A program made the translations under genes and the position numbers. The notes under the pieces are model-generated. The model was not told the origin of the DNA. It did no database searches and saw only the letters and a program-made list of their open reading frames with translations. A DNA stretch of 64,000 nt from Actinomycetes bacterium (GTDB lineage: Bacteria; Actinomycetota; Acidimicrobiia; Acidimicrobiales; Poriferisodalaceae). Each line of letters starts with the position of its first letter. The first letter of the stretch is position 1. This document shows positions 1-64,000 of the stretch, one piece after another. Where the stretch lies: contig JAAETH010000149.1 in the NCBI GenBank assembly GCA_024228575.1, positions 1 through 64,000 of the forward strand. Direction: 5' to 3'.

Positions 1-129
1 AAGCTCACCGACATCGTCAACGGCGACGCCGAAATGCCAGAACGCGGCGAGCGCGGTGGCCAGCGCGGCGAAGGCCGTGGTCCTGGTGGCCCGGCCGCTG
101 ATGGCGAGCCCACCGGAGTTGATGCCTGA
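1..129 (+). CDS. C-terminal tail of an unidentified protein (5' end outside window)
   Basis: The first reading frame is open from base 1 to a TGA at 127-129 and encodes 42 residues. After a short start (KLTDIVNGDAEMPE) it becomes a Gly/Arg/Gln-rich tail of the kind seen at the ends of RNA-binding proteins such as polynucleotide phosphorylase or ribonuclease E/G relatives. Too little is present to name the gene. A hairpin at 206-228 could terminate its transcript. Confidence 0.5.
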   Translation, partial: KLTDIVNGDAEMPERGERGGQRGEGRGPGGPAADGEPTGVDA

Positions 130-189
130 CGAGACACCTGATCGGGCTTGTGACTCTCAAGCCCCGTGCTTCCGGACCCCACCCGCAGC

Positions 190-505
190 CGGGAGCACAA
201 CCCGGAGCCGACCCACAAGGGGTCGGCTTCGGCGCGTTCTCCCACGAACGCGAGTTGTTGTCCTTGGCGGGGTTTCTCACTGGTGGTGGCGGGGCGGATG
301 AGGGTGATTCCGCCGGCGTTGAGGTCGGCGTGGCTGGGGTGCTGGCGGGCCAGGAACCCGTTGATGTGGGTCAGGGGTTGGCTGCTGGGGCGCCCAGTGG
401 GGGTGGGCGGTCATGGTGTCATCGATCGTCACGTACCTCTGGACGCTCTCGCCCTCCAAGTGATGGACACGAGCGAACCGCGCGAACCCATCACCCCTTT
501 GGAAC
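190..505 (-). pseudogene. Possible frameshifted remnant of a protein gene, family unknown
   Basis: This stretch holds no intact gene. On the minus strand two adjacent frames read like protein. The upstream frame (about 505 to 385) contains GDGFARFARVHHLEGES and TIDDTMTAHPHW. The downstream frame (about 385 to 190) contains LTHINGFLARQHPSHADL and GITLIRPATT, with very high GC at third codon positions. One frame change near 377-390 would join them. I do not recognise the family. It could also be chance open frame in GC-rich DNA. Confidence 0.3.
206..228. terminator. Terminator-like hairpin after the first gene
   Basis: A perfect 9-bp stem (AGCCGACCC / GGGTCGGCT) encloses a 5-base loop, followed by TCGGCGCGTT rather than a T tract. 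The position suits a terminator for the gene ending at 129. The lack of a U-run keeps confidence moderate, and the stem also lies in a possible minus-strand coding remnant. Confidence 0.45.
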
Positions 506-508
506 TGA

Positions 509-760
509 TCATCCAGGGAGTGGGGTGTCGTCCGGTACCTCGATCAGCTTCAGCTTCGCGGTCCGACCCGCCACGATCTCGACCTGTGATTTCCTCAGCC
601 CGAGTGCCTTGGCCAGATCATTGACGACAGCGGCGTTCGCCTTGCCGTCGACGGCACGTGCCGACACGGCGACCTGGAGCACCGGACCCGATGGTCCTTC
701 CCATGTTCCACCGATACGAGGTCGTTTCGAGTTGGGTGTCACCCGGATCCAGAACTTCAC
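509..760 (-). CDS. DUF167/YggU family small protein
   Basis: The gene encodes 83 residues from a GTG at 760. The family signature is clear: an N-terminal FWIRVTPNSKR strand, then AVDGKANAAVVNDLAKALGL and VEIVAGRTAKLKLIEV, matching the VDGKANxAL...G..K..K core of DUF167. The molecular function of this family is not established. The frame stays open far upstream, but only this segment resembles DUF167, so GTG 760 is the preferred start. It is divergent from queA with 57 bases between the starts. Confidence 0.8.
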   Translation of the reverse strand: MKFWIRVTPNSKRPRIGGTWEGPSGPVLQVAVSARAVDGKANAAVVNDLAKALGLRKSQVEIVAGRTAKLKLIEVPDDTPLPG

Positions 761-803
761 TTCAGCATCTTGGCCGATGAGGCCACCTCGCAGAGCGGAC
801 CGG

Positions 804-809
804 TAGCCT
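804..809 (+). promoter_or_regulatory. -10-like hexamer TAGCCT, probable leaderless promoter of queA
   Basis: TAGCCT ends 8 bases before the GTG at 818, and no Shine-Dalgarno sequence is visible. The predicted transcript start would fall at or beside the start codon. This supports the 818 start for queA. Confidence 0.45.
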
Positions 810-817
810 CGCTTGTC

Positions 818-1840
818 GTGCTGATCGCCGAATTCGACTACGAGTTGGCTCCCGGAGCGATCGCCCAGACACCGATCGAGCCGCGCGACTCGGCCCGGTT
901 GCTGATCGATCGTGGTCCGGACGCGCCGCCCGAACACGGACGGGTCACCGATCTGGTCGATGAACTTCGCGAGGGCGATGTGTTGGTCGTCAACGACACC
1001 AGGGTGCTGGCTGCACGGTTGAGGCTGCGCAAACCAACGGGTGGCGCGGCAGAAGTACTCCTGCTCGAGCCTGTGGGCGATGGGACATGGCAGGCGCTCG
1101 TGCGGCCTGGTCGCCGGTTGGCGCCGGGGACCGTGTTGAGCAGCGAGGATGGGTCGGTCGAGGTAGTCGTAGGCGAACGGATAGACGGTGGACGGTGCCT
1201 CGTCTCGATCGGGATGGGTGGCTTCGCGATCGATGACGTCTTCTCTGCGGTGGCTCTCGACGGTGTGGGCGACACCCCGCTTCCGCCCTACATCACCACC
1301 CATCTCGACGACCCGGGTCGGTATCAGACGGTATTCGCCGATCGACCTGGATCGGTCGCCGCGCCAACAGCCGGACTACACCTCACAGACGAGTTGTTGG
1401 ACGTGCTTCGCGCCAAGGGTGTCGAGGTTCACCGTGTCGAGTTGGTCGTCGGACTCGACACCTTCCGGCCGGTCATGGTCGACGATCTCGACGATCATGT
1501 GATGCACACCGAGGCCTACCACGTTCGGGCCGAGACCCTCGAAGCGTGTCGTGTTGCCACACGTGTGGTGGCTGTTGGGACGACGACTGTCAGGGCTCTC
1601 GAATCGGCGGCGACGAGGGCGAGCCCGACCGGCCGAACAGACCTGTTCATCCAGCGTGGATACGAGTGGAAGGTTGTAGACGTCTTGCTGACAAACTTCC
1701 ACATGCCGAAGTCAACCCTGCTGGTGATGATCGACGCCTTCGTGGGCAAACGTTGGCGCGATCTCTACACAACGGCGCTCGACGAGGGCTACCGGTTCCT
1801 GAGTTTTGGCGACGCGATGTTGCTGACCAGGCAGAGCTGA
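818..1840 (+). CDS. queA: S-adenosylmethionine:tRNA ribosyltransferase-isomerase
   Basis: QueA transfers the ribosyl part of SAM to preQ1 in tRNA, making epoxyqueuosine in tRNAs with a GUN anticodon. The 340-residue length fits the family. Family signatures are visible: FDYELAPGAIAQTPIEPRDSAR at the N-terminus, VLVVNDTRVLAARL, LPPYI, ETVFA-type AAPTAGLHLT and TTTVRALES, and the C-terminal LLTNFHMPKSTLL. An ATG at 770 is in frame, but the extra 16 residues are unlike the family, so GTG 818 is preferred. tgt follows 12 bases later, so the two queuosine steps are probably co-transcribed. Confidence 0.93.
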   Translation: MLIAEFDYELAPGAIAQTPIEPRDSARLLIDRGPDAPPEHGRVTDLVDELREGDVLVVNDTRVLAARLRLRKPTGGAAEVLLLEPVGDGTWQALVRPGRRLAPGTVLSSEDGSVEVVVGERIDGGRCLVSIGMGGFAIDDVFSAVALDGVGDTPLPPYITTHLDDPGRYQTVFADRPGSVAAPTAGLHLTDELLDVLRAKGVEVHRVELVVGLDTFRPVMVDDLDDHVMHTEAYHVRAETLEACRVATRVVAVGTTTVRALESAATRASPTGRTDLFIQRGYEWKVVDVLLTNFHMPKSTLLVMIDAFVGKRWRDLYTTALDEGYRFLSFGDAMLLTRQS

Positions 1841-1852
1841 GAGGGCCATTCG

Positions 1853-2983
1853 ATGCCGACTGACGAGCCGCCGGCCAACAGACCGCCGACCAACAAACCA
1901 CTGACGTACGAACTGCTCTCCAGCGATGGAGCGGCCCGCAGGGGACGGGTTCACACAACCCGTGGCAGCTACGAGACTCCTGTCTTCATGCCGGTTGGTA
2001 CAAGGGGTGCTGTTGTCCATCTCGATGCCCGCGACTACGAATCGTTGGGTGCCGAGGTCGTGCTGGGGAACACCTATCACCTCATGTTGCGGCCGGGAGC
2101 GGACGTGATCGAGGGGTTCGGCGGTCTACACGGGTTCACCTCCTGGGACGGTCACATGCTGACCGACAGCGGCGGTTTCCAGGTCATGAGCCTGAGCCCC
2201 GAGATCGACGACGATGGGGTTACTTTCACCTCGGTCTACGACGGTTCGAAGGCGCGTTTGACGCCCGAGTCGGCGACCCACGTGCAGGAGCAGCTCGGTG
2301 CCGACATCGCTATGGTGCTCGACATCTGCCCAGCGTTGCCGGCGACTCCTCGCGAGGTGAGGCAGGCGATGGAGACAACACACCGCTGGGCCGAACGGGC
2401 CCACGCGGCGCACACCCGCTCCGACCAGGCCCAGTTCGGAATCGTCCAGGGTGGAGTCGATCCGGAGATGCGGATCGAGTCGGCCAGGGTGTTGGCGGAT
2501 ATCGGTTTCCCCGGATATGGCATCGGCGGCCTCAGCGTTGGCGAGCCGCGGGGCCAGATGTTGCCCGCTCTCGAAGCGGCCCTGTCCGAGCTGCCCTCCG
2601 ACGTGCCCCGATACCTGATGGGGGTCGGAGATCCGGTCTCTATCGTCGAGGCCATCGCTCTCGGCGTCGACATGTTCGATTGTGTCTTGCCCACCCGCCT
2701 GGCCCGCCACGGCACGGTTCTCACGTCAAGAGGAAGGGTCAACCTTCGCAACGCCAAGTTCGAGCGTGTTGGCGACCCGCTCGACGAGAGGAATCCGTTC
2801 TCGAACAACTTCGCGGCCGGGTATCTGCGCCATCTCCTGAAGGTGAAAGAGCCCACCGCCGGCAGGATCTTGACCCAGCACAACATCTGGTACCTGTTCG
2901 ATCTCGTCGCCCGCACGAGGCGGGCGATCGACGCGGGAACCCTTCAACAGGTTCGCGACGAGGTCGCCGAGTGTTGGGACTGA
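1853..2983 (+). CDS. tgt: tRNA-guanine transglycosylase, zinc-site cysteines missing
   Basis: Bacterial Tgt exchanges guanine-34 for preQ1. In 376 residues the catalytic parts are intact: DSGGFQV (Asp105), the GIVQGG loop (197-202), GGLSVGE, and FDCVLPTR with the nucleophile Asp276. The zinc-binding segment is abnormal. After DPLDER the usual CxCxxC is replaced by NPFSNN and is two residues shorter, while the later His of TQHN (343) remains. The first 17 residues are an extra Pro/Asn-rich tail, and a GAGAGGG-type ribosome-binding site precedes the ATG. It is probably active on tRNA, with metal-free folding inferred. Confidence 0.92.
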   Translation: MPTDEPPANRPPTNKPLTYELLSSDGAARRGRVHTTRGSYETPVFMPVGTRGAVVHLDARDYESLGAEVVLGNTYHLMLRPGADVIEGFGGLHGFTSWDGHMLTDSGGFQVMSLSPEIDDDGVTFTSVYDGSKARLTPESATHVQEQLGADIAMVLDICPALPATPREVRQAMETTHRWAERAHAAHTRSDQAQFGIVQGGVDPEMRIESARVLADIGFPGYGIGGLSVGEPRGQMLPALEAALSELPSDVPRYLMGVGDPVSIVEAIALGVDMFDCVLPTRLARHGTVLTSRGRVNLRNAKFERVGDPLDERNPFSNNFAAGYLRHLLKVKEPTAGRILTQHNIWYLFDLVARTRRAIDAGTLQQVRDEVAECWD

Positions 2984-3027
2984 GAGGCCACAACAACCAA
3001 TACGGCCGAGCGGGCGTGGCAGCCCGA

Positions 3028-3033
3028 TAACAT
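3028..3033 (+). promoter_or_regulatory. -10-like hexamer TAACAT before yajC
   Basis: TAACAT lies 9 bases before the yajC ATG, with no ribosome-binding site between, in the 59-base tgt-yajC gap. It is a candidate leaderless promoter for the sec genes. Confidence 0.4.
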
Positions 3034-3042
3034 CAGGCGTTC

Positions 3043-3453
3043 ATGGAACTTCTGATTTTTGTCGTACCGATGGTGCTGGTGTGGATGCTCTTCATCCGTC
3101 CGCAACAGCGCAAGATGCGCGACCAACAAGATCTCGTCCACCGGGCCGGCGTCGGCGACATCGTCGTGACCGCGGGTGGATTTGTCGTCACCATCATGGA
3201 CGACCACGACCCTGACGACGACAGCAACGATCTGGCCGCGGACGAGGTTCTTGTGGCCCTGTCCGAGGGCGTCGAGGTCGTGATGATGCGTCGGTCGATC
3301 GCCCAGATTCGTGAACGTTGGGACGGTCAGTACGCCGACGGCACGTATGCCGACGATGTCATCGCCGACGAGGTCATCATCGTCGATGAGGTCGATGCGT
3401 CCGACGAGACCCCCGACACAGCTGATCCTCCGGCCGATGCTGCCGACGAGTGA
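3043..3453 (+). CDS. yajC: Preprotein translocase accessory subunit YajC
   Basis: YajC is the small membrane partner of SecDF. This 136-residue protein has one N-terminal membrane helix (about residues 2-18), then the family motif RPQQRKMRDQQ and the GDIVVTAGGF beta segment. The C-terminal third is a strongly acidic tail rich in Asp and Val, longer than in most YajC proteins. It stands directly before secD and secF, the usual order. Confidence 0.88.
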   Translation: MELLIFVVPMVLVWMLFIRPQQRKMRDQQDLVHRAGVGDIVVTAGGFVVTIMDDHDPDDDSNDLAADEVLVALSEGVEVVMMRRSIAQIRERWDGQYADGTYADDVIADEVIIVDEVDASDETPDTADPPADAADE

Positions 3454-3540
3454 TTGACACCAAACGTTCGTTTCGGTACGCCGTCTTGACGTACCGGATT
3501 GTCCCCATTCCCTCCCGATAGTCAACCCGGAGCCACTTTC

Positions 3541-5295
3541 GTGCGCCGTTCCTACATCGTCAGCCTCGTTGCAACAGTTGTCCTGACCGCGACCGCGGTC
3601 ATCAGTGCAGCTGCCGCCGGCTGGGCACCCCTTCTCGGACTTGACCTCCAGGGTGGTGTCGCAGTTACCTACGAGGCCACAGAAGTCGCCGACGACGAAA
3701 CCCTCGATCAGGCGGTCGAGATCATTCGTCAGCGTGTTGATGCACTCGGCGTCGCCGAGCCCGATATCACAAGGCAGGGGACGACCATCGTGGTCGAGCT
3801 ACCCGGCGTAGACGACGCCAAACGCGCCCTGGACCTCGTCGGCCAGACCGCCGAGCTTCGATTCCGTCCCGTGCTTCAGGCGGCCTCCGCATCCGATCCC
3901 CAGTCGCGGTTCCAGATGCAGGAGTTCGCCAACCTTCTCAACGAGAGCCTCGCCAACCCCCAAACCGCAGACGAGGCCGCCACCGAGGACACCGCCACCG
4001 AGGACAACACAGACGAGGACAACACAGGCGAGACCGGCACAGACGAGACCGGCACAGACGAGTCGGCCGAAACGACGACGACCACCGAGGACACCGCCAC
4101 CGAGGACAACACAGACGAGGCCGGCACAGACGAGACCGGCACGGACGAGTCGGCCGAAACGACGACGACCACCGAGGACACCGCCACCGAGGACAACACA
4201 GACGAGGCCGACACAGACGAGACCGGCACAGGCGAGTCGGCCGAAACGACGACGACCACTCCCGAGACCACGACAACAACCGAGTTCGATCCAACGACCG
4301 CGCCGACGATCGAGGACCTGATCACGGCACCGGATCAAGACGACGCCGATGCCTACGTCGTGTTGCCATCGTCGGACGGCCTCGTCCTCTACCTGCTCCA
4401 GCCGGCGCTGCTGACCGGCGAGATCGTCGACGATGCCAACGCCTCGTTCAACAACGCCAGCTGGCTGGTGCTCGTCGATTTCACTTCCGAGGGCAGCGAT
4501 GCGTGGGATCAGATGGCAGCTCTGATGTTCGAACAGCAGATCGCCATCGCCCTCGACGGCGTCGTCGAGTCTGCTCCGACCATCAATGCACGCGAGTTTG
4601 GCGGCAGGGCCACCATCACGGGAACATTCACCGAGCAGGAGGCAGAGGATCTCGCCCTCGTACTTCGCTTCGGTGCCCTGCCCGTCGAGCTCGAGCCGCA
4701 AACCGTGCAGACGGTATCGGCCACCCTTGGCGACGACGCCTTGCGAGCGGGTGTGGTCGCCGGTCTCATCGGTCTGGCGCTCGTGGCGCTGTACATGCTC
4801 TTCTACTACCGGCTGCTCGGGCTGGTGGCCATCTCGAGTCTCGCGGTCTCTACGGGAATTCTCTGGTTCCTCATCGCGTGGTTGGGTGAGACGAGAGGCC
4901 TTGCCCTGTCGCTTTCCGGTGCGGTCGGCATCATCTTGTCGATCGGTGTAGCCGTCGATTCGAACATCGTCTACTACGAGCGGATAAAGGAAGAAGTGCA
5001 CCGGGGCAGATCGATCAGGTCCGCAGCCGACGGCAGCTTCGCCGGGGCGTTCTCCACCATCGTGAAGGCCGACATGGCCTCGCTGATCGGTGCGTTCATC
5101 CTGTTCGTGTTGACCGTCGGAGCCGTACGCGGTTTCGCCCTGTACCTCGGCGTCGCAACCGTTATCGACATGGTGGTGTCGTATGTGTTCATGCGGCCCC
5201 TCGTCGTTCTGCTCGCCCGCAAGTTCGCGGCCGACAAGCCGGGGAGGCTCGGCATCACAACCGTCGACTCGGCCGCCGTGGAGGTGACCTCGTGA
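3541..5295 (+). CDS. secD: Protein translocase subunit SecD with an acidic Thr-rich repeat insert
   Basis: SecD works with SecF to pull exported proteins out of the Sec channel using the proton gradient. The GTG at 3541 has a GGAG 8 bases upstream and gives 584 residues. A TTG at 3499 is a weaker alternative. It has one N-terminal membrane helix, the LGLDLQGGV motif, a large outer domain and five C-terminal helices with the AVDSNIVYYERIKEE segment. The outer domain is interrupted at about residues 148-239 by an Asp/Glu/Thr insert made of three near-identical units. The stop overlaps the secF start in GTGA. Confidence 0.93.
   Translation: MRRSYIVSLVATVVLTATAVISAAAAGWAPLLGLDLQGGVAVTYEATEVADDETLDQAVEIIRQRVDALGVAEPDITRQGTTIVVELPGVDDAKRALDLVGQTAELRFRPVLQAASASDPQSRFQMQEFANLLNESLANPQTADEAATEDTATEDNTDEDNTGETGTDETGTDESAETTTTTEDTATEDNTDEAGTDETGTDESAETTTTTEDTATEDNTDEADTDETGTGESAETTTTTPETTTTTEFDPTTAPTIEDLITAPDQDDADAYVVLPSSDGLVLYLLQPALLTGEIVDDANASFNNASWLVLVDFTSEGSDAWDQMAALMFEQQIAIALDGVVESAPTINAREFGGRATITGTFTEQEAEDLALVLRFGALPVELEPQTVQTVSATLGDDALRAGVVAGLIGLALVALYMLFYYRLLGLVAISSLAVSTGILWFLIAWLGETRGLALSLSGAVGIILSIGVAVDSNIVYYERIKEEVHRGRSIRSAADGSFAGAFSTIVKADMASLIGAFILFVLTVGAVRGFALYLGVATVIDMVVSYVFMRPLVVLLARKFAADKPGRLGITTVDSAAVEVTS
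3982..4257 (+). repeat. Three tandem repeats inside secD
   Basis: There are three consecutive in-frame units: 3982-4083 (102 bp), 4084-4170 (87 bp) and 4171-4257 (87 bp). Each begins ACCGAGGACACCGCCACC and ends in a run of ACG/ACC codons. The unit encodes TEDTATEDNTDEAGTDETG followed by TDESAETTTT. Unit 1 carries 15 extra bases. The last two units are almost identical in DNA, so copy number probably changes by slippage or recombination. Confidence 0.9.
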
Positions 5296-6338
5296 GTATC
5301 TTCATGGACCTCTACCAGGGCGAGAGTCACATCGATTTTGTCGCCCTCGCGAAGAAGACACTCATGGTCTCGGGTGCACTCATCGCCATCGGGCTCATCG
5401 CCTTGTTGACGAGGGGTCTCGACCTCGGCATCGAGTTCGAGGGTGGTGTCGTCTGGGAGGTGCCTGCGAACGAGCAGATCTCCGAGGACGAGATCCGTTC
5501 GGTTCTGGGAGACTTCGGTCAGGATCCTCGAGTTCAGCTCGTCACCGGCGGGTCCGACATCTGGCGGGTCAGGGCCGAGTCGTCCGACTTCGATCAGCTG
5601 GAGCAGATTTCGGTCGCGCTGGCCGAGGCTGCATCGGTCTCGGTGAACGAACTGAGTCGCACCGAGGTTGGCCCGTCGTGGGGTGACAGGGTCACGAACG
5701 AAGCCCGCAAGGCACTCATCTGGTTCTTTGTCATCATCGCGCTCTACATCTCGCTCCGGTTCAACGCCAAGATGGCCCTTGCCGCTCTGGCCGCCGTCGC
5801 TCACGACATCGTGTTGAGTACGGGCTTCTACGCCGTGTTCCAGATCGAGGTCACCCCAGCCACGGTCATAGCGTTCCTCACGATCATGGGCTACTCGCTC
5901 TACGACACCCTGGTCGTCTTCGATCGGGTGAAGGAGAACACGCTCGTTGCCGAGAAGGGTCGCACCACCTACGACGGCATGTTGAACGTGTCGCTCAACC
6001 AGGTGGTCATGAGGTCGATCAACACATCGATCACGTCGACCTTGCCGGTCATCACCATGCTGGTGGTCGGTGCGTGGATCATGGGTGCATCTGCGCTTCA
6101 GGAGTTCTCGATTGCCCTGTTGGTCGGCATCGTGGTCGGCACCTACAGCTCGCTGTTCGTGGCCGCTCCGATCCTGGGCCAGATCCGCAACCGCGAGCCC
6201 GACTGGCAGCGTCGGGTCGAACTCGCCGAGCGTGGCGAAGCCACCGGCTCGGTCGCTGAAGCAAGGGCTTCGCTGATGGCTTCTCGTTACACGCGGGGCA
6301 CGGCCCCACGGCCCCGCAAGATGGGCAAGAAGCGCTGA
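5292..6338 (+). CDS. secF: Protein translocase subunit SecF
   Basis: SecF is the second half of the SecDF export motor. The 348-residue product starts at a GTG that overlaps the secD stop. It shows an N-terminal helix followed by RGLDLGIEFEGGVVWEV, then five more helices with GYSLYDTLVVFDRVKEN and the conserved SINTSITSTLPVITML segment. The basic C-terminus (RGTAPRPRKMGKKR) fits the inside-positive rule for a cytoplasmic tail. Confidence 0.94.
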   Translation: MSIFMDLYQGESHIDFVALAKKTLMVSGALIAIGLIALLTRGLDLGIEFEGGVVWEVPANEQISEDEIRSVLGDFGQDPRVQLVTGGSDIWRVRAESSDFDQLEQISVALAEAASVSVNELSRTEVGPSWGDRVTNEARKALIWFFVIIALYISLRFNAKMALAALAAVAHDIVLSTGFYAVFQIEVTPATVIAFLTIMGYSLYDTLVVFDRVKENTLVAEKGRTTYDGMLNVSLNQVVMRSINTSITSTLPVITMLVVGAWIMGASALQEFSIALLVGIVVGTYSSLFVAAPILGQIRNREPDWQRRVELAERGEATGSVAEARASLMASRYTRGTAPRPRKMGKKR

Positions 6339-6379
6339 ACGGCGCTACCGTCGAACCAACGAGACCAGGGGAGACGGAA

Positions 6380-6955
6380 ATGAGTCCAATCGAAACTCTC
6401 GAGGCCGGCCTGGGGCAGTTCCGCGCTGCGATAACGAACGTCGACGACGTGGGCTGGGACACTCCGACCAACTGCGAACCATGGTCTGCTCGTCAGCTGG
6501 CGAGTCATGCACTGAACTCTCAACTGTTGTGGGTCGGTGTGCTGACCGGTCGAGAGTTGGTGTCGATCGGCGCCGTCATGAAGGCCGAACCCTTCGAGGG
6601 AGACTTGATGGTCAAGGCCGACGAGGTCATTGCCATCGCACGCGAGGCCTGGCACGCCGATGGTGTCCTCGAAGCCATCCACCAGACACCTTTCGGTGAG
6701 CTGCCAGGTTCTGTCGCCATCAACTTCCCGACCATCGATTCCTTCGCTCACTCGTGGGACCTCTCCAGCTCTGTCGGAGAAGGACTCGACTTCGCGGACG
6801 AGGTCCTGCCCGCGCTCGAGGCGATCATCGCGATGGCCAGCAACGAGGCGACCCGGTCGATGGGTCTGTTCGCCGAGCCAACCGATCCGCCCCTGGATGC
6901 AAATGCAACGGAACGTTTGATGGCCTCGGCCGGCAGGACGATCAGGCGGGCATGA
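6380..6955 (+). CDS. DinB/mycothiol-dependent maleylpyruvate isomerase-like protein (TIGR03086-type)
   Basis: The 191-residue protein has the four-helix layout of the actinobacterial DinB_2/MDMPI-N group: TNCEPWSARQLASHAL near residues 30-45 and SFAHSWDLSSSVG near 120-133, each with a candidate metal-binding His. Members are metal-dependent thiol transferases or isomerases, often using mycothiol, and this one's substrate cannot be told. A strong GGGGAGA ribosome-binding site precedes the ATG. The stop overlaps the rel start in ATGA, so the two are translated together. Confidence 0.7.
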   Translation: MSPIETLEAGLGQFRAAITNVDDVGWDTPTNCEPWSARQLASHALNSQLLWVGVLTGRELVSIGAVMKAEPFEGDLMVKADEVIAIAREAWHADGVLEAIHQTPFGELPGSVAINFPTIDSFAHSWDLSSSVGEGLDFADEVLPALEAIIAMASNEATRSMGLFAEPTDPPLDANATERLMASAGRTIRRA

Positions 6956-9156
6956 CTTCGGCTCGGGTCCTGCCCTGGCGGCGCGATGACGCTCCGATAG
7001 AGCAGGTAGTGCCTCTGCTGGACGTGTTCCAGTCGCGCTGGCCGGGCGCCGACACGGACATGATCCGTCGGGCGTGGGCCACGGCGTCTGCGGCTCATGG
7101 AGAACAGCGTCGCAAGTCGGGCGAGCCGTACATCCTTCACCCGCTGAGTGTGGCCAAGGTCGTCGCAGACATGGGGCTCGACGATGTTTCGATCGCCGCC
7201 GCCCTCCTGCACGACGCGGTCGAGGATACCGGCCTCGAGATCGACGATGTCAAGGGTGTGTTCGGCGATGAGGTAGCCCGTCTGGTCGATGGTGTCACCA
7301 AGCTCGATCACATCAGCTTCGACACCAAGGTGCACGCCCAAGCCGCAACGATGCGCAAGATGCTGGTGGCCATGGCCAACGATCTGCGGGTGCTCATAAT
7401 CAAGCTGGCCGATCGCCTGCACAACATGTCGACCATCGCCGCGCTCAAGCCCGAGAAGCAGGCTCAGAAAGCGCGAGAGACCCTCGACATCTACGCCCCG
7501 CTCGCTCACCGGCTTGGGATGCAGGACATGCGACAGCGTCTCGAAGATCTCGCATTCGCGGCGCTCTACCCGAAGCGTTATGCCGAGATCGATCGCCTTG
7601 TCGCCGAACGTACGCCCAGCCAGGATCGCTACGTCGACGATGTCCTCGACCATGTCAGGGAACAGCTCGAGTCCTACGAGATCGAGGCCAGTGTCTACGG
7701 TCGCCACAAACACCTGTGGTCGATCTACGAGAAGATGGACTCGCGGCTCGGCGGGTTCAACGAGATCTTCGATCTCATCGGCATCCGCATCATCGTCGAC
7801 TCGAGCCGCGACTGTTATGCGGCTCTGGGTGCGATTCATGGCATGTGGAAGCCGGTGCATGGCCGGTTCAAGGACTACATCGCGATGCCCAAGTTCAACC
7901 TCTACCAGTCGTTGCACACAACGGTTGTGGGACTGGAAGGGGCGGTCATCGAGGTCCAGATCCGTACCGAAGAGCATCACCAGCTCGCCGAGTACGGTGT
8001 TGCTGCCCATTGGCGATACAAACACGACGATGCCGCCGAAATGCCCTGGCTCGACCGAATGGTCGACTGGGAGTCAGAAACCGCCGATCCCGACGAGTTC
8101 ATGGAGAGCCTTCGTGGCGACCTCGAACACGACGAGGTGTTTGTGTTCACGCCAAAGGGTGACGTCGTGACCCTGCCGATCGGGGCCACGGCGATCGACT
8201 TCGCCTACTCGATTCACACCGATGTCGGGCACACAACAATTGGCGCCAAGGTCAACGGCCGCCTCGTGCCACTCGATCGTCCGCTCGAGTCGGGCGACAC
8301 CATCGAGATGTTCACGTCGAAGCTCGACGCCGCTGGGCCATCGCTCGACTGGGTATCGATGGCGATCACCCCGCGTGCGCGAAACAAGATCAGGCAGTGG
8401 TTTGCGCGCGAGCGCCGAGGTGATGCAATCGAGGCAGGGCGAGAGGCACTTCTCGAGGTCCTGCAGAGCGAGAACCTCCCGACGCACGCGACTTTGGGCA
8501 GCCCTGCGCTGTTGTCGATCGGTGAGCAGCTCGGCTATTTCGACCTTGATTCGATCCTCATCGCAGTGGGCGAGAATCATCTCTCGCCGAAGTCCGTGGC
8601 CCAGCGATTGTCGCGCGAGCTCCGCATTCCCGGCACCGAAGAGCAGCTGTCGGCACCGTCGTTGCAGAACCGCCCCACCCGCAAACGTCGCGAGTCCGGT
8701 GTTCATGTCGATGGGTTCGAGGACCAGCTGGTCCGGATTGCGCGCTGCTGCAATCCGGTCCCCGGCGACGAGATCATTGGTTTTGTCACGCGTGGTCGCG
8801 GCGTGTCGGTCCATCGCAGCGACTGCACGAACGCTGTCGAGTTGGCAGCGGCACAGGGTGGTCGACTGGTCGATGTCGAATGGGATCAAGCCTTCGGTGG
8901 CAGCTACGTCATGTCCATCAATGTTAAGGCTCTCGACCGGCCCGGACTGCTGGCCGAGGTGACAGCAGCCCTTGCGGATTCTCACGTCAACATCCTCGGT
9001 GCCAAGACGCTGACCGGTGGCGATCAGGTATCCGCCATGCACTTCGACTTCGAACTGTTCGACCCTGCACACCTCGAGATGTTGCTGAGAAGGGTCCGCA
9101 GTATCGACGCGGTGTACGAGGCGACCCGGGCCGGTCCCGAAAGCGCCGGAAACTAG
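6952..9156 (+). CDS. rel: Bifunctional (p)ppGpp synthetase/hydrolase, Rel/SpoT family
   Basis: Rel makes and destroys the alarmone (p)ppGpp during starvation. The 734-residue protein has all family domains: the HD hydrolase with LLHDAVEDT (His87-Asp88, Glu91-Asp92), the synthetase with YGRHKHLWSIYEKM and the RFKD motif typical of bifunctional enzymes, a TGS domain (EVFVFTPKGDVVTLP), a Cys-containing regulatory domain (ARCCNPVPGDEIIGFVTRGRG) and a C-terminal ACT domain (DRPGLLAEVTAALAD). ATG 6952 overlaps the previous stop. The frame is open upstream, but that part is unlike Rel. Confidence 0.95.
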   Translation: MTSARVLPWRRDDAPIEQVVPLLDVFQSRWPGADTDMIRRAWATASAAHGEQRRKSGEPYILHPLSVAKVVADMGLDDVSIAAALLHDAVEDTGLEIDDVKGVFGDEVARLVDGVTKLDHISFDTKVHAQAATMRKMLVAMANDLRVLIIKLADRLHNMSTIAALKPEKQAQKARETLDIYAPLAHRLGMQDMRQRLEDLAFAALYPKRYAEIDRLVAERTPSQDRYVDDVLDHVREQLESYEIEASVYGRHKHLWSIYEKMDSRLGGFNEIFDLIGIRIIVDSSRDCYAALGAIHGMWKPVHGRFKDYIAMPKFNLYQSLHTTVVGLEGAVIEVQIRTEEHHQLAEYGVAAHWRYKHDDAAEMPWLDRMVDWESETADPDEFMESLRGDLEHDEVFVFTPKGDVVTLPIGATAIDFAYSIHTDVGHTTIGAKVNGRLVPLDRPLESGDTIEMFTSKLDAAGPSLDWVSMAITPRARNKIRQWFARERRGDAIEAGREALLEVLQSENLPTHATLGSPALLSIGEQLGYFDLDSILIAVGENHLSPKSVAQRLSRELRIPGTEEQLSAPSLQNRPTRKRRESGVHVDGFEDQLVRIARCCNPVPGDEIIGFVTRGRGVSVHRSDCTNAVELAAAQGGRLVDVEWDQAFGGSYVMSINVKALDRPGLLAEVTAALADSHVNILGAKTLTGGDQVSAMHFDFELFDPAHLEMLLRRVRSIDAVYEATRAGPESAGN

Positions 9157-9164
9157 ACCAGGGC

Positions 9165-9182
9165 ACCGGGTGTTGGCCCGGT
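9165..9182. repeat. Inverted repeat between rel and hisS
   Basis: ACCGGG-TGTTGG-CCCGGT is a perfect 6-bp inverted repeat in the 40-base gap. Its last base touches the TAGCAT hexamer that probably serves as the hisS -10. It could weakly terminate rel transcripts or bind a regulator. No T-run follows. Confidence 0.35.
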
Positions 9183-9187
9183 AGCAT
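9182..9187 (+). promoter_or_regulatory. -10-like hexamer TAGCAT before hisS
   Basis: TAGCAT ends 9 bases before the hisS ATG and no ribosome-binding site is visible, so hisS may be made from a leaderless mRNA. Confidence 0.45.
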
Positions 9188-9196
9188 TGCTGGGTC

Positions 9197-10465
9197 ATGG
9201 CGAAGGCGACCGGTTTCAAGACGCCCAAAGGCACCCGCGATGTCGGGCCACCCGATTCGGCTCGGTGGCAGGCTCTCATCTCCGCGTTCGAACGCGAAGC
9301 ACAGCTCGCCAACTACGGCCTGCTTCACACACCTATCTTCGAAGATATTGGTGTGTTCCAGCGCATCGGTGAGGGAACCGATGTCGTCCAGAAGCAGATG
9401 TGGGACTTCCTCGACAAGGGCGACAGACGTATGGTGCTGCGCCCCGAGAACACTGCATCGGTGTGCCGGTCGTTCGTGCAGCAGAGGCCGATCGTGCCTT
9501 GGAAGATCTGGTATCAGGGGCCGTTCTTCCGCTACGAGGAACCTCAGGCAGGACGCCAGAGGCAATTCAACCAGCTGGGCATCGAGGTCCTCGGATCGTC
9601 TGACGCCGACATCGACGTCGAGGCCATCGCTCTCGGTTCGCGGTTTCTCGAACGTATCGGACTCAAACGAGTGCTGCTGTTGATCAACTCGATGGGCGAC
9701 GTCGAGACACGCCTCAAATACGCCCAGGCCGTACAGGACTACCTGCGTGCGAACCTCGGCGACATCGACAGGGAAGACCACGAGAAGATCGAGGCCCATC
9801 CGCTACGGGTGCTCGACTCGAAGCGGCCGAACACTCGCAAGGTCACCGCCGAGGCACCGCGCGTCGAGCAGTTCCTGTCGGTCGAAGCGGGGGCTCATTT
9901 CGACCGCGTTCAGGCGGGCCTCGGTTCTCTGGGAATCTCGTTCGCCATCGAGCCTCGCCTCGTTCGTGGCCTCGACTACTACACCCACACTCTTTTTGAG
10001 TACCAGTCGTCGGCCCTCGACACCGCTCAGAATGCGCTCGGTGGTGGTGGTCGATACAACGGGTTGGTCGAGGAACTGGGTGGCCCCGACACGCCCGGAA
10101 TCGGATTTGCCATGGGCGTCGAACGGATCTTGCTGGCGTGTGATGCCGAGCAGGCGTTTGTACCGCCCGACACGGCACCGGTCGTGTGGATCATCGACGT
10201 CACAGATGGCAGCTCGGCCCGTGACCTCACCCACGAACTACGGTCGACCGGTGTGTCTGCCGACAGGTCCTTCGATCACCGGTCGATGAGGTCGCAGATG
10301 AAGGCCGCCGATCGCTCCGGCGCAGCGTGGGCCATCATCGTCGGCGACCAGGAGGTCGCTTCGGGTGTGGTGACCCTGCGAAACCTGCGCGAAAGCGACG
10401 ATCAGAAGACGATCGAACGCTCCCAGGTAGTGGCATACCTCGTCGAGGTGTTGTCGCAGCGGTGA
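9197..10465 (+). CDS. hisS: Histidine--tRNA ligase
   Basis: HisRS charges tRNA-His. The 422-residue protein is a class II synthetase with an N-terminal TPKGTRDV segment, motif 2 (FRYEEPQAGRQRQFNQ), the histidine-specific RGLDYYTHTLFE element, motif 3 (GIGFAMGVERILL) and a C-terminal anticodon-binding domain. The PENTASVCR segment also fits. aspS follows 60 bases later, the common hisS-aspS pair. Confidence 0.95.
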   Translation: MAKATGFKTPKGTRDVGPPDSARWQALISAFEREAQLANYGLLHTPIFEDIGVFQRIGEGTDVVQKQMWDFLDKGDRRMVLRPENTASVCRSFVQQRPIVPWKIWYQGPFFRYEEPQAGRQRQFNQLGIEVLGSSDADIDVEAIALGSRFLERIGLKRVLLLINSMGDVETRLKYAQAVQDYLRANLGDIDREDHEKIEAHPLRVLDSKRPNTRKVTAEAPRVEQFLSVEAGAHFDRVQAGLGSLGISFAIEPRLVRGLDYYTHTLFEYQSSALDTAQNALGGGGRYNGLVEELGGPDTPGIGFAMGVERILLACDAEQAFVPPDTAPVVWIIDVTDGSSARDLTHELRSTGVSADRSFDHRSMRSQMKAADRSGAAWAIIVGDQEVASGVVTLRNLRESDDQKTIERSQVVAYLVEVLSQR

Positions 10466-10525
10466 TTCACCACCGATCTCGACCTTTCTTCGCTTGTCAA
10501 CTCTCTTCTCCAACACAGGATCCCA

Positions 10526-12271
10526 ATGACCAACCGAACTGACTACTGCGGCACCCTCACCACCGCAGACGTGGGACGCTCCGTGACCGTCTGTGGCTGG
10601 GTGTCGAAGCGCCGCGAACACGGCGAACACCTCGCGTTTGTGGACCTTCGCGACCACACGGGCATCGTTCAGTGTGTTGTCGACAAGGCCCGCGACCTCC
10701 GATCCGAGTATGTGCTGGCCATCACGGGAATTGTTCGTGAACGCCCAGACGACACCATCAACGCGGCCCTCGCCACAGGTGCCATCGAGATCGGTGATGC
10801 CACGGTCGAGGTTCTTTCCGTGGCGGAGCCACCTCCATTCCAGATCGACAGCAGGGTCGATGTCGATGAGACCATTCGCATCCGTCATCGCTACCTCGAC
10901 CTGCGCAACAAGCGGATGCAGTCGAACCTGCGCACGAGGGCGAAGGTCAACTCCGCCATTCGCAACGGCATGGAGAGCGAGGGTTTTGTCGAGGTCGAGA
11001 CGCCGATGCTCATCGCCTCGACACCCGAGGGTGCCCGCGACTTCGTGGTCCCGAGTCGTCTCAAGCCGGGCTCGTTCTACGCCCTGCCCCAGAGCCCTCA
11101 GCTGTTCAAGCAGTTGTGCATGGTCGGTGGGATCGACCGCTACTTCCAGATCGCTCGCTGTATGCGCGACGAGGACCTGAGGGCCGATCGCCAATTCGAG
11201 TTCAGCCAGCTCGACATGGAGATGAGCTTCGCCGATGGCGACGACGTGCGCGCAGCGGTGTCCGAGGCTGTTGCCCTCGCGACCGAAGCTGTCACCGGTT
11301 CACGCCCCACCGAGTTTCCGGAGATGAGCTGGCACGATGCCATGAACCGGTTCGGCTCCGACAAGCCCGACGTGCGGTTCGCCATGGAGCTGGCCGAGCT
11401 GACCGATCTATTCTCAGATACCGGGTTCAAGGCGTTCCAGGCCCCTTGTATCAAGGGCATCTGCATGAAGGGTGCCGCCGACGAGCTGGGTCGAAACAAG
11501 CTCGACAACCTCACCGACGCGGCCAAACGTTGGGGTGCCAAGGGCCTCGTTTGGTTGAAGGTCGGTGAGGATGGCGAGGTCACCTCGCCTGTCGCCAAAT
11601 TCATGAGCGAGTCCGAGATCGCAGGTGTGCTCGAGCGTCTTGGCGCCGAGACCGGCGATGTGTGTTTCCTCGTGGCCGATGGGTGGCGCAAGACCGTCCA
11701 CATCCTCGGCCTGTTGCGCATCGAACTGGGGCGTCCAGCCGTGACCGAGGGTGGGCTGAACTTCCTCTGGGTTGTCGATTTCCCACTGTTCGAAGACGTC
11801 GACGAAGCAGGAAACCCGGTGCCGGCGCACCACCCGTTCACCATGCCCCACGCCGACGATGTCGAGCTACTCGCCGCTGCGGGCTCGGACCCTCAGCGGC
11901 TACTCGACGTTCGGTCGCAGGCCTACGACCTCGTGCTCAACGGTTGGGAGCTCGGTTCCGGTTCTGTGCGTATCCATCGCGGCGATATCCAGCAACAGAT
12001 CTTCGATCTGCTGGGCATCTCCGAAGAAGAAGCTCAGCGCAAGTTCGGTTTCCTGCTCGACGCATTCCGCTTTGGCGCTCCGCCCCACGCCGGGTTCGCC
12101 TTTGGTATCGACCGACTGGTTGCCCTGCTGTGCGGCGAAGAGAACATTCGCGAGGTCATAGCGTTCCCGAAGACCCAGTCGGGCGGCGATCCGCTGACGA
12201 ATGCACCGACCCCGATCGACGACGCCCAGCTCGACGAGCTCGGACTGCGGGTGTTGCCTCAACCCGAATAG
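10526..12271 (+). CDS. aspS: Aspartate--tRNA ligase
   Basis: AspRS charges tRNA-Asp. The 581-residue length fits the long bacterial form. It has an N-terminal OB-fold (VCGWVSKRREHGEHLAFVDLRD), the class II core with RHRYLDLRN, FQIARCMRDEDLRADRQFEF (motif 2), the inserted GAD domain, and motif 3 (GFAFGIDRLVALL). Whether it is specific for tRNA-Asp or also charges tRNA-Asn cannot be decided, since no gatCAB genes are in view. It ends convergently to the next gene. Confidence 0.95.
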   Translation: MTNRTDYCGTLTTADVGRSVTVCGWVSKRREHGEHLAFVDLRDHTGIVQCVVDKARDLRSEYVLAITGIVRERPDDTINAALATGAIEIGDATVEVLSVAEPPPFQIDSRVDVDETIRIRHRYLDLRNKRMQSNLRTRAKVNSAIRNGMESEGFVEVETPMLIASTPEGARDFVVPSRLKPGSFYALPQSPQLFKQLCMVGGIDRYFQIARCMRDEDLRADRQFEFSQLDMEMSFADGDDVRAAVSEAVALATEAVTGSRPTEFPEMSWHDAMNRFGSDKPDVRFAMELAELTDLFSDTGFKAFQAPCIKGICMKGAADELGRNKLDNLTDAAKRWGAKGLVWLKVGEDGEVTSPVAKFMSESEIAGVLERLGAETGDVCFLVADGWRKTVHILGLLRIELGRPAVTEGGLNFLWVVDFPLFEDVDEAGNPVPAHHPFTMPHADDVELLAAAGSDPQRLLDVRSQAYDLVLNGWELGSGSVRIHRGDIQQQIFDLLGISEEEAQRKFGFLLDAFRFGAPPHAGFAFGIDRLVALLCGEENIREVIAFPKTQSGGDPLTNAPTPIDDAQLDELGLRVLPQPE

Positions 12272-12352
12272 GCCAGGCGGGCCTGATCACTTCCTCCGAC
12301 GGCCGTTCGGGACACGACGTGTGCCACCGAACCGCCGCACTCGGGGGTTCAC

Positions 12353-12736
12353 TCAGGTGAGGGTGATGACTACGCCAGCGTCGCTGGTCTTGTCCTTGCC
12401 GAAGAGACCAGCGACCTTGCCAACGACTCGCATCATCGTCACCTGCCAGCCGTACTTGTCCTTGACGGCGGCCATGACACGATCGAGATCGGCCGCTTCG
12501 GCGGTAGCGGTTCCCTCGACCGCTTCGGAACCATCGACGGGAACCCCCTTGGCGTTCGACGGCTGGAGCTTGACGCGTGGATCGTTGGCCAGGCGCCGCG
12601 CCTTCCACGATGAGCTGGACGTGGTGAAGCCGACCGTGTCGTCACCGAGGTCGGCGATCCAGACCGGTGTTGTTTTGGCCTCACCGTTCTTTCGGTAGGT
12701 CGTGAATGCAACGTACTTGTTGTCGGCGATGCTCAT
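12353..12736 (-). CDS. PPOX-class, probably F420-dependent oxidoreductase
   Basis: The 127-residue split-barrel protein begins MSIADNKYVAFTTYRKNGEAKTTPVW, typical of the Rv2061-like F420-binding pyridoxamine-5'-phosphate-oxidase-like proteins of actinobacteria. RRLANDPRVKLQPSN and the late KDKYGW motif also fit. It probably reduces an unknown small molecule with F420H2, although FMN or heme binding also occurs in this fold. The frame is open upstream, but ATG 12736 sits 6 bases from a TATGCT hexamer and begins the conserved part. Confidence 0.78.
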   Translation of the reverse strand: MSIADNKYVAFTTYRKNGEAKTTPVWIADLGDDTVGFTTSSSSWKARRLANDPRVKLQPSNAKGVPVDGSEAVEGTATAEAADLDRVMAAVKDKYGWQVTMMRVVGKVAGLFGKDKTSDAGVVITLT

Positions 12737-12742
12737 GACTGG

Positions 12743-12748
12743 AGCATA
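12743..12748 (-). promoter_or_regulatory. -10-like hexamer TATGCT before the PPOX gene
   Basis: Read on the minus strand, TATGCT lies 6 bases before ATG 12736, with no Shine-Dalgarno sequence between. It is a probable leaderless promoter. Confidence 0.45.
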
Positions 12749-12871
12749 ACGAGACCTGGTGCGCGGACAACCCCGCCGGATCGATCCGACGGGGTTGCTG
12801 TTGGGAACCAATCTCGGGACTTGGCGGGTGTCTCGCCGGTGGCGAGAAGTGTCCGCGCCCGAAGGGTTCTC

Positions 12872-14509
12872 CTACTCGGCGGCAGGCAGCAGTTCCTTGA
12901 CGTCGAGTTCTGAACGCTGGAAGATCCCCAGGGCTCCCTTCAGGCCAACGGTCATGACGATGTTGACGAGGAAGGCCACGAGGGCCGCTATCAGCAATGC
13001 TCCGCTGAGTGCGGCGAGGATCATGTACTCGCTGAAAGTTCCTTCGACATCGATGGTGCGTCGCAGCATTCCCTGCAGACCCGCCATCCCCATGAAGGCG
13101 CCCATACCAATTCCACCGATGAGGTGGGCCCAGAAGTGGAAGGTTGCCAGCTTCTGGCTGTACAGCTTCGCTCCATTTGTGAGGATTGGCAGGAGGAGGT
13201 AGATCGCCGAGTACAGGGTCATCGAAAGGCCGATGAGGATCGCGACGTGGACGTGGGGTCCGACGATCCACTGGGTGTTGTGAAGCACCCGGTTGAGTCC
13301 GACGTCTGCCTGGAGGATCCCTGCGGGGACGGCCAGAGCGAACCCGAGCAATCCGCCGAGCAGGAACTTCAGCTCGTTGGTCATCTTCAACGGACGCGCA
13401 GACCACAGGCACGCCAGGGTGATGAAGAACGCCAACCCCTGCGTCAGTAGCTCGAAGGCCGTGACCATCTCACCCGATGCAACCTTGAGCATTGCGGGCT
13501 GTGACTGATCCGACAACAGGTGGTGTGACCAGACGGTCCACGACACGACCAGCTCAACACCCAACGCGAGGCGGGCGAGGTTGGCCATCGGGACTTCCTT
13601 GCCCGTGATGAGGCTCGCCAGCAGGTACCACGTACCGGCGACGAAGATCAGCACCAGGCCGTCGGCGACGAGGTCGAGTCCCCACCAGAACCAGTTCTTG
13701 TACAGCAAGGAATCGACAGCGGTCGTCTCCAGGCTGCTGCCGAAGAGTTCCCACACCATGTACACGAGGATCAACACACCGGTGCCGGTGATGATGATGA
13801 CGTTCAGGGCCATGTCGACCGAGCCGCGAGCGATTGCTGCGACCGGCAGTGAGACGGCGTGTTCCTCTTTCTCCTCTGTCTTCTTCCGGCGCTTGAACAC
13901 TCGGGTCCAGGCGGTCAACCCAAGAGCCGAGGCCAGCAGCTTGCCCGCGGGTTGGGGATCCCACCCCTCGGGTGTGTAGGTGATCGTCTTGAAGATGTTG
14001 ATCACGAACAACCCGGTGCCGACCATCACCATCGCAATTCCGACGATGAAGATCGCACCGCTGAGCGGGTGGAACTGATCGAAGTCTGCGGGCAATGGCC
14101 AATAGAGGGTGTACAGCGGCGCGTAGTGGCTGATGAACCCGTCGAACCAGAACACAAACGTGCCGACGGTTGCCAGCCAGAACGTGTACAGGGCCATCTT
14201 GTAGCTCCAGAGCGGCTTGCCCATCAGGAACGGCACAAGGAACAGGAAGGCTCCGAACACGATCATGTAGGTCGATCCGAATATCCCGACGAGGGGGTGG
14301 GCCGTGAGAATTCCGAAGTATTGCTCCTCGCTGATCACGCCCACCTGCTCGACCTGGTAGATCCGCATGATCATGCCCTCGATGGCAGCGAAGGCGTAGT
14401 ACACGAGGCCGATGATCACGAAGCGGAGGCTCAGCTTCTGCATCGGGGTCAGGCTCTTGGGTTTGAAGGCGTTCTCGTTTCCGTTGAGGAAGGTTTCGGT
14501 GATGGTCAT
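12872..14509 (-). CDS. Heme-copper oxidoreductase subunit I, NO-reductase-like active site
   Basis: This 545-residue, roughly 12-helix protein belongs to the heme-copper superfamily. Heme ligands are in place: His71 (TAHPLVGIFG) and His419/His421 (NTQWIVGPHVHVAI). Two active-site metal ligands are present as His329-His330 (VWSHHLLSD). Fifty residues earlier, where oxidases have HPEVY or GHPIVY and cytochrome NO reductases have HLWVEG, it has DLVADG: Asp279 replaces the first metal His and Asp283 stands where Tyr or Glu is expected. Loss of the cross-linked Tyr argues against O2 reduction and for NO reduction. The start overlaps the subunit II stop (ATGA), with GGGAGCG upstream. Confidence 0.8.
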   Translation of the reverse strand: MTITETFLNGNENAFKPKSLTPMQKLSLRFVIIGLVYYAFAAIEGMIMRIYQVEQVGVISEEQYFGILTAHPLVGIFGSTYMIVFGAFLFLVPFLMGKPLWSYKMALYTFWLATVGTFVFWFDGFISHYAPLYTLYWPLPADFDQFHPLSGAIFIVGIAMVMVGTGLFVINIFKTITYTPEGWDPQPAGKLLASALGLTAWTRVFKRRKKTEEKEEHAVSLPVAAIARGSVDMALNVIIITGTGVLILVYMVWELFGSSLETTAVDSLLYKNWFWWGLDLVADGLVLIFVAGTWYLLASLITGKEVPMANLARLALGVELVVSWTVWSHHLLSDQSQPAMLKVASGEMVTAFELLTQGLAFFITLACLWSARPLKMTNELKFLLGGLLGFALAVPAGILQADVGLNRVLHNTQWIVGPHVHVAILIGLSMTLYSAIYLLLPILTNGAKLYSQKLATFHFWAHLIGGIGMGAFMGMAGLQGMLRRTIDVEGTFSEYMILAALSGALLIAALVAFLVNIVMTVGLKGALGIFQRSELDVKELLPAAE

Positions 14510-15093
14510 GACACGCTCCCGTCGCACGTCACGTGGACGACGTCAGGAATCGTCATGTTGGTGCCGGCCGGTCCTGAGTATTCGGTCGACTTGATGGTGA
14601 GGTCGCCCTCCTCCTCGAACTCCCAGATGATGTCGTTCGCCGAACCGGGGTTGACCTGCATCTGCATGATCATCGAATGATCAGGCCGGAACAGCCCGAA
14701 TCCGTAGGTGAGATCGTTTGAGGTGACCGAGAACATCACGGTTTCACCGCAGGTGATGTTCATCGGCTCGCTCGGCAGGGCGAACTCGTGGTCCTCGACC
14801 GTGATCACGAAGGTCTGGGTGGGTTCGAAGCGGCCCCGATGCAACTCGGTCTCCGACCAGGGAATCGTGTTGTAGGTAACGATGTGCAGCGACACGCCGA
14901 CCACAGCGAGGAACCCTACGAATGAGTAGAACACCCAGGAAGGCACAGGTCGCGCCTCACTTCCCTTGGTCACACCGATGGCGAACCATCCGATGAGAAG
15001 TGTGATGACCAAGACGTAGGCGGTGTAGATGAGGGTTTGTCCCCACAAGACCGTGTTCGTCTCGACTGCTAGCAGCGATGCAGAGCCGACCAT
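14506..15093 (-). CDS. Heme-copper oxidoreductase subunit II without CuA
   Basis: The 195-residue protein has two membrane helices (about 18-42 and 53-72), then a cupredoxin domain starting near FVITVEDHEFALP. In CuA subunits the metal loop reads CxExCGxxHxxM. Here it is STEYSGPAGTNM (169-180), with both Cys changed to Ser and His to Gly, and the earlier HSF-type His is Tyr130. The fold is kept but CuA cannot form, as in quinol oxidases, so quinol is the likely electron donor. A GGGAGGAAACC ribosome-binding site precedes the ATG, and the gene is coupled to subunit I. Confidence 0.8.
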   Translation of the reverse strand: MVGSASLLAVETNTVLWGQTLIYTAYVLVITLLIGWFAIGVTKGSEARPVPSWVFYSFVGFLAVVGVSLHIVTYNTIPWSETELHRGRFEPTQTFVITVEDHEFALPSEPMNITCGETVMFSVTSNDLTYGFGLFRPDHSMIMQMQVNPGSANDIIWEFEEEGDLTIKSTEYSGPAGTNMTIPDVVHVTCDGSVS

Positions 15094-15116
15094 GGTTTCC
15101 TCCCTGGGTCGGTTGA

Positions 15117-15138
15117 TTGGTTCACTACCAAACTGAAC
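15117..15138. promoter_or_regulatory. Overlapping inverted repeats upstream of the oxidoreductase operon
   Basis: Two inverted repeats interlock 24-45 bases before the subunit II start: TTGGT-n5-ACCAA (15117-15131) and GTTCA-n9-TGAAC (15120-15124 with 15134-15138). This is a natural operator position for the Rrf2-family regulator encoded immediately upstream. Binding is inferred only. Confidence 0.45.
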
Positions 15139-15178
15139 AAAGCACTGCTGTAGCTGGAAGTGCCGAAGGTCCCTGTGT

Positions 15179-15568
15179 TCAGGATTTGATAGCCGGGAGA
15201 GATGCCAGAACCTGAACCATCGCTACCAGTGATGCCTGCCACGCGGTGTGTAGTGCACATTCGTCGACACCACACGGCCCGCCGGCGAGGACACATGTGT
15301 CGCTGTCGATGGGCCCCTCGACAGCTTCGACGACCTCGAGTACCGAGACCGCCCAGGCGCGTGTACCCAGGCCGTAGCCGCCGCTCCGACCAGATCGCGA
15401 CTGGACGACCTCGATCTCGATCAGTGGTGCGAGGGCCTGGGCGAGGAAGGTCGGCGATGTGGCCGTCAACTCCGCCAGATCCTTGCCGGACCACATGCCA
15501 TCGGAGGAAGCGAGGATGCGCAGCGCCTCGAGTGCGATGTCGGTTCGCCTGCTCATCTCGAGGCGCAT
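15179..15568 (-). CDS. Rrf2-family Fe-S transcriptional regulator (NsrR/IscR-like)
   Basis: The 129-residue protein starts MRLEMSRRTDIALEALRILA and has the winged helix of Rrf2 proteins (SPTFLAQALAPLIEIEVVQSRSGRSGGYGL). Three cysteines, Cys92, Cys99 and Cys104, span the same 12-residue interval as the cluster ligands of IscR/NsrR, though spaced x6-x4 rather than x5-x5. It therefore probably carries a Fe-S cluster that senses NO or redox state. ATG 15568 has GGTGAAG upstream. It precedes the oxidoreductase genes by 85 bases on the same strand and probably controls them. Confidence 0.8.
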   Translation of the reverse strand: MRLEMSRRTDIALEALRILASSDGMWSGKDLAELTATSPTFLAQALAPLIEIEVVQSRSGRSGGYGLGTRAWAVSVLEVVEAVEGPIDSDTCVLAGGPCGVDECALHTAWQASLVAMVQVLASLPAIKS

Positions 15569-15679
15569 GTCTTCACCGTGGGGTCGTGGCAAAGAAGGCT
15601 TGAACGGCGTGCGGCTCGTGGTCCGCAGCGCGCTGATGTCGGCACAGACCCGGAGGTCTGCCGGCACCGCTCGGACCGA

Positions 15680-16639
15680 TCATCTAGTGATCTTCCAGAA
15701 GACTCCGAATGCTCCTATGGCTGCCATCACGAGGGCTCCGGCTGCGACCACCCACACGAGGGTTGAGAGATCGACCGGCTTGATCGTCTCGTAGTTCTCG
15801 AGATTCTGGTCGAACACATCGATCAGCGTCGTGAACGAGGCCATCGACTCGTCGAGCGTCGACAACACCTGGGCTGTGTTCGGGTAGGCACTCAGAAGAT
15901 CCATCATCTCCTCGGTGCTGATCCCGAGACCCTCGGCGAGGCCGGGAATGGTCTTGGTCGTCATCTCTTCACCCATCGCTGCGAGCACCTCGAGGCCAGC
16001 CTGTGCACCGGTGACCGTTTCGGAGGTGTATGCGGGTTTCAGAGCCGAGTTCATGTCGTCGGCGTCGGTCGCCTTGCTCAATAAGTTGACGGACAGGAGG
16101 GTGATCAGAGCGAGCACGCCAACGATCAGCGAGAACATCGACACGAGCCTCACCTTCCCCCGCAGGGCGACGGCGCCGAGCACGAGTGCGATGATCCCGA
16201 GGATGAACAGGCTCCACGGAACCGTCTGGGCAGGCAGGTCACCCGTCGGGATCGAGTCGGCAGACTCGAAGTTCGCTTGCTGGCTCTGGAGAAGCCCGAT
16301 GATGCCGTTGAACTCGGCGCTCAACTGTGGAATCGCTGCCATCCCCTGAGCGGTGGCCGGATACTGTTGTTCGAGGAGCCCGCCGACCTGCTCTGGGCTC
16401 ATGCCCATGCCGATCGCGAGTGCCGGAACGACCTGGTTGCTCAACTCGTCGCCGGCCGCAGCGATACCGTTCACGCCCTCCTGATATGCATCGAGGGTTT
16501 CGGTGTTCATCACCGGCCGAAAGCCGTCGGTCATCTCCTCGAAATCGGTGCCGACCCTGAAGAGGTTCTGTGCCAGAACCAAGATGATGAAGATGGCTCC
16601 CACAAGAACCAGCGTCCCGCCGACGATGAAACGTCGCAT
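15680..16639 (-). CDS. Four-helix membrane protein with an internal duplication, function unknown
   Basis: I do not recognise the family. The 319-residue product has helices at about 5-24, 141-160, 164-187 and 293-313. The two long loops (about 31-140 and 190-292) are homologous: FRPVMNTETLDAYQEGV matches LKPAYTSETVTGAQAGL, and ALAIGMGMSPEQVGGLL matches GLAEGLGISTEEMMDLL. The protein is thus a tandem copy of helix-loop-helix, with both loops probably outside the cell. A GGAGGAAGG site precedes the ATG. It lies 111 bases upstream of the Rrf2 gene on the same strand, so an envelope stress link is possible but unproven. Confidence 0.7.
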   Translation of the reverse strand: MRRFIVGGTLVLVGAIFIILVLAQNLFRVGTDFEEMTDGFRPVMNTETLDAYQEGVNGIAAAGDELSNQVVPALAIGMGMSPEQVGGLLEQQYPATAQGMAAIPQLSAEFNGIIGLLQSQQANFESADSIPTGDLPAQTVPWSLFILGIIALVLGAVALRGKVRLVSMFSLIVGVLALITLLSVNLLSKATDADDMNSALKPAYTSETVTGAQAGLEVLAAMGEEMTTKTIPGLAEGLGISTEEMMDLLSAYPNTAQVLSTLDESMASFTTLIDVFDQNLENYETIKPVDLSTLVWVVAAGALVMAAIGAFGVFWKITR

Positions 16640-16819
16640 TACCTTCCTCCAGATAGGAGGAGCGATCCCTGCGCCGGTCCGGCGGCTTGGTCCGCCCCCA
16701 ATTGCTGTGTCTAGGCTCCGCCGCGTGCAATCGGCGCGCTAGGGCACAATTCCCCATCGTCTGATGTCACCATCAATGGGTTCGAATTGTCGTATGTGCA
16801 CCGTGGTCGCCACCGACGA

Positions 16820-16825
16820 TAGGTT
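16820..16825 (+). promoter_or_regulatory. -10-like hexamer TAGGTT before rarA
   Basis: TAGGTT ends 9 bases before ATG 16835 and no ribosome-binding site is visible. It is a candidate leaderless promoter in the divergent gap. Confidence 0.45.
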
Positions 16826-16834
16826 CACCCGTGG

Positions 16835-18133
16835 ATGAGTGACCTGTTTGCCAGCGCCGCAGCCGATGCTCTCGAGCGCAGAGCCCCGCTCGCTGCGCGG
16901 CTGCGCCCGAGAAACCTCGACGACGTGGTTGGACAGGGTCACCTGTTGGGCGATGGTCGACCATTGCGAGCCCTTATCGAGGCCGACCGCCTCACCTCGA
17001 TAATCCTGTGGGGTCCTCCTGGATGTGGCAAGACAACACTTTCGAGGCTGATCGCCAATCACACGGCGAAACAATTCGAGACCCTGTCTGCGGTTTCGGC
17101 GTCTGTGAAGGATGTCAGGGCGATCATCGCGGCTGCGCGATCAAGATTGGGCCAGCGCGGAGTCGGAACCATCTTGTTTCTCGACGAGGTTCACCGTTTC
17201 AACAAGGGCCAACAAGATGCCCTCTTGCCCTCGGTCGAGGATGGTCTGTTGGTGCTCATCGGGGCTACGACCGAGAACCCCTACTTCGAGGTCAACGCGC
17301 CGCTTCTGAGCCGGTCGAACCTGTTCCGGTTGCGCCAGCTCGACACGGGCGACGTGGTCGCCGTGCTCCGCAAGGGGCTGGTCGTCGAGTCGATGGTGGC
17401 TGTCGAGGACGCGTTGGTTCACATAGCCGAACGTGCTGACGGCGATGCCAGACGTGCGCTGACCGCACTCGAGGTCGCGGCGGTTCTCGCACGCCGGAGC
17501 GGCGGTGCAAAGGTCGATCTGGAACACGCCGAGCTGGCTCTTGATAGTCGGGCCCTGCGTTATGGCAACGACGAACACTACGACGTGGTGTCGGCGTTCA
17601 TCAAGAGCATCAGGGGAAGTGATCCCGATGCGGGCCTCTATTGGCTTGCCCGCATGGTCGAGGCGGGGGAGGACGCCAGGTTCATCGCCAGGCGGCTGGT
17701 GATCCTCGCAAGTGAAGACATCGGAATGGCCGACCCGATGGCCCTTGTCATCGCCAATGCAGCCGCCCATGCGGTCGAGTTCGTCGGGCTTCCCGAGGCC
17801 GGTCACAATCTGGCGCAAGCGGTTGTTCATCTGGCGTCTGCACCGAAGAGCAACCGGTCGGCAAAGGGTTGGTGGGCGGCGATGGCCGACGTGAAGGCGG
17901 GCAGGGGTCGCGAGGTTCCCATCCACCTGCGCGATGCCCACTACAAGGGTGCCAAGTCGCTCGGTCACGGCGATGGGTACAGCTATCCCCACGATCATCT
18001 CGACGGGTTCGTCGATCAGCAGTACCGGCCCGACGACGTCGCTGGCACCGTGTACTACGAGCCGTCCGAGCACGGGTTCGAGGCCGAGGTCGGTCGGCGT
18101 CTCAGAGATCTCGAGGGTCGTGGGCAGGGCTGA
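16835..18133 (+). CDS. rarA: Replication-associated recombination ATPase RarA (MgsA)
   Basis: RarA is an AAA+ ATPase that acts at stalled replication forks. The 432-residue protein has an N-terminal LRPRNLDDVVGQGHLL, Walker A WGPPGCGKTT, Walker B LFLDEVHRFNK, sensor 1 GATTENPYFEVN and a C-terminal tetramerisation domain (SEDIGMADPMAL, WWAAMADVK, YSYPHDH). Only the first ~15 residues vary from the family. Confidence 0.94.
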   Translation: MSDLFASAAADALERRAPLAARLRPRNLDDVVGQGHLLGDGRPLRALIEADRLTSIILWGPPGCGKTTLSRLIANHTAKQFETLSAVSASVKDVRAIIAAARSRLGQRGVGTILFLDEVHRFNKGQQDALLPSVEDGLLVLIGATTENPYFEVNAPLLSRSNLFRLRQLDTGDVVAVLRKGLVVESMVAVEDALVHIAERADGDARRALTALEVAAVLARRSGGAKVDLEHAELALDSRALRYGNDEHYDVVSAFIKSIRGSDPDAGLYWLARMVEAGEDARFIARRLVILASEDIGMADPMALVIANAAAHAVEFVGLPEAGHNLAQAVVHLASAPKSNRSAKGWWAAMADVKAGRGREVPIHLRDAHYKGAKSLGHGDGYSYPHDHLDGFVDQQYRPDDVAGTVYYEPSEHGFEAEVGRRLRDLEGRGQG

Positions 18134-18146
18134 TGTCTTCGGGCGA

Positions 18147-18152
18147 TAGCGT
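18147..18152 (+). promoter_or_regulatory. -10-like hexamer TAGCGT before the DUF948 gene
   Basis: TAGCGT lies 2 bases before ATG 18155 but 8 bases before ATG 18161. The second spacing matches the other leaderless-type promoters here, so 18161 is the better start. Confidence 0.4.
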
Positions 18153-18160
18153 CTATGGCG

Positions 18161-18526
18161 ATGAGCGCAACCGACCTCGCAGCCGTCATCGTCACGATCG
18201 CTGCCATCGCATCGGTGACGGCCCTGCTGATGGTCTTGGTCAGCCTTCAGCGGACTCTGACCGACTTGCGCGAGGCGGCGCGGGCACTGGTGGACGAGGC
18301 GGTTCCCGCGGTGATCGATCTGCGGTCGACCCTAGATCGAGCCGACGACGATCTCGATCGGCTCGACTCGGTACTCAATACGGCTGAAACCTTGTCGAGC
18401 ACGGTCGAGTCGGCCAGCCGTGTCGCCCAGGCGACGGTCACCAACCCGGCGATCAAGGTGAGGGCTGCGGCTTCTGGCGCCAAGGGAGTGGTCAGGGGAC
18501 TGCTCGGGCGGGGGATGAGAACGTGA
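18161..18526 (+). CDS. DUF948-type membrane-anchored coiled-coil protein
   Basis: The 121-residue product has one N-terminal helix (ATDLAAVIVTIAAIASVTALLMVLVSL) and then a heptad-rich helix (DLRSTLDRADDDLDRLDSVL) of the DUF948 kind. Function is unknown, and these proteins are commonly seen next to alaS in actinobacteria. An in-frame ATG at 18155 is the alternative start. The stop overlaps the next gene in GTGA. Confidence 0.7.
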   Translation: MSATDLAAVIVTIAAIASVTALLMVLVSLQRTLTDLREAARALVDEAVPAVIDLRSTLDRADDDLDRLDSVLNTAETLSSTVESASRVAQATVTNPAIKVRAAASGAKGVVRGLLGRGMRT

Positions 18527-18747
18527 TCAAGCGGATGATCTGGATGGGGTTCGGTGCGATCCTGGGTGCGTCGAGCTGGGCCTATGCCAACAAACGTGTC
18601 CGCAGGGTCGTCGACCGATACGCGCCGGCCGAGGTTCGTGACCGGCTTGCAGGCAGGGCCAGGGGTGTCGGCGGCACGGTGAAGTCGGCGTTGGTCGAAG
18701 GTCGAGATGCGATGGCTGCAAAAGAACGCGAGTTGCGAGGCAGCTAG
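18523..18747 (+). CDS. Small membrane-associated protein, function unknown
   Basis: This 74-residue product starts at a GTG overlapping the DUF948 stop. It has a hydrophobic N-terminus (MIWMGFGAILGASSWAYA) followed by a basic amphipathic region. No enzymatic motif is visible. Coupling with the DUF948 gene and position before alaS suggest an accessory pair, but nothing indicates its job. Confidence 0.6.
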   Translation: MIKRMIWMGFGAILGASSWAYANKRVRRVVDRYAPAEVRDRLAGRARGVGGTVKSALVEGRDAMAAKERELRGS

Positions 18748-18822
18748 TCGGAAGCCGACCTGGGCGCCCATCTGGCTGCTACGGCAGCCGATATTGGAGA
18801 CAGGGCGAGATGGGCGGGCCGG

Positions 18823-18828
18823 TAGGAT
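18823..18828 (+). promoter_or_regulatory. -10-like hexamer TAGGAT before alaS
   Basis: TAGGAT ends 8 bases before the alaS ATG at 18837 without a separate ribosome-binding site, giving a probable leaderless transcript. Confidence 0.45.
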
Positions 18829-18836
18829 CGTCGGTT

Positions 18837-21410
18837 ATGAACAGTCACGAACTGCGCACTGCGTTCACCGAGTTCTGGGCCGAGCGCGGCCACCAGATTC
18901 GGCCGTCGGCCAGCCTGATTCCTCACGAGCCGTCGTTGCTGTTCACGGTCGCGGGCATGGTTCCGTTCATGCCCTACTTCCTGGGCGAGGAGGTACCTCC
19001 GGCGCCTCGCGTCACCACTATCCAGAAGTGTGTTCGCGCCGGCGGTAAACACAACGATCTCGACGACATCGGTCGCACCAACCGCCACTGGACCTTCTTC
19101 GAGATGATGGGCAACTTCAGCTTCGGCGACTACTTCAAGCCAGAAGCCATCCCGTGGGCCTGGGAGTTCGTCACCGAGGTCCTGGGACTGGAAGCCGACA
19201 AGCTGTGGATCACCGTCCACGTGTCGGACGATGACGCCGAGGAGATCTGGAAGACCAGCGTCGGCGTCGCGGCCGATCGCATCCAGCGCCTCGACAAGGA
19301 CAACTGGTGGGCCGCCGGCGATACCGGACCCTGCGGTCCGTGCAGTGAGATCTTCTACGACCTCGGTCCAGCACACGGCGACGACGGCGGGCCCGCCCAT
19401 GGTGGTGAGGAGCGATTCGTCGAGATCTGGAACCTCGTGTTCATGCAGTACAACCGCGACGACGCGGGCGAACTGCACGATCTCCCAGCGACCGGCATCG
19501 ACACGGGTGCGGGTCTCGAGCGCATCCTCACCGTCCTCCAGGGTGTCGAGACCGGGTGGGACATCGACACCTTCCAGTCTCTGCTCGCCGAGGCCCAGCG
19601 CATCACCGGTGTCGCCTACGGAGAAGACACCGAACGCGACGTGTCGTTGCGTATCTTCTGCGACCACGCCAGGGCCACCACCTTTCTCATCTCCGACGGT
19701 GTATTCCCGTCGAACGAAGACCGCGGCTACGTTCTTCGGCGCATCATCCGCAGGGCTATCCGTCACGCCTGGGTGTTGGGTGTCGAGACCTCGGTCATGC
19801 CAGAGCTGGTTGGCGCCGTCGTCGACGTCATGGGCGAGGACTATCCCGACATCGTCGCAAACCAGGGCTTCATCACCGATGTTGTCCGTCGCGAGGAAGA
19901 ACGTTTCCGTCGAACCCTCGCCACGGGAAGCGAGATCCTCGACCGAGAACTGGCCGACCTTTCCGAAGGAGGCGCGCTGGACGGTTCCGTCGCTTTCCAG
20001 CTCCATGACACCTACGGCTTCCCGGTCGAGGTCACCGAAGAGATTCTCGGCGAGCGCGGCTTCATGCTCGACCGCGAAGGTTTCGACATCGAGATGGATG
20101 CCCAGCGCGACCGGGCCAGAGCTGCCAGGGCAAAGGGCGGTGGTGCCGATACCGAGGTCTACCGCGACCTGGTCGAGCAGTTCGGTCCGACAGAGTTCGA
20201 GCGTTCCGGCCCGTCGACGACCGGGCGCGTGCTCTCAGTTGTCGATACCGACGACGGCGTCGAGGTCTTCCTCGATCGCACCACCTTCTACGCCGAGGGT
20301 GGAGGCCAGGTCGGCGACACCGGGATCATCACGACCGACTCTGGCATTGCCAGGGTCACCGACACCAACTCCGCTGTTGCCGGATTGACCAGGCACGTGG
20401 CCAACATCGAGTCCGGCTCGATCGGCGCCGGCCAGACCGCGACGACCGATGTCGACTGGGGACGCCGCGCCGCCATCCGGCGAAATCACACCGGCACTCA
20501 CATCCTGCACTGGGCGCTTCGTGAGGTGCTCGGCGATCACGTGAAGCAGGCCGGCTCGCACGTCGACTCCGAGCGGCTGCGTTTCGACTTCAGCCACTTC
20601 GAGGCCCTCACCCCAGACCAGATGGCCAGGATCGAAGACATGACCAACGAGGAGATTCTCGCCAACGGATCGTGCCGCCATTACGAGACGTCGATGGAAC
20701 ATGCTCAGGCAGCCGGGGCCGTCGCCTTCTTTGGCGACAAATACGGCGATACGGTCCGCGTCCTCGAGGCCGGCACTCACAGCATCGAGTTGTGCGGTGG
20801 AACCCATGTGGGTGCCCTCGGCGATATCGGCCACCTGCGCATTGTCTCGGAGTCGAGCATCGGCTCGAACCTGCGCCGAGTCGAAGCCATTACCGGTACC
20901 GCCACCGTCGAGCGTCTGCGTGCAGACGAGGAGCTCATCGGCGAGCTCTCCCAGATGTTGGCGGCCTCACCGGAGGAGCTGATCGATGCTCTGCAACGCC
21001 GCAACGACGAGATCAAGACACTGCAGAAACAGCTGAAGGCCTTGCAGCAAGCCGCCGCCGCCAAGGCAGCAGGCAACCTGACCGAATCGGTCGTCGACGG
21101 GGTGGTCATCGCTCGCCTGGACGGTATCGACCGTGACACCATGCGCGACATGGCCGCGGCGGCTCGCGAAACGGACGGTATCGACGCCGTCATCCTCGCC
21201 GGGGCCGGCGAGAAGGGTGGTGTCACACTGGTGGCAGCGGTCAAGGAGAACGGACGGTTCAGCGCGGTCGATCTGATCGACGACGCGGCCAAGGCGATTC
21301 AGGGCGGGTTCGGCCGCAAGGGCAATCCTTCGCTCATTGTCGCCGGCGGCAAAAACGTCGACGGAATCGACCAGGCTCTCGAGTCGGCGCGGGCCGCAGC
21401 GGGGGTCTGA
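18837..21410 (+). CDS. alaS: Alanine--tRNA ligase
   Basis: AlaRS charges tRNA-Ala and edits mischarged Ser and Gly. The 857-residue product has the catalytic N-terminus (MNSHELRTAFTEFWAERGH, GNFSFGDYFK, GPCGPCSEIFYD), the editing domain with metal ligands in HTGTHILH and ELCGGTH, and a C-terminal coiled-coil/DHHA1 part ending KGGVTLVAAV...RKGNPSLIVAGGK. An upstream in-frame ATG (18810) is less likely because the family starts at MNSHELR. The stop overlaps ruvX by one base. Confidence 0.95.
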   Translation: MNSHELRTAFTEFWAERGHQIRPSASLIPHEPSLLFTVAGMVPFMPYFLGEEVPPAPRVTTIQKCVRAGGKHNDLDDIGRTNRHWTFFEMMGNFSFGDYFKPEAIPWAWEFVTEVLGLEADKLWITVHVSDDDAEEIWKTSVGVAADRIQRLDKDNWWAAGDTGPCGPCSEIFYDLGPAHGDDGGPAHGGEERFVEIWNLVFMQYNRDDAGELHDLPATGIDTGAGLERILTVLQGVETGWDIDTFQSLLAEAQRITGVAYGEDTERDVSLRIFCDHARATTFLISDGVFPSNEDRGYVLRRIIRRAIRHAWVLGVETSVMPELVGAVVDVMGEDYPDIVANQGFITDVVRREEERFRRTLATGSEILDRELADLSEGGALDGSVAFQLHDTYGFPVEVTEEILGERGFMLDREGFDIEMDAQRDRARAARAKGGGADTEVYRDLVEQFGPTEFERSGPSTTGRVLSVVDTDDGVEVFLDRTTFYAEGGGQVGDTGIITTDSGIARVTDTNSAVAGLTRHVANIESGSIGAGQTATTDVDWGRRAAIRRNHTGTHILHWALREVLGDHVKQAGSHVDSERLRFDFSHFEALTPDQMARIEDMTNEEILANGSCRHYETSMEHAQAAGAVAFFGDKYGDTVRVLEAGTHSIELCGGTHVGALGDIGHLRIVSESSIGSNLRRVEAITGTATVERLRADEELIGELSQMLAASPEELIDALQRRNDEIKTLQKQLKALQQAAAAKAAGNLTESVVDGVVIARLDGIDRDTMRDMAAAARETDGIDAVILAGAGEKGGVTLVAAVKENGRFSAVDLIDDAAKAIQGGFGRKGNPSLIVAGGKNVDGIDQALESARAAAGV

Positions 21411-21838
21411 TGGTACGAGCGATCGGCATCGACCTCGGTTCGAAGCGGATCGGTGTTTCGCTGTCGAACACCGAAGGCACGCTTGCCACCCCGTTCGACA
21501 CGGTGGTTCGCACCGGCGACATGGGTCGCGACCACCGCGCCATCAAGGTGTTGGTCGACGAGGCCGAGGCAGAGGTCGTCGTGGTCGGTCTGCCACTGTC
21601 GCTCGACGGGACGGACGGACCCCAGGCGATCAAGTACCGCAAGGAAGCGATCAGGATGGCCAAGGTGGTGGGTGTGCCGGTCGAGGTACACGACGAACGA
21701 TTCACCACGGTCACCGCCGACTCGTACCTGATGGAGGCAGACCTCGACTCGCGCCAACGCCGCAAGGTCATCGACAAGGTCGCCGCCACCGTCATGTTGC
21801 AAGATTGGCTCGACGCCGCTCGAGCTCGACGGACCTGA
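21410..21838 (+). CDS. ruvX: Holliday junction resolvase-like protein RuvX/YqgF
   Basis: The 142-residue RNase H-fold protein shows IGIDLGSKRIGVSLS (first catalytic Asp), VVVVGLPLSLDG, and VHDERFTTVTAD with the conserved ERFTT. YqgF/RuvX proteins take part in rRNA processing and possibly branched-DNA cleavage. The ATG overlaps the alaS TGA, the common actinobacterial arrangement alaS-ruvX-mltG-aroE. Confidence 0.9.
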   Translation: MVRAIGIDLGSKRIGVSLSNTEGTLATPFDTVVRTGDMGRDHRAIKVLVDEAEAEVVVVGLPLSLDGTDGPQAIKYRKEAIRMAKVVGVPVEVHDERFTTVTADSYLMEADLDSRQRRKVIDKVAATVMLQDWLDAARARRT

Positions 21839-21856
21839 CACCGCGGGGACGACTAT

Positions 21857-23032
21857 GTGGGAGACAATGGGACAGTGACGTCGCCGCTACCACCTCAGCC
21901 TGTTGTGCCGCGCCCGCCGGGAAGACCCGACAAGGAACACTGGGAATACGAGGAGGTGTACGTGCGGGGTGACAAGGGCTCGTTCCTGGCGCTGGCCGTC
22001 ATCGCTGGTGTGGTGTTGTTGTTCGTCATGTTCGCCCTCGGCGCCAAGAACTGGATCGACCATCGCATCGACCCTCCCGGCGAGCCCGGAGATTCGGTGA
22101 CCGTCACTCTCGAACGTGGCGATTCGTCGGCCTCGATCGGCTCGCTGCTCGAGGACAACAGCGTCATTGCGAGCGCGACCGTCTACGGGTGGTACATCCG
22201 CCTGAAGGGTGGTGTCGAGTTTCAGGCCGGAGAGTTCGACTTCCAGGAGAACATGTCGATCAGCGAGGTGCTGGCCGTGCTCGAAGACGGGCCGGTGCGA
22301 GTGGCACTTGCGCCAACGCTCAGCGTCACCCTGCCAGAAGGTCTGACCGTCGAACAGATCGCAGATCGCATCGACGACGCCGAAAGCCTGAACTTCGACG
22401 GTAACGACTTCCTCACCCAGCTGCGGCGCGGTCGGTATCGCTCCGACTACGGCCCGCCCCTCGGCGAGCTCGAGCCGACGATGGAGGAGTGGGAGGGGTT
22501 GCTGTTCCCCGACACCTATTCACTGCTCACGGCTTCGACGGCCGACGACCTCATCACGTTGATGGTCGACAACATGAACGCGGTTGGCGACCGACTCGGC
22601 CTCTACCGCTCGGACGATCGCGTCGGCCTTTCCGCCTATGAAACCCTGATCGTGGCGAGCCTCATCGAGAAGGAGGCCAAGGTCGACGAGGATCGTGCCA
22701 AGATCGCCCGTGTCATCTACAACAGGCTCGAGCAGGGCTGGGCCCTCGGAATTGACGCCTCGCTTGTGTACTTCACCGGCGACAGCATTCTGTTGGCTTC
22801 CGAGCTCGAGATGGAGTCGCCCTACAACACCCGCCTCAACAGGGGACTGCCGCCCACCCCGATTGCGGCTCCTGGCGAGAAGTCGATAGAGGCCGCGCTC
22901 AATCCCGAGGATGGCGACTGGATGTGGTACGTGCTCACAAGCACTGACGGGACCCACAGCTTCAGTGTCACCGAGGAGGAGTTCGAGGAGAACAAGGCGA
23001 TCTGTGTGGCCCTCGACCTGGGTTGTGGCTGA
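21857..23032 (+). CDS. mltG: Endolytic murein transglycosylase MltG
   Basis: MltG cuts nascent peptidoglycan strands at the membrane and limits their length. The product (391 residues from GTG 21857, or 385 from GTG 21875) has a cytoplasmic Pro-rich start, a membrane helix at about 42-64, a LysM-like region and the YceG domain with the catalytic Glu of VASLIEKEAKVDEDRAKI. GLPPTPIAAPGEKSIEAALNP is also typical. The start choice is open because both GTGs have purine-rich stretches upstream. The stop overlaps aroE in TGATG. Confidence 0.9.
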   Translation: MGDNGTVTSPLPPQPVVPRPPGRPDKEHWEYEEVYVRGDKGSFLALAVIAGVVLLFVMFALGAKNWIDHRIDPPGEPGDSVTVTLERGDSSASIGSLLEDNSVIASATVYGWYIRLKGGVEFQAGEFDFQENMSISEVLAVLEDGPVRVALAPTLSVTLPEGLTVEQIADRIDDAESLNFDGNDFLTQLRRGRYRSDYGPPLGELEPTMEEWEGLLFPDTYSLLTASTADDLITLMVDNMNAVGDRLGLYRSDDRVGLSAYETLIVASLIEKEAKVDEDRAKIARVIYNRLEQGWALGIDASLVYFTGDSILLASELEMESPYNTRLNRGLPPTPIAAPGEKSIEAALNPEDGDWMWYVLTSTDGTHSFSVTEEEFEENKAICVALDLGCG

Positions 23033-23853
23033 TGTTGCGTCGGGCTCCCAACGGGGCGACCCGTGTGGCGGCCGTCATCGGCAACCCGGTGCGACACTCG
23101 CTGTCACCGGCCCTGCACAACGCGGCATTCGAAGCCGCGGGCCTCGATTGGACCTACGTCGCCCTCGAGTGCGCTGACGGCCGCCGGGCTGTCGAGGCCA
23201 TGCGCACCCTCGGCATCGGGGGAATGTCGGTGACCATGCCCCACAAGCAGGCGGTTGCTGCCAGCGTCGATCGCCGCTCGGCAGCGGTCGAGGCTCTGGG
23301 CGCCGCGAACTGTGTGCGTTGGGACGGCGACCAGCTGGTGGGCGAGAACACCGATGGTGACGGATTTGTCCGTTCGCTCGTCGAGATTGGACTCGATATG
23401 GAGAACCGCCGGTGTGTCATCGTTGGCGCCGGCGGAGCGGCCAGGTCGATCCTGCAAGCACTCGAAACCGTGGGGGCCGCCGACATCGCTGTGGTGAACC
23501 GCACCGAGTCGAGGGCGATCGAGGCGGCGGCCATCGCACCCCTGTGTGCGCGGGTCGGGTCGTTCGACGACATCGCGAGTGCCGACCTAGTGATCAACTC
23601 GACCCCGATCGGCATGGGTGATGACGCCGGCCTGTCGGTGCCGGTCGATCTGATCGGACCAGACCATGTCGTGGCAGACCTGATCTATCACCCCGCCCTC
23701 ACGCCACTATTGGCCGGGGCGGCAAGTCGTGGAGCGAGGACGCTCAACGGCCTCGCCATGTTGGTGCACCAGGCAGCGATCCAGTTCGAACACTGGACGG
23801 GCCAACCCGCTTCGGTGGAGGCAATGTGTGCCGCCGTCGGCCTGACCGACTGA
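23032..23853 (+). CDS. aroE: Shikimate dehydrogenase
   Basis: AroE reduces 3-dehydroshikimate with NADPH. The 273-residue protein has the shikimate site (NPVRHSLSPALHNAAF, MPHK, GENTDGDGF), the glycine-rich NADP loop (VIVGAGGAARSILQAL), NRTESRA and the closing GLAMLVHQAAIQFEHWTG. ATG 23032 overlaps the mltG stop and is preferred over GTG 23023. aroB lies 8 kb away, with pilus genes between. Confidence 0.93.
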   Translation: MLRRAPNGATRVAAVIGNPVRHSLSPALHNAAFEAAGLDWTYVALECADGRRAVEAMRTLGIGGMSVTMPHKQAVAASVDRRSAAVEALGAANCVRWDGDQLVGENTDGDGFVRSLVEIGLDMENRRCVIVGAGGAARSILQALETVGAADIAVVNRTESRAIEAAAIAPLCARVGSFDDIASADLVINSTPIGMGDDAGLSVPVDLIGPDHVVADLIYHPALTPLLAGAASRGARTLNGLAMLVHQAAIQFEHWTGQPASVEAMCAAVGLTD

Positions 23854-23866
23854 TCGGCACTCGCTC

Positions 23867-24175
23867 GTGGAGGGGCCAGCCGGACGCGCTGCAGTGTGCT
23901 TCCAGGTCTTGTTGGCCCTGCTCTCCTCGCCGACGATCCTGGCGGTCGATCCTGGCGGATGGTGGCCGTACGGACCGGCAAAACAAGGCGTCGTGATCGC
24001 CGGATTCCTTGCGATGTTCGCCATGACCTCTCGCCACGGGATCGGCCCCGCGTCGGTATTGGCGCGACGTTCGGCAGCCCGCCTCGGTGCCACCATTGTT
24101 CGTCGCTCGCTTGTGGTTGCCGGCGTTCTGCTCGCCGCAACGTGTGTCTACACGTCCGCTGCTGGGGGCCGTTAA
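23867..24175 (+). CDS. Small hydrophobic protein before the pilus cluster, function unknown
   Basis: The 102-residue product from GTG 23867 has two or three probable membrane segments (CFQVLLALLSSPTILAV, GVVIAGFLAMFAM, SLVVAGVLLAATCVY) separated by an Arg-rich loop. Third-position GC is high, supporting a real gene. No family is recognised. It follows aroE by 13 bases and ends 30 bases before pilT, so it may head the pilus transcript. Confidence 0.55.
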   Translation: MEGPAGRAAVCFQVLLALLSSPTILAVDPGGWWPYGPAKQGVVIAGFLAMFAMTSRHGIGPASVLARRSAARLGATIVRRSLVVAGVLLAATCVYTSAAGGR

Positions 24176-24205
24176 CCCCTCCGCAGCACGGCCGACAGTC
24201 CGGAC

Positions 24206-25738
24206 ATGCTCCAGACTTCATCGCGCCGCCTTGGCGAGCTATTGATCGAGCGAAAGGTCCTGTCTCGAGACGTCCTCGAGGTCGTCCTGGATCGAGAGGC
24301 CCGTGAGGGCACGTCGATCTCCCGCCTGCTCGTGCAGGAAGGCATCGTCGGCGAGAAGGACATGATCGCTGCAATCGCCCAGCAGGTGGCGTTGCCCTTC
24401 ATCGACCTCACGAAACATGCCGTGCGCCCCGACCTGGACAAGCGGCTTCCAGAAGAGATCGCGGTCGAGCACAACGCAGTCGTCGTCGACAAGGACCACA
24501 ACGGTTTCATCGTCGCGATGGAGAACCCCACCGACGATGACGCCATGTCGGCGGTGACCAAAGCCCTCGGAGGCGAGCCCTTCGTGGCCTGTCTTGCGGT
24601 CAAGTCGGAGCTCGTCGAGCTGTTGGAAGCGATGTATGGCGGCGGAGGCGAGGTCAGCGGTGGTGACCATGTCACAGACACTCACCTGAACGAGATGCTC
24701 GAACGCGTCCTCGATCTCGATGGTTCCGACCTCCACCTCTCCTCGGGTGTACACCCGGGCGTGCGCGTCAACGGCGAGATCAAGCAGCTGACCGAGTTCC
24801 CGGTGATGAACCCGTCGGAGATTCGACGGATGGTTTACGACGTTCTCACACAGAGGCAGCGCGAGAAGTTCGAATCCGAGATGGAGCTCGACACCAGCCA
24901 CTCGATTCCGGGACGGGGCAGGTTCCGTGTGAATGTCATGTTCCAACGCAACTCGGTCGGCGCGGTCATGCGTACGATCCCCGACACCATCGTCCCGCTC
25001 GAGACGCTCGGACTGCCCGAGGCAATCGATCAGTTCACCCAGTTGCATCGGGGTCTCGTGCTGGTCACCGGGCCGACGGGATCGGGCAAGTCGACGACGC
25101 TCGCCTCGATGGTCGACGTCATCAACTCGGGTCGCGCCGGTCACATCATGACCGTCGAGGATCCGATCGAGTTCATCCACCGTCACAAGAAGTCGATCGT
25201 CAACCAGCGTGAAATCGGCGAGGACACCCACTCGTTCGGCCAGGCCCTCAAACATGTTCTGCGTCAGGACCCCGATGTCATTCTCGTGGGCGAGATGCGC
25301 GATCTTGAGACGATCCACACGGCCCTTACGGCTGCAGAGACCGGCCACCTCGTGTTCGGAACCCTGCACACCCAAGATGCACCCCAGGCTGTGGACCGTG
25401 TCATCGATGTGTTCCCCGCCCACCAGCAGTCGCAGGTCAGGGTGCAACTCTCGTCTGCGTTGATGGGTGTGGTCACCCAACAGCTCGTGCCAAAGCTCGA
25501 GGGTGGACGAGCGGTCGCGTGCGAGATCATGGTCGTCACCCCGGCCATCCGAAACCTGATCCGTGAGGGCAAGACCCACCAGATCTACTCGGCACTGCAA
25601 TCGGGTGGTTCGTTCGGAATGCAGACGATGGACCAGTCGCTGGCACGGCTGGTGAGACGAAACGTCGTGTCGATGCAGGATGCAGTCGACCGCTGTGTCG
25701 ACGAGAAGGACCTCAAGCGCATGATCGCTCAGGGCTGA
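24206..25738 (+). CDS. pilT: PilT-type pilus retraction ATPase with N-terminal MshEN domain
   Basis: PilT powers retraction of type IV pili. The C-terminal ~360 residues are typical: Walker A GPTGSGKST (289-297), Walker B VGEMRD (361-366), GTLHTQDA, and the PilT hallmark AIRNLIREGKTHQI. Ahead of this lies an extra ~145-residue domain: RRLGELLIERKVLSRDVLEVVL and QQVALPFIDL match the MshEN/GspE-N domain normally found on PilB-type extension ATPases, which in some proteins binds cyclic di-GMP. At 510 residues it is far longer than usual PilT. pilC follows after 29 bases, and no pilB is in the window. Confidence 0.9.
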   Translation: MLQTSSRRLGELLIERKVLSRDVLEVVLDREAREGTSISRLLVQEGIVGEKDMIAAIAQQVALPFIDLTKHAVRPDLDKRLPEEIAVEHNAVVVDKDHNGFIVAMENPTDDDAMSAVTKALGGEPFVACLAVKSELVELLEAMYGGGGEVSGGDHVTDTHLNEMLERVLDLDGSDLHLSSGVHPGVRVNGEIKQLTEFPVMNPSEIRRMVYDVLTQRQREKFESEMELDTSHSIPGRGRFRVNVMFQRNSVGAVMRTIPDTIVPLETLGLPEAIDQFTQLHRGLVLVTGPTGSGKSTTLASMVDVINSGRAGHIMTVEDPIEFIHRHKKSIVNQREIGEDTHSFGQALKHVLRQDPDVILVGEMRDLETIHTALTAAETGHLVFGTLHTQDAPQAVDRVIDVFPAHQQSQVRVQLSSALMGVVTQQLVPKLEGGRAVACEIMVVTPAIRNLIREGKTHQIYSALQSGGSFGMQTMDQSLARLVRRNVVSMQDAVDRCVDEKDLKRMIAQG

Positions 25739-25767
25739 TCCGAGAGCCGATCTGAAGGACCCGTTAG

Positions 25768-26985
25768 ATGGCAACATACGCATACAAGGTCAGGGACAAG
25801 CAGGGCCAACTCGTCGAAGGCACGATCGAGGCCGACAACGAGACCCTGGTCGCCGGCCGCCTTCGCGAGATGGGTTTTGCTCTCATCGCAATCGATGAGC
25901 AGGCCGAATCGGCGCTCAAGAGAGACATCAAGATCCCGGGTTTTGGCGACAAGGTCAAGCTCAAGGACCTCTCGATCTTCAGCCGCCAGTTCGCCACGAT
26001 GATCAACTCTGGTCTGTCTCTGATGAGGGCGTTGCACATCCTCGGCGATCAGACCGAGAACCCTGCTCTCAGGAACGTCATCAGCCAGATCGGCATCGAC
26101 GTCGAGCGTGGCTTGTCCCTGTCCGACGCGATCGCCAAACACCCAAAGGTGTTCGACCGTCTCTACATCGCAATGGTGCGCGCAGGCGAGACCGGTGGTG
26201 TGCTCGATCAGGTCCTCATGCAGTTGGCCGACACGATCGAGAAGCAGGTTGCGCTGCGGGCCAAGATCAAGTCCGCCATGACCTATCCGGTCGCAGTGCT
26301 GGTACTCGTCGTCTGCATCCTCGCGGGCATGCTGATCTTCGTCGTCCCGATGTTCGAATCGATGTATTCAGAACTCGGAGGAACGTTGCCTCTGCCCACC
26401 AGGATCCTGCTCGGCGCCTCGGGGTTTGTCACGAGCTACGTCCTCTTCATCGCGATCGGCGCCGGCATCGGTATCTTCGCCTTCAAGAAGTGGAAGGCCA
26501 CCGAGGCCGGGCTGGCCCAGTGGGACAAGATCAGCCTCAAGGCACCGGTCTTCGGCGGTCTTCTCCACAAGACGGCCATCACCAGGTTCGCCCGTACCAT
26601 GGAAGCCCTACTCAGAGCCGGTGTGCCGATTCTCGAGTCGCTCGAGATCACGTCTGAGACGGTGGGCAACCATGTCATGGAAGTCGCCGTCGTCGACATC
26701 CAGAACAGGGTCAAGCAGGGCGAATCTCTCGCCGCGCCGATGGTAGACCACGAGATCTTTCCCCCCATGGTCACCCAGATGCTCGCCGTCGGCGAGGAGA
26801 CCGGTGCCGTGGACACCATGCTCGATCGGGTCGGAGCGTTCTACGAGGCCGAGGTCGAGGCGACGGTCGACGCTCTCACCTCCTTGTTGGAACCGCTCCT
26901 GATCGTTGTGCTCGGCGGCACGGTGGGCGGAATGGTCGTCGCGCTCTACATGCCGATGTTCAATATCGTCAATCTCATCGAGTGA
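25768..26985 (+). CDS. pilC: Type IV pilus inner-membrane platform protein PilC
   Basis: PilC (GspF family) is the membrane platform turned by the pilus ATPases. The 405-residue protein has two T2SSF repeats: FSRQFATMINSGLSLMRALHIL with VYIAMVRAGE-type LYIAMVRAGETGGVLD in the first, and FARTMEALLRAGVPILESLEI with MLAVGEETGAVDTMLDRV in the second. Three membrane helices fit the family, the last in LLIVVLGGTVGGMVVALYMPMF. The N-terminal YAYKVRDKQGQLVEGTIEAD is also standard. Confidence 0.95.
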   Translation: MATYAYKVRDKQGQLVEGTIEADNETLVAGRLREMGFALIAIDEQAESALKRDIKIPGFGDKVKLKDLSIFSRQFATMINSGLSLMRALHILGDQTENPALRNVISQIGIDVERGLSLSDAIAKHPKVFDRLYIAMVRAGETGGVLDQVLMQLADTIEKQVALRAKIKSAMTYPVAVLVLVVCILAGMLIFVVPMFESMYSELGGTLPLPTRILLGASGFVTSYVLFIAIGAGIGIFAFKKWKATEAGLAQWDKISLKAPVFGGLLHKTAITRFARTMEALLRAGVPILESLEITSETVGNHVMEVAVVDIQNRVKQGESLAAPMVDHEIFPPMVTQMLAVGEETGAVDTMLDRVGAFYEAEVEATVDALTSLLEPLLIVVLGGTVGGMVVALYMPMFNIVNLIE

Positions 26986-27081
26986 AGTCGCGTTCAGGTT
27001 TGTCTCATGAAGGTTCTTGTTTCTTCCGATGGAGGGTTGTGGCCGATCGGTCACATTCATTGACATATCAGGAGAGAAACA

Positions 27082-27579
27082 ATGCTCAAGCAGCTCAAGG
27101 AGCGGCGTGAGGATCAGGACGGCTTCACGCTCATCGAGCTAATGGTCGTCGTTCTCATCATCGCCATCCTCATCGCTATTGCGGTGCCCACCTTCCTCGG
27201 TGCTCGGGAACGAGCCCAGGACCGCGCTGTTCAGTCGAACCTGCGCAACTCGCTCACCGCCGGCAAGGTCATCTATGCCGACGATGGCGACTACTCGGGT
27301 GCCACTGTTGCCGAGCTTGGTGATACCGAGCCGGCCCTGACCTTCCAGGCAGCCATTTCGGCTGACGCCAACGACATCAGCTTTGCTGTTGCGGTCGACA
27401 ACCAGTCGATCGTCTACGCCGCACTGTCTGACTCGGGCGACTGCTGGTACCTGCAGGACGCAGTTGGCAACACCGCCGCCACCTCTGGCACCACCTTCGG
27501 TGCTCGTGCCCAGGGTGCTGCCGGTGGCGACTGTCAAGGCAGCAACACGACCGGCGTCACCTTCGGTAGCGAATGGTAG
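27082..27579 (+). CDS. pilA: Type IV major pilin PilA
   Basis: This is the structural pilus subunit. A 14-residue basic leader ends in Gly14, followed by FTLIELMVVVLIIAILIAIAVPTF, the class III prepilin signal with Glu at +5. The prepilin peptidase next door should cut after Gly14 and methylate the Phe. The mature part is about 151 residues, acidic, with two Cys (in DCWYLQ and GDCQGS) that probably form the C-terminal disulfide loop. A strong AGGAGA ribosome-binding site precedes the ATG, and a strong terminator follows, as expected for an abundant protein. Confidence 0.95.
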   Translation: MLKQLKERREDQDGFTLIELMVVVLIIAILIAIAVPTFLGARERAQDRAVQSNLRNSLTAGKVIYADDGDYSGATVAELGDTEPALTFQAAISADANDISFAVAVDNQSIVYAALSDSGDCWYLQDAVGNTAATSGTTFGARAQGAAGGDCQGSNTTGVTFGSEW

Positions 27580-27622
27580 ACGTCCGCTGACTCGGGGCTA
27601 GACCCCGATCGGTGATTCAAGA

Positions 27623-27652
27623 GGAGCCCAGTCCCTTCGGGGGCTGGGCTCC
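27623..27652 (+). terminator. Intrinsic terminator after pilA
   Basis: GGAGCCCAG / CTGGGCTCC form a perfect 9-bp stem, extended inward by TCCC/GGGG (one T-G pair) closing on a very stable cUUCGg tetraloop, followed by TTGTGTTA. It lies 43 bases after the pilA stop and before pilD. It probably ends most pilin transcripts and lets a minority read into pilD. Confidence 0.85.
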
Positions 27653-27691
27653 TTGTGTTATCTCCACCAGCCCGCTGCCGACGAGTTGGAC

Positions 27692-28459
27692 GTGATCGTC
27701 CCAGTTGTCTCAGGGTTCTACGGGCTGCTCATCGGTTCATTCCTGAACGTCGTGATTCACCGGGTTCCTCGCGAGGAGTCGATCAACCACCCGCGCAGCC
27801 ACTGCCCGGCATGTGGAACTGCGATCGCGTGGTTCGACAACGTGCCCTTCATCTCATGGCTGGTGCTGAGGGGAAGATGTCGTGGCTGTTCGGCGCCCAT
27901 CTCACCTCGTTATCCAATAGTCGAAGCTCTCAGCGCAGCGACGTTTGTGGTGGTTGCCATGGCCGTTGGAGCTGCCTGGATCCTTCCCGCCTTCCTGGTA
28001 TTCGCGGCGGTTCTCATCGCTCTCAGCGGTATCGATATCGACACCAGGAAGATCCCGAACCGCCTCCTGTATCCGGCAGTTGCCGCAGCCATCGTGTTGT
28101 TGGGTGGTGGTGCCCTACTCGATTCCGCTGCAGACCGGCTTCTCTGGGCGGCCGCAGGCGCGGCGCTCGGCTTCACGATCCTCTTCGCGATCTGGTTCAT
28201 TGCGCCAGGCGGTATGGGCTACGGCGATGTCCGGCTATCTGGCTATATCGGGCTACACCTCGGTTACTTCGGCCTGGGTCACGTCGCTCTCGGCCTCTTC
28301 GTCGGGTTTCTACTCGGCGCTGTTGTCGGGGTCGTCTTGATGGCGGTCGGCGGTCGGTCGCGAAAGTCAGCCATCCCCTTTGGGCCATTCCTGGCCGCGG
28401 GTGCGGTGTTCGCCCTGGCGGTCGGCGATCCCATTCTCGACGCGTACCTGGGGGCGTGA
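27692..28459 (+). CDS. pilD: Prepilin peptidase / N-methyltransferase PilD
   Basis: PilD is the membrane aspartic protease that trims and methylates pilins. It has the GLLIGSFLNVVIHRVPR start, the two zinc Cys pairs (CPACG and CRGCS), and the catalytic aspartates in SGIDIDTRKIPNRLLYP and GGMGYGDVRLSG. At least six membrane helices follow. The frame stays open to a TTG at 27653, but that codon abuts the pilA terminator, so GTG 27692 (255 residues) is preferred with moderate certainty. Confidence 0.92.
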   Translation: MIVPVVSGFYGLLIGSFLNVVIHRVPREESINHPRSHCPACGTAIAWFDNVPFISWLVLRGRCRGCSAPISPRYPIVEALSAATFVVVAMAVGAAWILPAFLVFAAVLIALSGIDIDTRKIPNRLLYPAVAAAIVLLGGGALLDSAADRLLWAAAGAALGFTILFAIWFIAPGGMGYGDVRLSGYIGLHLGYFGLGHVALGLFVGFLLGAVVGVVLMAVGGRSRKSAIPFGPFLAAGAVFALAVGDPILDAYLGA

Positions 28460-28604
28460 TGGATCGGTCTTGTCCAATGGGCTCCGCTGGCCGGGTTCAC
28501 CCGTCGCCGAGCTTCTTATGTCGCCCATTCACTGGCCGACTCGAATTGATGTCGGTCACAGCGCGAGCTGTCGACCGAAGGCCACACCGGCCGTGAGGGA
28601 GACA

Positions 28605-28700
28605 ATGGTGAATCACCAACCCGACAACACAAATAGAAGCACTGACGAGGGACCCGATCCCTACGGTTGTCTTGGGTGCTGCCCGGAGGTCGAATCGTGA
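28605..28700 (+). CDS. 31-residue peptide overlapping the pilMN start
   Basis: An ATG with GAGGGAGACA upstream opens a 31-residue frame ending in YGCLGCCPEVES. Its TGA overlaps the GTG start of the PilM-PilN gene (GTGA). The good ribosome-binding site and exact stop-start overlap suggest it is translated and couples initiation of pilMN, perhaps as a leader peptide with a Cys-rich end. It matches no family I know. Confidence 0.45.
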   Translation: MVNHQPDNTNRSTDEGPDPYGCLGCCPEVES

Positions 28701-30472
28701 CGCAGCGGGTAATCGGTCTCGATGTCGGTACTCATGCCATCACCGCTTCCGAGCTGAAGCTCGGCCGTGGTGGGCAGGTGACCATCACGCGGTTCGGGCA
28801 GGTCGCAATCAAGCCCGGAGCGGTCGTCGGAGGTGAGGTCGTCGATCAGCCCGAGGTCTCCGCAGCGATCAAACGTCTCTGGCGCGAGGCAGGGTTCTCG
28901 TCCAAGCGGGTTGTGGTCGGCGTGGGCAACCAGCGTGTTGTTGTTCGCCCGACGGAGATGCCTGCGATGAACGAGCAGGATCTGCGGTCTGCCGTTGAAT
29001 TCCAGGCCCAGGAACTCATCCCAATTCCGCTCGATGAGGCTGTTCTCGACTACCAGCTCCTGGAACGTTTCACGAGCGAGGACGGCGACGAGATGTTGCG
29101 AGTCCTCATAGTTGCCGCTCAGCGCGAAATGGTACAGGGACTGATCGGGGCCGTGTCCCAAGCCGGTCTCGACGTCACGATGGTCGACCTCGTCCCCTTC
29201 GCTTTGCTGAGGTCGCTGGTCGATCTCTCAGGCTTCGAGGAGCTCGACGTCACCGATGCCACGGGTGAGGCGATCATCTCGGTCGGCGCTGGCGTGACGA
29301 CCATCCTCGTCCACGAGTTCGGTATCCCCCGTTTCATTCGTATCGTCGGAATCGGCAGCAGCGAACTCACCCAGGCGATCGCCGACGAGCTCGATATCTC
29401 GGTCGAGGAAGCCGAAGGCCTGAAGCGTCAGGTCACACTCGGGATGATCAACGATCCAAGAGCGGAAACTGCTGCGGCAGTTATCGAGCGCCGGGTCTCC
29501 GCCTTCGTCGAGGAGATCAAGGGTTCGCTCGAGTTCCACACCTCTCAGGCCAATGCCGCTCCGCTCGGTCGTGTCATCATCACTGGCGGCGGACGAAGGG
29601 TTCCCGGGCTTGCCGACAAGCTCGGCCAGAGGGTCCAGGCCGCTGTTGTGGTCGGATCGCCGCTGAGCCGGGTCGAATTGGGCAAGACCAACCTGACTCC
29701 AGAACAGCTCCGCGACGCCGAAGATGTCGCGGCCGTTTCCCTTGGACTGGCTCTCGCTGGCCGCCCGGTCGAACGAGGTGCCCGCCGTCTCACCCTGCTG
29801 CCGCCCGAGATCAACGAAGCAAGGGAGCAGAGGCGCAAGGCAGTCCTCGTCGGCGCAGGTGTATGTGTTGTTGCAGCCGGGCTCCTCTGGCTGGGTCAGA
29901 GCAAGCGCGGCCAGGCCGAGGAGGCCGAGCAACGGGCCAGAGCCGAGGAATTTCGAGTGGCAGAACTCGAATCCCGAGTGGCCGAGTTGCAGCCTGTGGC
30001 CCAGTTCGAGCAGGTTGTCGGAACTCGTCAGGCACTGGTCGAGAATGCCCTTGCCGGCGATATCGCCTGGACAAAACTGGTCCAAGAGGTTGCCACCGTC
30101 ATGCCAGACGACACCTGGATCACGGCTTTCATCGGCAAGGCTCCCACCAGCAACGAGCCAGGCACCATCCAGATCTCGGGCAATGGGTTCGATCACACCT
30201 CGTCGGCTCGTTGGCTGATGAGGCTCGAATCGCTCGAATCGATGTCTGGGCTCTGGTTGCCAGCTTCGGTCCGTAGGCCTGGTGGCGACGAAGGTGATCT
30301 GTCCCAGGTTGCGTTTTCGTCGAGTGCCGTTCTCACCGAACGTGCACAAACCGCTCGCCTCGAGCGTTATCTCATCGACGGATCTGACGACGTGACCATC
30401 GACGTCGAAGAGGTGAGTGTCCTGAACAACGGGGCTATCGCCGAAGATCAACCGGCGGTCGAGGAGGGCTGA
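28697..30472 (+). CDS. pilM: PilM-PilN fusion protein (type IV pilus alignment complex)
   Basis: The 591-residue product joins two usually separate proteins. Residues 1 to ~360 are PilM, an actin-like ATPase: VIGLDVGTHAITASELKL, VVVGVGNQRVVVRP, AISVGAGVTTILVHE-type IISVGAGVTTILVHE and IITGGGRRVPGLADKL. After a linker (RRLTLLPPEINEAREQRRKAV) comes a membrane helix (about 382-400), a coiled coil (QAEEAEQRARAEEFRVAELESRVAEL) and a PilN-like fold. In standard systems PilM binds the N-terminal tail of PilN, and here the contact is covalent. The GTG start overlaps the upstream peptide; pilO follows with ATGA-type overlap. Confidence 0.88.
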   Translation: MTQRVIGLDVGTHAITASELKLGRGGQVTITRFGQVAIKPGAVVGGEVVDQPEVSAAIKRLWREAGFSSKRVVVGVGNQRVVVRPTEMPAMNEQDLRSAVEFQAQELIPIPLDEAVLDYQLLERFTSEDGDEMLRVLIVAAQREMVQGLIGAVSQAGLDVTMVDLVPFALLRSLVDLSGFEELDVTDATGEAIISVGAGVTTILVHEFGIPRFIRIVGIGSSELTQAIADELDISVEEAEGLKRQVTLGMINDPRAETAAAVIERRVSAFVEEIKGSLEFHTSQANAAPLGRVIITGGGRRVPGLADKLGQRVQAAVVVGSPLSRVELGKTNLTPEQLRDAEDVAAVSLGLALAGRPVERGARRLTLLPPEINEAREQRRKAVLVGAGVCVVAAGLLWLGQSKRGQAEEAEQRARAEEFRVAELESRVAELQPVAQFEQVVGTRQALVENALAGDIAWTKLVQEVATVMPDDTWITAFIGKAPTSNEPGTIQISGNGFDHTSSARWLMRLESLESMSGLWLPASVRRPGGDEGDLSQVAFSSSAVLTERAQTARLERYLIDGSDDVTIDVEEVSVLNNGAIAEDQPAVEEG

Positions 30473-31047
30473 TGAACCGCAACGTGATACTGGGAGCAAT
30501 TGGCGTCACATTTGCCATGCTGCTCGCCTGGTGGTTCTTGATGTGGAGTCCGGCGGGTGCCGACATCGAGGCTGCTGACAGTCGCTACGACCTCGCCCAG
30601 ACGACGTCGGCTTCGTTGACCGTCCAGGTTGCTCGTCTCGAGGCAGCACAAGACCGTCTGCCCGAGTTGCAGAGTCGACTCCAGACCCTGTCGGCCGCTG
30701 TTCCCGATGTCCCCGACATGTCCGAGTTCATCCTCGCTGCCAACAGTGCCGGCCAGGACTCCGCCCTCGAGTTCTTGACCATCACCGCTGAGGAGCCAAA
30801 GCTCGGCGCGTCCGGCCTGACCGAGATCGGCGTCCAGATCACGGGTGCGGGTGGCTACTTTCAGATGCTCGACTTCATCAACCGGCTCCAGGCAATGCAG
30901 CGCATCTTCGTCATAGACAACATGACCGCGTCGGGTGCGCCGGTCGAAGGATCAGACGAGATCGTGGGTCCCCCGGATCTGAACGTCACCTTGTCCGGTC
31001 GACTGTTTGTTGCCGTGACGGCTGCTACCGGCACCGAGGGAGCCTGA
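30472..31047 (+). CDS. pilO: Type IV pilus assembly protein PilO
   Basis: The 191-residue protein has one N-terminal membrane helix (ILGAIGVTFAMLLAWWFLMW), a coiled coil (about 35-70) and a ferredoxin-like PilO domain (GVQITGAGGYFQMLDFINRLQAMQRIFVIDNM). PilO pairs with PilN in the periplasmic alignment complex. The ATG overlaps the pilMN stop, and the next gene starts after one base. Confidence 0.85.
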   Translation: MNRNVILGAIGVTFAMLLAWWFLMWSPAGADIEAADSRYDLAQTTSASLTVQVARLEAAQDRLPELQSRLQTLSAAVPDVPDMSEFILAANSAGQDSALEFLTITAEEPKLGASGLTEIGVQITGAGGYFQMLDFINRLQAMQRIFVIDNMTASGAPVEGSDEIVGPPDLNVTLSGRLFVAVTAATGTEGA

Positions 31048-31048
31048 C

Positions 31049-31696
31049 ATGCGACCGGATCCCATGATTCCTGAAGACCGCCATCACCGGCTTCGTACCG
31101 GGCTGCGTTTGGCCGCCGGTCTTTCGCTGCTGGCGTTTCTCGCACTCGCCGTGGCCCCGGCGTTGATGGGTGCGCCGACCTCGGCCGTATCCGTCGAGTC
31201 GGTGTCGACCGAGACCCCTTCGGTCGTGGTCGCCAATGCTTCGTCGAACCGAACCGTTTCACCCGTCGCAGCCGCCGCTTCCCAGGTCATCGAAACCTTC
31301 GAGGTGTTCGGTGGCAAGAACCCATTCGAGCAGCCGGCCGTGTTCCCGAGTGGGTCGGGTCGTGCCAGCACCACGACGACCACGACCGACCCGAGTTCTG
31401 GCGGCACGACCACCACGACGGTGGCCGATGGTCAGAGTGGAACCACGACCACGACCACTCCGATCGAGACCGACCCCGTGCGAGACCAGTCGGTCGCCCT
31501 GATCGAGGTGTTCGATGACAGCGGCACCGTCACCGCGACGGTGAGGGTCGGTTCGACGGTCTATCGGGTTCAGGAAGGTCAGACCTTCGAGGGTGCCTAT
31601 CAAGTACTGTCGCTCGACCTCAGCGAAGGTTGTGGCAGCTTCATGTACGGCGACTCGCGATTCAACCTCTGCGAAGGCCAAGAGATCCTCAAGTAG
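31049..31696 (+). CDS. PilP/GspC-like pilus accessory protein (tentative)
   Basis: The 215-residue product has one membrane helix (LRLAAGLSLLAFLALAVAPAL), then ETFEVFGGKNPFEQP, similar to the FxxxxRDPFxP region that opens PilP and GspC domains, a Thr/Ser-rich linker (about 107-140) and a compact C-terminal beta domain with two Cys (EGCGSFMYGDSRFNLCEG). VRVGSTVYRVQEGQTFEGAYQVLSL resembles the homology-region strands of PilP/GspC. It occupies the PilP slot after PilO, but the identity is inferred mainly from context. Confidence 0.6.
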   Translation: MRPDPMIPEDRHHRLRTGLRLAAGLSLLAFLALAVAPALMGAPTSAVSVESVSTETPSVVVANASSNRTVSPVAAAASQVIETFEVFGGKNPFEQPAVFPSGSGRASTTTTTTDPSSGGTTTTTVADGQSGTTTTTTPIETDPVRDQSVALIEVFDDSGTVTATVRVGSTVYRVQEGQTFEGAYQVLSLDLSEGCGSFMYGDSRFNLCEGQEILK

Positions 31697-31741
31697 ACGC
31701 TTCGAGTTCGCGACCTTCCGCGCGAGAACTGACCCAACTCC

Positions 31742-31747
31742 TAGAGT
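31742..31747 (+). promoter_or_regulatory. -10-like hexamer TAGAGT before aroB
   Basis: TAGAGT ends 6 bases before the GTG start of aroB, with no Shine-Dalgarno sequence. It is a probable leaderless promoter separating the pilus cluster from the aro/pep/efp genes. Confidence 0.45.
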
Positions 31748-31753
31748 GTTCGG

Positions 31754-32764
31754 GTGGATCTGATCACCATCGAAGTTCCTCTTGGCGACCGTTCCTATCG
31801 TGTCGTAGTCGGTGATGGGGCCATCGGTGCACTACCCGAGTTGATACCTGCCAGGGCCAAGAGGGCTGCGGTTCTGACCCAGGAATCCATTGGCTTCGAT
31901 GTGGATCCGGGTATCGAGTACGAGGTCTTCCCCATCGGTCAAGGCGAACGGGAAAAGACCCTCGATACGATCGGCTCCCTGTGTAGCTCGTTCGCCCGGT
32001 GGGGCCTGACCCGCAGCGACGTGGTCGTCGGAGTGGGCGGTGGGATGGTCACCGACATTGCGGGGTTCGCCGCGTCGGCCTATCACCGTGGTGTCCCTGT
32101 CGTCCACGTTTCGACGACCCTGTTGGGGCAGATCGACGCGGCCGTCGGTGGCAAGACCGGGGTCAATCTGCCCGAGGGCAAGAACCTCGTAGGCGCCTAC
32201 TGGCAGCCATCCGGAGTCATCTGCGATACCACCAGTCTGCTCACACTTCCGCCGCGGGAGATGGCATCGGGCCTGGGAGAGATGGCCAAGTATCACTTCC
32301 TCGGCGGCAACGACCTCGACGACATGACTCTGGCTCAGCGGGTTGCGAGGTGTGTCGAGATCAAGGCCGAGGTTGTTGCATCCGACGAACGAGAGGGTGG
32401 CCGGAGGGCAATCTTGAACTACGGCCACACGTTTGGCCATGCCCTCGAGATCGCTGGTTCCTTTGACCTGCGCCATGGTGAGGCGGTAGCCGTCGGGCTG
32501 ATCTACGCGGCTGAACTCGGGCTGCTTCTCGGCCGCATCGATCAGGACCGCGTTGCCGAGCACCGTCGGGTCGTCGCCGACTATGGCCTGGCGACCACGA
32601 TCGAGGAAGGGTACGACGCAGACGAGCTCATCACCCTGATGGGGCGAGACAAGAAGGCCCTCGATGGGTTGACCTTCGTGCTTGACGGAGACGACGGCGT
32701 CGAACCGGTGGCCGGTATCGATCGCGACCTACTCGTGGCTGCTCTCGAGGCGGTGTCGTCGTGA
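31754..32764 (+). CDS. aroB: 3-dehydroquinate synthase
   Basis: AroB converts DAHP to 3-dehydroquinate in the shikimate pathway. The 336-residue protein has the NAD-binding VVVGVGGGMVTDIAGFAAS, STTLLGQIDAAVGGKTGVNL, the metal ligand Glu in GLGEMAKY and the His pair region LNYGHTFGHALE. aroK and aroC, often adjacent, are not here. The stop overlaps pepP in GTGA. Confidence 0.94.
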   Translation: MDLITIEVPLGDRSYRVVVGDGAIGALPELIPARAKRAAVLTQESIGFDVDPGIEYEVFPIGQGEREKTLDTIGSLCSSFARWGLTRSDVVVGVGGGMVTDIAGFAASAYHRGVPVVHVSTTLLGQIDAAVGGKTGVNLPEGKNLVGAYWQPSGVICDTTSLLTLPPREMASGLGEMAKYHFLGGNDLDDMTLAQRVARCVEIKAEVVASDEREGGRRAILNYGHTFGHALEIAGSFDLRHGEAVAVGLIYAAELGLLLGRIDQDRVAEHRRVVADYGLATTIEEGYDADELITLMGRDKKALDGLTFVLDGDDGVEPVAGIDRDLLVAALEAVSS

Positions 32765-33837
32765 GATTCCAGTCCAGGCGAGCAGCGTGTGTCGAGGCCG
32801 TCGAGCGGTCTGGTGCGGACGCACTGCTCGTCACGAACCTCACCAATGTCCGGTATCTCACCGGCCTGGTGTCCTCGGCGGCGATGTTGGTCGTCGGGCG
32901 GTCGGGCGAGTTCGTGCTTCTGACCGATGGTCGCTATCGAGAGCAGGCTCACAACTGCTCGGGAACCGATATCGAGGTGGTCGTAGGCGACAAGGATCAG
33001 CAGGGAGCAGCGATCGCCAAAATGTCATCCTCGTGGTCCGAGCTGGGCCTCGAGGCTGGCCACGTTTCGTGGGCGACACAGAGGAAATACGACAACACGA
33101 CCGCATCGCGATGTTCCTTGAAGCCCACCCTCGATGTTGTCGAGGGGCTTCGACTGGTGAAGGACGATTTGGAGATAGCCACCATCGAACGAGCGGGAGC
33201 GATAGCCGATCGCGCGCTCCTCGGTGTTGTACCGATGCTGGGTGAGGGGCCGACCGAACGCGAGTTCAAGATTGCCCTCGACAGAGCGATCATCGACTGC
33301 GGTGCCGACGACCTCTCCTTCGACACCATCGTCGCTTCAGGCCCCAACTCCGCCAGAGGTCACCACTCCGTCAGCGACAGGGTCATCGGCCCCGGCGATC
33401 TGATCGTCTTGGATTGTGGAGCGCTCGTCGATGGATACCACTCGGACATGACCCGTTCGTTCCATGTCGGAGCGCCATCGGCGGAGGTCGAGGAGATCCT
33501 CGGCCTTGCGCAGGCTGCATACGACGTCGGTGTCGGCGCCGTACGCCCAGGCGTATCGGGCGACGACGTCGACAAGGCCGCCCGATCGGTCGTCGAGGAA
33601 GTCGGCCGTGGCGACGAGTTCATCCACGGTGTCGGTCACGGGGTGGGCCTCGACATCCACGAGAACCCGTTCATGCGCGGCTCGGGTGAACCACTGGTTG
33701 TCGGGCAGGTCGTCACCGTGGAACCCGGCGTGTACCGTTCTGGGGTCGGCGGCGCACGTGTCGAGGACACCGTGGTCGTCACCGAACACGGGTGCCGTCG
33801 TCTCACCACATTTTCGAAGGACCCAATCGTGGGCTAA
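32761..33837 (+). CDS. pepP: Xaa-Pro aminopeptidase / M24B metallopeptidase
   Basis: The 358-residue enzyme removes N-terminal residues ahead of proline. It has a creatinase-like N-terminal domain ([18 protein letters not shown]) and the pita-bread domain with dinuclear metal ligands: Asp pair in [17 protein letters not shown], His in [13 protein letters not shown], Glu in VTVEPGVY and Glu in [10 protein letters not shown]. It sits between aroB and efp as in many actinobacteria and Firmicutes. The GTG start overlaps the aroB stop. Confidence 0.9.
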
Positions 33838-33866
33838 CGCCCTGGGCGCCAACGACGAGGAGCATC

Positions 33867-34433
33867 ATGGCCCAGATCTCGACATCTGATTTCAAGACCG
33901 GCATGACGGTCGATCTGCCTGAAGGGCTGTTCCAGATCTCTGACTTCCAGCACGTCAAGCCGGGCAAGGGTGGTGCCTTCGTGCGAACCACCCTGAAGAA
34001 TGTGCGCACGGGTGCTGTTCTCGACCGGACCTTTCGTGCCGGCGAGAAGATGGAGCGTGCCGTCATCGACAAGCGCGACATGCAGTACCTCTACAACGAC
34101 GGCCACAACTATGTGTTCATGAACACCGACACCTACGAGCAGCTCGAGGTGGCACCCGACACGCTCGGCGACACCATCAACTTCTTGATCGAGTCGAACA
34201 ACGTCAACCTCTTGATGTACGGCGACGAGATCATCGGTGTCGATCTGCCGGCGTCGGTCGTGATGGAGATCACCGAAACCGAGCCCGGAATCCAGGGTGA
34301 TCGCGTTTCGGGTGCTCGAAAGCCGGCAACCGTCCAGACCGGCCTCGTCGTGCAGGTGCCACTGTTCGTCGAGCAGGGCGAGAAGATCAAGGTCGACACC
34401 AGGTCGGGCGACTACCTCGAGCGGGCCAATTGA
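33867..34433 (+). CDS. efp: Translation elongation factor P
   Basis: EF-P relieves ribosomes stalled at polyproline. The 188-residue length is exact for the family. Domain I has VKPGKGGAFVRTTLKNVRTG with the loop Lys region, domain II DKRDMQYLYNDGHNYVFMNTDTYEQ, and domain III VVMEITETEPGIQGDRVSGARKPATVQTGLVVQVPLF in pieces matching the signature. ATG 33867 has GAGGAGC upstream. nusB starts at a TTG overlapping the stop. Confidence 0.95.
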   Translation: MAQISTSDFKTGMTVDLPEGLFQISDFQHVKPGKGGAFVRTTLKNVRTGAVLDRTFRAGEKMERAVIDKRDMQYLYNDGHNYVFMNTDTYEQLEVAPDTLGDTINFLIESNNVNLLMYGDEIIGVDLPASVVMEITETEPGIQGDRVSGARKPATVQTGLVVQVPLFVEQGEKIKVDTRSGDYLERAN

Positions 34434-34876
34434 AGGATCGAGCCGACGAAGCTGCCGATCCGTTCGGCCCCGAAGACGTCCCCACCCAGCGGCGCGATGC
34501 CAGGGAGCGCACAATCGAGGTGTTCTACGAAGCCGAGATGAAGGGCATCACGGCCGCCGAGGTGGTAGAGGAGATGACACTCGAGCCAGATCCTCTCGTC
34601 GTCGAGTTGATCGCAGGCATCGAAACCCACCAAACCGAACTCGACGAACACATCTCGGTGTCGCTGGACCCATCGTGGAGCCTGGCTCGGGTGTCGGTGC
34701 TCGACCGTCTGGTCATGCGTCTCGGCACCTACGAACTGATCCACCGCCCGAAGGTGCCGACCGCAGCGGCTCTGAACGAGGCCGTCGAGCTGGCGAAACT
34801 GTGGAGTGGTCCCGAGGCAGGGCGTTTCGTCAATGGTGTGCTCTCTTCGGTCGCCAAGTCGGTCCGCGAGTCGTAG
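34430..34876 (+). CDS. nusB: Transcription antitermination factor NusB
   Basis: NusB binds boxA RNA with NusE to keep RNA polymerase going through rRNA genes. The 148-residue all-helical protein has RRDARERTIEVFYEAE at the start and the C-terminal family region RLGTYELIHRPKVPTAAALNEAVELAKLWSG and FVNGVLSSVAK in pieces. The TTG start overlaps the efp stop (TTGA), the usual efp-nusB coupling. Confidence 0.92.
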   Translation: MKDRADEAADPFGPEDVPTQRRDARERTIEVFYEAEMKGITAAEVVEEMTLEPDPLVVELIAGIETHQTELDEHISVSLDPSWSLARVSVLDRLVMRLGTYELIHRPKVPTAAALNEAVELAKLWSGPEAGRFVNGVLSSVAKSVRES

Positions 34877-34916
34877 ATCGACAACACGTTCCACCGGGAG
34901 ATGAGCCCCGGGTCGC

Positions 34917-34956
34917 AACACCCTTGGCTCGGATTACCCGCGGTGCGAGGGGTGTT
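34917..34956. terminator. Stem-loop downstream of nusB
   Basis: AACACCC (34917-34923) pairs with GGGTGTT (34950-34956), with an inner CTCG/CGAG helix. It lies 40 bases after nusB and before the pyr promoter region. There is no U-run, so termination of the efp-nusB transcript is plausible but not certain. Confidence 0.4.
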
Positions 34957-35047
34957 GGTGTCGGCGTGTCCCCGTGCGACGGGCGGTTCGCGAAAAGATT
35001 CCCTTCATCCATTCCGGTTTGAGGCGCGCGCCACTCTTTCGCTCGGC

Positions 35048-35053
35048 TAGGGT
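35048..35053 (+). promoter_or_regulatory. Candidate -10 (TAGGGT) of the pyr operon
   Basis: TAGGGT lies 17 bases before the PyrR-binding stem and would start transcription near 35060. This gives a leader of about 50 bases that contains the complete binding loop. No convincing -35 box is seen. Confidence 0.35.
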
Positions 35054-35070
35054 GCACGCCTGACCGTGAA

Positions 35071-35100
35071 GTGGGTCCGAGAGGCCCGAACGGACAGAAA
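35071..35100 (+). promoter_or_regulatory. PyrR-binding RNA loop in the pyr leader
   Basis: GTCCG (35075-35079) pairs with CGGAC (35091-35095) around a purine-rich AGAGGCCCGAA loop. This resembles the UCCxGAGAGG core of known PyrR-binding loops. It ends just before the AGAAAGGA ribosome-binding site of pyrR, so UMP/UTP-bound PyrR could hide that site, the mode known for mycobacterial PyrR. Confidence 0.7.
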
Positions 35101-35109
35101 GGACATCGC

Positions 35110-35703
35110 GTGGCAGAACGCGAACGGAAGATCGCACGCCCCTACGGGGGCGTTTTTGTTGCCCGGACTCAGGTACTCGATTCGAGCCAAGTCGGCCGGG
35201 CAATGACCCGGATCGCCCACGAGGTGGTCGAACGCAACCACGGCATCGAAGACGTGATCCTGATCGGATTGCAGACGGGCGGGGTTGCGCTGGCCGATCG
35301 CATCGCCGAGGAACTCAAGCGCATCGAGAACGCAGACGTGGCCGTCGGATCGCTCGATGTGGCGTTGTACCGCGACGACATCGGGCTGCGCCCGGTGCTG
35401 CCAGAGGCGGTGACAAACATCCCCGGCGATATCACCGACAAGATCGTGGTGCTCGTCGACGATGTGCTCTACACGGGCCGAACCATCAGGGCCGCCCTCG
35501 ACGCACTCAACGACTTCGGCCGCCCTCGAGCCGTTCAGTTGGCTGTGATGGTTGATCGAGGTCACCGGGAGCTACCGATCAGGCCTGACTATGTGGGCAA
35601 GAATCTGCCCACCCGCCGCGACGAGTTGGTGAACGTCACCGTCGACGGAGTCGAGCTCGGCGAGATGTTCAAGGACCATCTCGATGAAGGAGCTGACCAA
35701 TGA
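35110..35703 (+). CDS. pyrR: PyrR bifunctional regulator / uracil phosphoribosyltransferase
   Basis: PyrR senses uridine nucleotides and represses the pyr operon through mRNA binding, and it has some uracil PRTase activity. The 197-residue product has [33 protein letters not shown], the PRPP loop [20 protein letters not shown] and [21 protein letters not shown] in pieces. GTG 35110, 7 bases after AGAAAGGA, is the only good start. No in-frame start lies between it and the conserved domain, so the first ~15 codons ([16 protein letters not shown]) span a terminator-like hairpin. It overlaps pyrB in ATGA. Confidence 0.92.
35136..35160 (+). terminator. Intrinsic terminator hairpin inside the first codons of pyrR
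   Basis: ACGCCCC (35136-35142) pairs perfectly with GGGGCGT (35047-type position 35147-35153) around a UACG tetraloop, followed at once by TTTTTGTT. It lies nine codons into pyrR. Translating ribosomes would melt it, so it should act only when translation start is blocked. Confidence 0.7.
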
Positions 35704-36677
35704 GCGCCGACTTTGGTCGACATCTGCTGGCGCTGAACGAGATCGGTGTCGACGGCATCAAGGAGATCCTGTCGATGACCGACCGTTTCGTCGAGATCAA
35801 CGAACGACCGATACCCAAGGTGCCGGCGTTGCGTGGCAAGACGGTCTGCACGATGTTTTTTGAGGACTCGACCCGAACCAAGCTCAGCTTCGAGGCTGCG
35901 GCGAAAAGGTTGTCGGCCGACACGATGTCGATGTCGGTCAGCTCCTCCTCGGTCAAGAAGGGCGAGTCGGTCAGGGACACCATCGAGACCATCCAGGCCA
36001 TGGGTATCGATGCCTTCGTCGTTCGCCACAAGAGCTCGGGTGTGCCATGGCAGATCGCCAACTGGGTCGACGACCATGTGTCGATTCTGAATGGTGGTGA
36101 TGGCTGGCACTCGCACCCGACTCAGGGCCTGCTCGACTCGTACACCCTGTGCCAGGCACGCGACGGCGAGGCGGGCGAAAACCCCTCGCTCGATGGAGTA
36201 CATGTCGGCCTCATCGGCGACATCAAACATTCTCGTGTCGCCCGCAGCGACGTCGAGGCCTTCACTGCGCTCGGCGCAAAGGTGACGCTCATCGGCCCGC
36301 CCACCCTGATGCCTCCGAGTGTTGTGGGTTGGTCGATGGACGGCTCGACGGTCGACATCAGCCACGACCTCGACTCGCTCCTTCCAGAACTCGATGTGGT
36401 CGCCTTGTTGCGAATTCAACGCGAACGTATGGGTCAGGCCCTCATTCCGTCGATCGGCGAGTACGTGGAGACGTTCGGTCTCAATCGCAACCGAATGTCG
36501 CTTGTCAGGCCCGACGCAATCATCACCCACCCGGGACCGATGAATCGTGGTGTTGAAGTCTCGGTCGATGTGCTCGACGGTCATCCGGGGACGGTTGTGC
36601 TTCGACAGGTCACGAATGGAGTGGCGGTGCGTATGGCCGTGCTCTTCCTACTTCTCGGATCGGGGGTCGTCTCATGA
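35700..36677 (+). CDS. pyrB: Aspartate carbamoyltransferase catalytic subunit
   Basis: PyrB joins carbamoyl phosphate and aspartate. The 325-residue protein has the carbamoyl-phosphate loop [40 protein letters not shown], and a late [11 protein letters not shown]. The [16 protein letters not shown] segment is also standard. No regulatory pyrI is present; the adjacent PyrC homologue is the likely partner. It overlaps the genes on both sides by four bases. Confidence 0.95.
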
Positions 36678-38008
36678 GCCGCACCGAGGAGGCCACAGGG
36701 ATCGACAGGTTGGCGAACCCTGGGGACTCGCGCGTTCTGATCGTGAACGGCGACATAGTCGATCCGAACGACCGGCGCCGGGCCGACATCGCAGTCTCCG
36801 GAGGCCTCGTTGTCGAGGTCGGAGAGAACCTCGATACCGAAGGTGCGGAACACGTCATCGATGCAGCGGGCTGTGTTGTCTCGACGGGCTTCGTCGATCT
36901 GCGCACCTGCGTTGGCGAACCCGGAGACGAACAGATCGAGACGGTCGAGTCGGCCGGGAGGGGAGCTGTGCTCGGTGGGTTCACGACCGTGCTGGCGATG
37001 CCATCGACTACTCCGACCATCGACAACGCCAGCAGTGTCCGCGACATGTTGCGTCTCGCCGAGCGCTCGTTGTGCCGGATCCGACCGGTCGGCGCGGTGA
37101 CCAAGGGACGAAACGGCAATGAGCTAGCCGAGATGGCCGAGATGGCCGGCTTGGGCGTGACGATGTTCTGCGACGACGAGGTGACCATCGCCGACAGCGG
37201 TGTGCTCCGCCGCGCGATGGAGTACGCCGGAGGCATCGGGGCGACGTTGGCCCAGCACTGTGTCGACCCGTCGCTCGCCGCTGGTGCGATCATGCACGAG
37301 GGTGAATGGTCATCGCGGCTCGGCATGCAGGGTTCGCCGGCAGCGGCCGAGGAGATCGCGATCGTGCGCGATCTCACCCTCGCCCGCTTGACCGGAACGT
37401 CCTTGCACATCCAACACGTATCCACCGCCGGCGGAGTCGAGGCGATCCGTCGGGCGAAGGCCGACGGCCTCGAAGTGACCTGCCATGTGGCGCCGTATCA
37501 CTTCACCTCGACCGATGCCGATTGTGCGTCGTTCGACCCGTCGTTCAGGGTCGAACCACCCCTGCGCTCGGCCGCGGATGTGGCAGCGGTCAAGGCTGGA
37601 CTCGCGGACGGGACGATCGATGCGATTGCCTCTGACCATACGCCGCGAGCTCCCGAGGACAAGGAGGCTCCATTCGATCAGGCACCTCCCGGAATGCTCG
37701 GTTTGGAGACGACGTTGGCGCTGGCGGTCACTGAACTGGACATGTCGATCGAACAGATCGTCGAGAAGCTCAGCTGGCGGCCTGCGCAGATCGCACGACT
37801 CGGAGATGTTCACAGTGGAGTTGTCGCGGCGGGCCGGGTGGCGGACCTGGTGGTCATCGACGTCGATCACGAGTGGACGATCAGTGGAGCGGCGATGGCC
37901 TCGAACAGCAGGAATTGCCCGTACGACGGACGTACGGTCAAGGGTCGAGTCCGTCACACCCTCGTGGGCGGCAAGCTCGTCGTGGCCGACCAGCAGGTCG
38001 TCGGATGA
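36674..38008 (+). CDS. pyrC: Dihydroorotase homologue lacking the HxH metal motif (PyrC'-like)
   Basis: The 444-residue protein has the full type I dihydroorotase fold and place in the operon. The DxHxHxREPG motif reads DLRTCVGEPG (75-84): both metal His and the substrate Arg are gone. The other ligands remain: Asp167/168 (FCDDEV), His195 (AQHCVD), His248 (LHIQHVST) and Asp321 (ASDHTP). Similar inactive PyrC' proteins in Pseudomonas only support the PyrB structure. This may be the same, with the true enzyme elsewhere, or it may use the new Cys79 as a ligand. It overlaps pyrB and carA by four bases each. Confidence 0.88.
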   Translation: MSRTEEATGIDRLANPGDSRVLIVNGDIVDPNDRRRADIAVSGGLVVEVGENLDTEGAEHVIDAAGCVVSTGFVDLRTCVGEPGDEQIETVESAGRGAVLGGFTTVLAMPSTTPTIDNASSVRDMLRLAERSLCRIRPVGAVTKGRNGNELAEMAEMAGLGVTMFCDDEVTIADSGVLRRAMEYAGGIGATLAQHCVDPSLAAGAIMHEGEWSSRLGMQGSPAAAEEIAIVRDLTLARLTGTSLHIQHVSTAGGVEAIRRAKADGLEVTCHVAPYHFTSTDADCASFDPSFRVEPPLRSAADVAAVKAGLADGTIDAIASDHTPRAPEDKEAPFDQAPPGMLGLETTLALAVTELDMSIEQIVEKLSWRPAQIARLGDVHSGVVAAGRVADLVVIDVDHEWTISGAAMASNSRNCPYDGRTVKGRVRHTLVGGKLVVADQQVVG

Positions 38009-39135
38009 GCACACCAGACTCCAAAGGGAGTTACCTGCACGACCTCATCGAATCTCGATTGGTGCTGGCAGATGGTTCGGTCTTCGAGGGCGATGCCCTC
38101 GGTGCGCCAGCCGTTGCCGCATCTGGTGAGGTGGTGTTCAACACCGTCCTGTCGGGGTACCAGGAGGTGATCACCGACCCGTCCTATGCGGGCCAGATGA
38201 TCACCTTCACCTACCCACACATCGGCAACTACGGCACGGCGGCTATCGACGACGAGGCGCAAGAGCCGTTCTGTCGAGGTGTCATCATCCGCGAAATGGC
38301 CAGGCGTCGATCGAGTTGGCGCAGCGAGGATCACCTCGACACGTTCCTGCGCCGTCATGGGGTGCCCGCAATCGCGGGAATCGATACCCGTCGCCTCACC
38401 CGCCACATCCGCGACCGGGGAGCGATGCCCGGCGCTTTCGGCACCGCCGACTTCGACACCCTTCTCTCCGCCGCCAACAACGAGAAAGGAACTGCGGGTG
38501 TCGACCTGGTCAGCGTCGTCACGACCGACGAGATCTACACGGTTGGCTCGGGTCCTCGCACCGTCGTCTGCTACGACCTCGGGGTCAAGGCGACAATGCT
38601 TCGCTCCCTCGGCGAGATCGCCACGGTCACGGTCGTGCCAGCGGACACTCCTGCCGAGGACATCATGGTGATGGACCCCGACGGTGTGTTCTTGTCGAAT
38701 GGACCCGGCGACCCAGAACAAGCCGGTGCCATCGTAGGGGAACTGCCTAAGCTCATCGGGATGGTGCCGATCTTTGGTATCTGCCTGGGGCATCAGGTGT
38801 TGTCTCTGGCCCTCGGAGGTCGGACCTACAAGATGAAGTTCGGACATCACGGTGGAAATGTGCCCGTCCGAGATGCCCGAACCGGCAAGGTCGAGATCAC
38901 CAGCCAGAATCACAACTTTGCAGTCGAATCCGGTTCGGTGCCCGGTGTGACCGAAACCCACGTGTGTCTGAACGACGGTGCCCTCGAGGGTCTCGTCGTG
39001 AACGATGCTCCTGCGTTCAGTGTTCAGTATCACCCCGAGGCTGGTCCCGGCCCACACGACAGTCGCTATCTGTTCGACGAGTTTGCCGAACTGATGGATT
39101 CCAACAAATCCCTCGACCGAAATGGAGCGAGCTGA
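38005..39135 (+). CDS. carA: Carbamoyl-phosphate synthase small (glutaminase) subunit
   Basis: CarA supplies ammonia from glutamine to CarB. The 376-residue product has the N-terminal domain ([46 protein letters not shown]) and the class I amidotransferase domain with the nucleophile Cys in [24 protein letters not shown] and the His-Glu pair in [16 protein letters not shown] 38005 overlaps the pyrC-like stop, and carB overlaps by one base. Confidence 0.95.
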
Positions 39136-42100
39136 TGCCCCGCCGCGACGACATCGAGTCGATCCTGATCATCGGTTCGGGTCCGATCGTCATCGGCCAG
39201 GCATGCGAGTTCGACTATTCGGGCACGCAGGCGTGCAGGGTTCTCAGGGAGGAGGGTTACCGAATCGTTCTCGCCAACTCGAACCCGGCGACGATCATGA
39301 CCGACCCCGGCTTTGCCGACGCCACATATGTCGAGCCACTCGACGCCGAGGTCATCACCCGCATCATCGAGAAAGAACGGCCAGATGCCGTCCTGGCGAC
39401 GTTGGGCGGCCAGACGGCCTTGAACCTGGCGATGGAACTCGAGGCCGCGGGTGTATTCGAGCGCTACGGCGTCGAGATGATCGGTGCGTCGAAGGAGGCC
39501 ATCGAGACCGCAGAAGATCGCGAGAACTTCAAGGCCGCGATGACCGAGATCGGCCTGAACTCGGCCCGATCTGCCATCGCTCACGACATGGAGCAGGCGC
39601 GCGAAGCCATGACAGAGATCGGCTTGCCGATCATCATCCGACCCGCGTACATCTTGGGTGGCAAGGGCACCGGCTTCGCCTCGACCCCTGACGAGTTCGA
39701 AGAGGTTGCTGCTCGAGGTCTCGAGGCCAGTCCGATCAGCGAGATCCTGATCGAGCAGTCGATCAAGGGCTGGAAGGAATTCGAGCTCGAGGTCATGCGC
39801 GACCACGCTGACAACTGTGTGATCATCTGCTCGATCGAGAACCTGGACCCGATGGGTGTTCACACCGGCGACTCGATCACCGTCGCCCCGGCTCAGACCC
39901 TCTCCGATGTCGAGTATCAGGAGATGCGCGACGCAGCCTTCGCGTGCATCCGCCGGGTCGGCGTCGAGACGGGTGGATCGAACGTCCAGTTTGCTGTGAA
40001 CCCTGAGACCGGCGAACAGATCGTCATCGAGATGAACCCCCGAGTGTCACGGAGCTCGGCACTCGCCTCGAAGGCAACGGGTTTTCCGATCGCAAAGATC
40101 GCGGCCCGGCTGGCCGTCGGCTACACACTCGACGAGATCACAAACGACATCACCGAGAAGACCCCGGCCAGCTTCGAGCCGAGCATCGACTATGTGGTGA
40201 CGAAGATCCCGCGCTGGGCATTCGAGAAGCTGCCGGGAGCATCGGGTGTGCTCGGACCCCAGATGCAGTCGGTCGGTGAGGCGATGTCGATCGGCAGGAC
40301 CTTCCCCGAGAGCCTTCAGAAGGGCATCCGGTCCCTCGAACAGGGGCGGTTCGGGCTCAACGGTGATCCCGGCGAGGACAACTACGCAGAGCTGAGCGAT
40401 GAGGAGTTGTTGACCCGAGCGTGTATTCCGACACCCGATCGCATCTTCGAGCTCGAGGTCCTGTTGCGGCGTGGGACCTCGATCGACGACGTCTATGCGG
40501 CGACCGGAGTCGATCCATGGTTCCTCGACCAGATGCTGATGATCGCCGAGGAGCGCGCTGCCATCGTCGAGGCCGGTTTCGACGGCATGAATCGTCGGGC
40601 CTGGCGCAGGGCGAAACGGTTGGGTTTCTCCGATGTGCAGCTGGGGTACCTGCTCGGTGTCTCTGAGTCCGAGGTCAGAGATGCCCGGCTCGCCGCAGGT
40701 GTGAAGGCGACCTTCAAGACCGTCGATACCTGCGCTGCAGAGTTCGACGCCCTGACGCCATATCACTACTCGACCTACGAGGACGAGGACGAGGTGCGCC
40801 CGGGGTCCAAGCCTCGCGTACTGATCCTGGGTTCGGGCCCGAACCGTATCGGGCAGGGAATCGAGTTCGATTACTGCTGCGTGCACGCCAGCTTCACCCT
40901 GGCTGAAGCCGGGTACGAGACCGTCATGGTCAACTGCAACCCAGAGACCGTCTCGACCGACTACGACACCAGCGATCGCCTGTACTTCGAGCCGCTCACC
41001 CATGAGGACGTTCTCAACATCATCGATGCCGAAGACCCGGTGGGCATCGTCGTGTCGCTGGGTGGTCAGACGCCGCTGAAGCTGGCGAACGTTCTTCCGA
41101 AGGACCTGATCCTGGGAACGTCGCCGGAGTCGATCGACTTGGCCGAGGATCGTGAACGATGGAACTCACTTTGTGCCCACCTCGAGATACCCCAACCTCC
41201 GGGCGGCACCGCGGTGACGGTCGAGGAGGCACTCGCGATCTGTGATCGTGTTGGGTATCCGGCGTTGGTCAGGCCGAGTTATGTCCTCGGCGGAAGGGCG
41301 ATGAGTATCGTCTACGACGACGACAAGTTGTGCGGTGCCATGGAGCAGCTGGCGGGGTTTGGTGCATTGGGTCGTGAGGGTGGGTTGTCGGCCGACAGGC
41401 CGGTGCTGATCGACCGGTTCCTCGAAGATGCCACCGAGGTCGACGTCGACTCGATTCGCGACCACACCGGTGACTGGGTGCTCGGTGGCATCATGGAGCA
41501 CGTCGAGGAGGCCGGCATTCACAGCGGCGACTCAGCCTGTGCGATACCGCCCCAAACCCTGACCGAGCAGACCATCGAGGTCATCGAGGACTATGCACAC
41601 AAGCTCGCAGAACGGCTCGGGGTCGTCGGTCTCCTGAACGTCCAATTTGCTGTCAAGCAGGGTCAGGTGTTCGTCATCGAGGCCAATCCGCGGGCTAGCC
41701 GAACCGTTCCTTTTGTGGCCAAGGCCACCGGAGTCCAGCTGGCAAAGGTAGCGGCGCGGGTCATGGCGGGCGCAACCCTGGCCGAGTTGCGTGAAGAGGG
41801 AGTATTGACGGCCGCGGCAGGTGAGGGTCACGTCGCGGTCAAGGAGGCTGTGCTTCCCTTCACCCGCTTCCCCGATGTCGACACTGTGCTTGGACCTGAG
41901 ATGCGTTCGACCGGCGAGGTCATGGGAATCGATGCCAGCTTCGGACTCGCGTTTTCGAAAGCGCAACTGGCGGCCGGCGATGCATTGCCGACAAAGGGCA
42001 CGGTGTTCTTCTCGCTGGCCGACCGCGACAAGGAGACCGGCCTGGCGGCCGCTCATCTGCTGGTCGATCTCGGCTTCGCCATCGTCGCAACCGCCGGCAC

Positions 42101-42413
42101 GACCGAGTTCCTCGTTCACAATGGGGTCGAGGTCTCGGACACGGTCGCGAAGATCACAGCCGAGGGCGTTACGACCGAGGGCATCGATGCCGTCGATCTG
42201 ATCGAGCAAGGAAAGGTCCAGCTGGTGGTCAACACCCCGCGGGGCCGGGGCACCAGAGCCGATGGTTATCGAATCCGCACGGCGGCGACCGTTGCCGGTG
42301 TGCCATGTCTCACCACGGTCTCGGCTGCGAAGGCTGCCGCGCTCGGCATGCACGAGCGTCGCAACAGCGAGCTGACCGTCACGAGCCTTCAGGAGTTCCA
42401 TGTCAAGGCGTGA
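39135..42413 (+). CDS. carB: Carbamoyl-phosphate synthase large subunit
   Basis: CarB makes carbamoyl phosphate for both pyrimidines and arginine. At 1092 residues it is full length, with two ATP-grasp halves: [22 protein letters not shown] in the first and [22 protein letters not shown] in the second, then a C-terminal MGS-type allosteric domain ([20 protein letters not shown]) that binds UMP or ornithine in other species. Its stop is followed within one base by a repeated two-hairpin element. Confidence 0.96.
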
Positions 42414-42457
42414 GGCCTTCGGCCGAGGACACCCTTCGCCCTCGGCGAAACGTTCGC
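42414..42457. repeat. Two-hairpin intergenic repeat, copy 1 (after carB)
   Basis: This 44-base element starts right after the carB stop. It contains GGCC-TTC-GGCC and TTCGCC-CTC-GGCGAA stem-loops. A second copy at 44301-44344 aligns without gaps at 36 of 44 positions. Confidence 0.65.
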
Positions 42458-42492
42458 GTCGACGCGGGAGTGGCACTGGCTCCGGTGTCGAC

Positions 42493-43401
42493 ATGTCGAC
42501 TTCGGTCGGCAGCGTCGAGTTGAAGGCCCCGATCATGACCGCCTCTGGCGCCGCCGGTCATGGGGCCGAGCTGGCCGCGTTTCAGGACCTGGCACAACTC
42601 GGTGCCGTTGTCGTCAAGTCGTTGTCGGCCGAGCCGTGGGCGGGGAATCCCGCACCGCGGGTCCATGAGACCGTGGCCGGGATGATCAACAGCGTTGGCT
42701 TGCAGAACCCTGGCGTCGCCGCTTGGCGTGAGGACGAGCTCCCCGAGCTGGTCGCGACCGGGGCCGATGTGGTCGTCAGCATCTGGGGACGAACCATCGA
42801 CGAATACCACAGGGCCGCCGAGCTGGTTGCCGGAGCTGAAGGTGTCGTGGCGGTCGAGGTGAATGTCAGCTGTCCCAACCTCGAGGACCGGCGCAAGATG
42901 TTCGCTCACTCGTGTGACACTGCGGCGGCCGTGATCGAGGCCACCGAGATTGCGGATCTGCCCCGATGGGCGAAGCTGAGCCCGAACGTCACCGACGTGA
43001 CCGAAATTGCCGCTGCAGTCCACGAGGCGGGGGCCGAGGTGGTGACCTTGGCGAACACGGTGATGGGTCTCGTGATCGATCCCGAAACCCGTCGACCAGT
43101 GCTGGGCGCCGGTGGGGGAGGACTGTCGGGTCCGGGCATACGCCCGGTAGCCGTTCGAGCGGTCTACGAAACGCGCAGGGTGTGCCCCGACCTGCCGATC
43201 ATCGGAGTCGGCGGGGTGGCCAAGGCCGAACATGCCGTCGAGTATCTGCTGGCTGGCGCGTCGGCGGTTCAGATCGGCACCGCATCGTTCGCCGATCCGG
43301 CCGCCTGCTCCGATGTCTTGGCTGGTCTGGATGGGTGGTGCGTCGCCCACGGGGTCGGCAGGGTCGCCGACCTCATCAACGGTGCTCATGTGTCCGGTTG
43401 A
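42493..43401 (+). CDS. pyrD: Dihydroorotate dehydrogenase, class 1 (1B-like catalytic subunit)
   Basis: PyrD oxidises dihydroorotate to orotate. The 302-residue protein shows the class 1 features: KSLSAEPWAGNPAPRVHET, NSVGLQNPGV, the catalytic Cys in VEVNVSCPN, and the FMN phosphate site IGVGGVAKAEHAVEYLLAGASAVQIGT in pieces. It resembles class 1B, which needs the PyrK electron-transfer subunit, but no pyrK is adjacent. An ATG at 42400 would add 31 atypical Arg/Ser-rich residues over carB and the repeat element, so ATG 42493 is preferred. Confidence 0.9.
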   Translation: MSTSVGSVELKAPIMTASGAAGHGAELAAFQDLAQLGAVVVKSLSAEPWAGNPAPRVHETVAGMINSVGLQNPGVAAWREDELPELVATGADVVVSIWGRTIDEYHRAAELVAGAEGVVAVEVNVSCPNLEDRRKMFAHSCDTAAAVIEATEIADLPRWAKLSPNVTDVTEIAAAVHEAGAEVVTLANTVMGLVIDPETRRPVLGAGGGGLSGPGIRPVAVRAVYETRRVCPDLPIIGVGGVAKAEHAVEYLLAGASAVQIGTASFADPAACSDVLAGLDGWCVAHGVGRVADLINGAHVSG

Positions 43402-43416
43402 CCGCCGTCAACACGG

Positions 43417-43470
43417 ACACCGGTGTTTGGACATCGCCAAACGACACTGGAACACCGGTGTTCAGTTTGG
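43417..43470. promoter_or_regulatory. Paired palindromes and competing stems upstream of pyrF
   Basis: The palindrome ACACCGGTGT occurs twice (43417-43426 and 43452-43461, the second extended to AACACCGGTGTT), 35 bases apart. Between and after them GTTTGG (43425-43430), CCAAAC (43437-43442) and GTTTGG (43465-43470) allow two mutually exclusive stems. It could be a double operator or an attenuator for pyrF. Confidence 0.5.
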
Positions 43471-43577
43471 GCCGCGGCGGCACGCCATCAGTCCGCTCGA
43501 CCCAAATGTGCGATACCTATTAGATCCCGCGCCCGCCAGTCGACGGACCTGAAGAGACACCACCCGGGGAGCAACAC

Positions 43578-44288
43578 ATGACAGAAGTAACCGCAACCGC
43601 AGTCGATGTACGAGATCGGCTCGCACTCGCCCTCGATGTTGACGACATCGTGGCCGCTGCGAGGATCGCTCGCCAGATGCAGCCATATTTCGGCGTGGCC
43701 AAGGTCGGCCTCGAGCTGTTCAGCGCGAATGGGCCCGACGCAGTCGGGGCTCTGGCCGACATGGGCTACGACGTGTTCCTCGACGTGAAGTTGCACGATA
43801 TTCCGAACACCGTCGAGAAGGCCTCGCGCGTTCTTGGCGCACTCGGGGTGCGCTACCTGACACTCCATGCCTTCGGCGGAGCCGACATGCTTCGTGCCGG
43901 GGTGGAAGGGCTTGCTTCGGGTGCCGAGCGTGCCGGGCTTCCCTCACCCACCGCCCTCGCGGTCACCATCCTCACCAGCGACGATGGAGCACCACCACAC
44001 ATCCTTCCCAAGCGTGTTCAGGTCGCGCTCGAGGGAGGTTGTGGTGGCATTGTTTGTGCCGCATCCGATGTCAAGGAAGCCCGCCAGTACGCACCGCGCC
44101 TCGACATGGTCGTCCCCGGCATCCGCATGGCAGGGACCTCGGCCCACGATCAGGCCCGCGTCGCCACCCCGGCAGACGCAATCTCGTCCGGTGCCGACCT
44201 GTTGGTCATCGGCCGTGCAGTGACAGCAGCCGACGATCCCGTCGCAGCCGCCGAAGCGATCAACGAAGAGGTCCGAGCCGCGATCTAG
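43578..44288 (+). CDS. pyrF: Orotidine 5'-phosphate decarboxylase
   Basis: PyrF makes UMP from OMP. The 236-residue TIM-barrel protein has RLALALDVDD, FLDVKLHDIPNT with the catalytic Lys-Asp pair, the GIVCAASD segment, the VVPGIRMAG phosphate-loop region and VIGRAVTAADDPVAAAEAI. A GGGGAGC ribosome-binding site precedes the ATG. It is separated from pyrD by 176 bases with regulatory palindromes, so it may have its own promoter. pyrE is not in the window. Confidence 0.94.
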   Translation: MTEVTATAVDVRDRLALALDVDDIVAAARIARQMQPYFGVAKVGLELFSANGPDAVGALADMGYDVFLDVKLHDIPNTVEKASRVLGALGVRYLTLHAFGGADMLRAGVEGLASGAERAGLPSPTALAVTILTSDDGAPPHILPKRVQVALEGGCGGIVCAASDVKEARQYAPRLDMVVPGIRMAGTSAHDQARVATPADAISSGADLLVIGRAVTAADDPVAAAEAINEEVRAAI

Positions 44289-44300
44289 TCGAGCCCGCTC

Positions 44301-44344
44301 GGCCTTCGGTCGGGGGCGCCTTTCGCCTGCGGCGAGACGTTCGC
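44301..44344. repeat. Two-hairpin intergenic repeat, copy 2 (after pyrF)
   Basis: The second copy of the element at 42414-42457 lies 13 bases after the pyrF stop. Seven of eight differences are transitions. The TCGCC/GGCGA stem is kept, and the GGCC/GGTC stem is kept through a G-U pair. Confidence 0.65.
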
Positions 44345-44445
44345 CAGGGCTGGATACCGACCCGCGCTCCCGGGCGAGCACGGCGGGGTCCGGTTCGCTC
44401 TTGGGACAGCTGCCGACTGCGGCTGAAGGCCGGGGGCATTCCAGC

Positions 44446-44451
44446 TAGGCT
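44446..44451 (+). promoter_or_regulatory. -10-like hexamer TAGGCT before mihF
   Basis: TAGGCT ends 6 bases before ATG 44458 and no ribosome-binding site is visible. It is a probable leaderless promoter. Confidence 0.45.
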
Positions 44452-44457
44452 GTCCTC

Positions 44458-44781
44458 ATGACAAAACCCCCGCCCCTCAGCCCTGAGCAGCGCAAGGCAG
44501 CGCTTCAGAAGGCGGCCGAAGCGCGCCGGGTCAGAGCCGAGGTCAAGTCCAAGCTGAAGATGCAGATACTCACCCTCGACGAGATACTCGTGCAGGCCGA
44601 CGAGGACGACATCATCGCCAAGTTGAAGGTGCTCGCCGTCATCGAGTCACTTCCTGGAGTCGGTAAGGTCAAGGCCCGTCGGGCGATGGACAACATCGGC
44701 ATCTCCGAGAATCGACGACTCAGGGGGTTGGGTTCCGAGCAGCGACGAGTGCTTATCGAGCAGTTCGGTGCCCGAGACTGA
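44458..44781 (+). CDS. mihF: Actinobacterial integration host factor mIHF
   Basis: mIHF is a small nucleoid protein of actinobacteria, unrelated to the E. coli IHF heterodimer, which bends and compacts DNA. The 107-residue product has the helical N-terminus (LSPEQRKAALQKAAEARRVRAEVK), the ILTLDEILVQADEDDIIAKLKVL segment and the helix-two turn-helix LPGVGKVKARRAMDNIGISENRRLRGLG, all typical. It stands before gmk and rpoZ, the conserved order, and its end overlaps the gmk start. Confidence 0.92.
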   Translation: MTKPPPLSPEQRKAALQKAAEARRVRAEVKSKLKMQILTLDEILVQADEDDIIAKLKVLAVIESLPGVGKVKARRAMDNIGISENRRLRGLGSEQRRVLIEQFGARD

Positions 44782-45343
44782 ATCGCCACGATCGTTGACG
44801 GTCGTTGTATGCGGAGCCGGTGGAGCCGGCAAGGGCTCGATCGTTTCGGCGCTGATCGAACGCGACGACCGGCTCTGGCTCAGCCGATCCTGGACCACTC
44901 GTCCCCGCAGAGACGCCGAACCCCCAGATGCCTACGCATTCGTGAGTCGCGGCGAGTTCGAATCGCGGATCGAGCAAGGCAGGTTTCTCGAATGGGCCCG
45001 GTTCTTCGAGCATCTCTACGGGACCCCTCTGCCAGAGGCTCCCGACGGTTGCGACGTCGTGCTCGAAATCGACGTCCAAGGTGCCTTGCAGGTCCGCGAG
45101 GTGGACCCAGGGGCCGTTGTTGTGCTCGTGCTTCCCCCCAGCCGCGACGAGCAGCGCCGGAGGATGCAGCATCGTGGTGATGACGACGACCATGTTGCGA
45201 AGCGACTCGCCAAGTCCGACGCCGAGGAGGAGATCGGCCGCGGCCTCGCTGACCTGATCTTGGTGAACGACGATCTTGACCGAGCCGTCGATGAAATCGA
45301 AGACCTCATCTCCCAGCACCGCCGAGGGTCTTCCAACTTGTAG
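44768..45343 (+). CDS. gmk: Guanylate kinase
   Basis: Gmk phosphorylates GMP to GDP. The 191-residue protein has the P-loop VCGAGGAGKGS, SRSWTTRPRRDAEPPDAYAFVSRGEFE, FLEWARFFEHLYGTP, EIDVQGALQV and a C-terminal lid/helix region. The DAYAFVS and EW..F motifs bind GMP. The GTG start lies inside the mihF end, so the two are coupled. Confidence 0.92.
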   Translation: MPETESPRSLTVVVCGAGGAGKGSIVSALIERDDRLWLSRSWTTRPRRDAEPPDAYAFVSRGEFESRIEQGRFLEWARFFEHLYGTPLPEAPDGCDVVLEIDVQGALQVREVDPGAVVVLVLPPSRDEQRRRMQHRGDDDDHVAKRLAKSDAEEEIGRGLADLILVNDDLDRAVDEIEDLISQHRRGSSNL

Positions 45344-45417
45344 ACTCACCCCTCGCGCCCAAGTCTGCGTACGAGCGACCGCCGGTCGCCGAACTGGCAG
45401 CGACGATGAGGTTCAAG

Positions 45418-45780
45418 ATGGCATACGACGACGACACGATGATCAGCCCGAACGTCGAGACCCTTCTCGAAAAGGTCGACTCGAAGTTCACCCTGGTCAC
45501 GTTGGCCTCGCGCCGGGCTCGCCAGATCAACGCCTACTTCGGGCAGCTTGGCGACGGCATGGGTGCAGCGGTTCCACCGCAGATCACGAGCACTGCGCGC
45601 AAGCCGCTGTCGATCGCCTTCCAGGAGATCGGTGCGGACAAGATCAGCTACGAAGCGGTCGATCCCTCCGAACTCGACGCCACCGATTGGGGCGCAAACG
45701 TCGACCCGGTTCTCGCCTTGCTCGAAGGCGGCGGCGACCTCGAAGCCGGCGACGCCGATACCACGGGCGAAGAGGACTGA
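45418..45780 (+). CDS. rpoZ: RNA polymerase omega subunit
   Basis: Omega helps fold and stabilise the beta' subunit. The product has the family core NVETLLEKVDSKFTLVTLASRRARQINAYF, then an acidic C-terminal tail (EGGGDLEAGDADTTGEED). It is 120 residues from ATG 45418, which has GAGG 6 bases upstream. ATG 45406 would add four residues. Order gmk-rpoZ-coaBC is standard. Confidence 0.9.
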   Translation: MAYDDDTMISPNVETLLEKVDSKFTLVTLASRRARQINAYFGQLGDGMGAAVPPQITSTARKPLSIAFQEIGADKISYEAVDPSELDATDWGANVDPVLALLEGGGDLEAGDADTTGEED

Positions 45781-45787
45781 CCCCACC

Positions 45788-46969
45788 ATGTTCGAAGGGC
45801 GCCACGTCGTCCTCGGTGTATCCGGCGGGATAGCCGCATACAAGTCGATCGAGGTCTGTCGCCGTCTGGTCGACGGTGGGGCTCGCGTCACACCTGTCTT
45901 GACCGAATCGGCCTTGAAGTTCGTCGGTCCGGTCACGTTCGAAGCACTTGCCACGGAACCTCTCGTCACCTCGGTATTCGGCAATGCAGACCCGATCCCT
46001 CACACCACGCTTGGCCAGACGGCCGACCTCATCATCGTCGCGCCGGCTACGGCTCGGGCGATAGCGTCCTATGCCGCAGGCATCTCCGACGATGCTCTCG
46101 TGGCCACGCTCATCGCGACGCGGGCACCGGTTCTGATCTGTCCCGCCATGCACACCGAGATGTGGGAACATCCCTCGGTTCAGGAGAACCTCGCCACCCT
46201 GCGTCGCCGCGGCGTCAACGTGCTCGATCCCGAGAGTGGGCGTCTTGCAGGAGGTGATGTCGGAGAAGGCCGACTGGCCGATCCGGCACACATCATCGCC
46301 GAAGCGTCGCGTCTCCTCACCACACCCGACATGAGCGGTGTGTCGGTGCTGGTCACCGCCGGCGGAACGCGTGAACCGATCGATCCCGTGCGTTTCATCG
46401 GCAACCATTCGTCTGGCAAGCAGGGCTACGCCGTCGCCGCAGAGGCGGCTTCGAGAGGGGCTTCGGTGACCCTCGTCAGCACCGTAAATCTGGCCACCCC
46501 GCACGGCGTCGAGGTCATCGCGGTCGAGACCGCGCAGCAGATGCACGATGTGGTGATGGCTCGCAGCGACACCGATGTGGTTGTCATGTCGGCCGCCGTC
46601 GCTGACTACCGGCCATCGTCGGTCTCCGATTCGAAGATCAAGAAGAACCAGGGCGACCTCGAGGTTCAGTTCGAACGTACGGTCGACATCTTGGCCGCCC
46701 TCGGTCGGGTCAAGACCGACCACCAGACCGTCGTCGGATTTGCGGCCGAGACCGAAAACGTCATCGACAATGCCAGAAGCAAGCTCGAACTCAAGGGTGC
46801 CGACCTCGTCGTGGCCAACGATGTTTCGGCTCCTCAGGTAGGGTTCGCACACGACACCAACGAGGTCACTATCGTGTCAGCCGCGGGATCTGTCGAGGTG
46901 CCTCTCAGATCCAAGCGCGAAATCGCCAAGGCGGTCCTCGACGCGGTGGTGGCACTCCGCGACGCTTGA
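45788..46969 (+). CDS. coaBC: Bifunctional phosphopantothenoylcysteine synthetase/decarboxylase
   Basis: CoaBC catalyses two steps of coenzyme A synthesis. The 393-residue protein has the FMN-binding CoaC half ([45 protein letters not shown]) and the CoaB half ([51 protein letters not shown]). In E. coli the decarboxylase motif is ACGDIGPGR with a catalytic Cys; here it is [10 protein letters not shown]. Actinobacterial homologues I recall also lack this Cys, so it is probably lineage-typical. Confidence 0.92.
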
Positions 46970-47036
46970 TCCTCATCCGCCGGTCGCAGCGGCCGACAGG
47001 CAACAAGTCCATTTCACCGCCAATCCAGGAGCAGGC

Positions 47037-48242
<1,206 letters not shown>

Positions 48243-48254
48243 TCGCAGCTGGTG

Positions 48255-48275
48255 GGCGACACCTCGGGTGTCGCC
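48255..48275. terminator. Hairpin after metK
   Basis: GGCGACACC-TCG-GGTGTCGCC is a perfect 9-bp stem with a 3-base loop, 12 bases after the metK stop, followed by AAAGCG. It is a likely terminator without a U-run, common in high-GC actinobacteria. Confidence 0.55.
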
Positions 48276-48354
48276 AAAGCGCTGACCGATCTGCGCCGTG
48301 GGCCGCGGTGAGTTCCTCGCTGCATTTGGCGGGGCGTCGTGTAGACATTCTCTC

Positions 48355-50163
48355 GTGCAAGAGCGGCTGTTTGACTTCGAGCCAGAAGACGAACCAGACA
48401 ATCAGACACAGCCCCGTCTGCCCGACGGGGCTGTGGTCGTTCGGGTCCTCATCGACGAGCCGGCAATCGACCGTGAGTTCGACTATTGGGTCGATGGAAA
48501 CACTGCCGAATCGGTGCGCGTTGGGTCGATAGTCAGGGTCGATCTGCGTGGTCGCCGCGTTCGCGGCTGGGTTGTCGAACGCGACATCGAGGTGTCGTCG
48601 GCGTTCGATGTGAGGAAGATCTCGAAGCTCTCGAGTCTCGGCCCACCGCCGGCCATCATCGATCTGTGCCGGTGGGCGGCCCGCCGATGGGTCGGCTCGA
48701 CCGCTCGATTCATGCGTACTGCCTCACCCCCGACCAACGTCGATTTGTTGCCGCGCAGACGTCGGTCTGCAGCACCACCAAACATCACGGACGAGCTTGC
48801 GATCAAGGCCTTCGACCACCCCGTCGCGATCGTGCGGATCAGCCCGACCGACGACGACACCTCGTTTGCTCTCGCCGCCGCTGTGAGGGGCCGAGCCCTG
48901 ATCCTCACCCCGTCGATCGGAGCGGCCCAGCACCTCGCCCTGCGCTTGCGCCGTGCAGGCGTCGAAGCCGCCTTGTGGGACCGTGATTGGGCAGCGTCAG
49001 CTGCTGGTGCCGTCACCGTCGGAACGCGAGCTGCGGCCTTTGCCCCCATCGGGCCTCTCGATTCCGTCGTGGTGCTCGACGAACACGACGAGCGTTATCA
49101 AGAGGAGTCGTCACCCACATGGCATGCGCGAACCGTGGCGTTGGAACGAGCCCGGCGAGACGACGCCTCGTGTGTCCTCGTCTCTCCCGTACCGTCTCTC
49201 GAGGCCCTCTCGGCAGGAAACCTCGTCGAGGCGAATCGCCGTCGAGAGCGAGATGGTTGGCCTGCGGTCGAGATCGTCGATAGGCGTGGCGACGATCCGG
49301 CGTTGGGCGAGTGGTGCTCACCGGCCCTGACCCGGCTGGTCACGGCCGACAGATCGGTCGCCTGTGTGATCAACCGAAAGGGGAGAGCTCGACTGTGTGT
49401 GTGCAGCCAGTGCGGCGAGGTCGCTCGAACCGTCGGTGGTCGGGCACTCATACTCGACGGTGATGCCCTGGTCGATCCCGGGTCCGGTGAGTCTCGACCG
49501 GTGGTGTGCTCCGAGTGTGGCTCGACCCGAATGAGGCGGCTGCGACTCGGTGTCGGGGGAGTGGCCGAGGAGTTGGCGGCCCTCACCAGGCGCAGCGTCA
49601 CCGAGGTCAGTGCAGCCCCAGGTGAAACGAATCAGCCACAGTCGCTTGGCCAGCCCGAGAACGACGACCTGTTCGTGGGGACAGAAGCCCTGCTGTATCG
49701 GGTCGAGTCTGTCGACGTCGTCGTGTTCCTCGACATCGACCAGGAGCTGCTGGCTCCCCGATTCAGGGCCGGCGAGCAAGCGCTCGCGCTGATCGCCCGA
49801 GCGGCTCGGTTGGTAGGGCCCAAGGCGCTCGGCGGACGCATCGTCGTCCAGACGAGGATGCCCGAACACCCGGCACTGAGGGCCGCGGCGCTCGGCGATC
49901 CGACGATCTTCACCGATCTCGAGATGTCGGCTCGTGCCGAAGCCGGCTTGCCACCCCACAAGGCCCTGGCCGTGGTCTCGGGTGCCGCAGCCGAGGCTTT
50001 CATGGCCGAATTTGAGCCTCTTGGTGATGTTGAGGTCGTCGGATCAGACGATGGTTCGTGGCTGTTGCGCTCCGGCGACCACAACAGCCTCACCGGAGCA
50101 TTGAGAGCTACACAGCGTCCGCCTGGCCGATTGCGCATCGAGGTCGACCCCGCGAGAGCCTGA
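48355..50163 (+). CDS. priA: PriA-like primosomal protein without Walker A
   Basis: PriA restarts stalled replication forks. This 602-residue actinobacterial form keeps the DNA-binding N-terminal domain (VVRVLIDEPAIDREFDYWV, VRVGSIVRVDLRGRRVRGWVV), a DEHD box (SVVVLDEHDERYQEES) and the zinc cysteines (CVCSQCG, CSECGS). The helicase P-loop is replaced by LILTPSIGAAQH, so it should not hydrolyse ATP. This is known for actinobacterial PriA homologues. GTG 48355 is chosen because the N-terminal domain begins soon after; the frame extends to 48298. Confidence 0.88.
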   Translation: MQERLFDFEPEDEPDNQTQPRLPDGAVVVRVLIDEPAIDREFDYWVDGNTAESVRVGSIVRVDLRGRRVRGWVVERDIEVSSAFDVRKISKLSSLGPPPAIIDLCRWAARRWVGSTARFMRTASPPTNVDLLPRRRRSAAPPNITDELAIKAFDHPVAIVRISPTDDDTSFALAAAVRGRALILTPSIGAAQHLALRLRRAGVEAALWDRDWAASAAGAVTVGTRAAAFAPIGPLDSVVVLDEHDERYQEESSPTWHARTVALERARRDDASCVLVSPVPSLEALSAGNLVEANRRRERDGWPAVEIVDRRGDDPALGEWCSPALTRLVTADRSVACVINRKGRARLCVCSQCGEVARTVGGRALILDGDALVDPGSGESRPVVCSECGSTRMRRLRLGVGGVAEELAALTRRSVTEVSAAPGETNQPQSLGQPENDDLFVGTEALLYRVESVDVVVFLDIDQELLAPRFRAGEQALALIARAARLVGPKALGGRIVVQTRMPEHPALRAAALGDPTIFTDLEMSARAEAGLPPHKALAVVSGAAAEAFMAEFEPLGDVEVVGSDDGSWLLRSGDHNSLTGALRATQRPPGRLRIEVDPARA

Positions 50164-50237
50164 GTCGCTGGAGACTTCGGTGCCGTTGGTACCGGAGCAA
50201 CGATCAACGCGAAACGCTCGCTCGACACGCTGCGGGA

Positions 50238-50243
50238 TATCCT
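50238..50243 (+). promoter_or_regulatory. -10-like hexamer TATCCT before def
   Basis: TATCCT ends 7 bases before ATG 50251, with no separate ribosome-binding site. It is a probable leaderless promoter for def-fmt-rsmB. Confidence 0.45.
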
Positions 50244-50250
50244 CGTCGAG

Positions 50251-50778
50251 ATGTCGTATGAGATTCGGGTGTTTGGTGATCCGGTGTTGCGCACCGTCGC
50301 CGCGCACATCGACGAGATCGACGGTCGGATCGCTCAGATTGCGACCAACATGGTGGTGCCCATGTACGAGGCTGAGGGCCTCGGGCTCGCCGCGCCTCAG
50401 GTGGGTATTCAAAAGCGTCTGTTCGTCTACGACATGGGCGAAGGGCCGAAGACCCTGGTCAATCCCGAGATCGACGAGTCGGACGGCGAGTGGATGTGGA
50501 ACGAGGGTTGTCTGTCGGTCCCGTGGCTGTCGTTCGACATCGTCCGGCCAAAGACCGTGCATCTCATCGGCAGGGATCTCGATGGCAACGAGGTATCGAT
50601 CGAAGCCGACGAGCTGCTGGCGCGCCTGTTTCAGCACGAACTCGATCATCTCGATGGTGTGCTCCTGCTCGACCATCTCGACAAGAAGACGCGCAAGGGT
50701 GCCCTGAGGATCTTGCGCGAGCAGGCCGAAGCCTCCGAAGACGAGGCTTCACTGCCTGGCGGCCTCTTCCTTCCGTGA
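50251..50778 (+). CDS. def: Peptide deformylase
   Basis: Def removes the formyl group from new proteins. The 175-residue metalloenzyme has all three motifs: GLGLAAPQVG, EGCLSVP (metal Cys) and QHELDHLDG (two metal His and the catalytic Glu). The first motif fits active deformylases. It overlaps fmt in GTGA, so the enzymes that add and remove formyl groups are made together. Confidence 0.95.
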   Translation: MSYEIRVFGDPVLRTVAAHIDEIDGRIAQIATNMVVPMYEAEGLGLAAPQVGIQKRLFVYDMGEGPKTLVNPEIDESDGEWMWNEGCLSVPWLSFDIVRPKTVHLIGRDLDGNEVSIEADELLARLFQHELDHLDGVLLLDHLDKKTRKGALRILREQAEASEDEASLPGGLFLP

Positions 50779-51674
50779 ACGAGCTGGCCACGCCCCCGCG
50801 GCATCCCGAGCGCATCGTCTTCCTGGGTACACCCGAAGCAGCGGTGCCCAGCCTGCGCGCACTCGTCGATGCCGGCTTCGATGTTCCCCTCGTCATAAGC
50901 CGTGCCGATCGGCGCCGCGGTCGACGGGCTGCGCCCACACCTTCACCTGTAAAAGCGGCCGCACTCGATCTGGGCATCGAGGTGAGCACGTGTGTGGACG
51001 ATGTTCTGTCGGTTGGTGCCGACCTTGGTGTTGTCGTCGCGTTTGGTCGCATCATCTCGACTTCGGTGTTGCAGAGCTTGCCCTTCCTCAACGTGCACTT
51101 TTCCTTGTTGCCTCGCTGGCGGGGCGCAGCTCCCGTCGAGCGGGCAATCCTCGCGGGCGACGATGAAACAGGCGTGTGCATCATGGGTCTCGAACCGAGC
51201 CTCGATACCGGGCCGGTGTACTCGAGACGACGAATGCCGATAGGCACCCTGACCGCCGCCGAACTGCGTTCGCAGCTGGGGACCATCGGCGCCGATCTGT
51301 TGGTCTCGACGCTTGCTGTCGGACTTGGCCAACCCGAGCCTCAACACGGTGAAGCCACGTTTGCGGCCAAGATCGACGCCACTACTCGCGAGATCGACTG
51401 GCAACTCTCGGCCTCTGAGATCGAACGCATCGTTCGTGTCGGGGGTGCCTGGACCAGCTGGCGTGGCAAGCGGCTTCTCGTGCATGTGGTCAACATCGTC
51501 GACGAGACAGACGCCAGCACCTCCGAACCGGGCGTGCTCGACGCCGAACGGGTGGCCACGGCGAACGGATGGCTCGAGCTGGTCGAGGTACAACCGGAGG
51601 GCAAGGGGCGCGTGAGTGCCGGCGCGTGGCTCAACGGCGCCCGTCCGGGACCCGAAGATCGTCTCGGCCGATGA
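50775..51674 (+). CDS. fmt: Methionyl-tRNA formyltransferase
   Basis: Fmt formylates Met-tRNA(fMet). The 299-residue product has IVFLGTPEAAVPSL, the catalytic NVHFSLLPRWRGAAPVERAI segment, LDTGPVYSR and a C-terminal OB-fold domain (AAKIDATTREIDW). The RADRRRGRRAAPTPSPVK stretch matches the usual PD.P.GRG..L.PSPVK region. The GTG start overlaps the def stop; the stop overlaps rsmB. Confidence 0.94.
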   Translation: MNELATPPRHPERIVFLGTPEAAVPSLRALVDAGFDVPLVISRADRRRGRRAAPTPSPVKAAALDLGIEVSTCVDDVLSVGADLGVVVAFGRIISTSVLQSLPFLNVHFSLLPRWRGAAPVERAILAGDDETGVCIMGLEPSLDTGPVYSRRRMPIGTLTAAELRSQLGTIGADLLVSTLAVGLGQPEPQHGEATFAAKIDATTREIDWQLSASEIERIVRVGGAWTSWRGKRLLVHVVNIVDETDASTSEPGVLDAERVATANGWLELVEVQPEGKGRVSAGAWLNGARPGPEDRLGR

Positions 51675-52813
51675 ACGACAGTCACGAGAACCCGAGGCAG
51701 GTGGCGTTGCGTGCCCTCCTGCGAATCGACGGTGGAGAGCGGTCGGGTCCGGTGCTGGCCGACGAGCTCGGAACCGCCTCACTCGATCAGCGGGATCGTG
51801 CGTTCGTCACCAATCTCGTCCAGGGCACCACACGGATGCAACGTGCGTGTGACTACCTCCTCGAGCCACACCTGAAGAGGCGTCCCGATGACACCGTCAG
51901 GCAGCTGTTGCGCGTAGGTGTCTTCCAAATGGTGTGGCTGAACACCCCACCTCACGCGGCGGTCAGCGCCACGGTCGAGGCCGGTCCGCGCCGGGCGAGC
52001 GGTTTTGTCAACGCGGTTCTCCGAAAGGTGGCAGCCGGTCTTCCTTATGGCCACTCGACTTGGCCATCGCCCGCGGTCGAGCTGTCATACCCCGACTGGA
52101 TCGTCCAACGGTTGACGAACGACCTCGGATCCGACGCGATCGCCGCACTGCGGTCGATGAACGATGCCGAACGTCCCGGTCCGCGCGCCGATGGCTTCGT
52201 GCAGGGGCTCGCCTCTCGTTGGGTCGTCGACGAGGTCGATGTTTCGTCGGGCGATCTCGTCGCCGATGTGTGCGCTGCCCCAGGTGGCAAGTCAACCGGA
52301 TTGGCCGCCGCCGGTGCCACCGTTGTGGCTGGCGAGATCGCCGATGCGAGGATCGACGTTCTGGCGTCGACCCTCGCTCAGTATGGCCAGAACAAGGTGA
52401 TGGCAGTCCGGACCGACGCCGGGAAGCCACCATTTCGGCCAGCGGCATTCGACCGCGTGTTGATCGATGCACCCTGCAGTGGCCTGGGGGCCCTCGGCCG
52501 ACGATCGGACGCCCGCTGGCGGGCGCGTTCCAGAGATGTTGCCCGACTCGCCGCGGTGCAACGACGTTTGCTCGCAGCGTCGGCCGAGCTCGTCAAGCCC
52601 GGTGGCGTACTCGTGTTTGCGGTCTGCACGGTCACATCCGATGAGACGGCGGGGGTCATCGACAACTTCAGCGATGCGAGGTTCGAGCCGGTGCCACTCG
52701 TCTATGCGGACAGGTGGCGCCCTCTCGGCGAGCGCTCGAACGCCGGCCTGTTGTTGCCCCAAGACCGGGGAACGGACGGCATGGCGGTCGTTCGCTGGCA
52801 GCGGACCAGTTGA
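51671..52813 (+). CDS. rsmB: 16S rRNA (cytosine-5) methyltransferase RsmB (Sun)
   Basis: RsmB methylates C967 of 16S rRNA. The 380-residue protein has a NusB-like N-terminal domain (RQVALRALLRIDGGERSG, QRDRAFVTNLVQGTTR), the SAM loop VCAAPGGKSTGLAAAGA, the catalytic motif IDAPCSGLGALGRRSD and the second Cys in FAVCTVTSDET. It is somewhat shorter than the ~430-residue E. coli form. ATG 51671 overlaps the fmt stop. Confidence 0.92.
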   Translation: MNDSHENPRQVALRALLRIDGGERSGPVLADELGTASLDQRDRAFVTNLVQGTTRMQRACDYLLEPHLKRRPDDTVRQLLRVGVFQMVWLNTPPHAAVSATVEAGPRRASGFVNAVLRKVAAGLPYGHSTWPSPAVELSYPDWIVQRLTNDLGSDAIAALRSMNDAERPGPRADGFVQGLASRWVVDEVDVSSGDLVADVCAAPGGKSTGLAAAGATVVAGEIADARIDVLASTLAQYGQNKVMAVRTDAGKPPFRPAAFDRVLIDAPCSGLGALGRRSDARWRARSRDVARLAAVQRRLLAASAELVKPGGVLVFAVCTVTSDETAGVIDNFSDARFEPVPLVYADRWRPLGERSNAGLLLPQDRGTDGMAVVRWQRTS

Positions 52814-52832
52814 TCTTCGTGCCCTTGCCGCC

Positions 52833-54020
52833 GTGACCGACCGAGTTCCGCACCTGAACACCCGCCTACAGGGATTTGGCACGACGATCTTCGCCCAGAT
52901 GTCTGCTCTCGCTGCTGAGACCGAGTCGGTCAACCTCGGCCAAGGGTTTCCCGACACCGATGGACCCGCGAGTGTCATCGAGGCAGCGATCGCTGCCATG
53001 AGGGCTGGACACAACCAATACCCACCCGTGCCTGGTGTCGCCGCGTTGCGTCAGGCCATCGCTCGCCACCAGAAGCGGTTCTACGACCTCGCCTACTGCG
53101 CGGAAACCGAGATCCTTGTGACGACGGGCGCAACCGAGGCAATCGCGGCGACGATGCTGGCGCTGCTCGAGGTCGGTGACGAGGTTGTCACGTTCGAACC
53201 CTGGTACGACAGCTACGGCGCGTCGATTGCGATGGCGGGAGGTTTCAAGCGTGTTGTCACACTGCGGCCCCCGCAATACAACTTCGATCCCGTCGAACTC
53301 GAACGGGCGATCAACGCGAAGACCAGGATCATCCTGTTGAATACCCCGCACAATCCGACCGGAAAGGTGTTCAGCAGGAGAGAACTCGAGATGGTTGCCG
53401 AGCTGTGTGTGCGACACGATCTGATCGCCGTGACCGACGAGGTCTACGAACACCTGGTGTTCGACGGTGAACACATTCCCCTGGCCTCGTTGCCAGGGAT
53501 GCGCGACCGAACCGTGACCATCAGCTCTGGCGGCAAGACCTTCAGCTTCACGGGCTGGAAGATCGGCTGGGTGTGTGCGCCGGCCCCTCTCGTGGCCGCC
53601 GTGCGCACCTCGAAGCAGTTTCTCACCTTCGTCAGTGGCCCTCCGTTTCAACATGCCATTGCCACCGCCCTCGATCTCGACGACGACTACTACGCCGGAC
53701 TTCTCGCCGACATGCGCCACAAGCGCGATCTCTTGTCCGACGGGCTCGAGCGGGTCGGATTCGAGGTGTTCCGACCGCAGGGGACATATTTCGTCAATAC
53801 CGATATCACTCCGCTCGGAGGCACAGACGGCGTCGAGTTCTGCCTCGAACTTCCTGGGCGGGCCCAGGTCGTGGCCATCCCGACGCAGGTGTTCTACGAC
53901 AACGTCGATGAGGGTCGTTCACTCGTTCGTTTTGCCTTCTGCAAGCGCAACGAGGTGATAACCGAGGCAGTGGAGAGGTTGGCTCGCGTCGAGTGGGAAC
54001 CAAGACCCCGAACGGCGTGA
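52833..54020 (+). CDS. dapC: PLP-dependent class I aminotransferase, DapC-like
   Basis: The 395-residue fold-type I enzyme starts VTDRVPHLNTRLQGFGTTIFAQMSALA in pieces and has VNLGQGFPDTDGP, NQYPPVPGVAALRQAI, TTGATEAIAA, NTPHNPTGKVFS, TDEVYEHLVFDG and the PLP-binding Lys in SSGGKTFSFTGWKIGW. The closest pattern I recall is the actinobacterial succinyl-diaminopimelate aminotransferase DapC of lysine synthesis, but kynurenine or methionine aminotransferase (YbdL-like) is also possible. It begins 19 bases after rsmB at a GTG and ends convergently with the BTAD gene. Confidence 0.75.
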   Translation: MTDRVPHLNTRLQGFGTTIFAQMSALAAETESVNLGQGFPDTDGPASVIEAAIAAMRAGHNQYPPVPGVAALRQAIARHQKRFYDLAYCAETEILVTTGATEAIAATMLALLEVGDEVVTFEPWYDSYGASIAMAGGFKRVVTLRPPQYNFDPVELERAINAKTRIILLNTPHNPTGKVFSRRELEMVAELCVRHDLIAVTDEVYEHLVFDGEHIPLASLPGMRDRTVTISSGGKTFSFTGWKIGWVCAPAPLVAAVRTSKQFLTFVSGPPFQHAIATALDLDDDYYAGLLADMRHKRDLLSDGLERVGFEVFRPQGTYFVNTDITPLGGTDGVEFCLELPGRAQVVAIPTQVFYDNVDEGRSLVRFAFCKRNEVITEAVERLARVEWEPRPRTA

Positions 54021-54029
54021 GGAACGAAG

Positions 54030-54117
54030 GCCCGGGTGGCCAACGGTGGCTGCACCCGGGCGCTGTCGTGCCCGTGATCCGCTGACGTCCACCGGTCCTG
54101 TGCTCCGGCGTCAGCGG
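54030..54117. terminator. Two hairpins in the convergent gap
   Basis: GCCCGGGTG (54030-54038) pairs with CACCCGGGC (54053-54061), and CCGCTGACG (54079-54087) pairs with CGTCAGCGG (54109-54117). Both stems are perfect 9 bp. They probably serve as back-to-back terminators for the aminotransferase and BTAD genes. Neither has a long T-run. Confidence 0.6.
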
Positions 54118-54204
54118 TATGTGCGCAAACAACGCGCGAGGAGATTCTTGCTGAAGCCTCTCTCAGAAATCTCTCACCATCGCGGCCCGTGTGGCCGCCG
54201 TCCG

Positions 54205-57200
54205 TCACGATCGTCTGACGAGTGTGATGTCGCGGCGGGCGGTCGATTCGCTCACACCCAGAAGCGGAGCCAGCTGTGAGGCCGTCAGCTCGACTCCGAG
54301 TGTCGAGGCACTCCTGAGAGCGTCGGCTACGGCAAGCCTCCTCGCCGCTATGTCGGTGTGTGGTCCTGTCGAGACCTCGACGCGGTGCTCTCGACCTTTC
54401 TGGTCAACGACCTTGAGCCGCGGCTTGGCGCGGCGACGATCGGTCACCCGCCTCACGATCTCGGCGGTTGTTGCGCTCGGGGCAACACAGTCGATGAGCG
54501 GGTTGAATGGTTCGAAGGTGCGTATCACCGAACTCCATGCCCTGTCGAGGGCTGCCTCCGCATCGCCTTGTCGTCCCTGGGCCTCGGCAAGGCGCAGGCT
54601 GGCCAGTTCGAGTTCGGGATACGAACCGAACGCCGGTCGCAGCATCAGGCCGAGGATCATTTGGCTGGCCGCCTCCTCGCGGCCGAGCCTGACGAGCAGG
54701 TCGGCCCGCATTGCGCCCGCCCTTCTCCTGTCGCCCAGCTGTGATCGGGGCAGTCGATCGAGCACCGAAAGAGCCTGCTCGAATTCGCCCATGGCGGTGA
54801 GTAGGCGAGCGTGCCACAGGACAGGTTCGGGCCGGCGATGGTCGGAATGGTGACGCCGCAGCGCCCTGTCGTACTCGGACAGCAGGCGATCGGCCTTGTC
54901 GAGGTCGCCGTTGTTCATCGCGATGAGGGCTCGGGGACCGGCTTCGGTCCCCGGTGCGATGTCGGGGGCCGTACCGTTCCTCAGGATCGGCATCGATTCC
55001 GCGACAAGTGCCTCGACCCGCTCGGCATCGCCGGTCAGTTCTGCGAGCTGGGAGGCCAGAATGCGCCGGGATTCGGCGACGTTCAGGTCGAGAATCGGTT
55101 CGGACTCCGAACGGGCGATGGTCTGCTCGAAGCCGGTGATCGCTGCGCCTCGCAGTCCGACGGTTGCGAGGGCCTCACAATGTGAGTTCGCAGCGTCGAC
55201 CACCGACCCGAACATCGAGTTGGCGCCGGCCTCGGTGACGATTGCCGCCAACATCTCGGTTCCACGTTCGGGTTCTTCGGACAGGAGGCTCGCTGCCGCC
55301 ATGGCCCTGAATCTGAACGCCGACTCGTAGCGCCCAGCCTCTGTCGCAATGAGCGCACCTTCTTCAGCGGCCACGTGAATTCGTGGGTTCCCGATGTCGA
55401 ATGTCAGCAGCTGTGCCGCTTCGGCGTCGAGCAAGACCATCCTGGTATCGGGTTCGGTAGGAGTCTCGGCCCATGCATCGCGCAGGGTTGCCGCGGCCGC
55501 AGCCACGCTGCCGCCGAGCATATGGGTCCGTGCTGCAGCGGCGAGGACACGAGCGCGGATCTCGGAGTCGTCGGTCGATTCGAGAGCGGCCAGGACGGTC
55601 AGCTTCGCATCGTCTACCTTGCCCGACCTGGCCAGATGGGCGATTCGTCTGTCGGCCAACTCAAGTGTGGCAGCTGGTCCGAAGCGAGCGTCGAGAAGGG
55701 TGAGGAGTCGTTCGCTGAGCGGCAGGTCTCGGCGGACCTCGGCGCACCGCTGGAGCTCCATCAAGAGCTGATCGAGGCGATCGTCGTCGGAGTCGCTGGC
55801 ACACTCAAGAGCCCGATCAACCGCATCTACCGCCTCGTGTAGGACCCCTTGGCGGCGAGCCGACTCGGCGGCTGTGACCCACCAGCCGAAAGCGGCAGCG
55901 GGCTGAGCCGACGACGTCAGGTGAACGGCGACGCGCGATGCTGCTTCGCCGCGGTCGATGAGAGTGGCAGCGATCTTGCGGTGCATCTGGCTACGGTGGT
56001 CGTTCGACATCGCGTCGTAGACGGTCGCAGCGAGCACTCGATGCACCAAAGCGGCAGCGTTCGACGGGGACCGCTCGGTGAGAACCCGTCCGAGCTGGTT
56101 CGTCTCGAGCTCGTCGAGGGCGTCGAGTATCTCGCCGCCGCCCAAACCGACGATGTCTTCGATGGCATCGATGGCGAGTGCGTCGCCCGAAACTGCCAAC
56201 AGCTCGAAGACCAGTCGTGAGTTGGGAGTCAGATCTTCGATCCGTCTGTCGAGGTGATCTCGGAACCTCTCCCAGATGCCCGCGTCGATTGTGTCGGGAA
56301 TCCGGTCCTGACCAAGATCGCGGAGCAGCCCGAGGGTCTGGGTGGCGAGATAGGGATTGCCCCCGGTCGCTTCCTCCAGCTCCGAGGCGAGCTTCGCCTG
56401 ACGTGTCGTAGGCAGGGTGGCAGCGACGAGCTGTTCGAGATCGTTCGTTGTGAGTGGCCCAAGACTGAGTCGCCTCGATGAGTCGAGGGCGTCGAGGGAA
56501 CGAACCGCTGACCATGTCGCCGGTCGCTGATGGATCTCCTTGTGCCGGTAGGCCAACACGATCGCCAGGCGTTTGGTGTCGATCGACCTGGCCAACTCGA
56601 ATACGAGGTCGATCGAAGGATCGTCGATGGCGCCGGCCTCGTCGAGGATGATGGCCAGCGGCTGCGACTCCGACAAGACCGCGATCGTTTGTATCAGAGC
56701 GGCCCGGTCGGCATCGCTGCCGGTCGCAGGGTTTTGGCTTCCGAGGTGTTTCGGATCTGCGACAAGATCCTCCATGTCCGCGAGCTCTGGGAAGAGCCCG
56801 ATGAGTGACTCCTGTAGGCGTTCCGACACACGTGTCCGCAGGCGGCGGGCGTCGATGGGCGACAACACCGAACGGATCGCAGCGACGAGTGTTGCCAGAT
56901 CACCCTCGACGGCGAGGGCGCGCGCGATCCTGATGCCTCTCCATTCGGCATCGTTGGCAAACTCGTCGAGGAGTCTCGTCTTCCCGGTCCCGGCATCGCC
57001 CTCCACCAACACGAATCGCCCGGTACCCACCGTCAGGTCGTCGGCTACCGCGATCAGCGACGCACGTTCGCTGGCCCGACCGACCATCGTTGCCGAGGCG
57101 GCTCTGTGGTGCAGCGGGTCTGAGCCGCCCTGTCTCGAGCTGACGATCTCGTCGCGTAGAGCGAGGGTCTCGAGATCGGGTTCGATGTTCAGTTCTTGAT

Positions 57201-57891
57201 CGAGAATCTCGCAGCACGCGTCCCAGGCGGCGAGTGCTGCGTTCGGACGCCCATTCAACATCTCGAGTCGCATCAGCCGACGATGGGACTCCTCGGAGAG
57301 CGGATCGAGCGCTACCAGACGATGGGCCATCGGTCTGGCTTCGTCGTAGGCGCCGCGAGCGGTTCGCAGCTCGACCAGCCGGTCGAACACGCCCAGGGCC
57401 ATGTCCTTGTAGTTGCGTCTCGGAGCCATGAGCCAGTCGTCGAACACACCATCGAGAAGATCGCCGCCATACAGGCTTGCAGCGAGCTCGAGTGCGTCGT
57501 GCTCGGCCGCGGAGCCACGCCGGGCGGCGCCTGCTGCTGCCACCATTTCGGTGAACAGCTCGACATCGGTCTCGAGTTGACATGTGCCGTTCTCGCTCGC
57601 CCGTCTGAGTCCCAGCAACTGGTTTGAGAACTCGATCAGATCGTCGGCCCCGACCTTTTCGAGGGTGTTTCTCAGCCGCCAGAGTTCCTGGCTGAGCTGC
57701 TTTCGTCCCCTGGCCTCTTCCGGGAGGTCGGGCCACAGGGTGTGGATCAGCGTCGATCGGCTCGACGGGCCTGGATTCAGAAGGAGGATGGCGAGCAGGT
57801 CCTGCGCTCGTCGCGATGCCGGCGCGGCGACCCGTTGGCCGTCGAGCTCGAGCACCATTGCTCCGAGCAGTCGCACCGTCAGCATTGCCAT
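54205..57891 (-). CDS. Large BTAD/AAA ATPase transcriptional regulator with C-terminal HTH
   Basis: The 1228-residue protein belongs to the SARP/AfsR-like group. Residues ~1-100 form a winged helix (VRLLGAMVLELDGQRV, SRRAQDLLAILLLNPG, LWPDLPEEARGRKQLSQEL), ~110-250 the BTAD helical domain (PMAHRLVALDPLSEESHRRLMRLE in pieces), and ~265-650 a STAND-type ATPase with Walker A GDAGTGKT (298-305) and IILDEA. A long TPR-like part follows (~650-1130). The last ~35 residues (TASQLAPLLGVSESTARRDITLV) form a second helix-turn-helix. It probably controls transcription in response to an unknown signal. No biosynthetic cluster is adjacent. Confidence 0.85.
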   Translation of the reverse strand: MAMLTVRLLGAMVLELDGQRVAAPASRRAQDLLAILLLNPGPSSRSTLIHTLWPDLPEEARGRKQLSQELWRLRNTLEKVGADDLIEFSNQLLGLRRASENGTCQLETDVELFTEMVAAAGAARRGSAAEHDALELAASLYGGDLLDGVFDDWLMAPRRNYKDMALGVFDRLVELRTARGAYDEARPMAHRLVALDPLSEESHRRLMRLEMLNGRPNAALAAWDACCEILDQELNIEPDLETLALRDEIVSSRQGGSDPLHHRAASATMVGRASERASLIAVADDLTVGTGRFVLVEGDAGTGKTRLLDEFANDAEWRGIRIARALAVEGDLATLVAAIRSVLSPIDARRLRTRVSERLQESLIGLFPELADMEDLVADPKHLGSQNPATGSDADRAALIQTIAVLSESQPLAIILDEAGAIDDPSIDLVFELARSIDTKRLAIVLAYRHKEIHQRPATWSAVRSLDALDSSRRLSLGPLTTNDLEQLVAATLPTTRQAKLASELEEATGGNPYLATQTLGLLRDLGQDRIPDTIDAGIWERFRDHLDRRIEDLTPNSRLVFELLAVSGDALAIDAIEDIVGLGGGEILDALDELETNQLGRVLTERSPSNAAALVHRVLAATVYDAMSNDHRSQMHRKIAATLIDRGEAASRVAVHLTSSAQPAAAFGWWVTAAESARRQGVLHEAVDAVDRALECASDSDDDRLDQLLMELQRCAEVRRDLPLSERLLTLLDARFGPAATLELADRRIAHLARSGKVDDAKLTVLAALESTDDSEIRARVLAAAARTHMLGGSVAAAAATLRDAWAETPTEPDTRMVLLDAEAAQLLTFDIGNPRIHVAAEEGALIATEAGRYESAFRFRAMAAASLLSEEPERGTEMLAAIVTEAGANSMFGSVVDAANSHCEALATVGLRGAAITGFEQTIARSESEPILDLNVAESRRILASQLAELTGDAERVEALVAESMPILRNGTAPDIAPGTEAGPRALIAMNNGDLDKADRLLSEYDRALRRHHSDHRRPEPVLWHARLLTAMGEFEQALSVLDRLPRSQLGDRRRAGAMRADLLVRLGREEAASQMILGLMLRPAFGSYPELELASLRLAEAQGRQGDAEAALDRAWSSVIRTFEPFNPLIDCVAPSATTAEIVRRVTDRRRAKPRLKVVDQKGREHRVEVSTGPHTDIAARRLAVADALRSASTLGVELTASQLAPLLGVSESTARRDITLVRRS

Positions 57892-57897
57892 CCGCCA

Positions 57898-57903
57898 AAA
57901 CTA
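57898..57903 (-). promoter_or_regulatory. -10-like hexamer TAGTTT before the BTAD gene
   Basis: On the minus strand TAGTTT ends 6 bases before ATG 57891, with no Shine-Dalgarno sequence. It is a probable leaderless promoter, divergent from that of the MoaB-like gene. Confidence 0.4.
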
Positions 57904-57942
57904 CGACATGTTCGGGCTGCCGCACACCCCTGAGGTCGGCGA

Positions 57943-57948
57943 TAACCT
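57943..57948 (+). promoter_or_regulatory. -10-like hexamer TAACCT before the MoaB-like gene
   Basis: TAACCT lies 7 bases before GTG 57956, matching the leaderless pattern and favouring that start over ATG 57908. Confidence 0.4.
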
Positions 57949-57955
57949 GCGCCGT

Positions 57956-58480
57956 GTGGCACACCATCACGACGAACCCGGCTCCAGAGCGCACAACTCG
58001 ACGCACGCCGACCTGCTCGATGCCAAGGTGTTGACGGTCTCGGACGGTGTTGTTTACGGGGTACGCGAGGACAGGAGCGGCGAGGCGTTGGCAGCGGCGG
58101 TCGAGCGCGCCGGGTTCAGGGTGGTCGAGCGTGGTGTCACCTCGGACGGAACCGATGAGGTCGCGGCTGCGCTTGGGTCGATGGTCGATGGGTTCGCCGG
58201 CATCGTCGTCACCACCGGGGGAACCGGTTTCACATCGCGCGATCTGACACCGGAGGGAACGCGCAAGGTCATCGACCGCGAGGCTCCGGGCCTGGCCGAG
58301 GCCATGCGTCTGGTCAACCCACTCGGGCGGCTCAGCCGGGCGATAGCGGGAACGGCGGGAAACGCGATAGTCCTGAACACGCCGGGCAGCACGAAGGGGT
58401 GTGTCGAGTGTTTCGAGGCCGTCGCCGACGTCTTGCCCCATGCCGTGCGACTACTCAACGGCGATCCGACCGATCACTGA
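57956..58480 (+). CDS. MogA/MoaB-family molybdopterin cofactor protein
   Basis: The product binds and adenylylates molybdopterin in MogA, or is a close MoaB relative. It has LDAKVLTVSDGVVYGVREDRSG in pieces, the TTGGTGFTSRDLTPE signature, PLGRLSRAIAGTAGNAIVLNTPGS in pieces and a C-terminal ADVLPHAVRLLNGD. It is 174 residues from GTG 57956, while ATG 57908 would add 16. It is the only molybdenum-cofactor gene in view. It ends 1 base before ribD's upstream region. Confidence 0.85.
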   Translation: MAHHHDEPGSRAHNSTHADLLDAKVLTVSDGVVYGVREDRSGEALAAAVERAGFRVVERGVTSDGTDEVAAALGSMVDGFAGIVVTTGGTGFTSRDLTPEGTRKVIDREAPGLAEAMRLVNPLGRLSRAIAGTAGNAIVLNTPGSTKGCVECFEAVADVLPHAVRLLNGDPTDH

Positions 58481-58481
58481 C

Positions 58482-59468
58482 ATGAACCGCGACAGCGACC
58501 TCCGGTACATGTTGCAGGCCGTCGATGCTGCCGATGCGGTCAGAGGCAGCACGGCTCCGAACCCGTGGGTTGGTTGTGTCATCGTCACAGACGACGGCAC
58601 AACGTTCGAAGGGGCGACCGAACCACCTCCGGGACCCCACGCAGAGGTGATTGCCCTGCGGGCGGCGGCAGGGTCGGCAATCGGTGCAACTCTGTACACG
58701 ACACTCGAACCTTGTAGCCATCATGGGCGAACCGGGCCGTGCGCCCAGGCGGTCATCGATGCAGGTGTTGCCAGGGTCGTCGTGGCCGTCGGTGATCCAG
58801 ACCCCAAGGTCAGCGGAGGTGGTGTTGCTGCGCTGCGCTCGGCCGGCATCGAGGTCGAAGTCGGAGTTGGCGCGGACGTCGTGGCCGACCAACTCGGACC
58901 TTACATTCACCATCGGCGCACGGGACGGCCCTTTGTCACGCTGAAGATGGCCACATCCCTCGACGGCCGCACCGCCGCGCCCGACAAGTCATCGCAATGG
59001 ATCACCGGTCCCGAAGCAAGGACCGACGTACACCGGCTGAGGGCCAGATGCGACGGAGTTCTGGTTGGCGCGGGGACCATCAGGGATGATGATCCCTCGC
59101 TCGACGTCCGCCATGTTGCTGGAGTCGACCCTCGAAGGATCGTGTTGGGTACGGCGCCGATCTCGGCCAAGGTTCATCCGTGTATCGAGGTGGGCGGCCC
59201 TCTCGGCGACGTGCTCGACGAGCTCGGTGATGCCGGCATCGTCGATCTACTCGTCGAAGGAGGGGCCTCGGTGGCGCGATCGTTCCACGAGGCCGGGCTG
59301 GTCGATTGTTACGTGGTCTACATGGCACCAGTTCTGTTCGGTGGCGACGACGGCCGTCCCTTGTTCGCGGGACCCGGAGCGGCAACGATCGACGACGTTT
59401 GGCGCGGAAGACTCGTCGATGTCGCTCGACTCGGTGGCGATGTGCGTCTCACCGTCGAACCGAGGTGA
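58482..59468 (+). CDS. ribD: Riboflavin biosynthesis deaminase/reductase RibD
   Basis: RibD deaminates and then reduces the pyrimidine intermediate of riboflavin synthesis. The 328-residue product has the zinc deaminase site (GPHAEVIAL and LEPCSHHGRTGPC) and the reductase domain (VTLKMATSLDGRTAAPDKSSQWITG, GAGTIRDDDPSLDVR, LLVEGGASVARSFHEAGLVD in pieces). It is about 30-40 residues shorter than the E. coli enzyme, the loss being in the reductase half. Other rib genes are not adjacent. It begins one base after the MoaB-like gene's stop. Confidence 0.92.
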   Translation: MNRDSDLRYMLQAVDAADAVRGSTAPNPWVGCVIVTDDGTTFEGATEPPPGPHAEVIALRAAAGSAIGATLYTTLEPCSHHGRTGPCAQAVIDAGVARVVVAVGDPDPKVSGGGVAALRSAGIEVEVGVGADVVADQLGPYIHHRRTGRPFVTLKMATSLDGRTAAPDKSSQWITGPEARTDVHRLRARCDGVLVGAGTIRDDDPSLDVRHVAGVDPRRIVLGTAPISAKVHPCIEVGGPLGDVLDELGDAGIVDLLVEGGASVARSFHEAGLVDCYVVYMAPVLFGGDDGRPLFAGPGAATIDDVWRGRLVDVARLGGDVRLTVEPR

Positions 59469-59473
59469 CGCGG

Positions 59474-59479
59474 TACCTT
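59474..59479 (+). promoter_or_regulatory. -10-like hexamer TACCTT before the F420-type gene
   Basis: TACCTT ends 6 bases before ATG 59486, with no ribosome-binding site. It is a candidate leaderless promoter. Confidence 0.4.
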
Positions 59480-59485
59480 GGCGAC

Positions 59486-60403
59486 ATGGATATCGGCATC
59501 AACGGTTCTGGACTGCTCGCGTCACCAAATCTCGACGAGATCGTCGACGACATCGTCGCATCCGAAGACGCGGGGTTCTCGAGCTACTGGTTGGCTCAAA
59601 CAGGCCTGCTCGACGCACTCGGGACCCTCTCGCTCGCGGGCCGCGACACATCGTTGATCGAACTGGGCACGGCCGTGGTCCCGACCTGGCCTCGACATCC
59701 CCAGGCCCTTGCCGCCCAGGCCCTCACGACCCAGGCGGCAACCGGAGGGCGCACCATTCTGGGGATAGGCCTCGCCCATCAGCCGAGTGTCGAAGATCGC
59801 TGGAAGATGGCATGGGAGAGGCCGATCCGACACATCCTGGACTATCTGAACGTCCTCGATCCCCTTCTCTGCGAGGGATCGTCGGACTATGACGGCGACA
59901 TCTGGTCCTTCGAAGGCGGTGCCGTGCGGCCGACCGAGGATCCTCCCAAGGTCATGCTGGCCGCCCTCGGCGATCAGATGTTGCGGATCGCCGGCAGGCG
60001 TACGGACGGCACGATCTTGTGGTGCGTGGGCCCCAAGGCTCTCGCCCAGCAGATCGTGCCCAAGATCAACGATGCAGCGGCTTCGGTCGACCGCCCGGCT
60101 CCGCGGGTGGTGTGCAGCCTTCCCGTCGCCGTCACCGACGATCCGGCAGCGATGCGCGGTCTGGTCGGAGTGGTCCTGAAGGACTATGCCACTCTGCCCT
60201 CGTATCGAGCGATGCTCGACATCGAGGGTGTTCAAGGGGTCGAGGAGATCAGCCTCATCGGTTCAGAGGACGAGGTCCGCGAGGGATTGGCGACAATCGC
60301 CGAGAGCGGGGCGACCGACTTCACAGCCGTTGTGGTCGCATCAGATCCCGACGAGCGCGCACGCACCCTCGCGGTGCTCGGCGAGGCTCAAGCCAGCCGC
60401 TGA
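59486..60403 (+). CDS. LLM-class (luciferase-like) F420-dependent oxidoreductase
   Basis: The 305-residue TIM-barrel protein belongs to the actinobacterial LLM group: DIGINGSGLLASPNLDEIVDDI, AEDAGFSSYWLAQ-type EDAGFSSYWLAQTG, LGTAVVPTWPRHPQALAAQALTTQAATGGR in pieces, GIGLAHQPSVED, PKVMLAALGDQMLRIAGRRTDGTILWCVGP in pieces. The TWPRHP and ALG..ML..AG patterns are typical of TIGR03564-like F420 enzymes. The substrate is unknown. With the PPOX gene at 12.4 kb it suggests the cell makes F420. Confidence 0.82.
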   Translation: MDIGINGSGLLASPNLDEIVDDIVASEDAGFSSYWLAQTGLLDALGTLSLAGRDTSLIELGTAVVPTWPRHPQALAAQALTTQAATGGRTILGIGLAHQPSVEDRWKMAWERPIRHILDYLNVLDPLLCEGSSDYDGDIWSFEGGAVRPTEDPPKVMLAALGDQMLRIAGRRTDGTILWCVGPKALAQQIVPKINDAAASVDRPAPRVVCSLPVAVTDDPAAMRGLVGVVLKDYATLPSYRAMLDIEGVQGVEEISLIGSEDEVREGLATIAESGATDFTAVVVASDPDERARTLAVLGEAQASR

Positions 60404-60466
60404 CCGTCTGTATCTGACCTGGGTGAGCGTCTCGACGGATGCCGAAGGTGGGTGAGCCCGAATGGC

Positions 60467-61423
60467 TCACGGCAGACCCAATGGTTTGACGGGAGCCGCA
60501 GGCACCAGGGGAGCGACGTTGACGCTCATCAGAGCGGTCCACGGATCTCGAATAGCGGCCAAGCGCCGAAGGGCCACGATGGCCGCCACGGCGAGCAGCA
60601 GGAGCGAGACGGTCCGCCAGCCGGTCGACCCGGGGACTCCTTGGGCGTCGAATGGTAGGTCGGAGAACGCTTCGAAGAGCCCGTGAAGGGCGACGGCGGG
60701 CCAGATACTGCGGCAATCGAGCGTCATCATCGTGAACACGATCGAGAGCAGGGTGCCCCACAACAACATCGACCATCCACCGCCGACGATGCCGTAGATG
60801 AGAGCTGTCACCACCGTCGACCACAACACACCGTAATGGTGACGGCGCAGAGCGTTGGCGATGAATACGAAGACAAGACCGCGGAACAACACCTCGACGA
60901 AGAAGGAATCCGCGAGATGGTCGATCGTCACCCATCCGACCCGCCACGGCGTCTCCCAGGACGAGTCGAGGATCGTGACCAGGGGAAGTACGCAGGCGAC
61001 GATCACGAGGCCGGACGGAATCAGTCCTTGTCTGACCCAGGTGCCGCTCACGCCCGCCAGGTGACGCCATCCCGCCGAAGTGAGCAAGGCGATGACCGCG
61101 AGACCCGAGAGACCCGAGGCGATCGTCGACGAGTGCAGCTCGAAAAATTCGGTGTCGAGCTCTGACTCGGCTCTGCCCGTGATGACCGTCCGCAACCAGG
61201 TGAATCCGATTGCCAGCAGCACACCGCCACCGATCGCCATCCAACCCCGCACACCTAGATCGCGCAACTCGAGGATCGGCGCCGGGAGCGACATCGACGA
61301 AGGGTCGGACTCGGCGTTGCCATCCTGGGTGGCGTCACCAATCTCGCCGGCGTCTGGCGATTCCTCGGCAGTGCTCGGTTCGGCGAATGCCTCGACGGCG
61401 CGTTGTTCTGGATCGACGGTCAC
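60467..61423 (-). CDS. CPBP-family membrane protein lacking protease residues
   Basis: The 318-residue protein has a long acidic cytoplasmic N-terminus (~1-48) and about seven or eight membrane helices with the layout of CPBP/Rce1 intramembrane proteases. Motif 1, normally EExxxR, reads VEVLFR (176-181), so the catalytic Glu is Val. Motif 2, FxxxH, reads YGIVG, so its His is Gly. The late LHGLFEA His247 remains. It is therefore probably a pseudoenzyme that binds rather than cuts membrane proteins. The start is GTG 61423. Confidence 0.7.
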   Translation of the reverse strand: MTVDPEQRAVEAFAEPSTAEESPDAGEIGDATQDGNAESDPSSMSLPAPILELRDLGVRGWMAIGGGVLLAIGFTWLRTVITGRAESELDTEFFELHSSTIASGLSGLAVIALLTSAGWRHLAGVSGTWVRQGLIPSGLVIVACVLPLVTILDSSWETPWRVGWVTIDHLADSFFVEVLFRGLVFVFIANALRRHHYGVLWSTVVTALIYGIVGGGWSMLLWGTLLSIVFTMMTLDCRSIWPAVALHGLFEAFSDLPFDAQGVPGSTGWRTVSLLLLAVAAIVALRRLAAIRDPWTALMSVNVAPLVPAAPVKPLGLP

Positions 61424-61472
61424 CGACTGATTGTTGTACAGATTGTGTGCCGGGTCACGCCACCGGAGCCGG

Positions 61473-61478
61473 TAGCGT
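61473..61478 (+). promoter_or_regulatory. -10-like hexamer TAGCGT before the groES-like gene
   Basis: TAGCGT ends 8 bases before GTG 61487, with no Shine-Dalgarno sequence. It supports that start and a leaderless mRNA. Confidence 0.45.
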
Positions 61479-61486
61479 TGATCACC

Positions 61487-61873
61487 GTGCCCGAAACCGC
61501 CGAATCAGCCACCGAATCAGTCGTGGAAACCCCCAAGATCGATACCGGTGTAGACGCCGAGCGACTGCCGATCAAGATGTTGGGCGACCGGCTTCTGGTT
61601 CTCATTCCAGGCGACTCTGGCGAGCGCCGATCGAGCGGCGGAATCCTCATCCCCGCCACCGCCCAGATGAGCAAGCGGCTCATCTGGGGTGAGGTCGTCG
61701 GGATGGGACCCAACGTTCGCGGTGCCAAGACGGGCGACCGGGTCCTCTTCAGCCCAGAGGACCGCTACGAGGTCGAGGTGCAGGGCGAGGACTACATCAT
61801 CTTGCGAGAACGCGACCTCCACGCCATCGCTGCGACACGGATCGAGGACAACTCGACCGGGTTGTACCTCTGA
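61487..61873 (+). CDS. GroES-like co-chaperonin, without adjacent groEL
   Basis: The 128-residue product has an N-terminal extension of about 32 acidic/Thr-rich residues, then a Cpn10 core: IKMLGDRLLVLIPG, RRSSGGILIPATAQMSKRLIWGEVVGMGPN in pieces, GDRVLFSPEDRYEVEVQGEDYIILRERDLHAI in pieces. The mobile loop lacks the common hydrophobic tripeptide (IVL) that docks GroEL; it reads ATAQMSK. No groEL follows. It is thus a stand-alone GroES homologue of unclear partner. Confidence 0.8.
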   Translation: MPETAESATESVVETPKIDTGVDAERLPIKMLGDRLLVLIPGDSGERRSSGGILIPATAQMSKRLIWGEVVGMGPNVRGAKTGDRVLFSPEDRYEVEVQGEDYIILRERDLHAIAATRIEDNSTGLYL

Positions 61874-61889
61874 ACCGGCGCTGTTCACA

Positions 61890-64000
61890 ATGGCCGTGCC
61901 GTCCACCTCGTTGGCGTTGAACCGGTTTCGCACCGCCGGTGGTGTCATCGTCGATGTAGAGGTCAGCGATGTGGATCACATCTCGGCCATCGACGAACTC
62001 GTCGACCGGCTCGATTCGGAACGTGGGCTGCTCCTGTCGTCGAGTTACGAGTATCCAGGCCGCTATACCCGGTGGGACATGGGCTTCGTCCAGCCGCCCC
62101 TCGTCATCACGAGCACGGCCGGCAACGTCCGTGTCGAGGCGCTGAACGGCCGCGGTGCCGTCCTGCTCGATCCGATCGCCGAGATGGTCGGTGCAGCCGA
62201 GGGAGTCGTCGACGTCGAGGTGTCCGATGGCATGTTCTCATGCCGGATAGAGCGGCCTCGGCGGCGTTTCGACGAGAGTGAGCGCAGTCGTCAGCCGTCG
62301 TCGTTCTCGGTGGTCAGGGCGATCATGGATCTGTTCGCTTCGGACGAACCTCACCTCGGTCTTTATGGTGCATTCGGCTACGACCTGGCATTCCAGTTCG
62401 AACCGATCGATCTCGTGCTGCCGCGACCAGAGGATCAGCGCGATCTGGTCCTCTACCTACCCGACGACATCGTCGTGGTCGATCACCAGCACGGCATGGC
62501 TCAGCGCCTCCGATACGACTTCACGGTCGGTGGCCGGTCGACGGTCGGCCTCGAGCGGCGCGGATCCCTATCGGGTTTCGAACCGGACCTCAAACTCGAG
62601 GCGTACCGCGATCACGAGGAGGGTGGCTACGCCGAGGGAGTGAAGGTCGCCCGCGAGTACTTCGCCCGCGGTGATCTGTTCGAGGTGGTCACCAGCCAGA
62701 CGTTTGTCGAGACCTGCCCCGAACCGCCGTCCGAGCTGTTCGGCCGTCTCAAGGAACAGAACCCGTCACCGTACGGATTCCTGATCAACCTCGGTGCCGA
62801 CGAGTGGCTGGTGGGTGCATCACCGGAGATGTATGTGCGCGTCGAGGGTGATCGCGTCGAGACGTGCCCGATCTCGGGGACGATCGCCCGCGGGCGCGAC
62901 CCACTCGATGACGCTTCACAGATCCTCGCCCTCTTGAACAGCGAGAAGGACGAATCCGAGTTGACCATGTGTACCGATGTCGACCGCAACGACAAGAGTC
63001 GCATCTGCACCCCCGGATCGGTCAAGGTCATCGGGCGTCGTCAGATCGAGCTCTATTCGCGCTTGATCCACACCGTCGATCACGTCGAGGGACGACTGGC
63101 CGAGGGCTTCGACGCGCTCGATGCGTTCCTGACCCACACCTGGGCGGTCACCGTTACGGGTGCGCCGAAGGCCAAGGCGATGATGTTCCTCGAGAACCAC
63201 GAGCGCACACCTCGTGCCTGGTATGGCGGAGCCATTGGAAAGATCGGATTTGATGGCGGCTTGAACACCGGTCTGACCCTGCGCACCATTCGCATCAAGG
63301 ACGGTCACGCCGAGGTGAGGGTCGGGGCAACCCTGCTGTGGGATTCCGATCCGGTGGCCGAGGAAGCGGAAACCGAGTTGAAGGCATCGGCATTTCTGGA
63401 CGCCCTGCGAATCCCGCGGTCAGCGGAGTCGGCCCCAGATATCAGGGTTGGTACCAAATCGAGGCGCGTCCTCCTGGTCGACCATCTCGACTCGTTCGTT
63501 CACACACTGGCCAACTATCTGGGCCAGGTCGGTGCCGAGGTAGTCACCCGCAGAGCCGGTTTCGATCTGTCCGAGATGTCTCGCGACGAACCCGACCTGG
63601 TCGTGCTGAGCCCCGGGCCGGGTCGTCCTGGCGATTTTGGGGTAGCCGAGTCGGTCCAGGCCGCGATCGATCTGGGTCTTCCGGTCTTCGGTGTGTGTCT
63701 GGGTCTCCAGGGCATTGTCGAACATCAGGGGGGCACACTCGAGCAGCTCGAGACTCCGATGCATGGGAAACCCTCCGATGTCGAGGTTGTCGGGGGGACC
63801 CTCTTCGAAGGGCTCCCGACCAGCTTCAAGGTCGGCCGCTATCACTCGTTGTTTGCAGCACCCGACGACCTCCCCGACTCGCTCGAGGTGACCGCCCGAT
63901 CCGACGACGGCATCATCATGGCCATCGAACATCGAGAGCTGCCGATCGCCGCGGTGCAGTTCCATCCCGAGTCGATCATGTCGCTCGACGACGGGGTGGG
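61890..64000 (+). CDS. trpEG: Fused anthranilate synthase TrpE-TrpG (3' end outside window)
   Basis: The enzyme makes anthranilate from chorismate and glutamine, the first step to tryptophan. At least 703 residues are visible. The TrpE half begins with the fused-type region LLLSSSYEYPGRYTRWDMGF and has PYGFLINLG, GASPEMYVRV, CPISGTIARG, CTDVDRNDKSR and VTVTGAPKAKAM. After a short linker (RIPRSAESAPD) the glutamine amidotransferase half follows: LLVDHLDSFVHTL, LSPGPGRPGDFG, the nucleophile in FGVCLGLQG and QFHPES near the edge. This single-chain form is best known from rhizobia and some actinobacteria. No leader peptide or strong ribosome-binding site is seen. Confidence 0.92.
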   Translation, partial: MAVPSTSLALNRFRTAGGVIVDVEVSDVDHISAIDELVDRLDSERGLLLSSSYEYPGRYTRWDMGFVQPPLVITSTAGNVRVEALNGRGAVLLDPIAEMVGAAEGVVDVEVSDGMFSCRIERPRRRFDESERSRQPSSFSVVRAIMDLFASDEPHLGLYGAFGYDLAFQFEPIDLVLPRPEDQRDLVLYLPDDIVVVDHQHGMAQRLRYDFTVGGRSTVGLERRGSLSGFEPDLKLEAYRDHEEGGYAEGVKVAREYFARGDLFEVVTSQTFVETCPEPPSELFGRLKEQNPSPYGFLINLGADEWLVGASPEMYVRVEGDRVETCPISGTIARGRDPLDDASQILALLNSEKDESELTMCTDVDRNDKSRICTPGSVKVIGRRQIELYSRLIHTVDHVEGRLAEGFDALDAFLTHTWAVTVTGAPKAKAMMFLENHERTPRAWYGGAIGKIGFDGGLNTGLTLRTIRIKDGHAEVRVGATLLWDSDPVAEEAETELKASAFLDALRIPRSAESAPDIRVGTKSRRVLLVDHLDSFVHTLANYLGQVGAEVVTRRAGFDLSEMSRDEPDLVVLSPGPGRPGDFGVAESVQAAIDLGLPVFGVCLGLQGIVEHQGGTLEQLETPMHGKPSDVEVVGGTLFEGLPTSFKVGRYHSLFAAPDDLPDSLEVTARSDDGIIMAIEHRELPIAAVQFHPESIMSLDDGV

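Follow-up and report, generated by a model that had tools for sequence, protein, structure and literature searches.

The question raised by this locus is whether a member of the heme-copper oxidase (HCO) superfamily, in an Acidimicrobiia (Actinomycetota) genome, takes electrons from quinol and reduces nitric oxide rather than oxygen. The window, meaning the whole stretch of 64,000 nucleotides that was analysed, carries on its minus strand an operon with the gene order Rrf2 regulator, subunit II and subunit I. We suggest that this operon very probably encodes a gNOR-type, quinol-dependent nitric oxide reductase.

Genes of the operon

The operon consists of the following genes.

12872-14509 (-): subunit I, 545 aa, putative NorG/NorH-type catalytic subunit of the heme-copper oxidase superfamily (PF00115, E 6.8e-49; fold)
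14506-15093 (-): subunit II, 195 aa, N-terminal membrane part and a cupredoxin-like domain without CuA (weak CoxB match over residues 109-183; alignment)
15179-15568 (-): Rrf2-family regulator with three Cys (CVLAGGPCGVDEC), likely the regulator of the operon (TIGR00738; position upstream)

The reading frames and residue numbers of the original prediction were re-derived from the window and are correct. Subunit I starts with an ATG at 14509, subunit II starts at 15093 and the two genes overlap by 4 bp. We found no denitrification gene beside the operon. Subunit I does not reach the cut-off of any curated oxidase or NOR subfamily; the best NCBIfam match gave 91.6 bits, against a cut-off of 671. 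The AlphaFold2 model of subunit I has the heme-copper oxidase fold (pTM 0.81), and the best Foldseek match (E 8e-12) is to subunit I of cytochrome oxidases. The confidence of the model is below 50 at residues 272-281, the active-site loop.

Directly downstream of subunit I, at 12356-12811 on the minus strand, is a gene for a PPOX-class F420-dependent oxidoreductase (TIGR03666, scoring above the cut-off). The gene at 15683-16639 (-), upstream of Rrf2, encodes a 319-aa membrane protein that matches no family at cut-off and that, judged by eye, consists of two similar halves.

Metal and heme ligands

The residues of subunit I that bear on its function are located as follows.

14297-14299 (-): H71, low-spin heme ligand (alignment)
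13673-13675 (-): D279, replaces the first CuB/FeB histidine (faces His in three global alignments and against c/qNOR)
13661-13663 (-): D283, at the place of the oxidase Tyr, the c/qNOR Glu and the sNOR Asn (alignments)
13520-13525 (-): H329-H330, remaining metal ligands (invariant in all HCOs aligned)
13451-13453 (-): E353, aligns with the second Glu of c/qNOR (FSALE; invariant in the family)
13247-13255 (-): H419 (high-spin heme) and H421 (low-spin heme), in GPHVH (alignments)

The three heme histidines (71, 419 and 421) and the His329-His330 pair are found where they had been predicted. It had also been claimed that the position of Asp279 is always His in oxidases and in cNOR, and this holds in the global alignment for all 30 comparison proteins, which comprise A, B and C oxidases, cNOR, qNOR and sNOR-like enzymes. 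The global alignments further confirm that the oxidase Tyr is absent and that Asp283 stands at the NorB Glu position; D283 faces or neighbours Tyr (A and B), Glu (c/qNOR) or Asn (sNOR-like). The position of E353 is, among the compared proteins, acidic only in c/qNOR and never in oxidases or sNOR-like enzymes.

When the family is aligned pairwise with only the A, the B or the C oxidases, the register is off by 1-4 residues. The A-type pairwise alignment alone would make D283, not D279, the equivalent of the histidine, and we rejected this on spacing. The distance from the H/D position to the HH pair is 50 residues here and 49-51 in other families. Moreover, the D279 family and an sNOR-like protein (L130) share an ungapped segment from KN to HH, K-N-x6-[H/D]-x3-[N/D], with 50 residues from H/D to HH. 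Because the H/D-to-HH and KN-x6 spacings are common to this family and the sNOR-like proteins, D279 is taken as the equivalent of the histidine.

Both Asp codons of the WWGLDLVADG segment are GAC. All 81 family members (the window and 80 loci) read WWGLDLIAD or WWGLDLVAD, with SHHL 50 residues past the D279 motif and then HNTQWxxGPHVH. A 40%-identical homologue from Chloroflexota, the phylum of the Anaerolineae member, reads WWGLDMVAD and retains D279, D283, HH and E353 (locus L145). Since Asp279 is fixed in 81/81 members and kept in this homologue, a sequencing error or a mutation in a single genome is ruled out, and the replacement of one metal-binding histidine by Asp is real. We did not find a compensating histidine in the family alignment, which contains no extra family-specific His. 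The family-invariant histidines are H71, H329, H330, H410, H419, H421 and H458; H410 and H458 were rejected as stand-in ligands, since both also occur in oxidases (HNTxW and HFW).

Subunit II had been predicted to have lost all CuA ligands. Alignment with sNOR-like and B-type proteins bears this out, as both Cys are replaced by Ser and the second His by Gly. In addition, the first CuA His is gone and a Tyr is found instead (DLTYG for DVxHG), which had not been noted before. The second His is a non-His residue across the family, the Glu of the CuA motif is kept and the Met is kept nearly always.

14554-14589 (-): STEYSGPAGTNM, degenerate CuA loop (CxEYCGxAHHxM in CuA-bearing relatives; alignment)

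The relatives for which subunit II was examined keep the STEYSG version of this loop, and it is these relatives to which the statements on CuA loss and on the adjacent two-gene layout across the family refer. Subunit II of the 40%-identical homologue also holds a degenerate motif, STEYSGP. The operon contains no heme c gene and its CuA is lost, so that a membrane quinol is, judging from these sequences, the likely electron donor.

A complex that has lost CuA and one canonical metal ligand could also lack catalysis altogether, as a gas-binding or degenerate complex that is retained for sensing or for a structural purpose. We consider this highly improbable. Relatives from several phyla, at about 70% identity, retain both Asp, all the remaining heme and metal histidines and the two-gene layout, a conservation that argues for strong selection on catalysis.

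Phylogeny and distribution

We found 317 relatives of subunit I in a scan of 84,980 species genomes. The best 80 of these 317 are about 69-79% identical over nearly the full length and come mostly from Bacteroidales, with further members in Ignavibacteria, Anaerolineae, Acidobacteriota, Neomarinimicrobiota and Actinomycetota. Among sampled genomes, the gene is present in 12 of 395 in the phylum of a Bacteroidota member, in 4 of 297 in the phylum of locus L069 and in 2 of 201 in the phylum to which the Anaerolineae member belongs; in the window's own phylum it was found, at high score, in 1 of 396. Homologues with 72-80% identity are present in other genomes of the host class, Acidimicrobiia, and in the tree the window sits with other actinobacterial members (100/99). 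None of 60 nearest relatives carries the gene, and it was therefore probably gained by transfer. A phage origin was rejected, as there was no phage match and no relative in viral contigs; a plasmid origin was rejected as well, the plasmid matches being only distant haloarchaeal oxidases (22-29%). A COX1 match in an Ignavibacteria MAG (G465:C99:7040-8374) contains five TGA codons in frame and comes perhaps from a contaminating mitochondrial contig.

The phylogeny proposed as a check in the original prediction was run, with A, B and C oxidases, cNOR, qNOR and sNOR-like proteins for comparison. The Asp279 family forms its own clade (100/100), outside the A, B and C oxidase groups, so that the tree gave no placement inside an oxidase clade; the alignments showed no compensating His. 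The clade falls with the A, B and sNOR-like proteins on one side of the tree (98/98) and has no settled sister among A, B and sNOR-like proteins. Grouping with C oxidases was rejected (p 0.017), and grouping with c/qNOR has a lower likelihood but was not rejected (AU p 0.10). The profile comparison gave probabilities of 99.6% for B, 99.3% for A, 99.1% for sNOR-like, 97.5% for C and 10.6% for c/qNOR.

Being closest to the B-family and then to the A oxidases in this comparison, and having A-type oxidases as best fold matches, the enzyme might be read as an oxygen-reducing quinol oxidase with a modified active site, in which D279 replaces one CuB histidine and the Tyr is missing. This is unlikely, as the Tyr-His cross-link is impossible, the family is a separate clade with fixed acids at the c/qNOR positions, and many genomes carry its gene along with those of ordinary oxidases.

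Relation to known enzymes, predicted role and regulation

The gNOR type is reportedly due to Hemp & Gennis 2008 and Sievert et al. 2008, the latter said to be the genome paper of Sulfurimonas denitrificans, and is said to be retained by Murali et al. 2024. The original prediction left open whether its ligand set is one of the proposed NOR subfamilies. In kind it is. One CuB/FeB histidine is replaced by Asp in certain NORs, as stated in PMC3475470 with reference to Hemp & Gennis 2008 and Sievert 2008; gNOR has an Asp at the oxidase Tyr position and is carried by Sulfurimonas, Sulfurovum and Persephonella (PMC8756737, Table A4); and gNOR, encoded by norGH, is quinone-oxidising and non-electrogenic (PMC8906906). 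That the Asp-for-His type is gNOR follows from the Sulfurimonas source cited for the former, Sulfurimonas being a listed gNOR carrier, rather than being spelled out.

The window enzyme likewise has an Asp at the Tyr position (D283, in 81/81 members). Both gNOR and the window enzyme with its relatives consist of two subunits, of which subunit II is a cupredoxin. CuA ligands are absent from those relatives of the window enzyme whose subunit II was examined, and these enzymes may, like gNOR, oxidise quinol. gNOR is further described as having no conserved proton channel. In the described features that could be compared, we found no difference between gNOR and the window enzyme. The window enzyme is thus probably a gNOR, a membership based on these features rather than on a tree shared with the named gNORs (Sulfurimonas, Sulfurovum, Persephonella, Methylomirabilis). 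The enzyme is not new in kind. What is added here is modest, namely the link to a regulator, E353 as a counterpart of the second c/qNOR Glu, and how widely the family is spread. Our search of the open literature gave no measurement of gNOR activity and no description of an Rrf2 link or of E353 for gNOR, which is described there only from sequence or transcripts and appears to be among the least studied types of NO reductase.

The sNOR-like proteins (norSY; Ruegeria/Silicibacter, Nitrosomonas) share with the window family the KN-x6-[H/D]-x3-[N/D] segment, a similar subunit II and, in two roseobacters, an Rrf2 neighbour. They differ in that they have three metal histidines, carry Asn in place of the Tyr and retain an intact CuA site, none of which applies to the window enzyme. 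B-family (ba3-type) oxygen reductases are the best profile match and have the HNTxW...G-HxH motif and a cupredoxin subunit II in common with it, whereas their Tyr, third His and CuA are all missing here. More generally, A, B and C oxygen reductases have three CuB histidines and an active-site Tyr, which lies at H+4 in A and B; the window enzyme has neither the Tyr nor the full set of three histidines.

The likeness to cNOR and qNOR is in the acids at both conserved Glu positions (D283 and E353 here). However, cNOR and qNOR keep all three FeB His, have the Glu of HxWVEG and are distant in the profile comparison and the tree; cNOR uses heme c and qNOR has a fused N-terminal domain, and the window enzyme has neither. 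A metal site of two His and carboxylates, unlike those of oxidases and c/qNOR, could instead belong to an NO enzyme with another product, for instance by NO dismutation, or to a dual NO/O2 scavenger, N2O formation not being the main reaction. The proposed NO dismutases are also variant HCOs, but they are homologous to qNOR (PMC6094997), from which the window family is far (probability 10.6%), and we regard this as quite unlikely.

The gNOR-type reading, a quinol-fed enzyme that would reduce NO rather than O2 as originally predicted, is supported by the family's own clade, the loss of CuA, the lack of a compensating His and the link to Rrf2. In brief, subunit I would hold a low-spin heme (H71 and H421) and a high-spin heme (H419) beside a non-heme metal bound by H329, H330 and D279. 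This metal is likely Fe, because two His and carboxylates suit Fe. D283 and E353 would serve as acid groups for NO binding and protonation, membrane quinol would give the electrons, and two NO would be converted to N2O and water. The fixed site of two His and a carboxylate raises the biochemical question whether NO can be reduced without a third histidine.

In the host genome (G000; 96.9% complete, 960 contigs), subunit I is the only PF00115 protein found. We did not find CydA of cytochrome bd or NrfA, absences that are no proof in an assembly of this completeness and contig number, and there was no NirK above cut-off. The family enzyme is the only heme-copper oxidase in 6 of 25 other genomes, and all six have cytochrome bd. 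The genomic context suits NO detoxification better than denitrification, and in the host NO detoxification is a more likely role than respiration. Through this locus, gNOR would be placed in an Acidimicrobiia genome that yielded no second heme-copper oxidase and no bd-type oxidase. With 317 relatives in a single scan, the family of the enzyme is broad; it is also strongly conserved and is missed by standard family models. Its members are likely to be annotated as cytochrome c oxidase, whereby aerobic respiration and N2O production would be miscounted.

An Rrf2 gene lies directly upstream of the operon genes, on the same strand, in 49 of the 74 loci whose upstream sequence is long enough. The Cys triad of this protein is retained in 49/49, 49/49 and 48/49 copies, position by position, the window included. 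The Rrf2 protein of the window matches TIGR00738 (E 2e-18) with 66.5 bits, just under the cut-off of 73.3 bits; it scores nearest to this Rrf2 superfamily model, rather than being established as NsrR. NsrR, which belongs to the Rrf2 proteins, detects NO by means of an Fe-S cluster, and the regulator found here would probably be an Fe-S sensor of NO as well, controlling the operon. Of 49 loci, 14 have a palindrome-like ATAC-n(4-6)-GTA[TG] ahead of the Rrf2 gene, compared with 0.7 in shuffles; none was found in the window's own promoter.

More tentatively, we speculate that the enzyme combines a non-heme Fe, whose ligands are two His plus one or both of the carboxylates D279 and D283, with a self-regulated operon for NO detoxification (Rrf2 sensor, subunits II and I) that has spread among anaerobes, a combination that is possible but on balance doubtful. 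If true, its metal site would be unlike the three-His site of characterised heme-copper enzymes, and some carriers of the operon would have no oxygen-reducing heme-copper oxidase.

On plasmids of Ruegeria pomeroyi and Parasedimentitalea, a divergent Rrf2 gene adjoins sNOR-like genes (L135:1340-3868 and L137:348-2834), which are annotated in the records as oxidase subunits or not at all. Plausible NO-stress proteins encoded near the operon in other loci are a truncated globin (L032:8621-9085), a DUF6448-hemerythrin fusion (L089:1346-2407) and a ferredoxin-DUF1858-DUF2249 protein (L072:12157-14058). Crp/Fnr regulators are found near the operon in single loci. In two Ignavibacteria-type loci (L079:8864-9328 and L083), a small membrane protein occupies the place of Rrf2 upstream of the operon, and a relative of it is encoded on another contig in a third genome (L132:552-1040). 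These proteins of 154-163 aa have an HTH motif and resemble part of COX1 (PF00115, E about 1e-6), and one copy is DUF2871-like.
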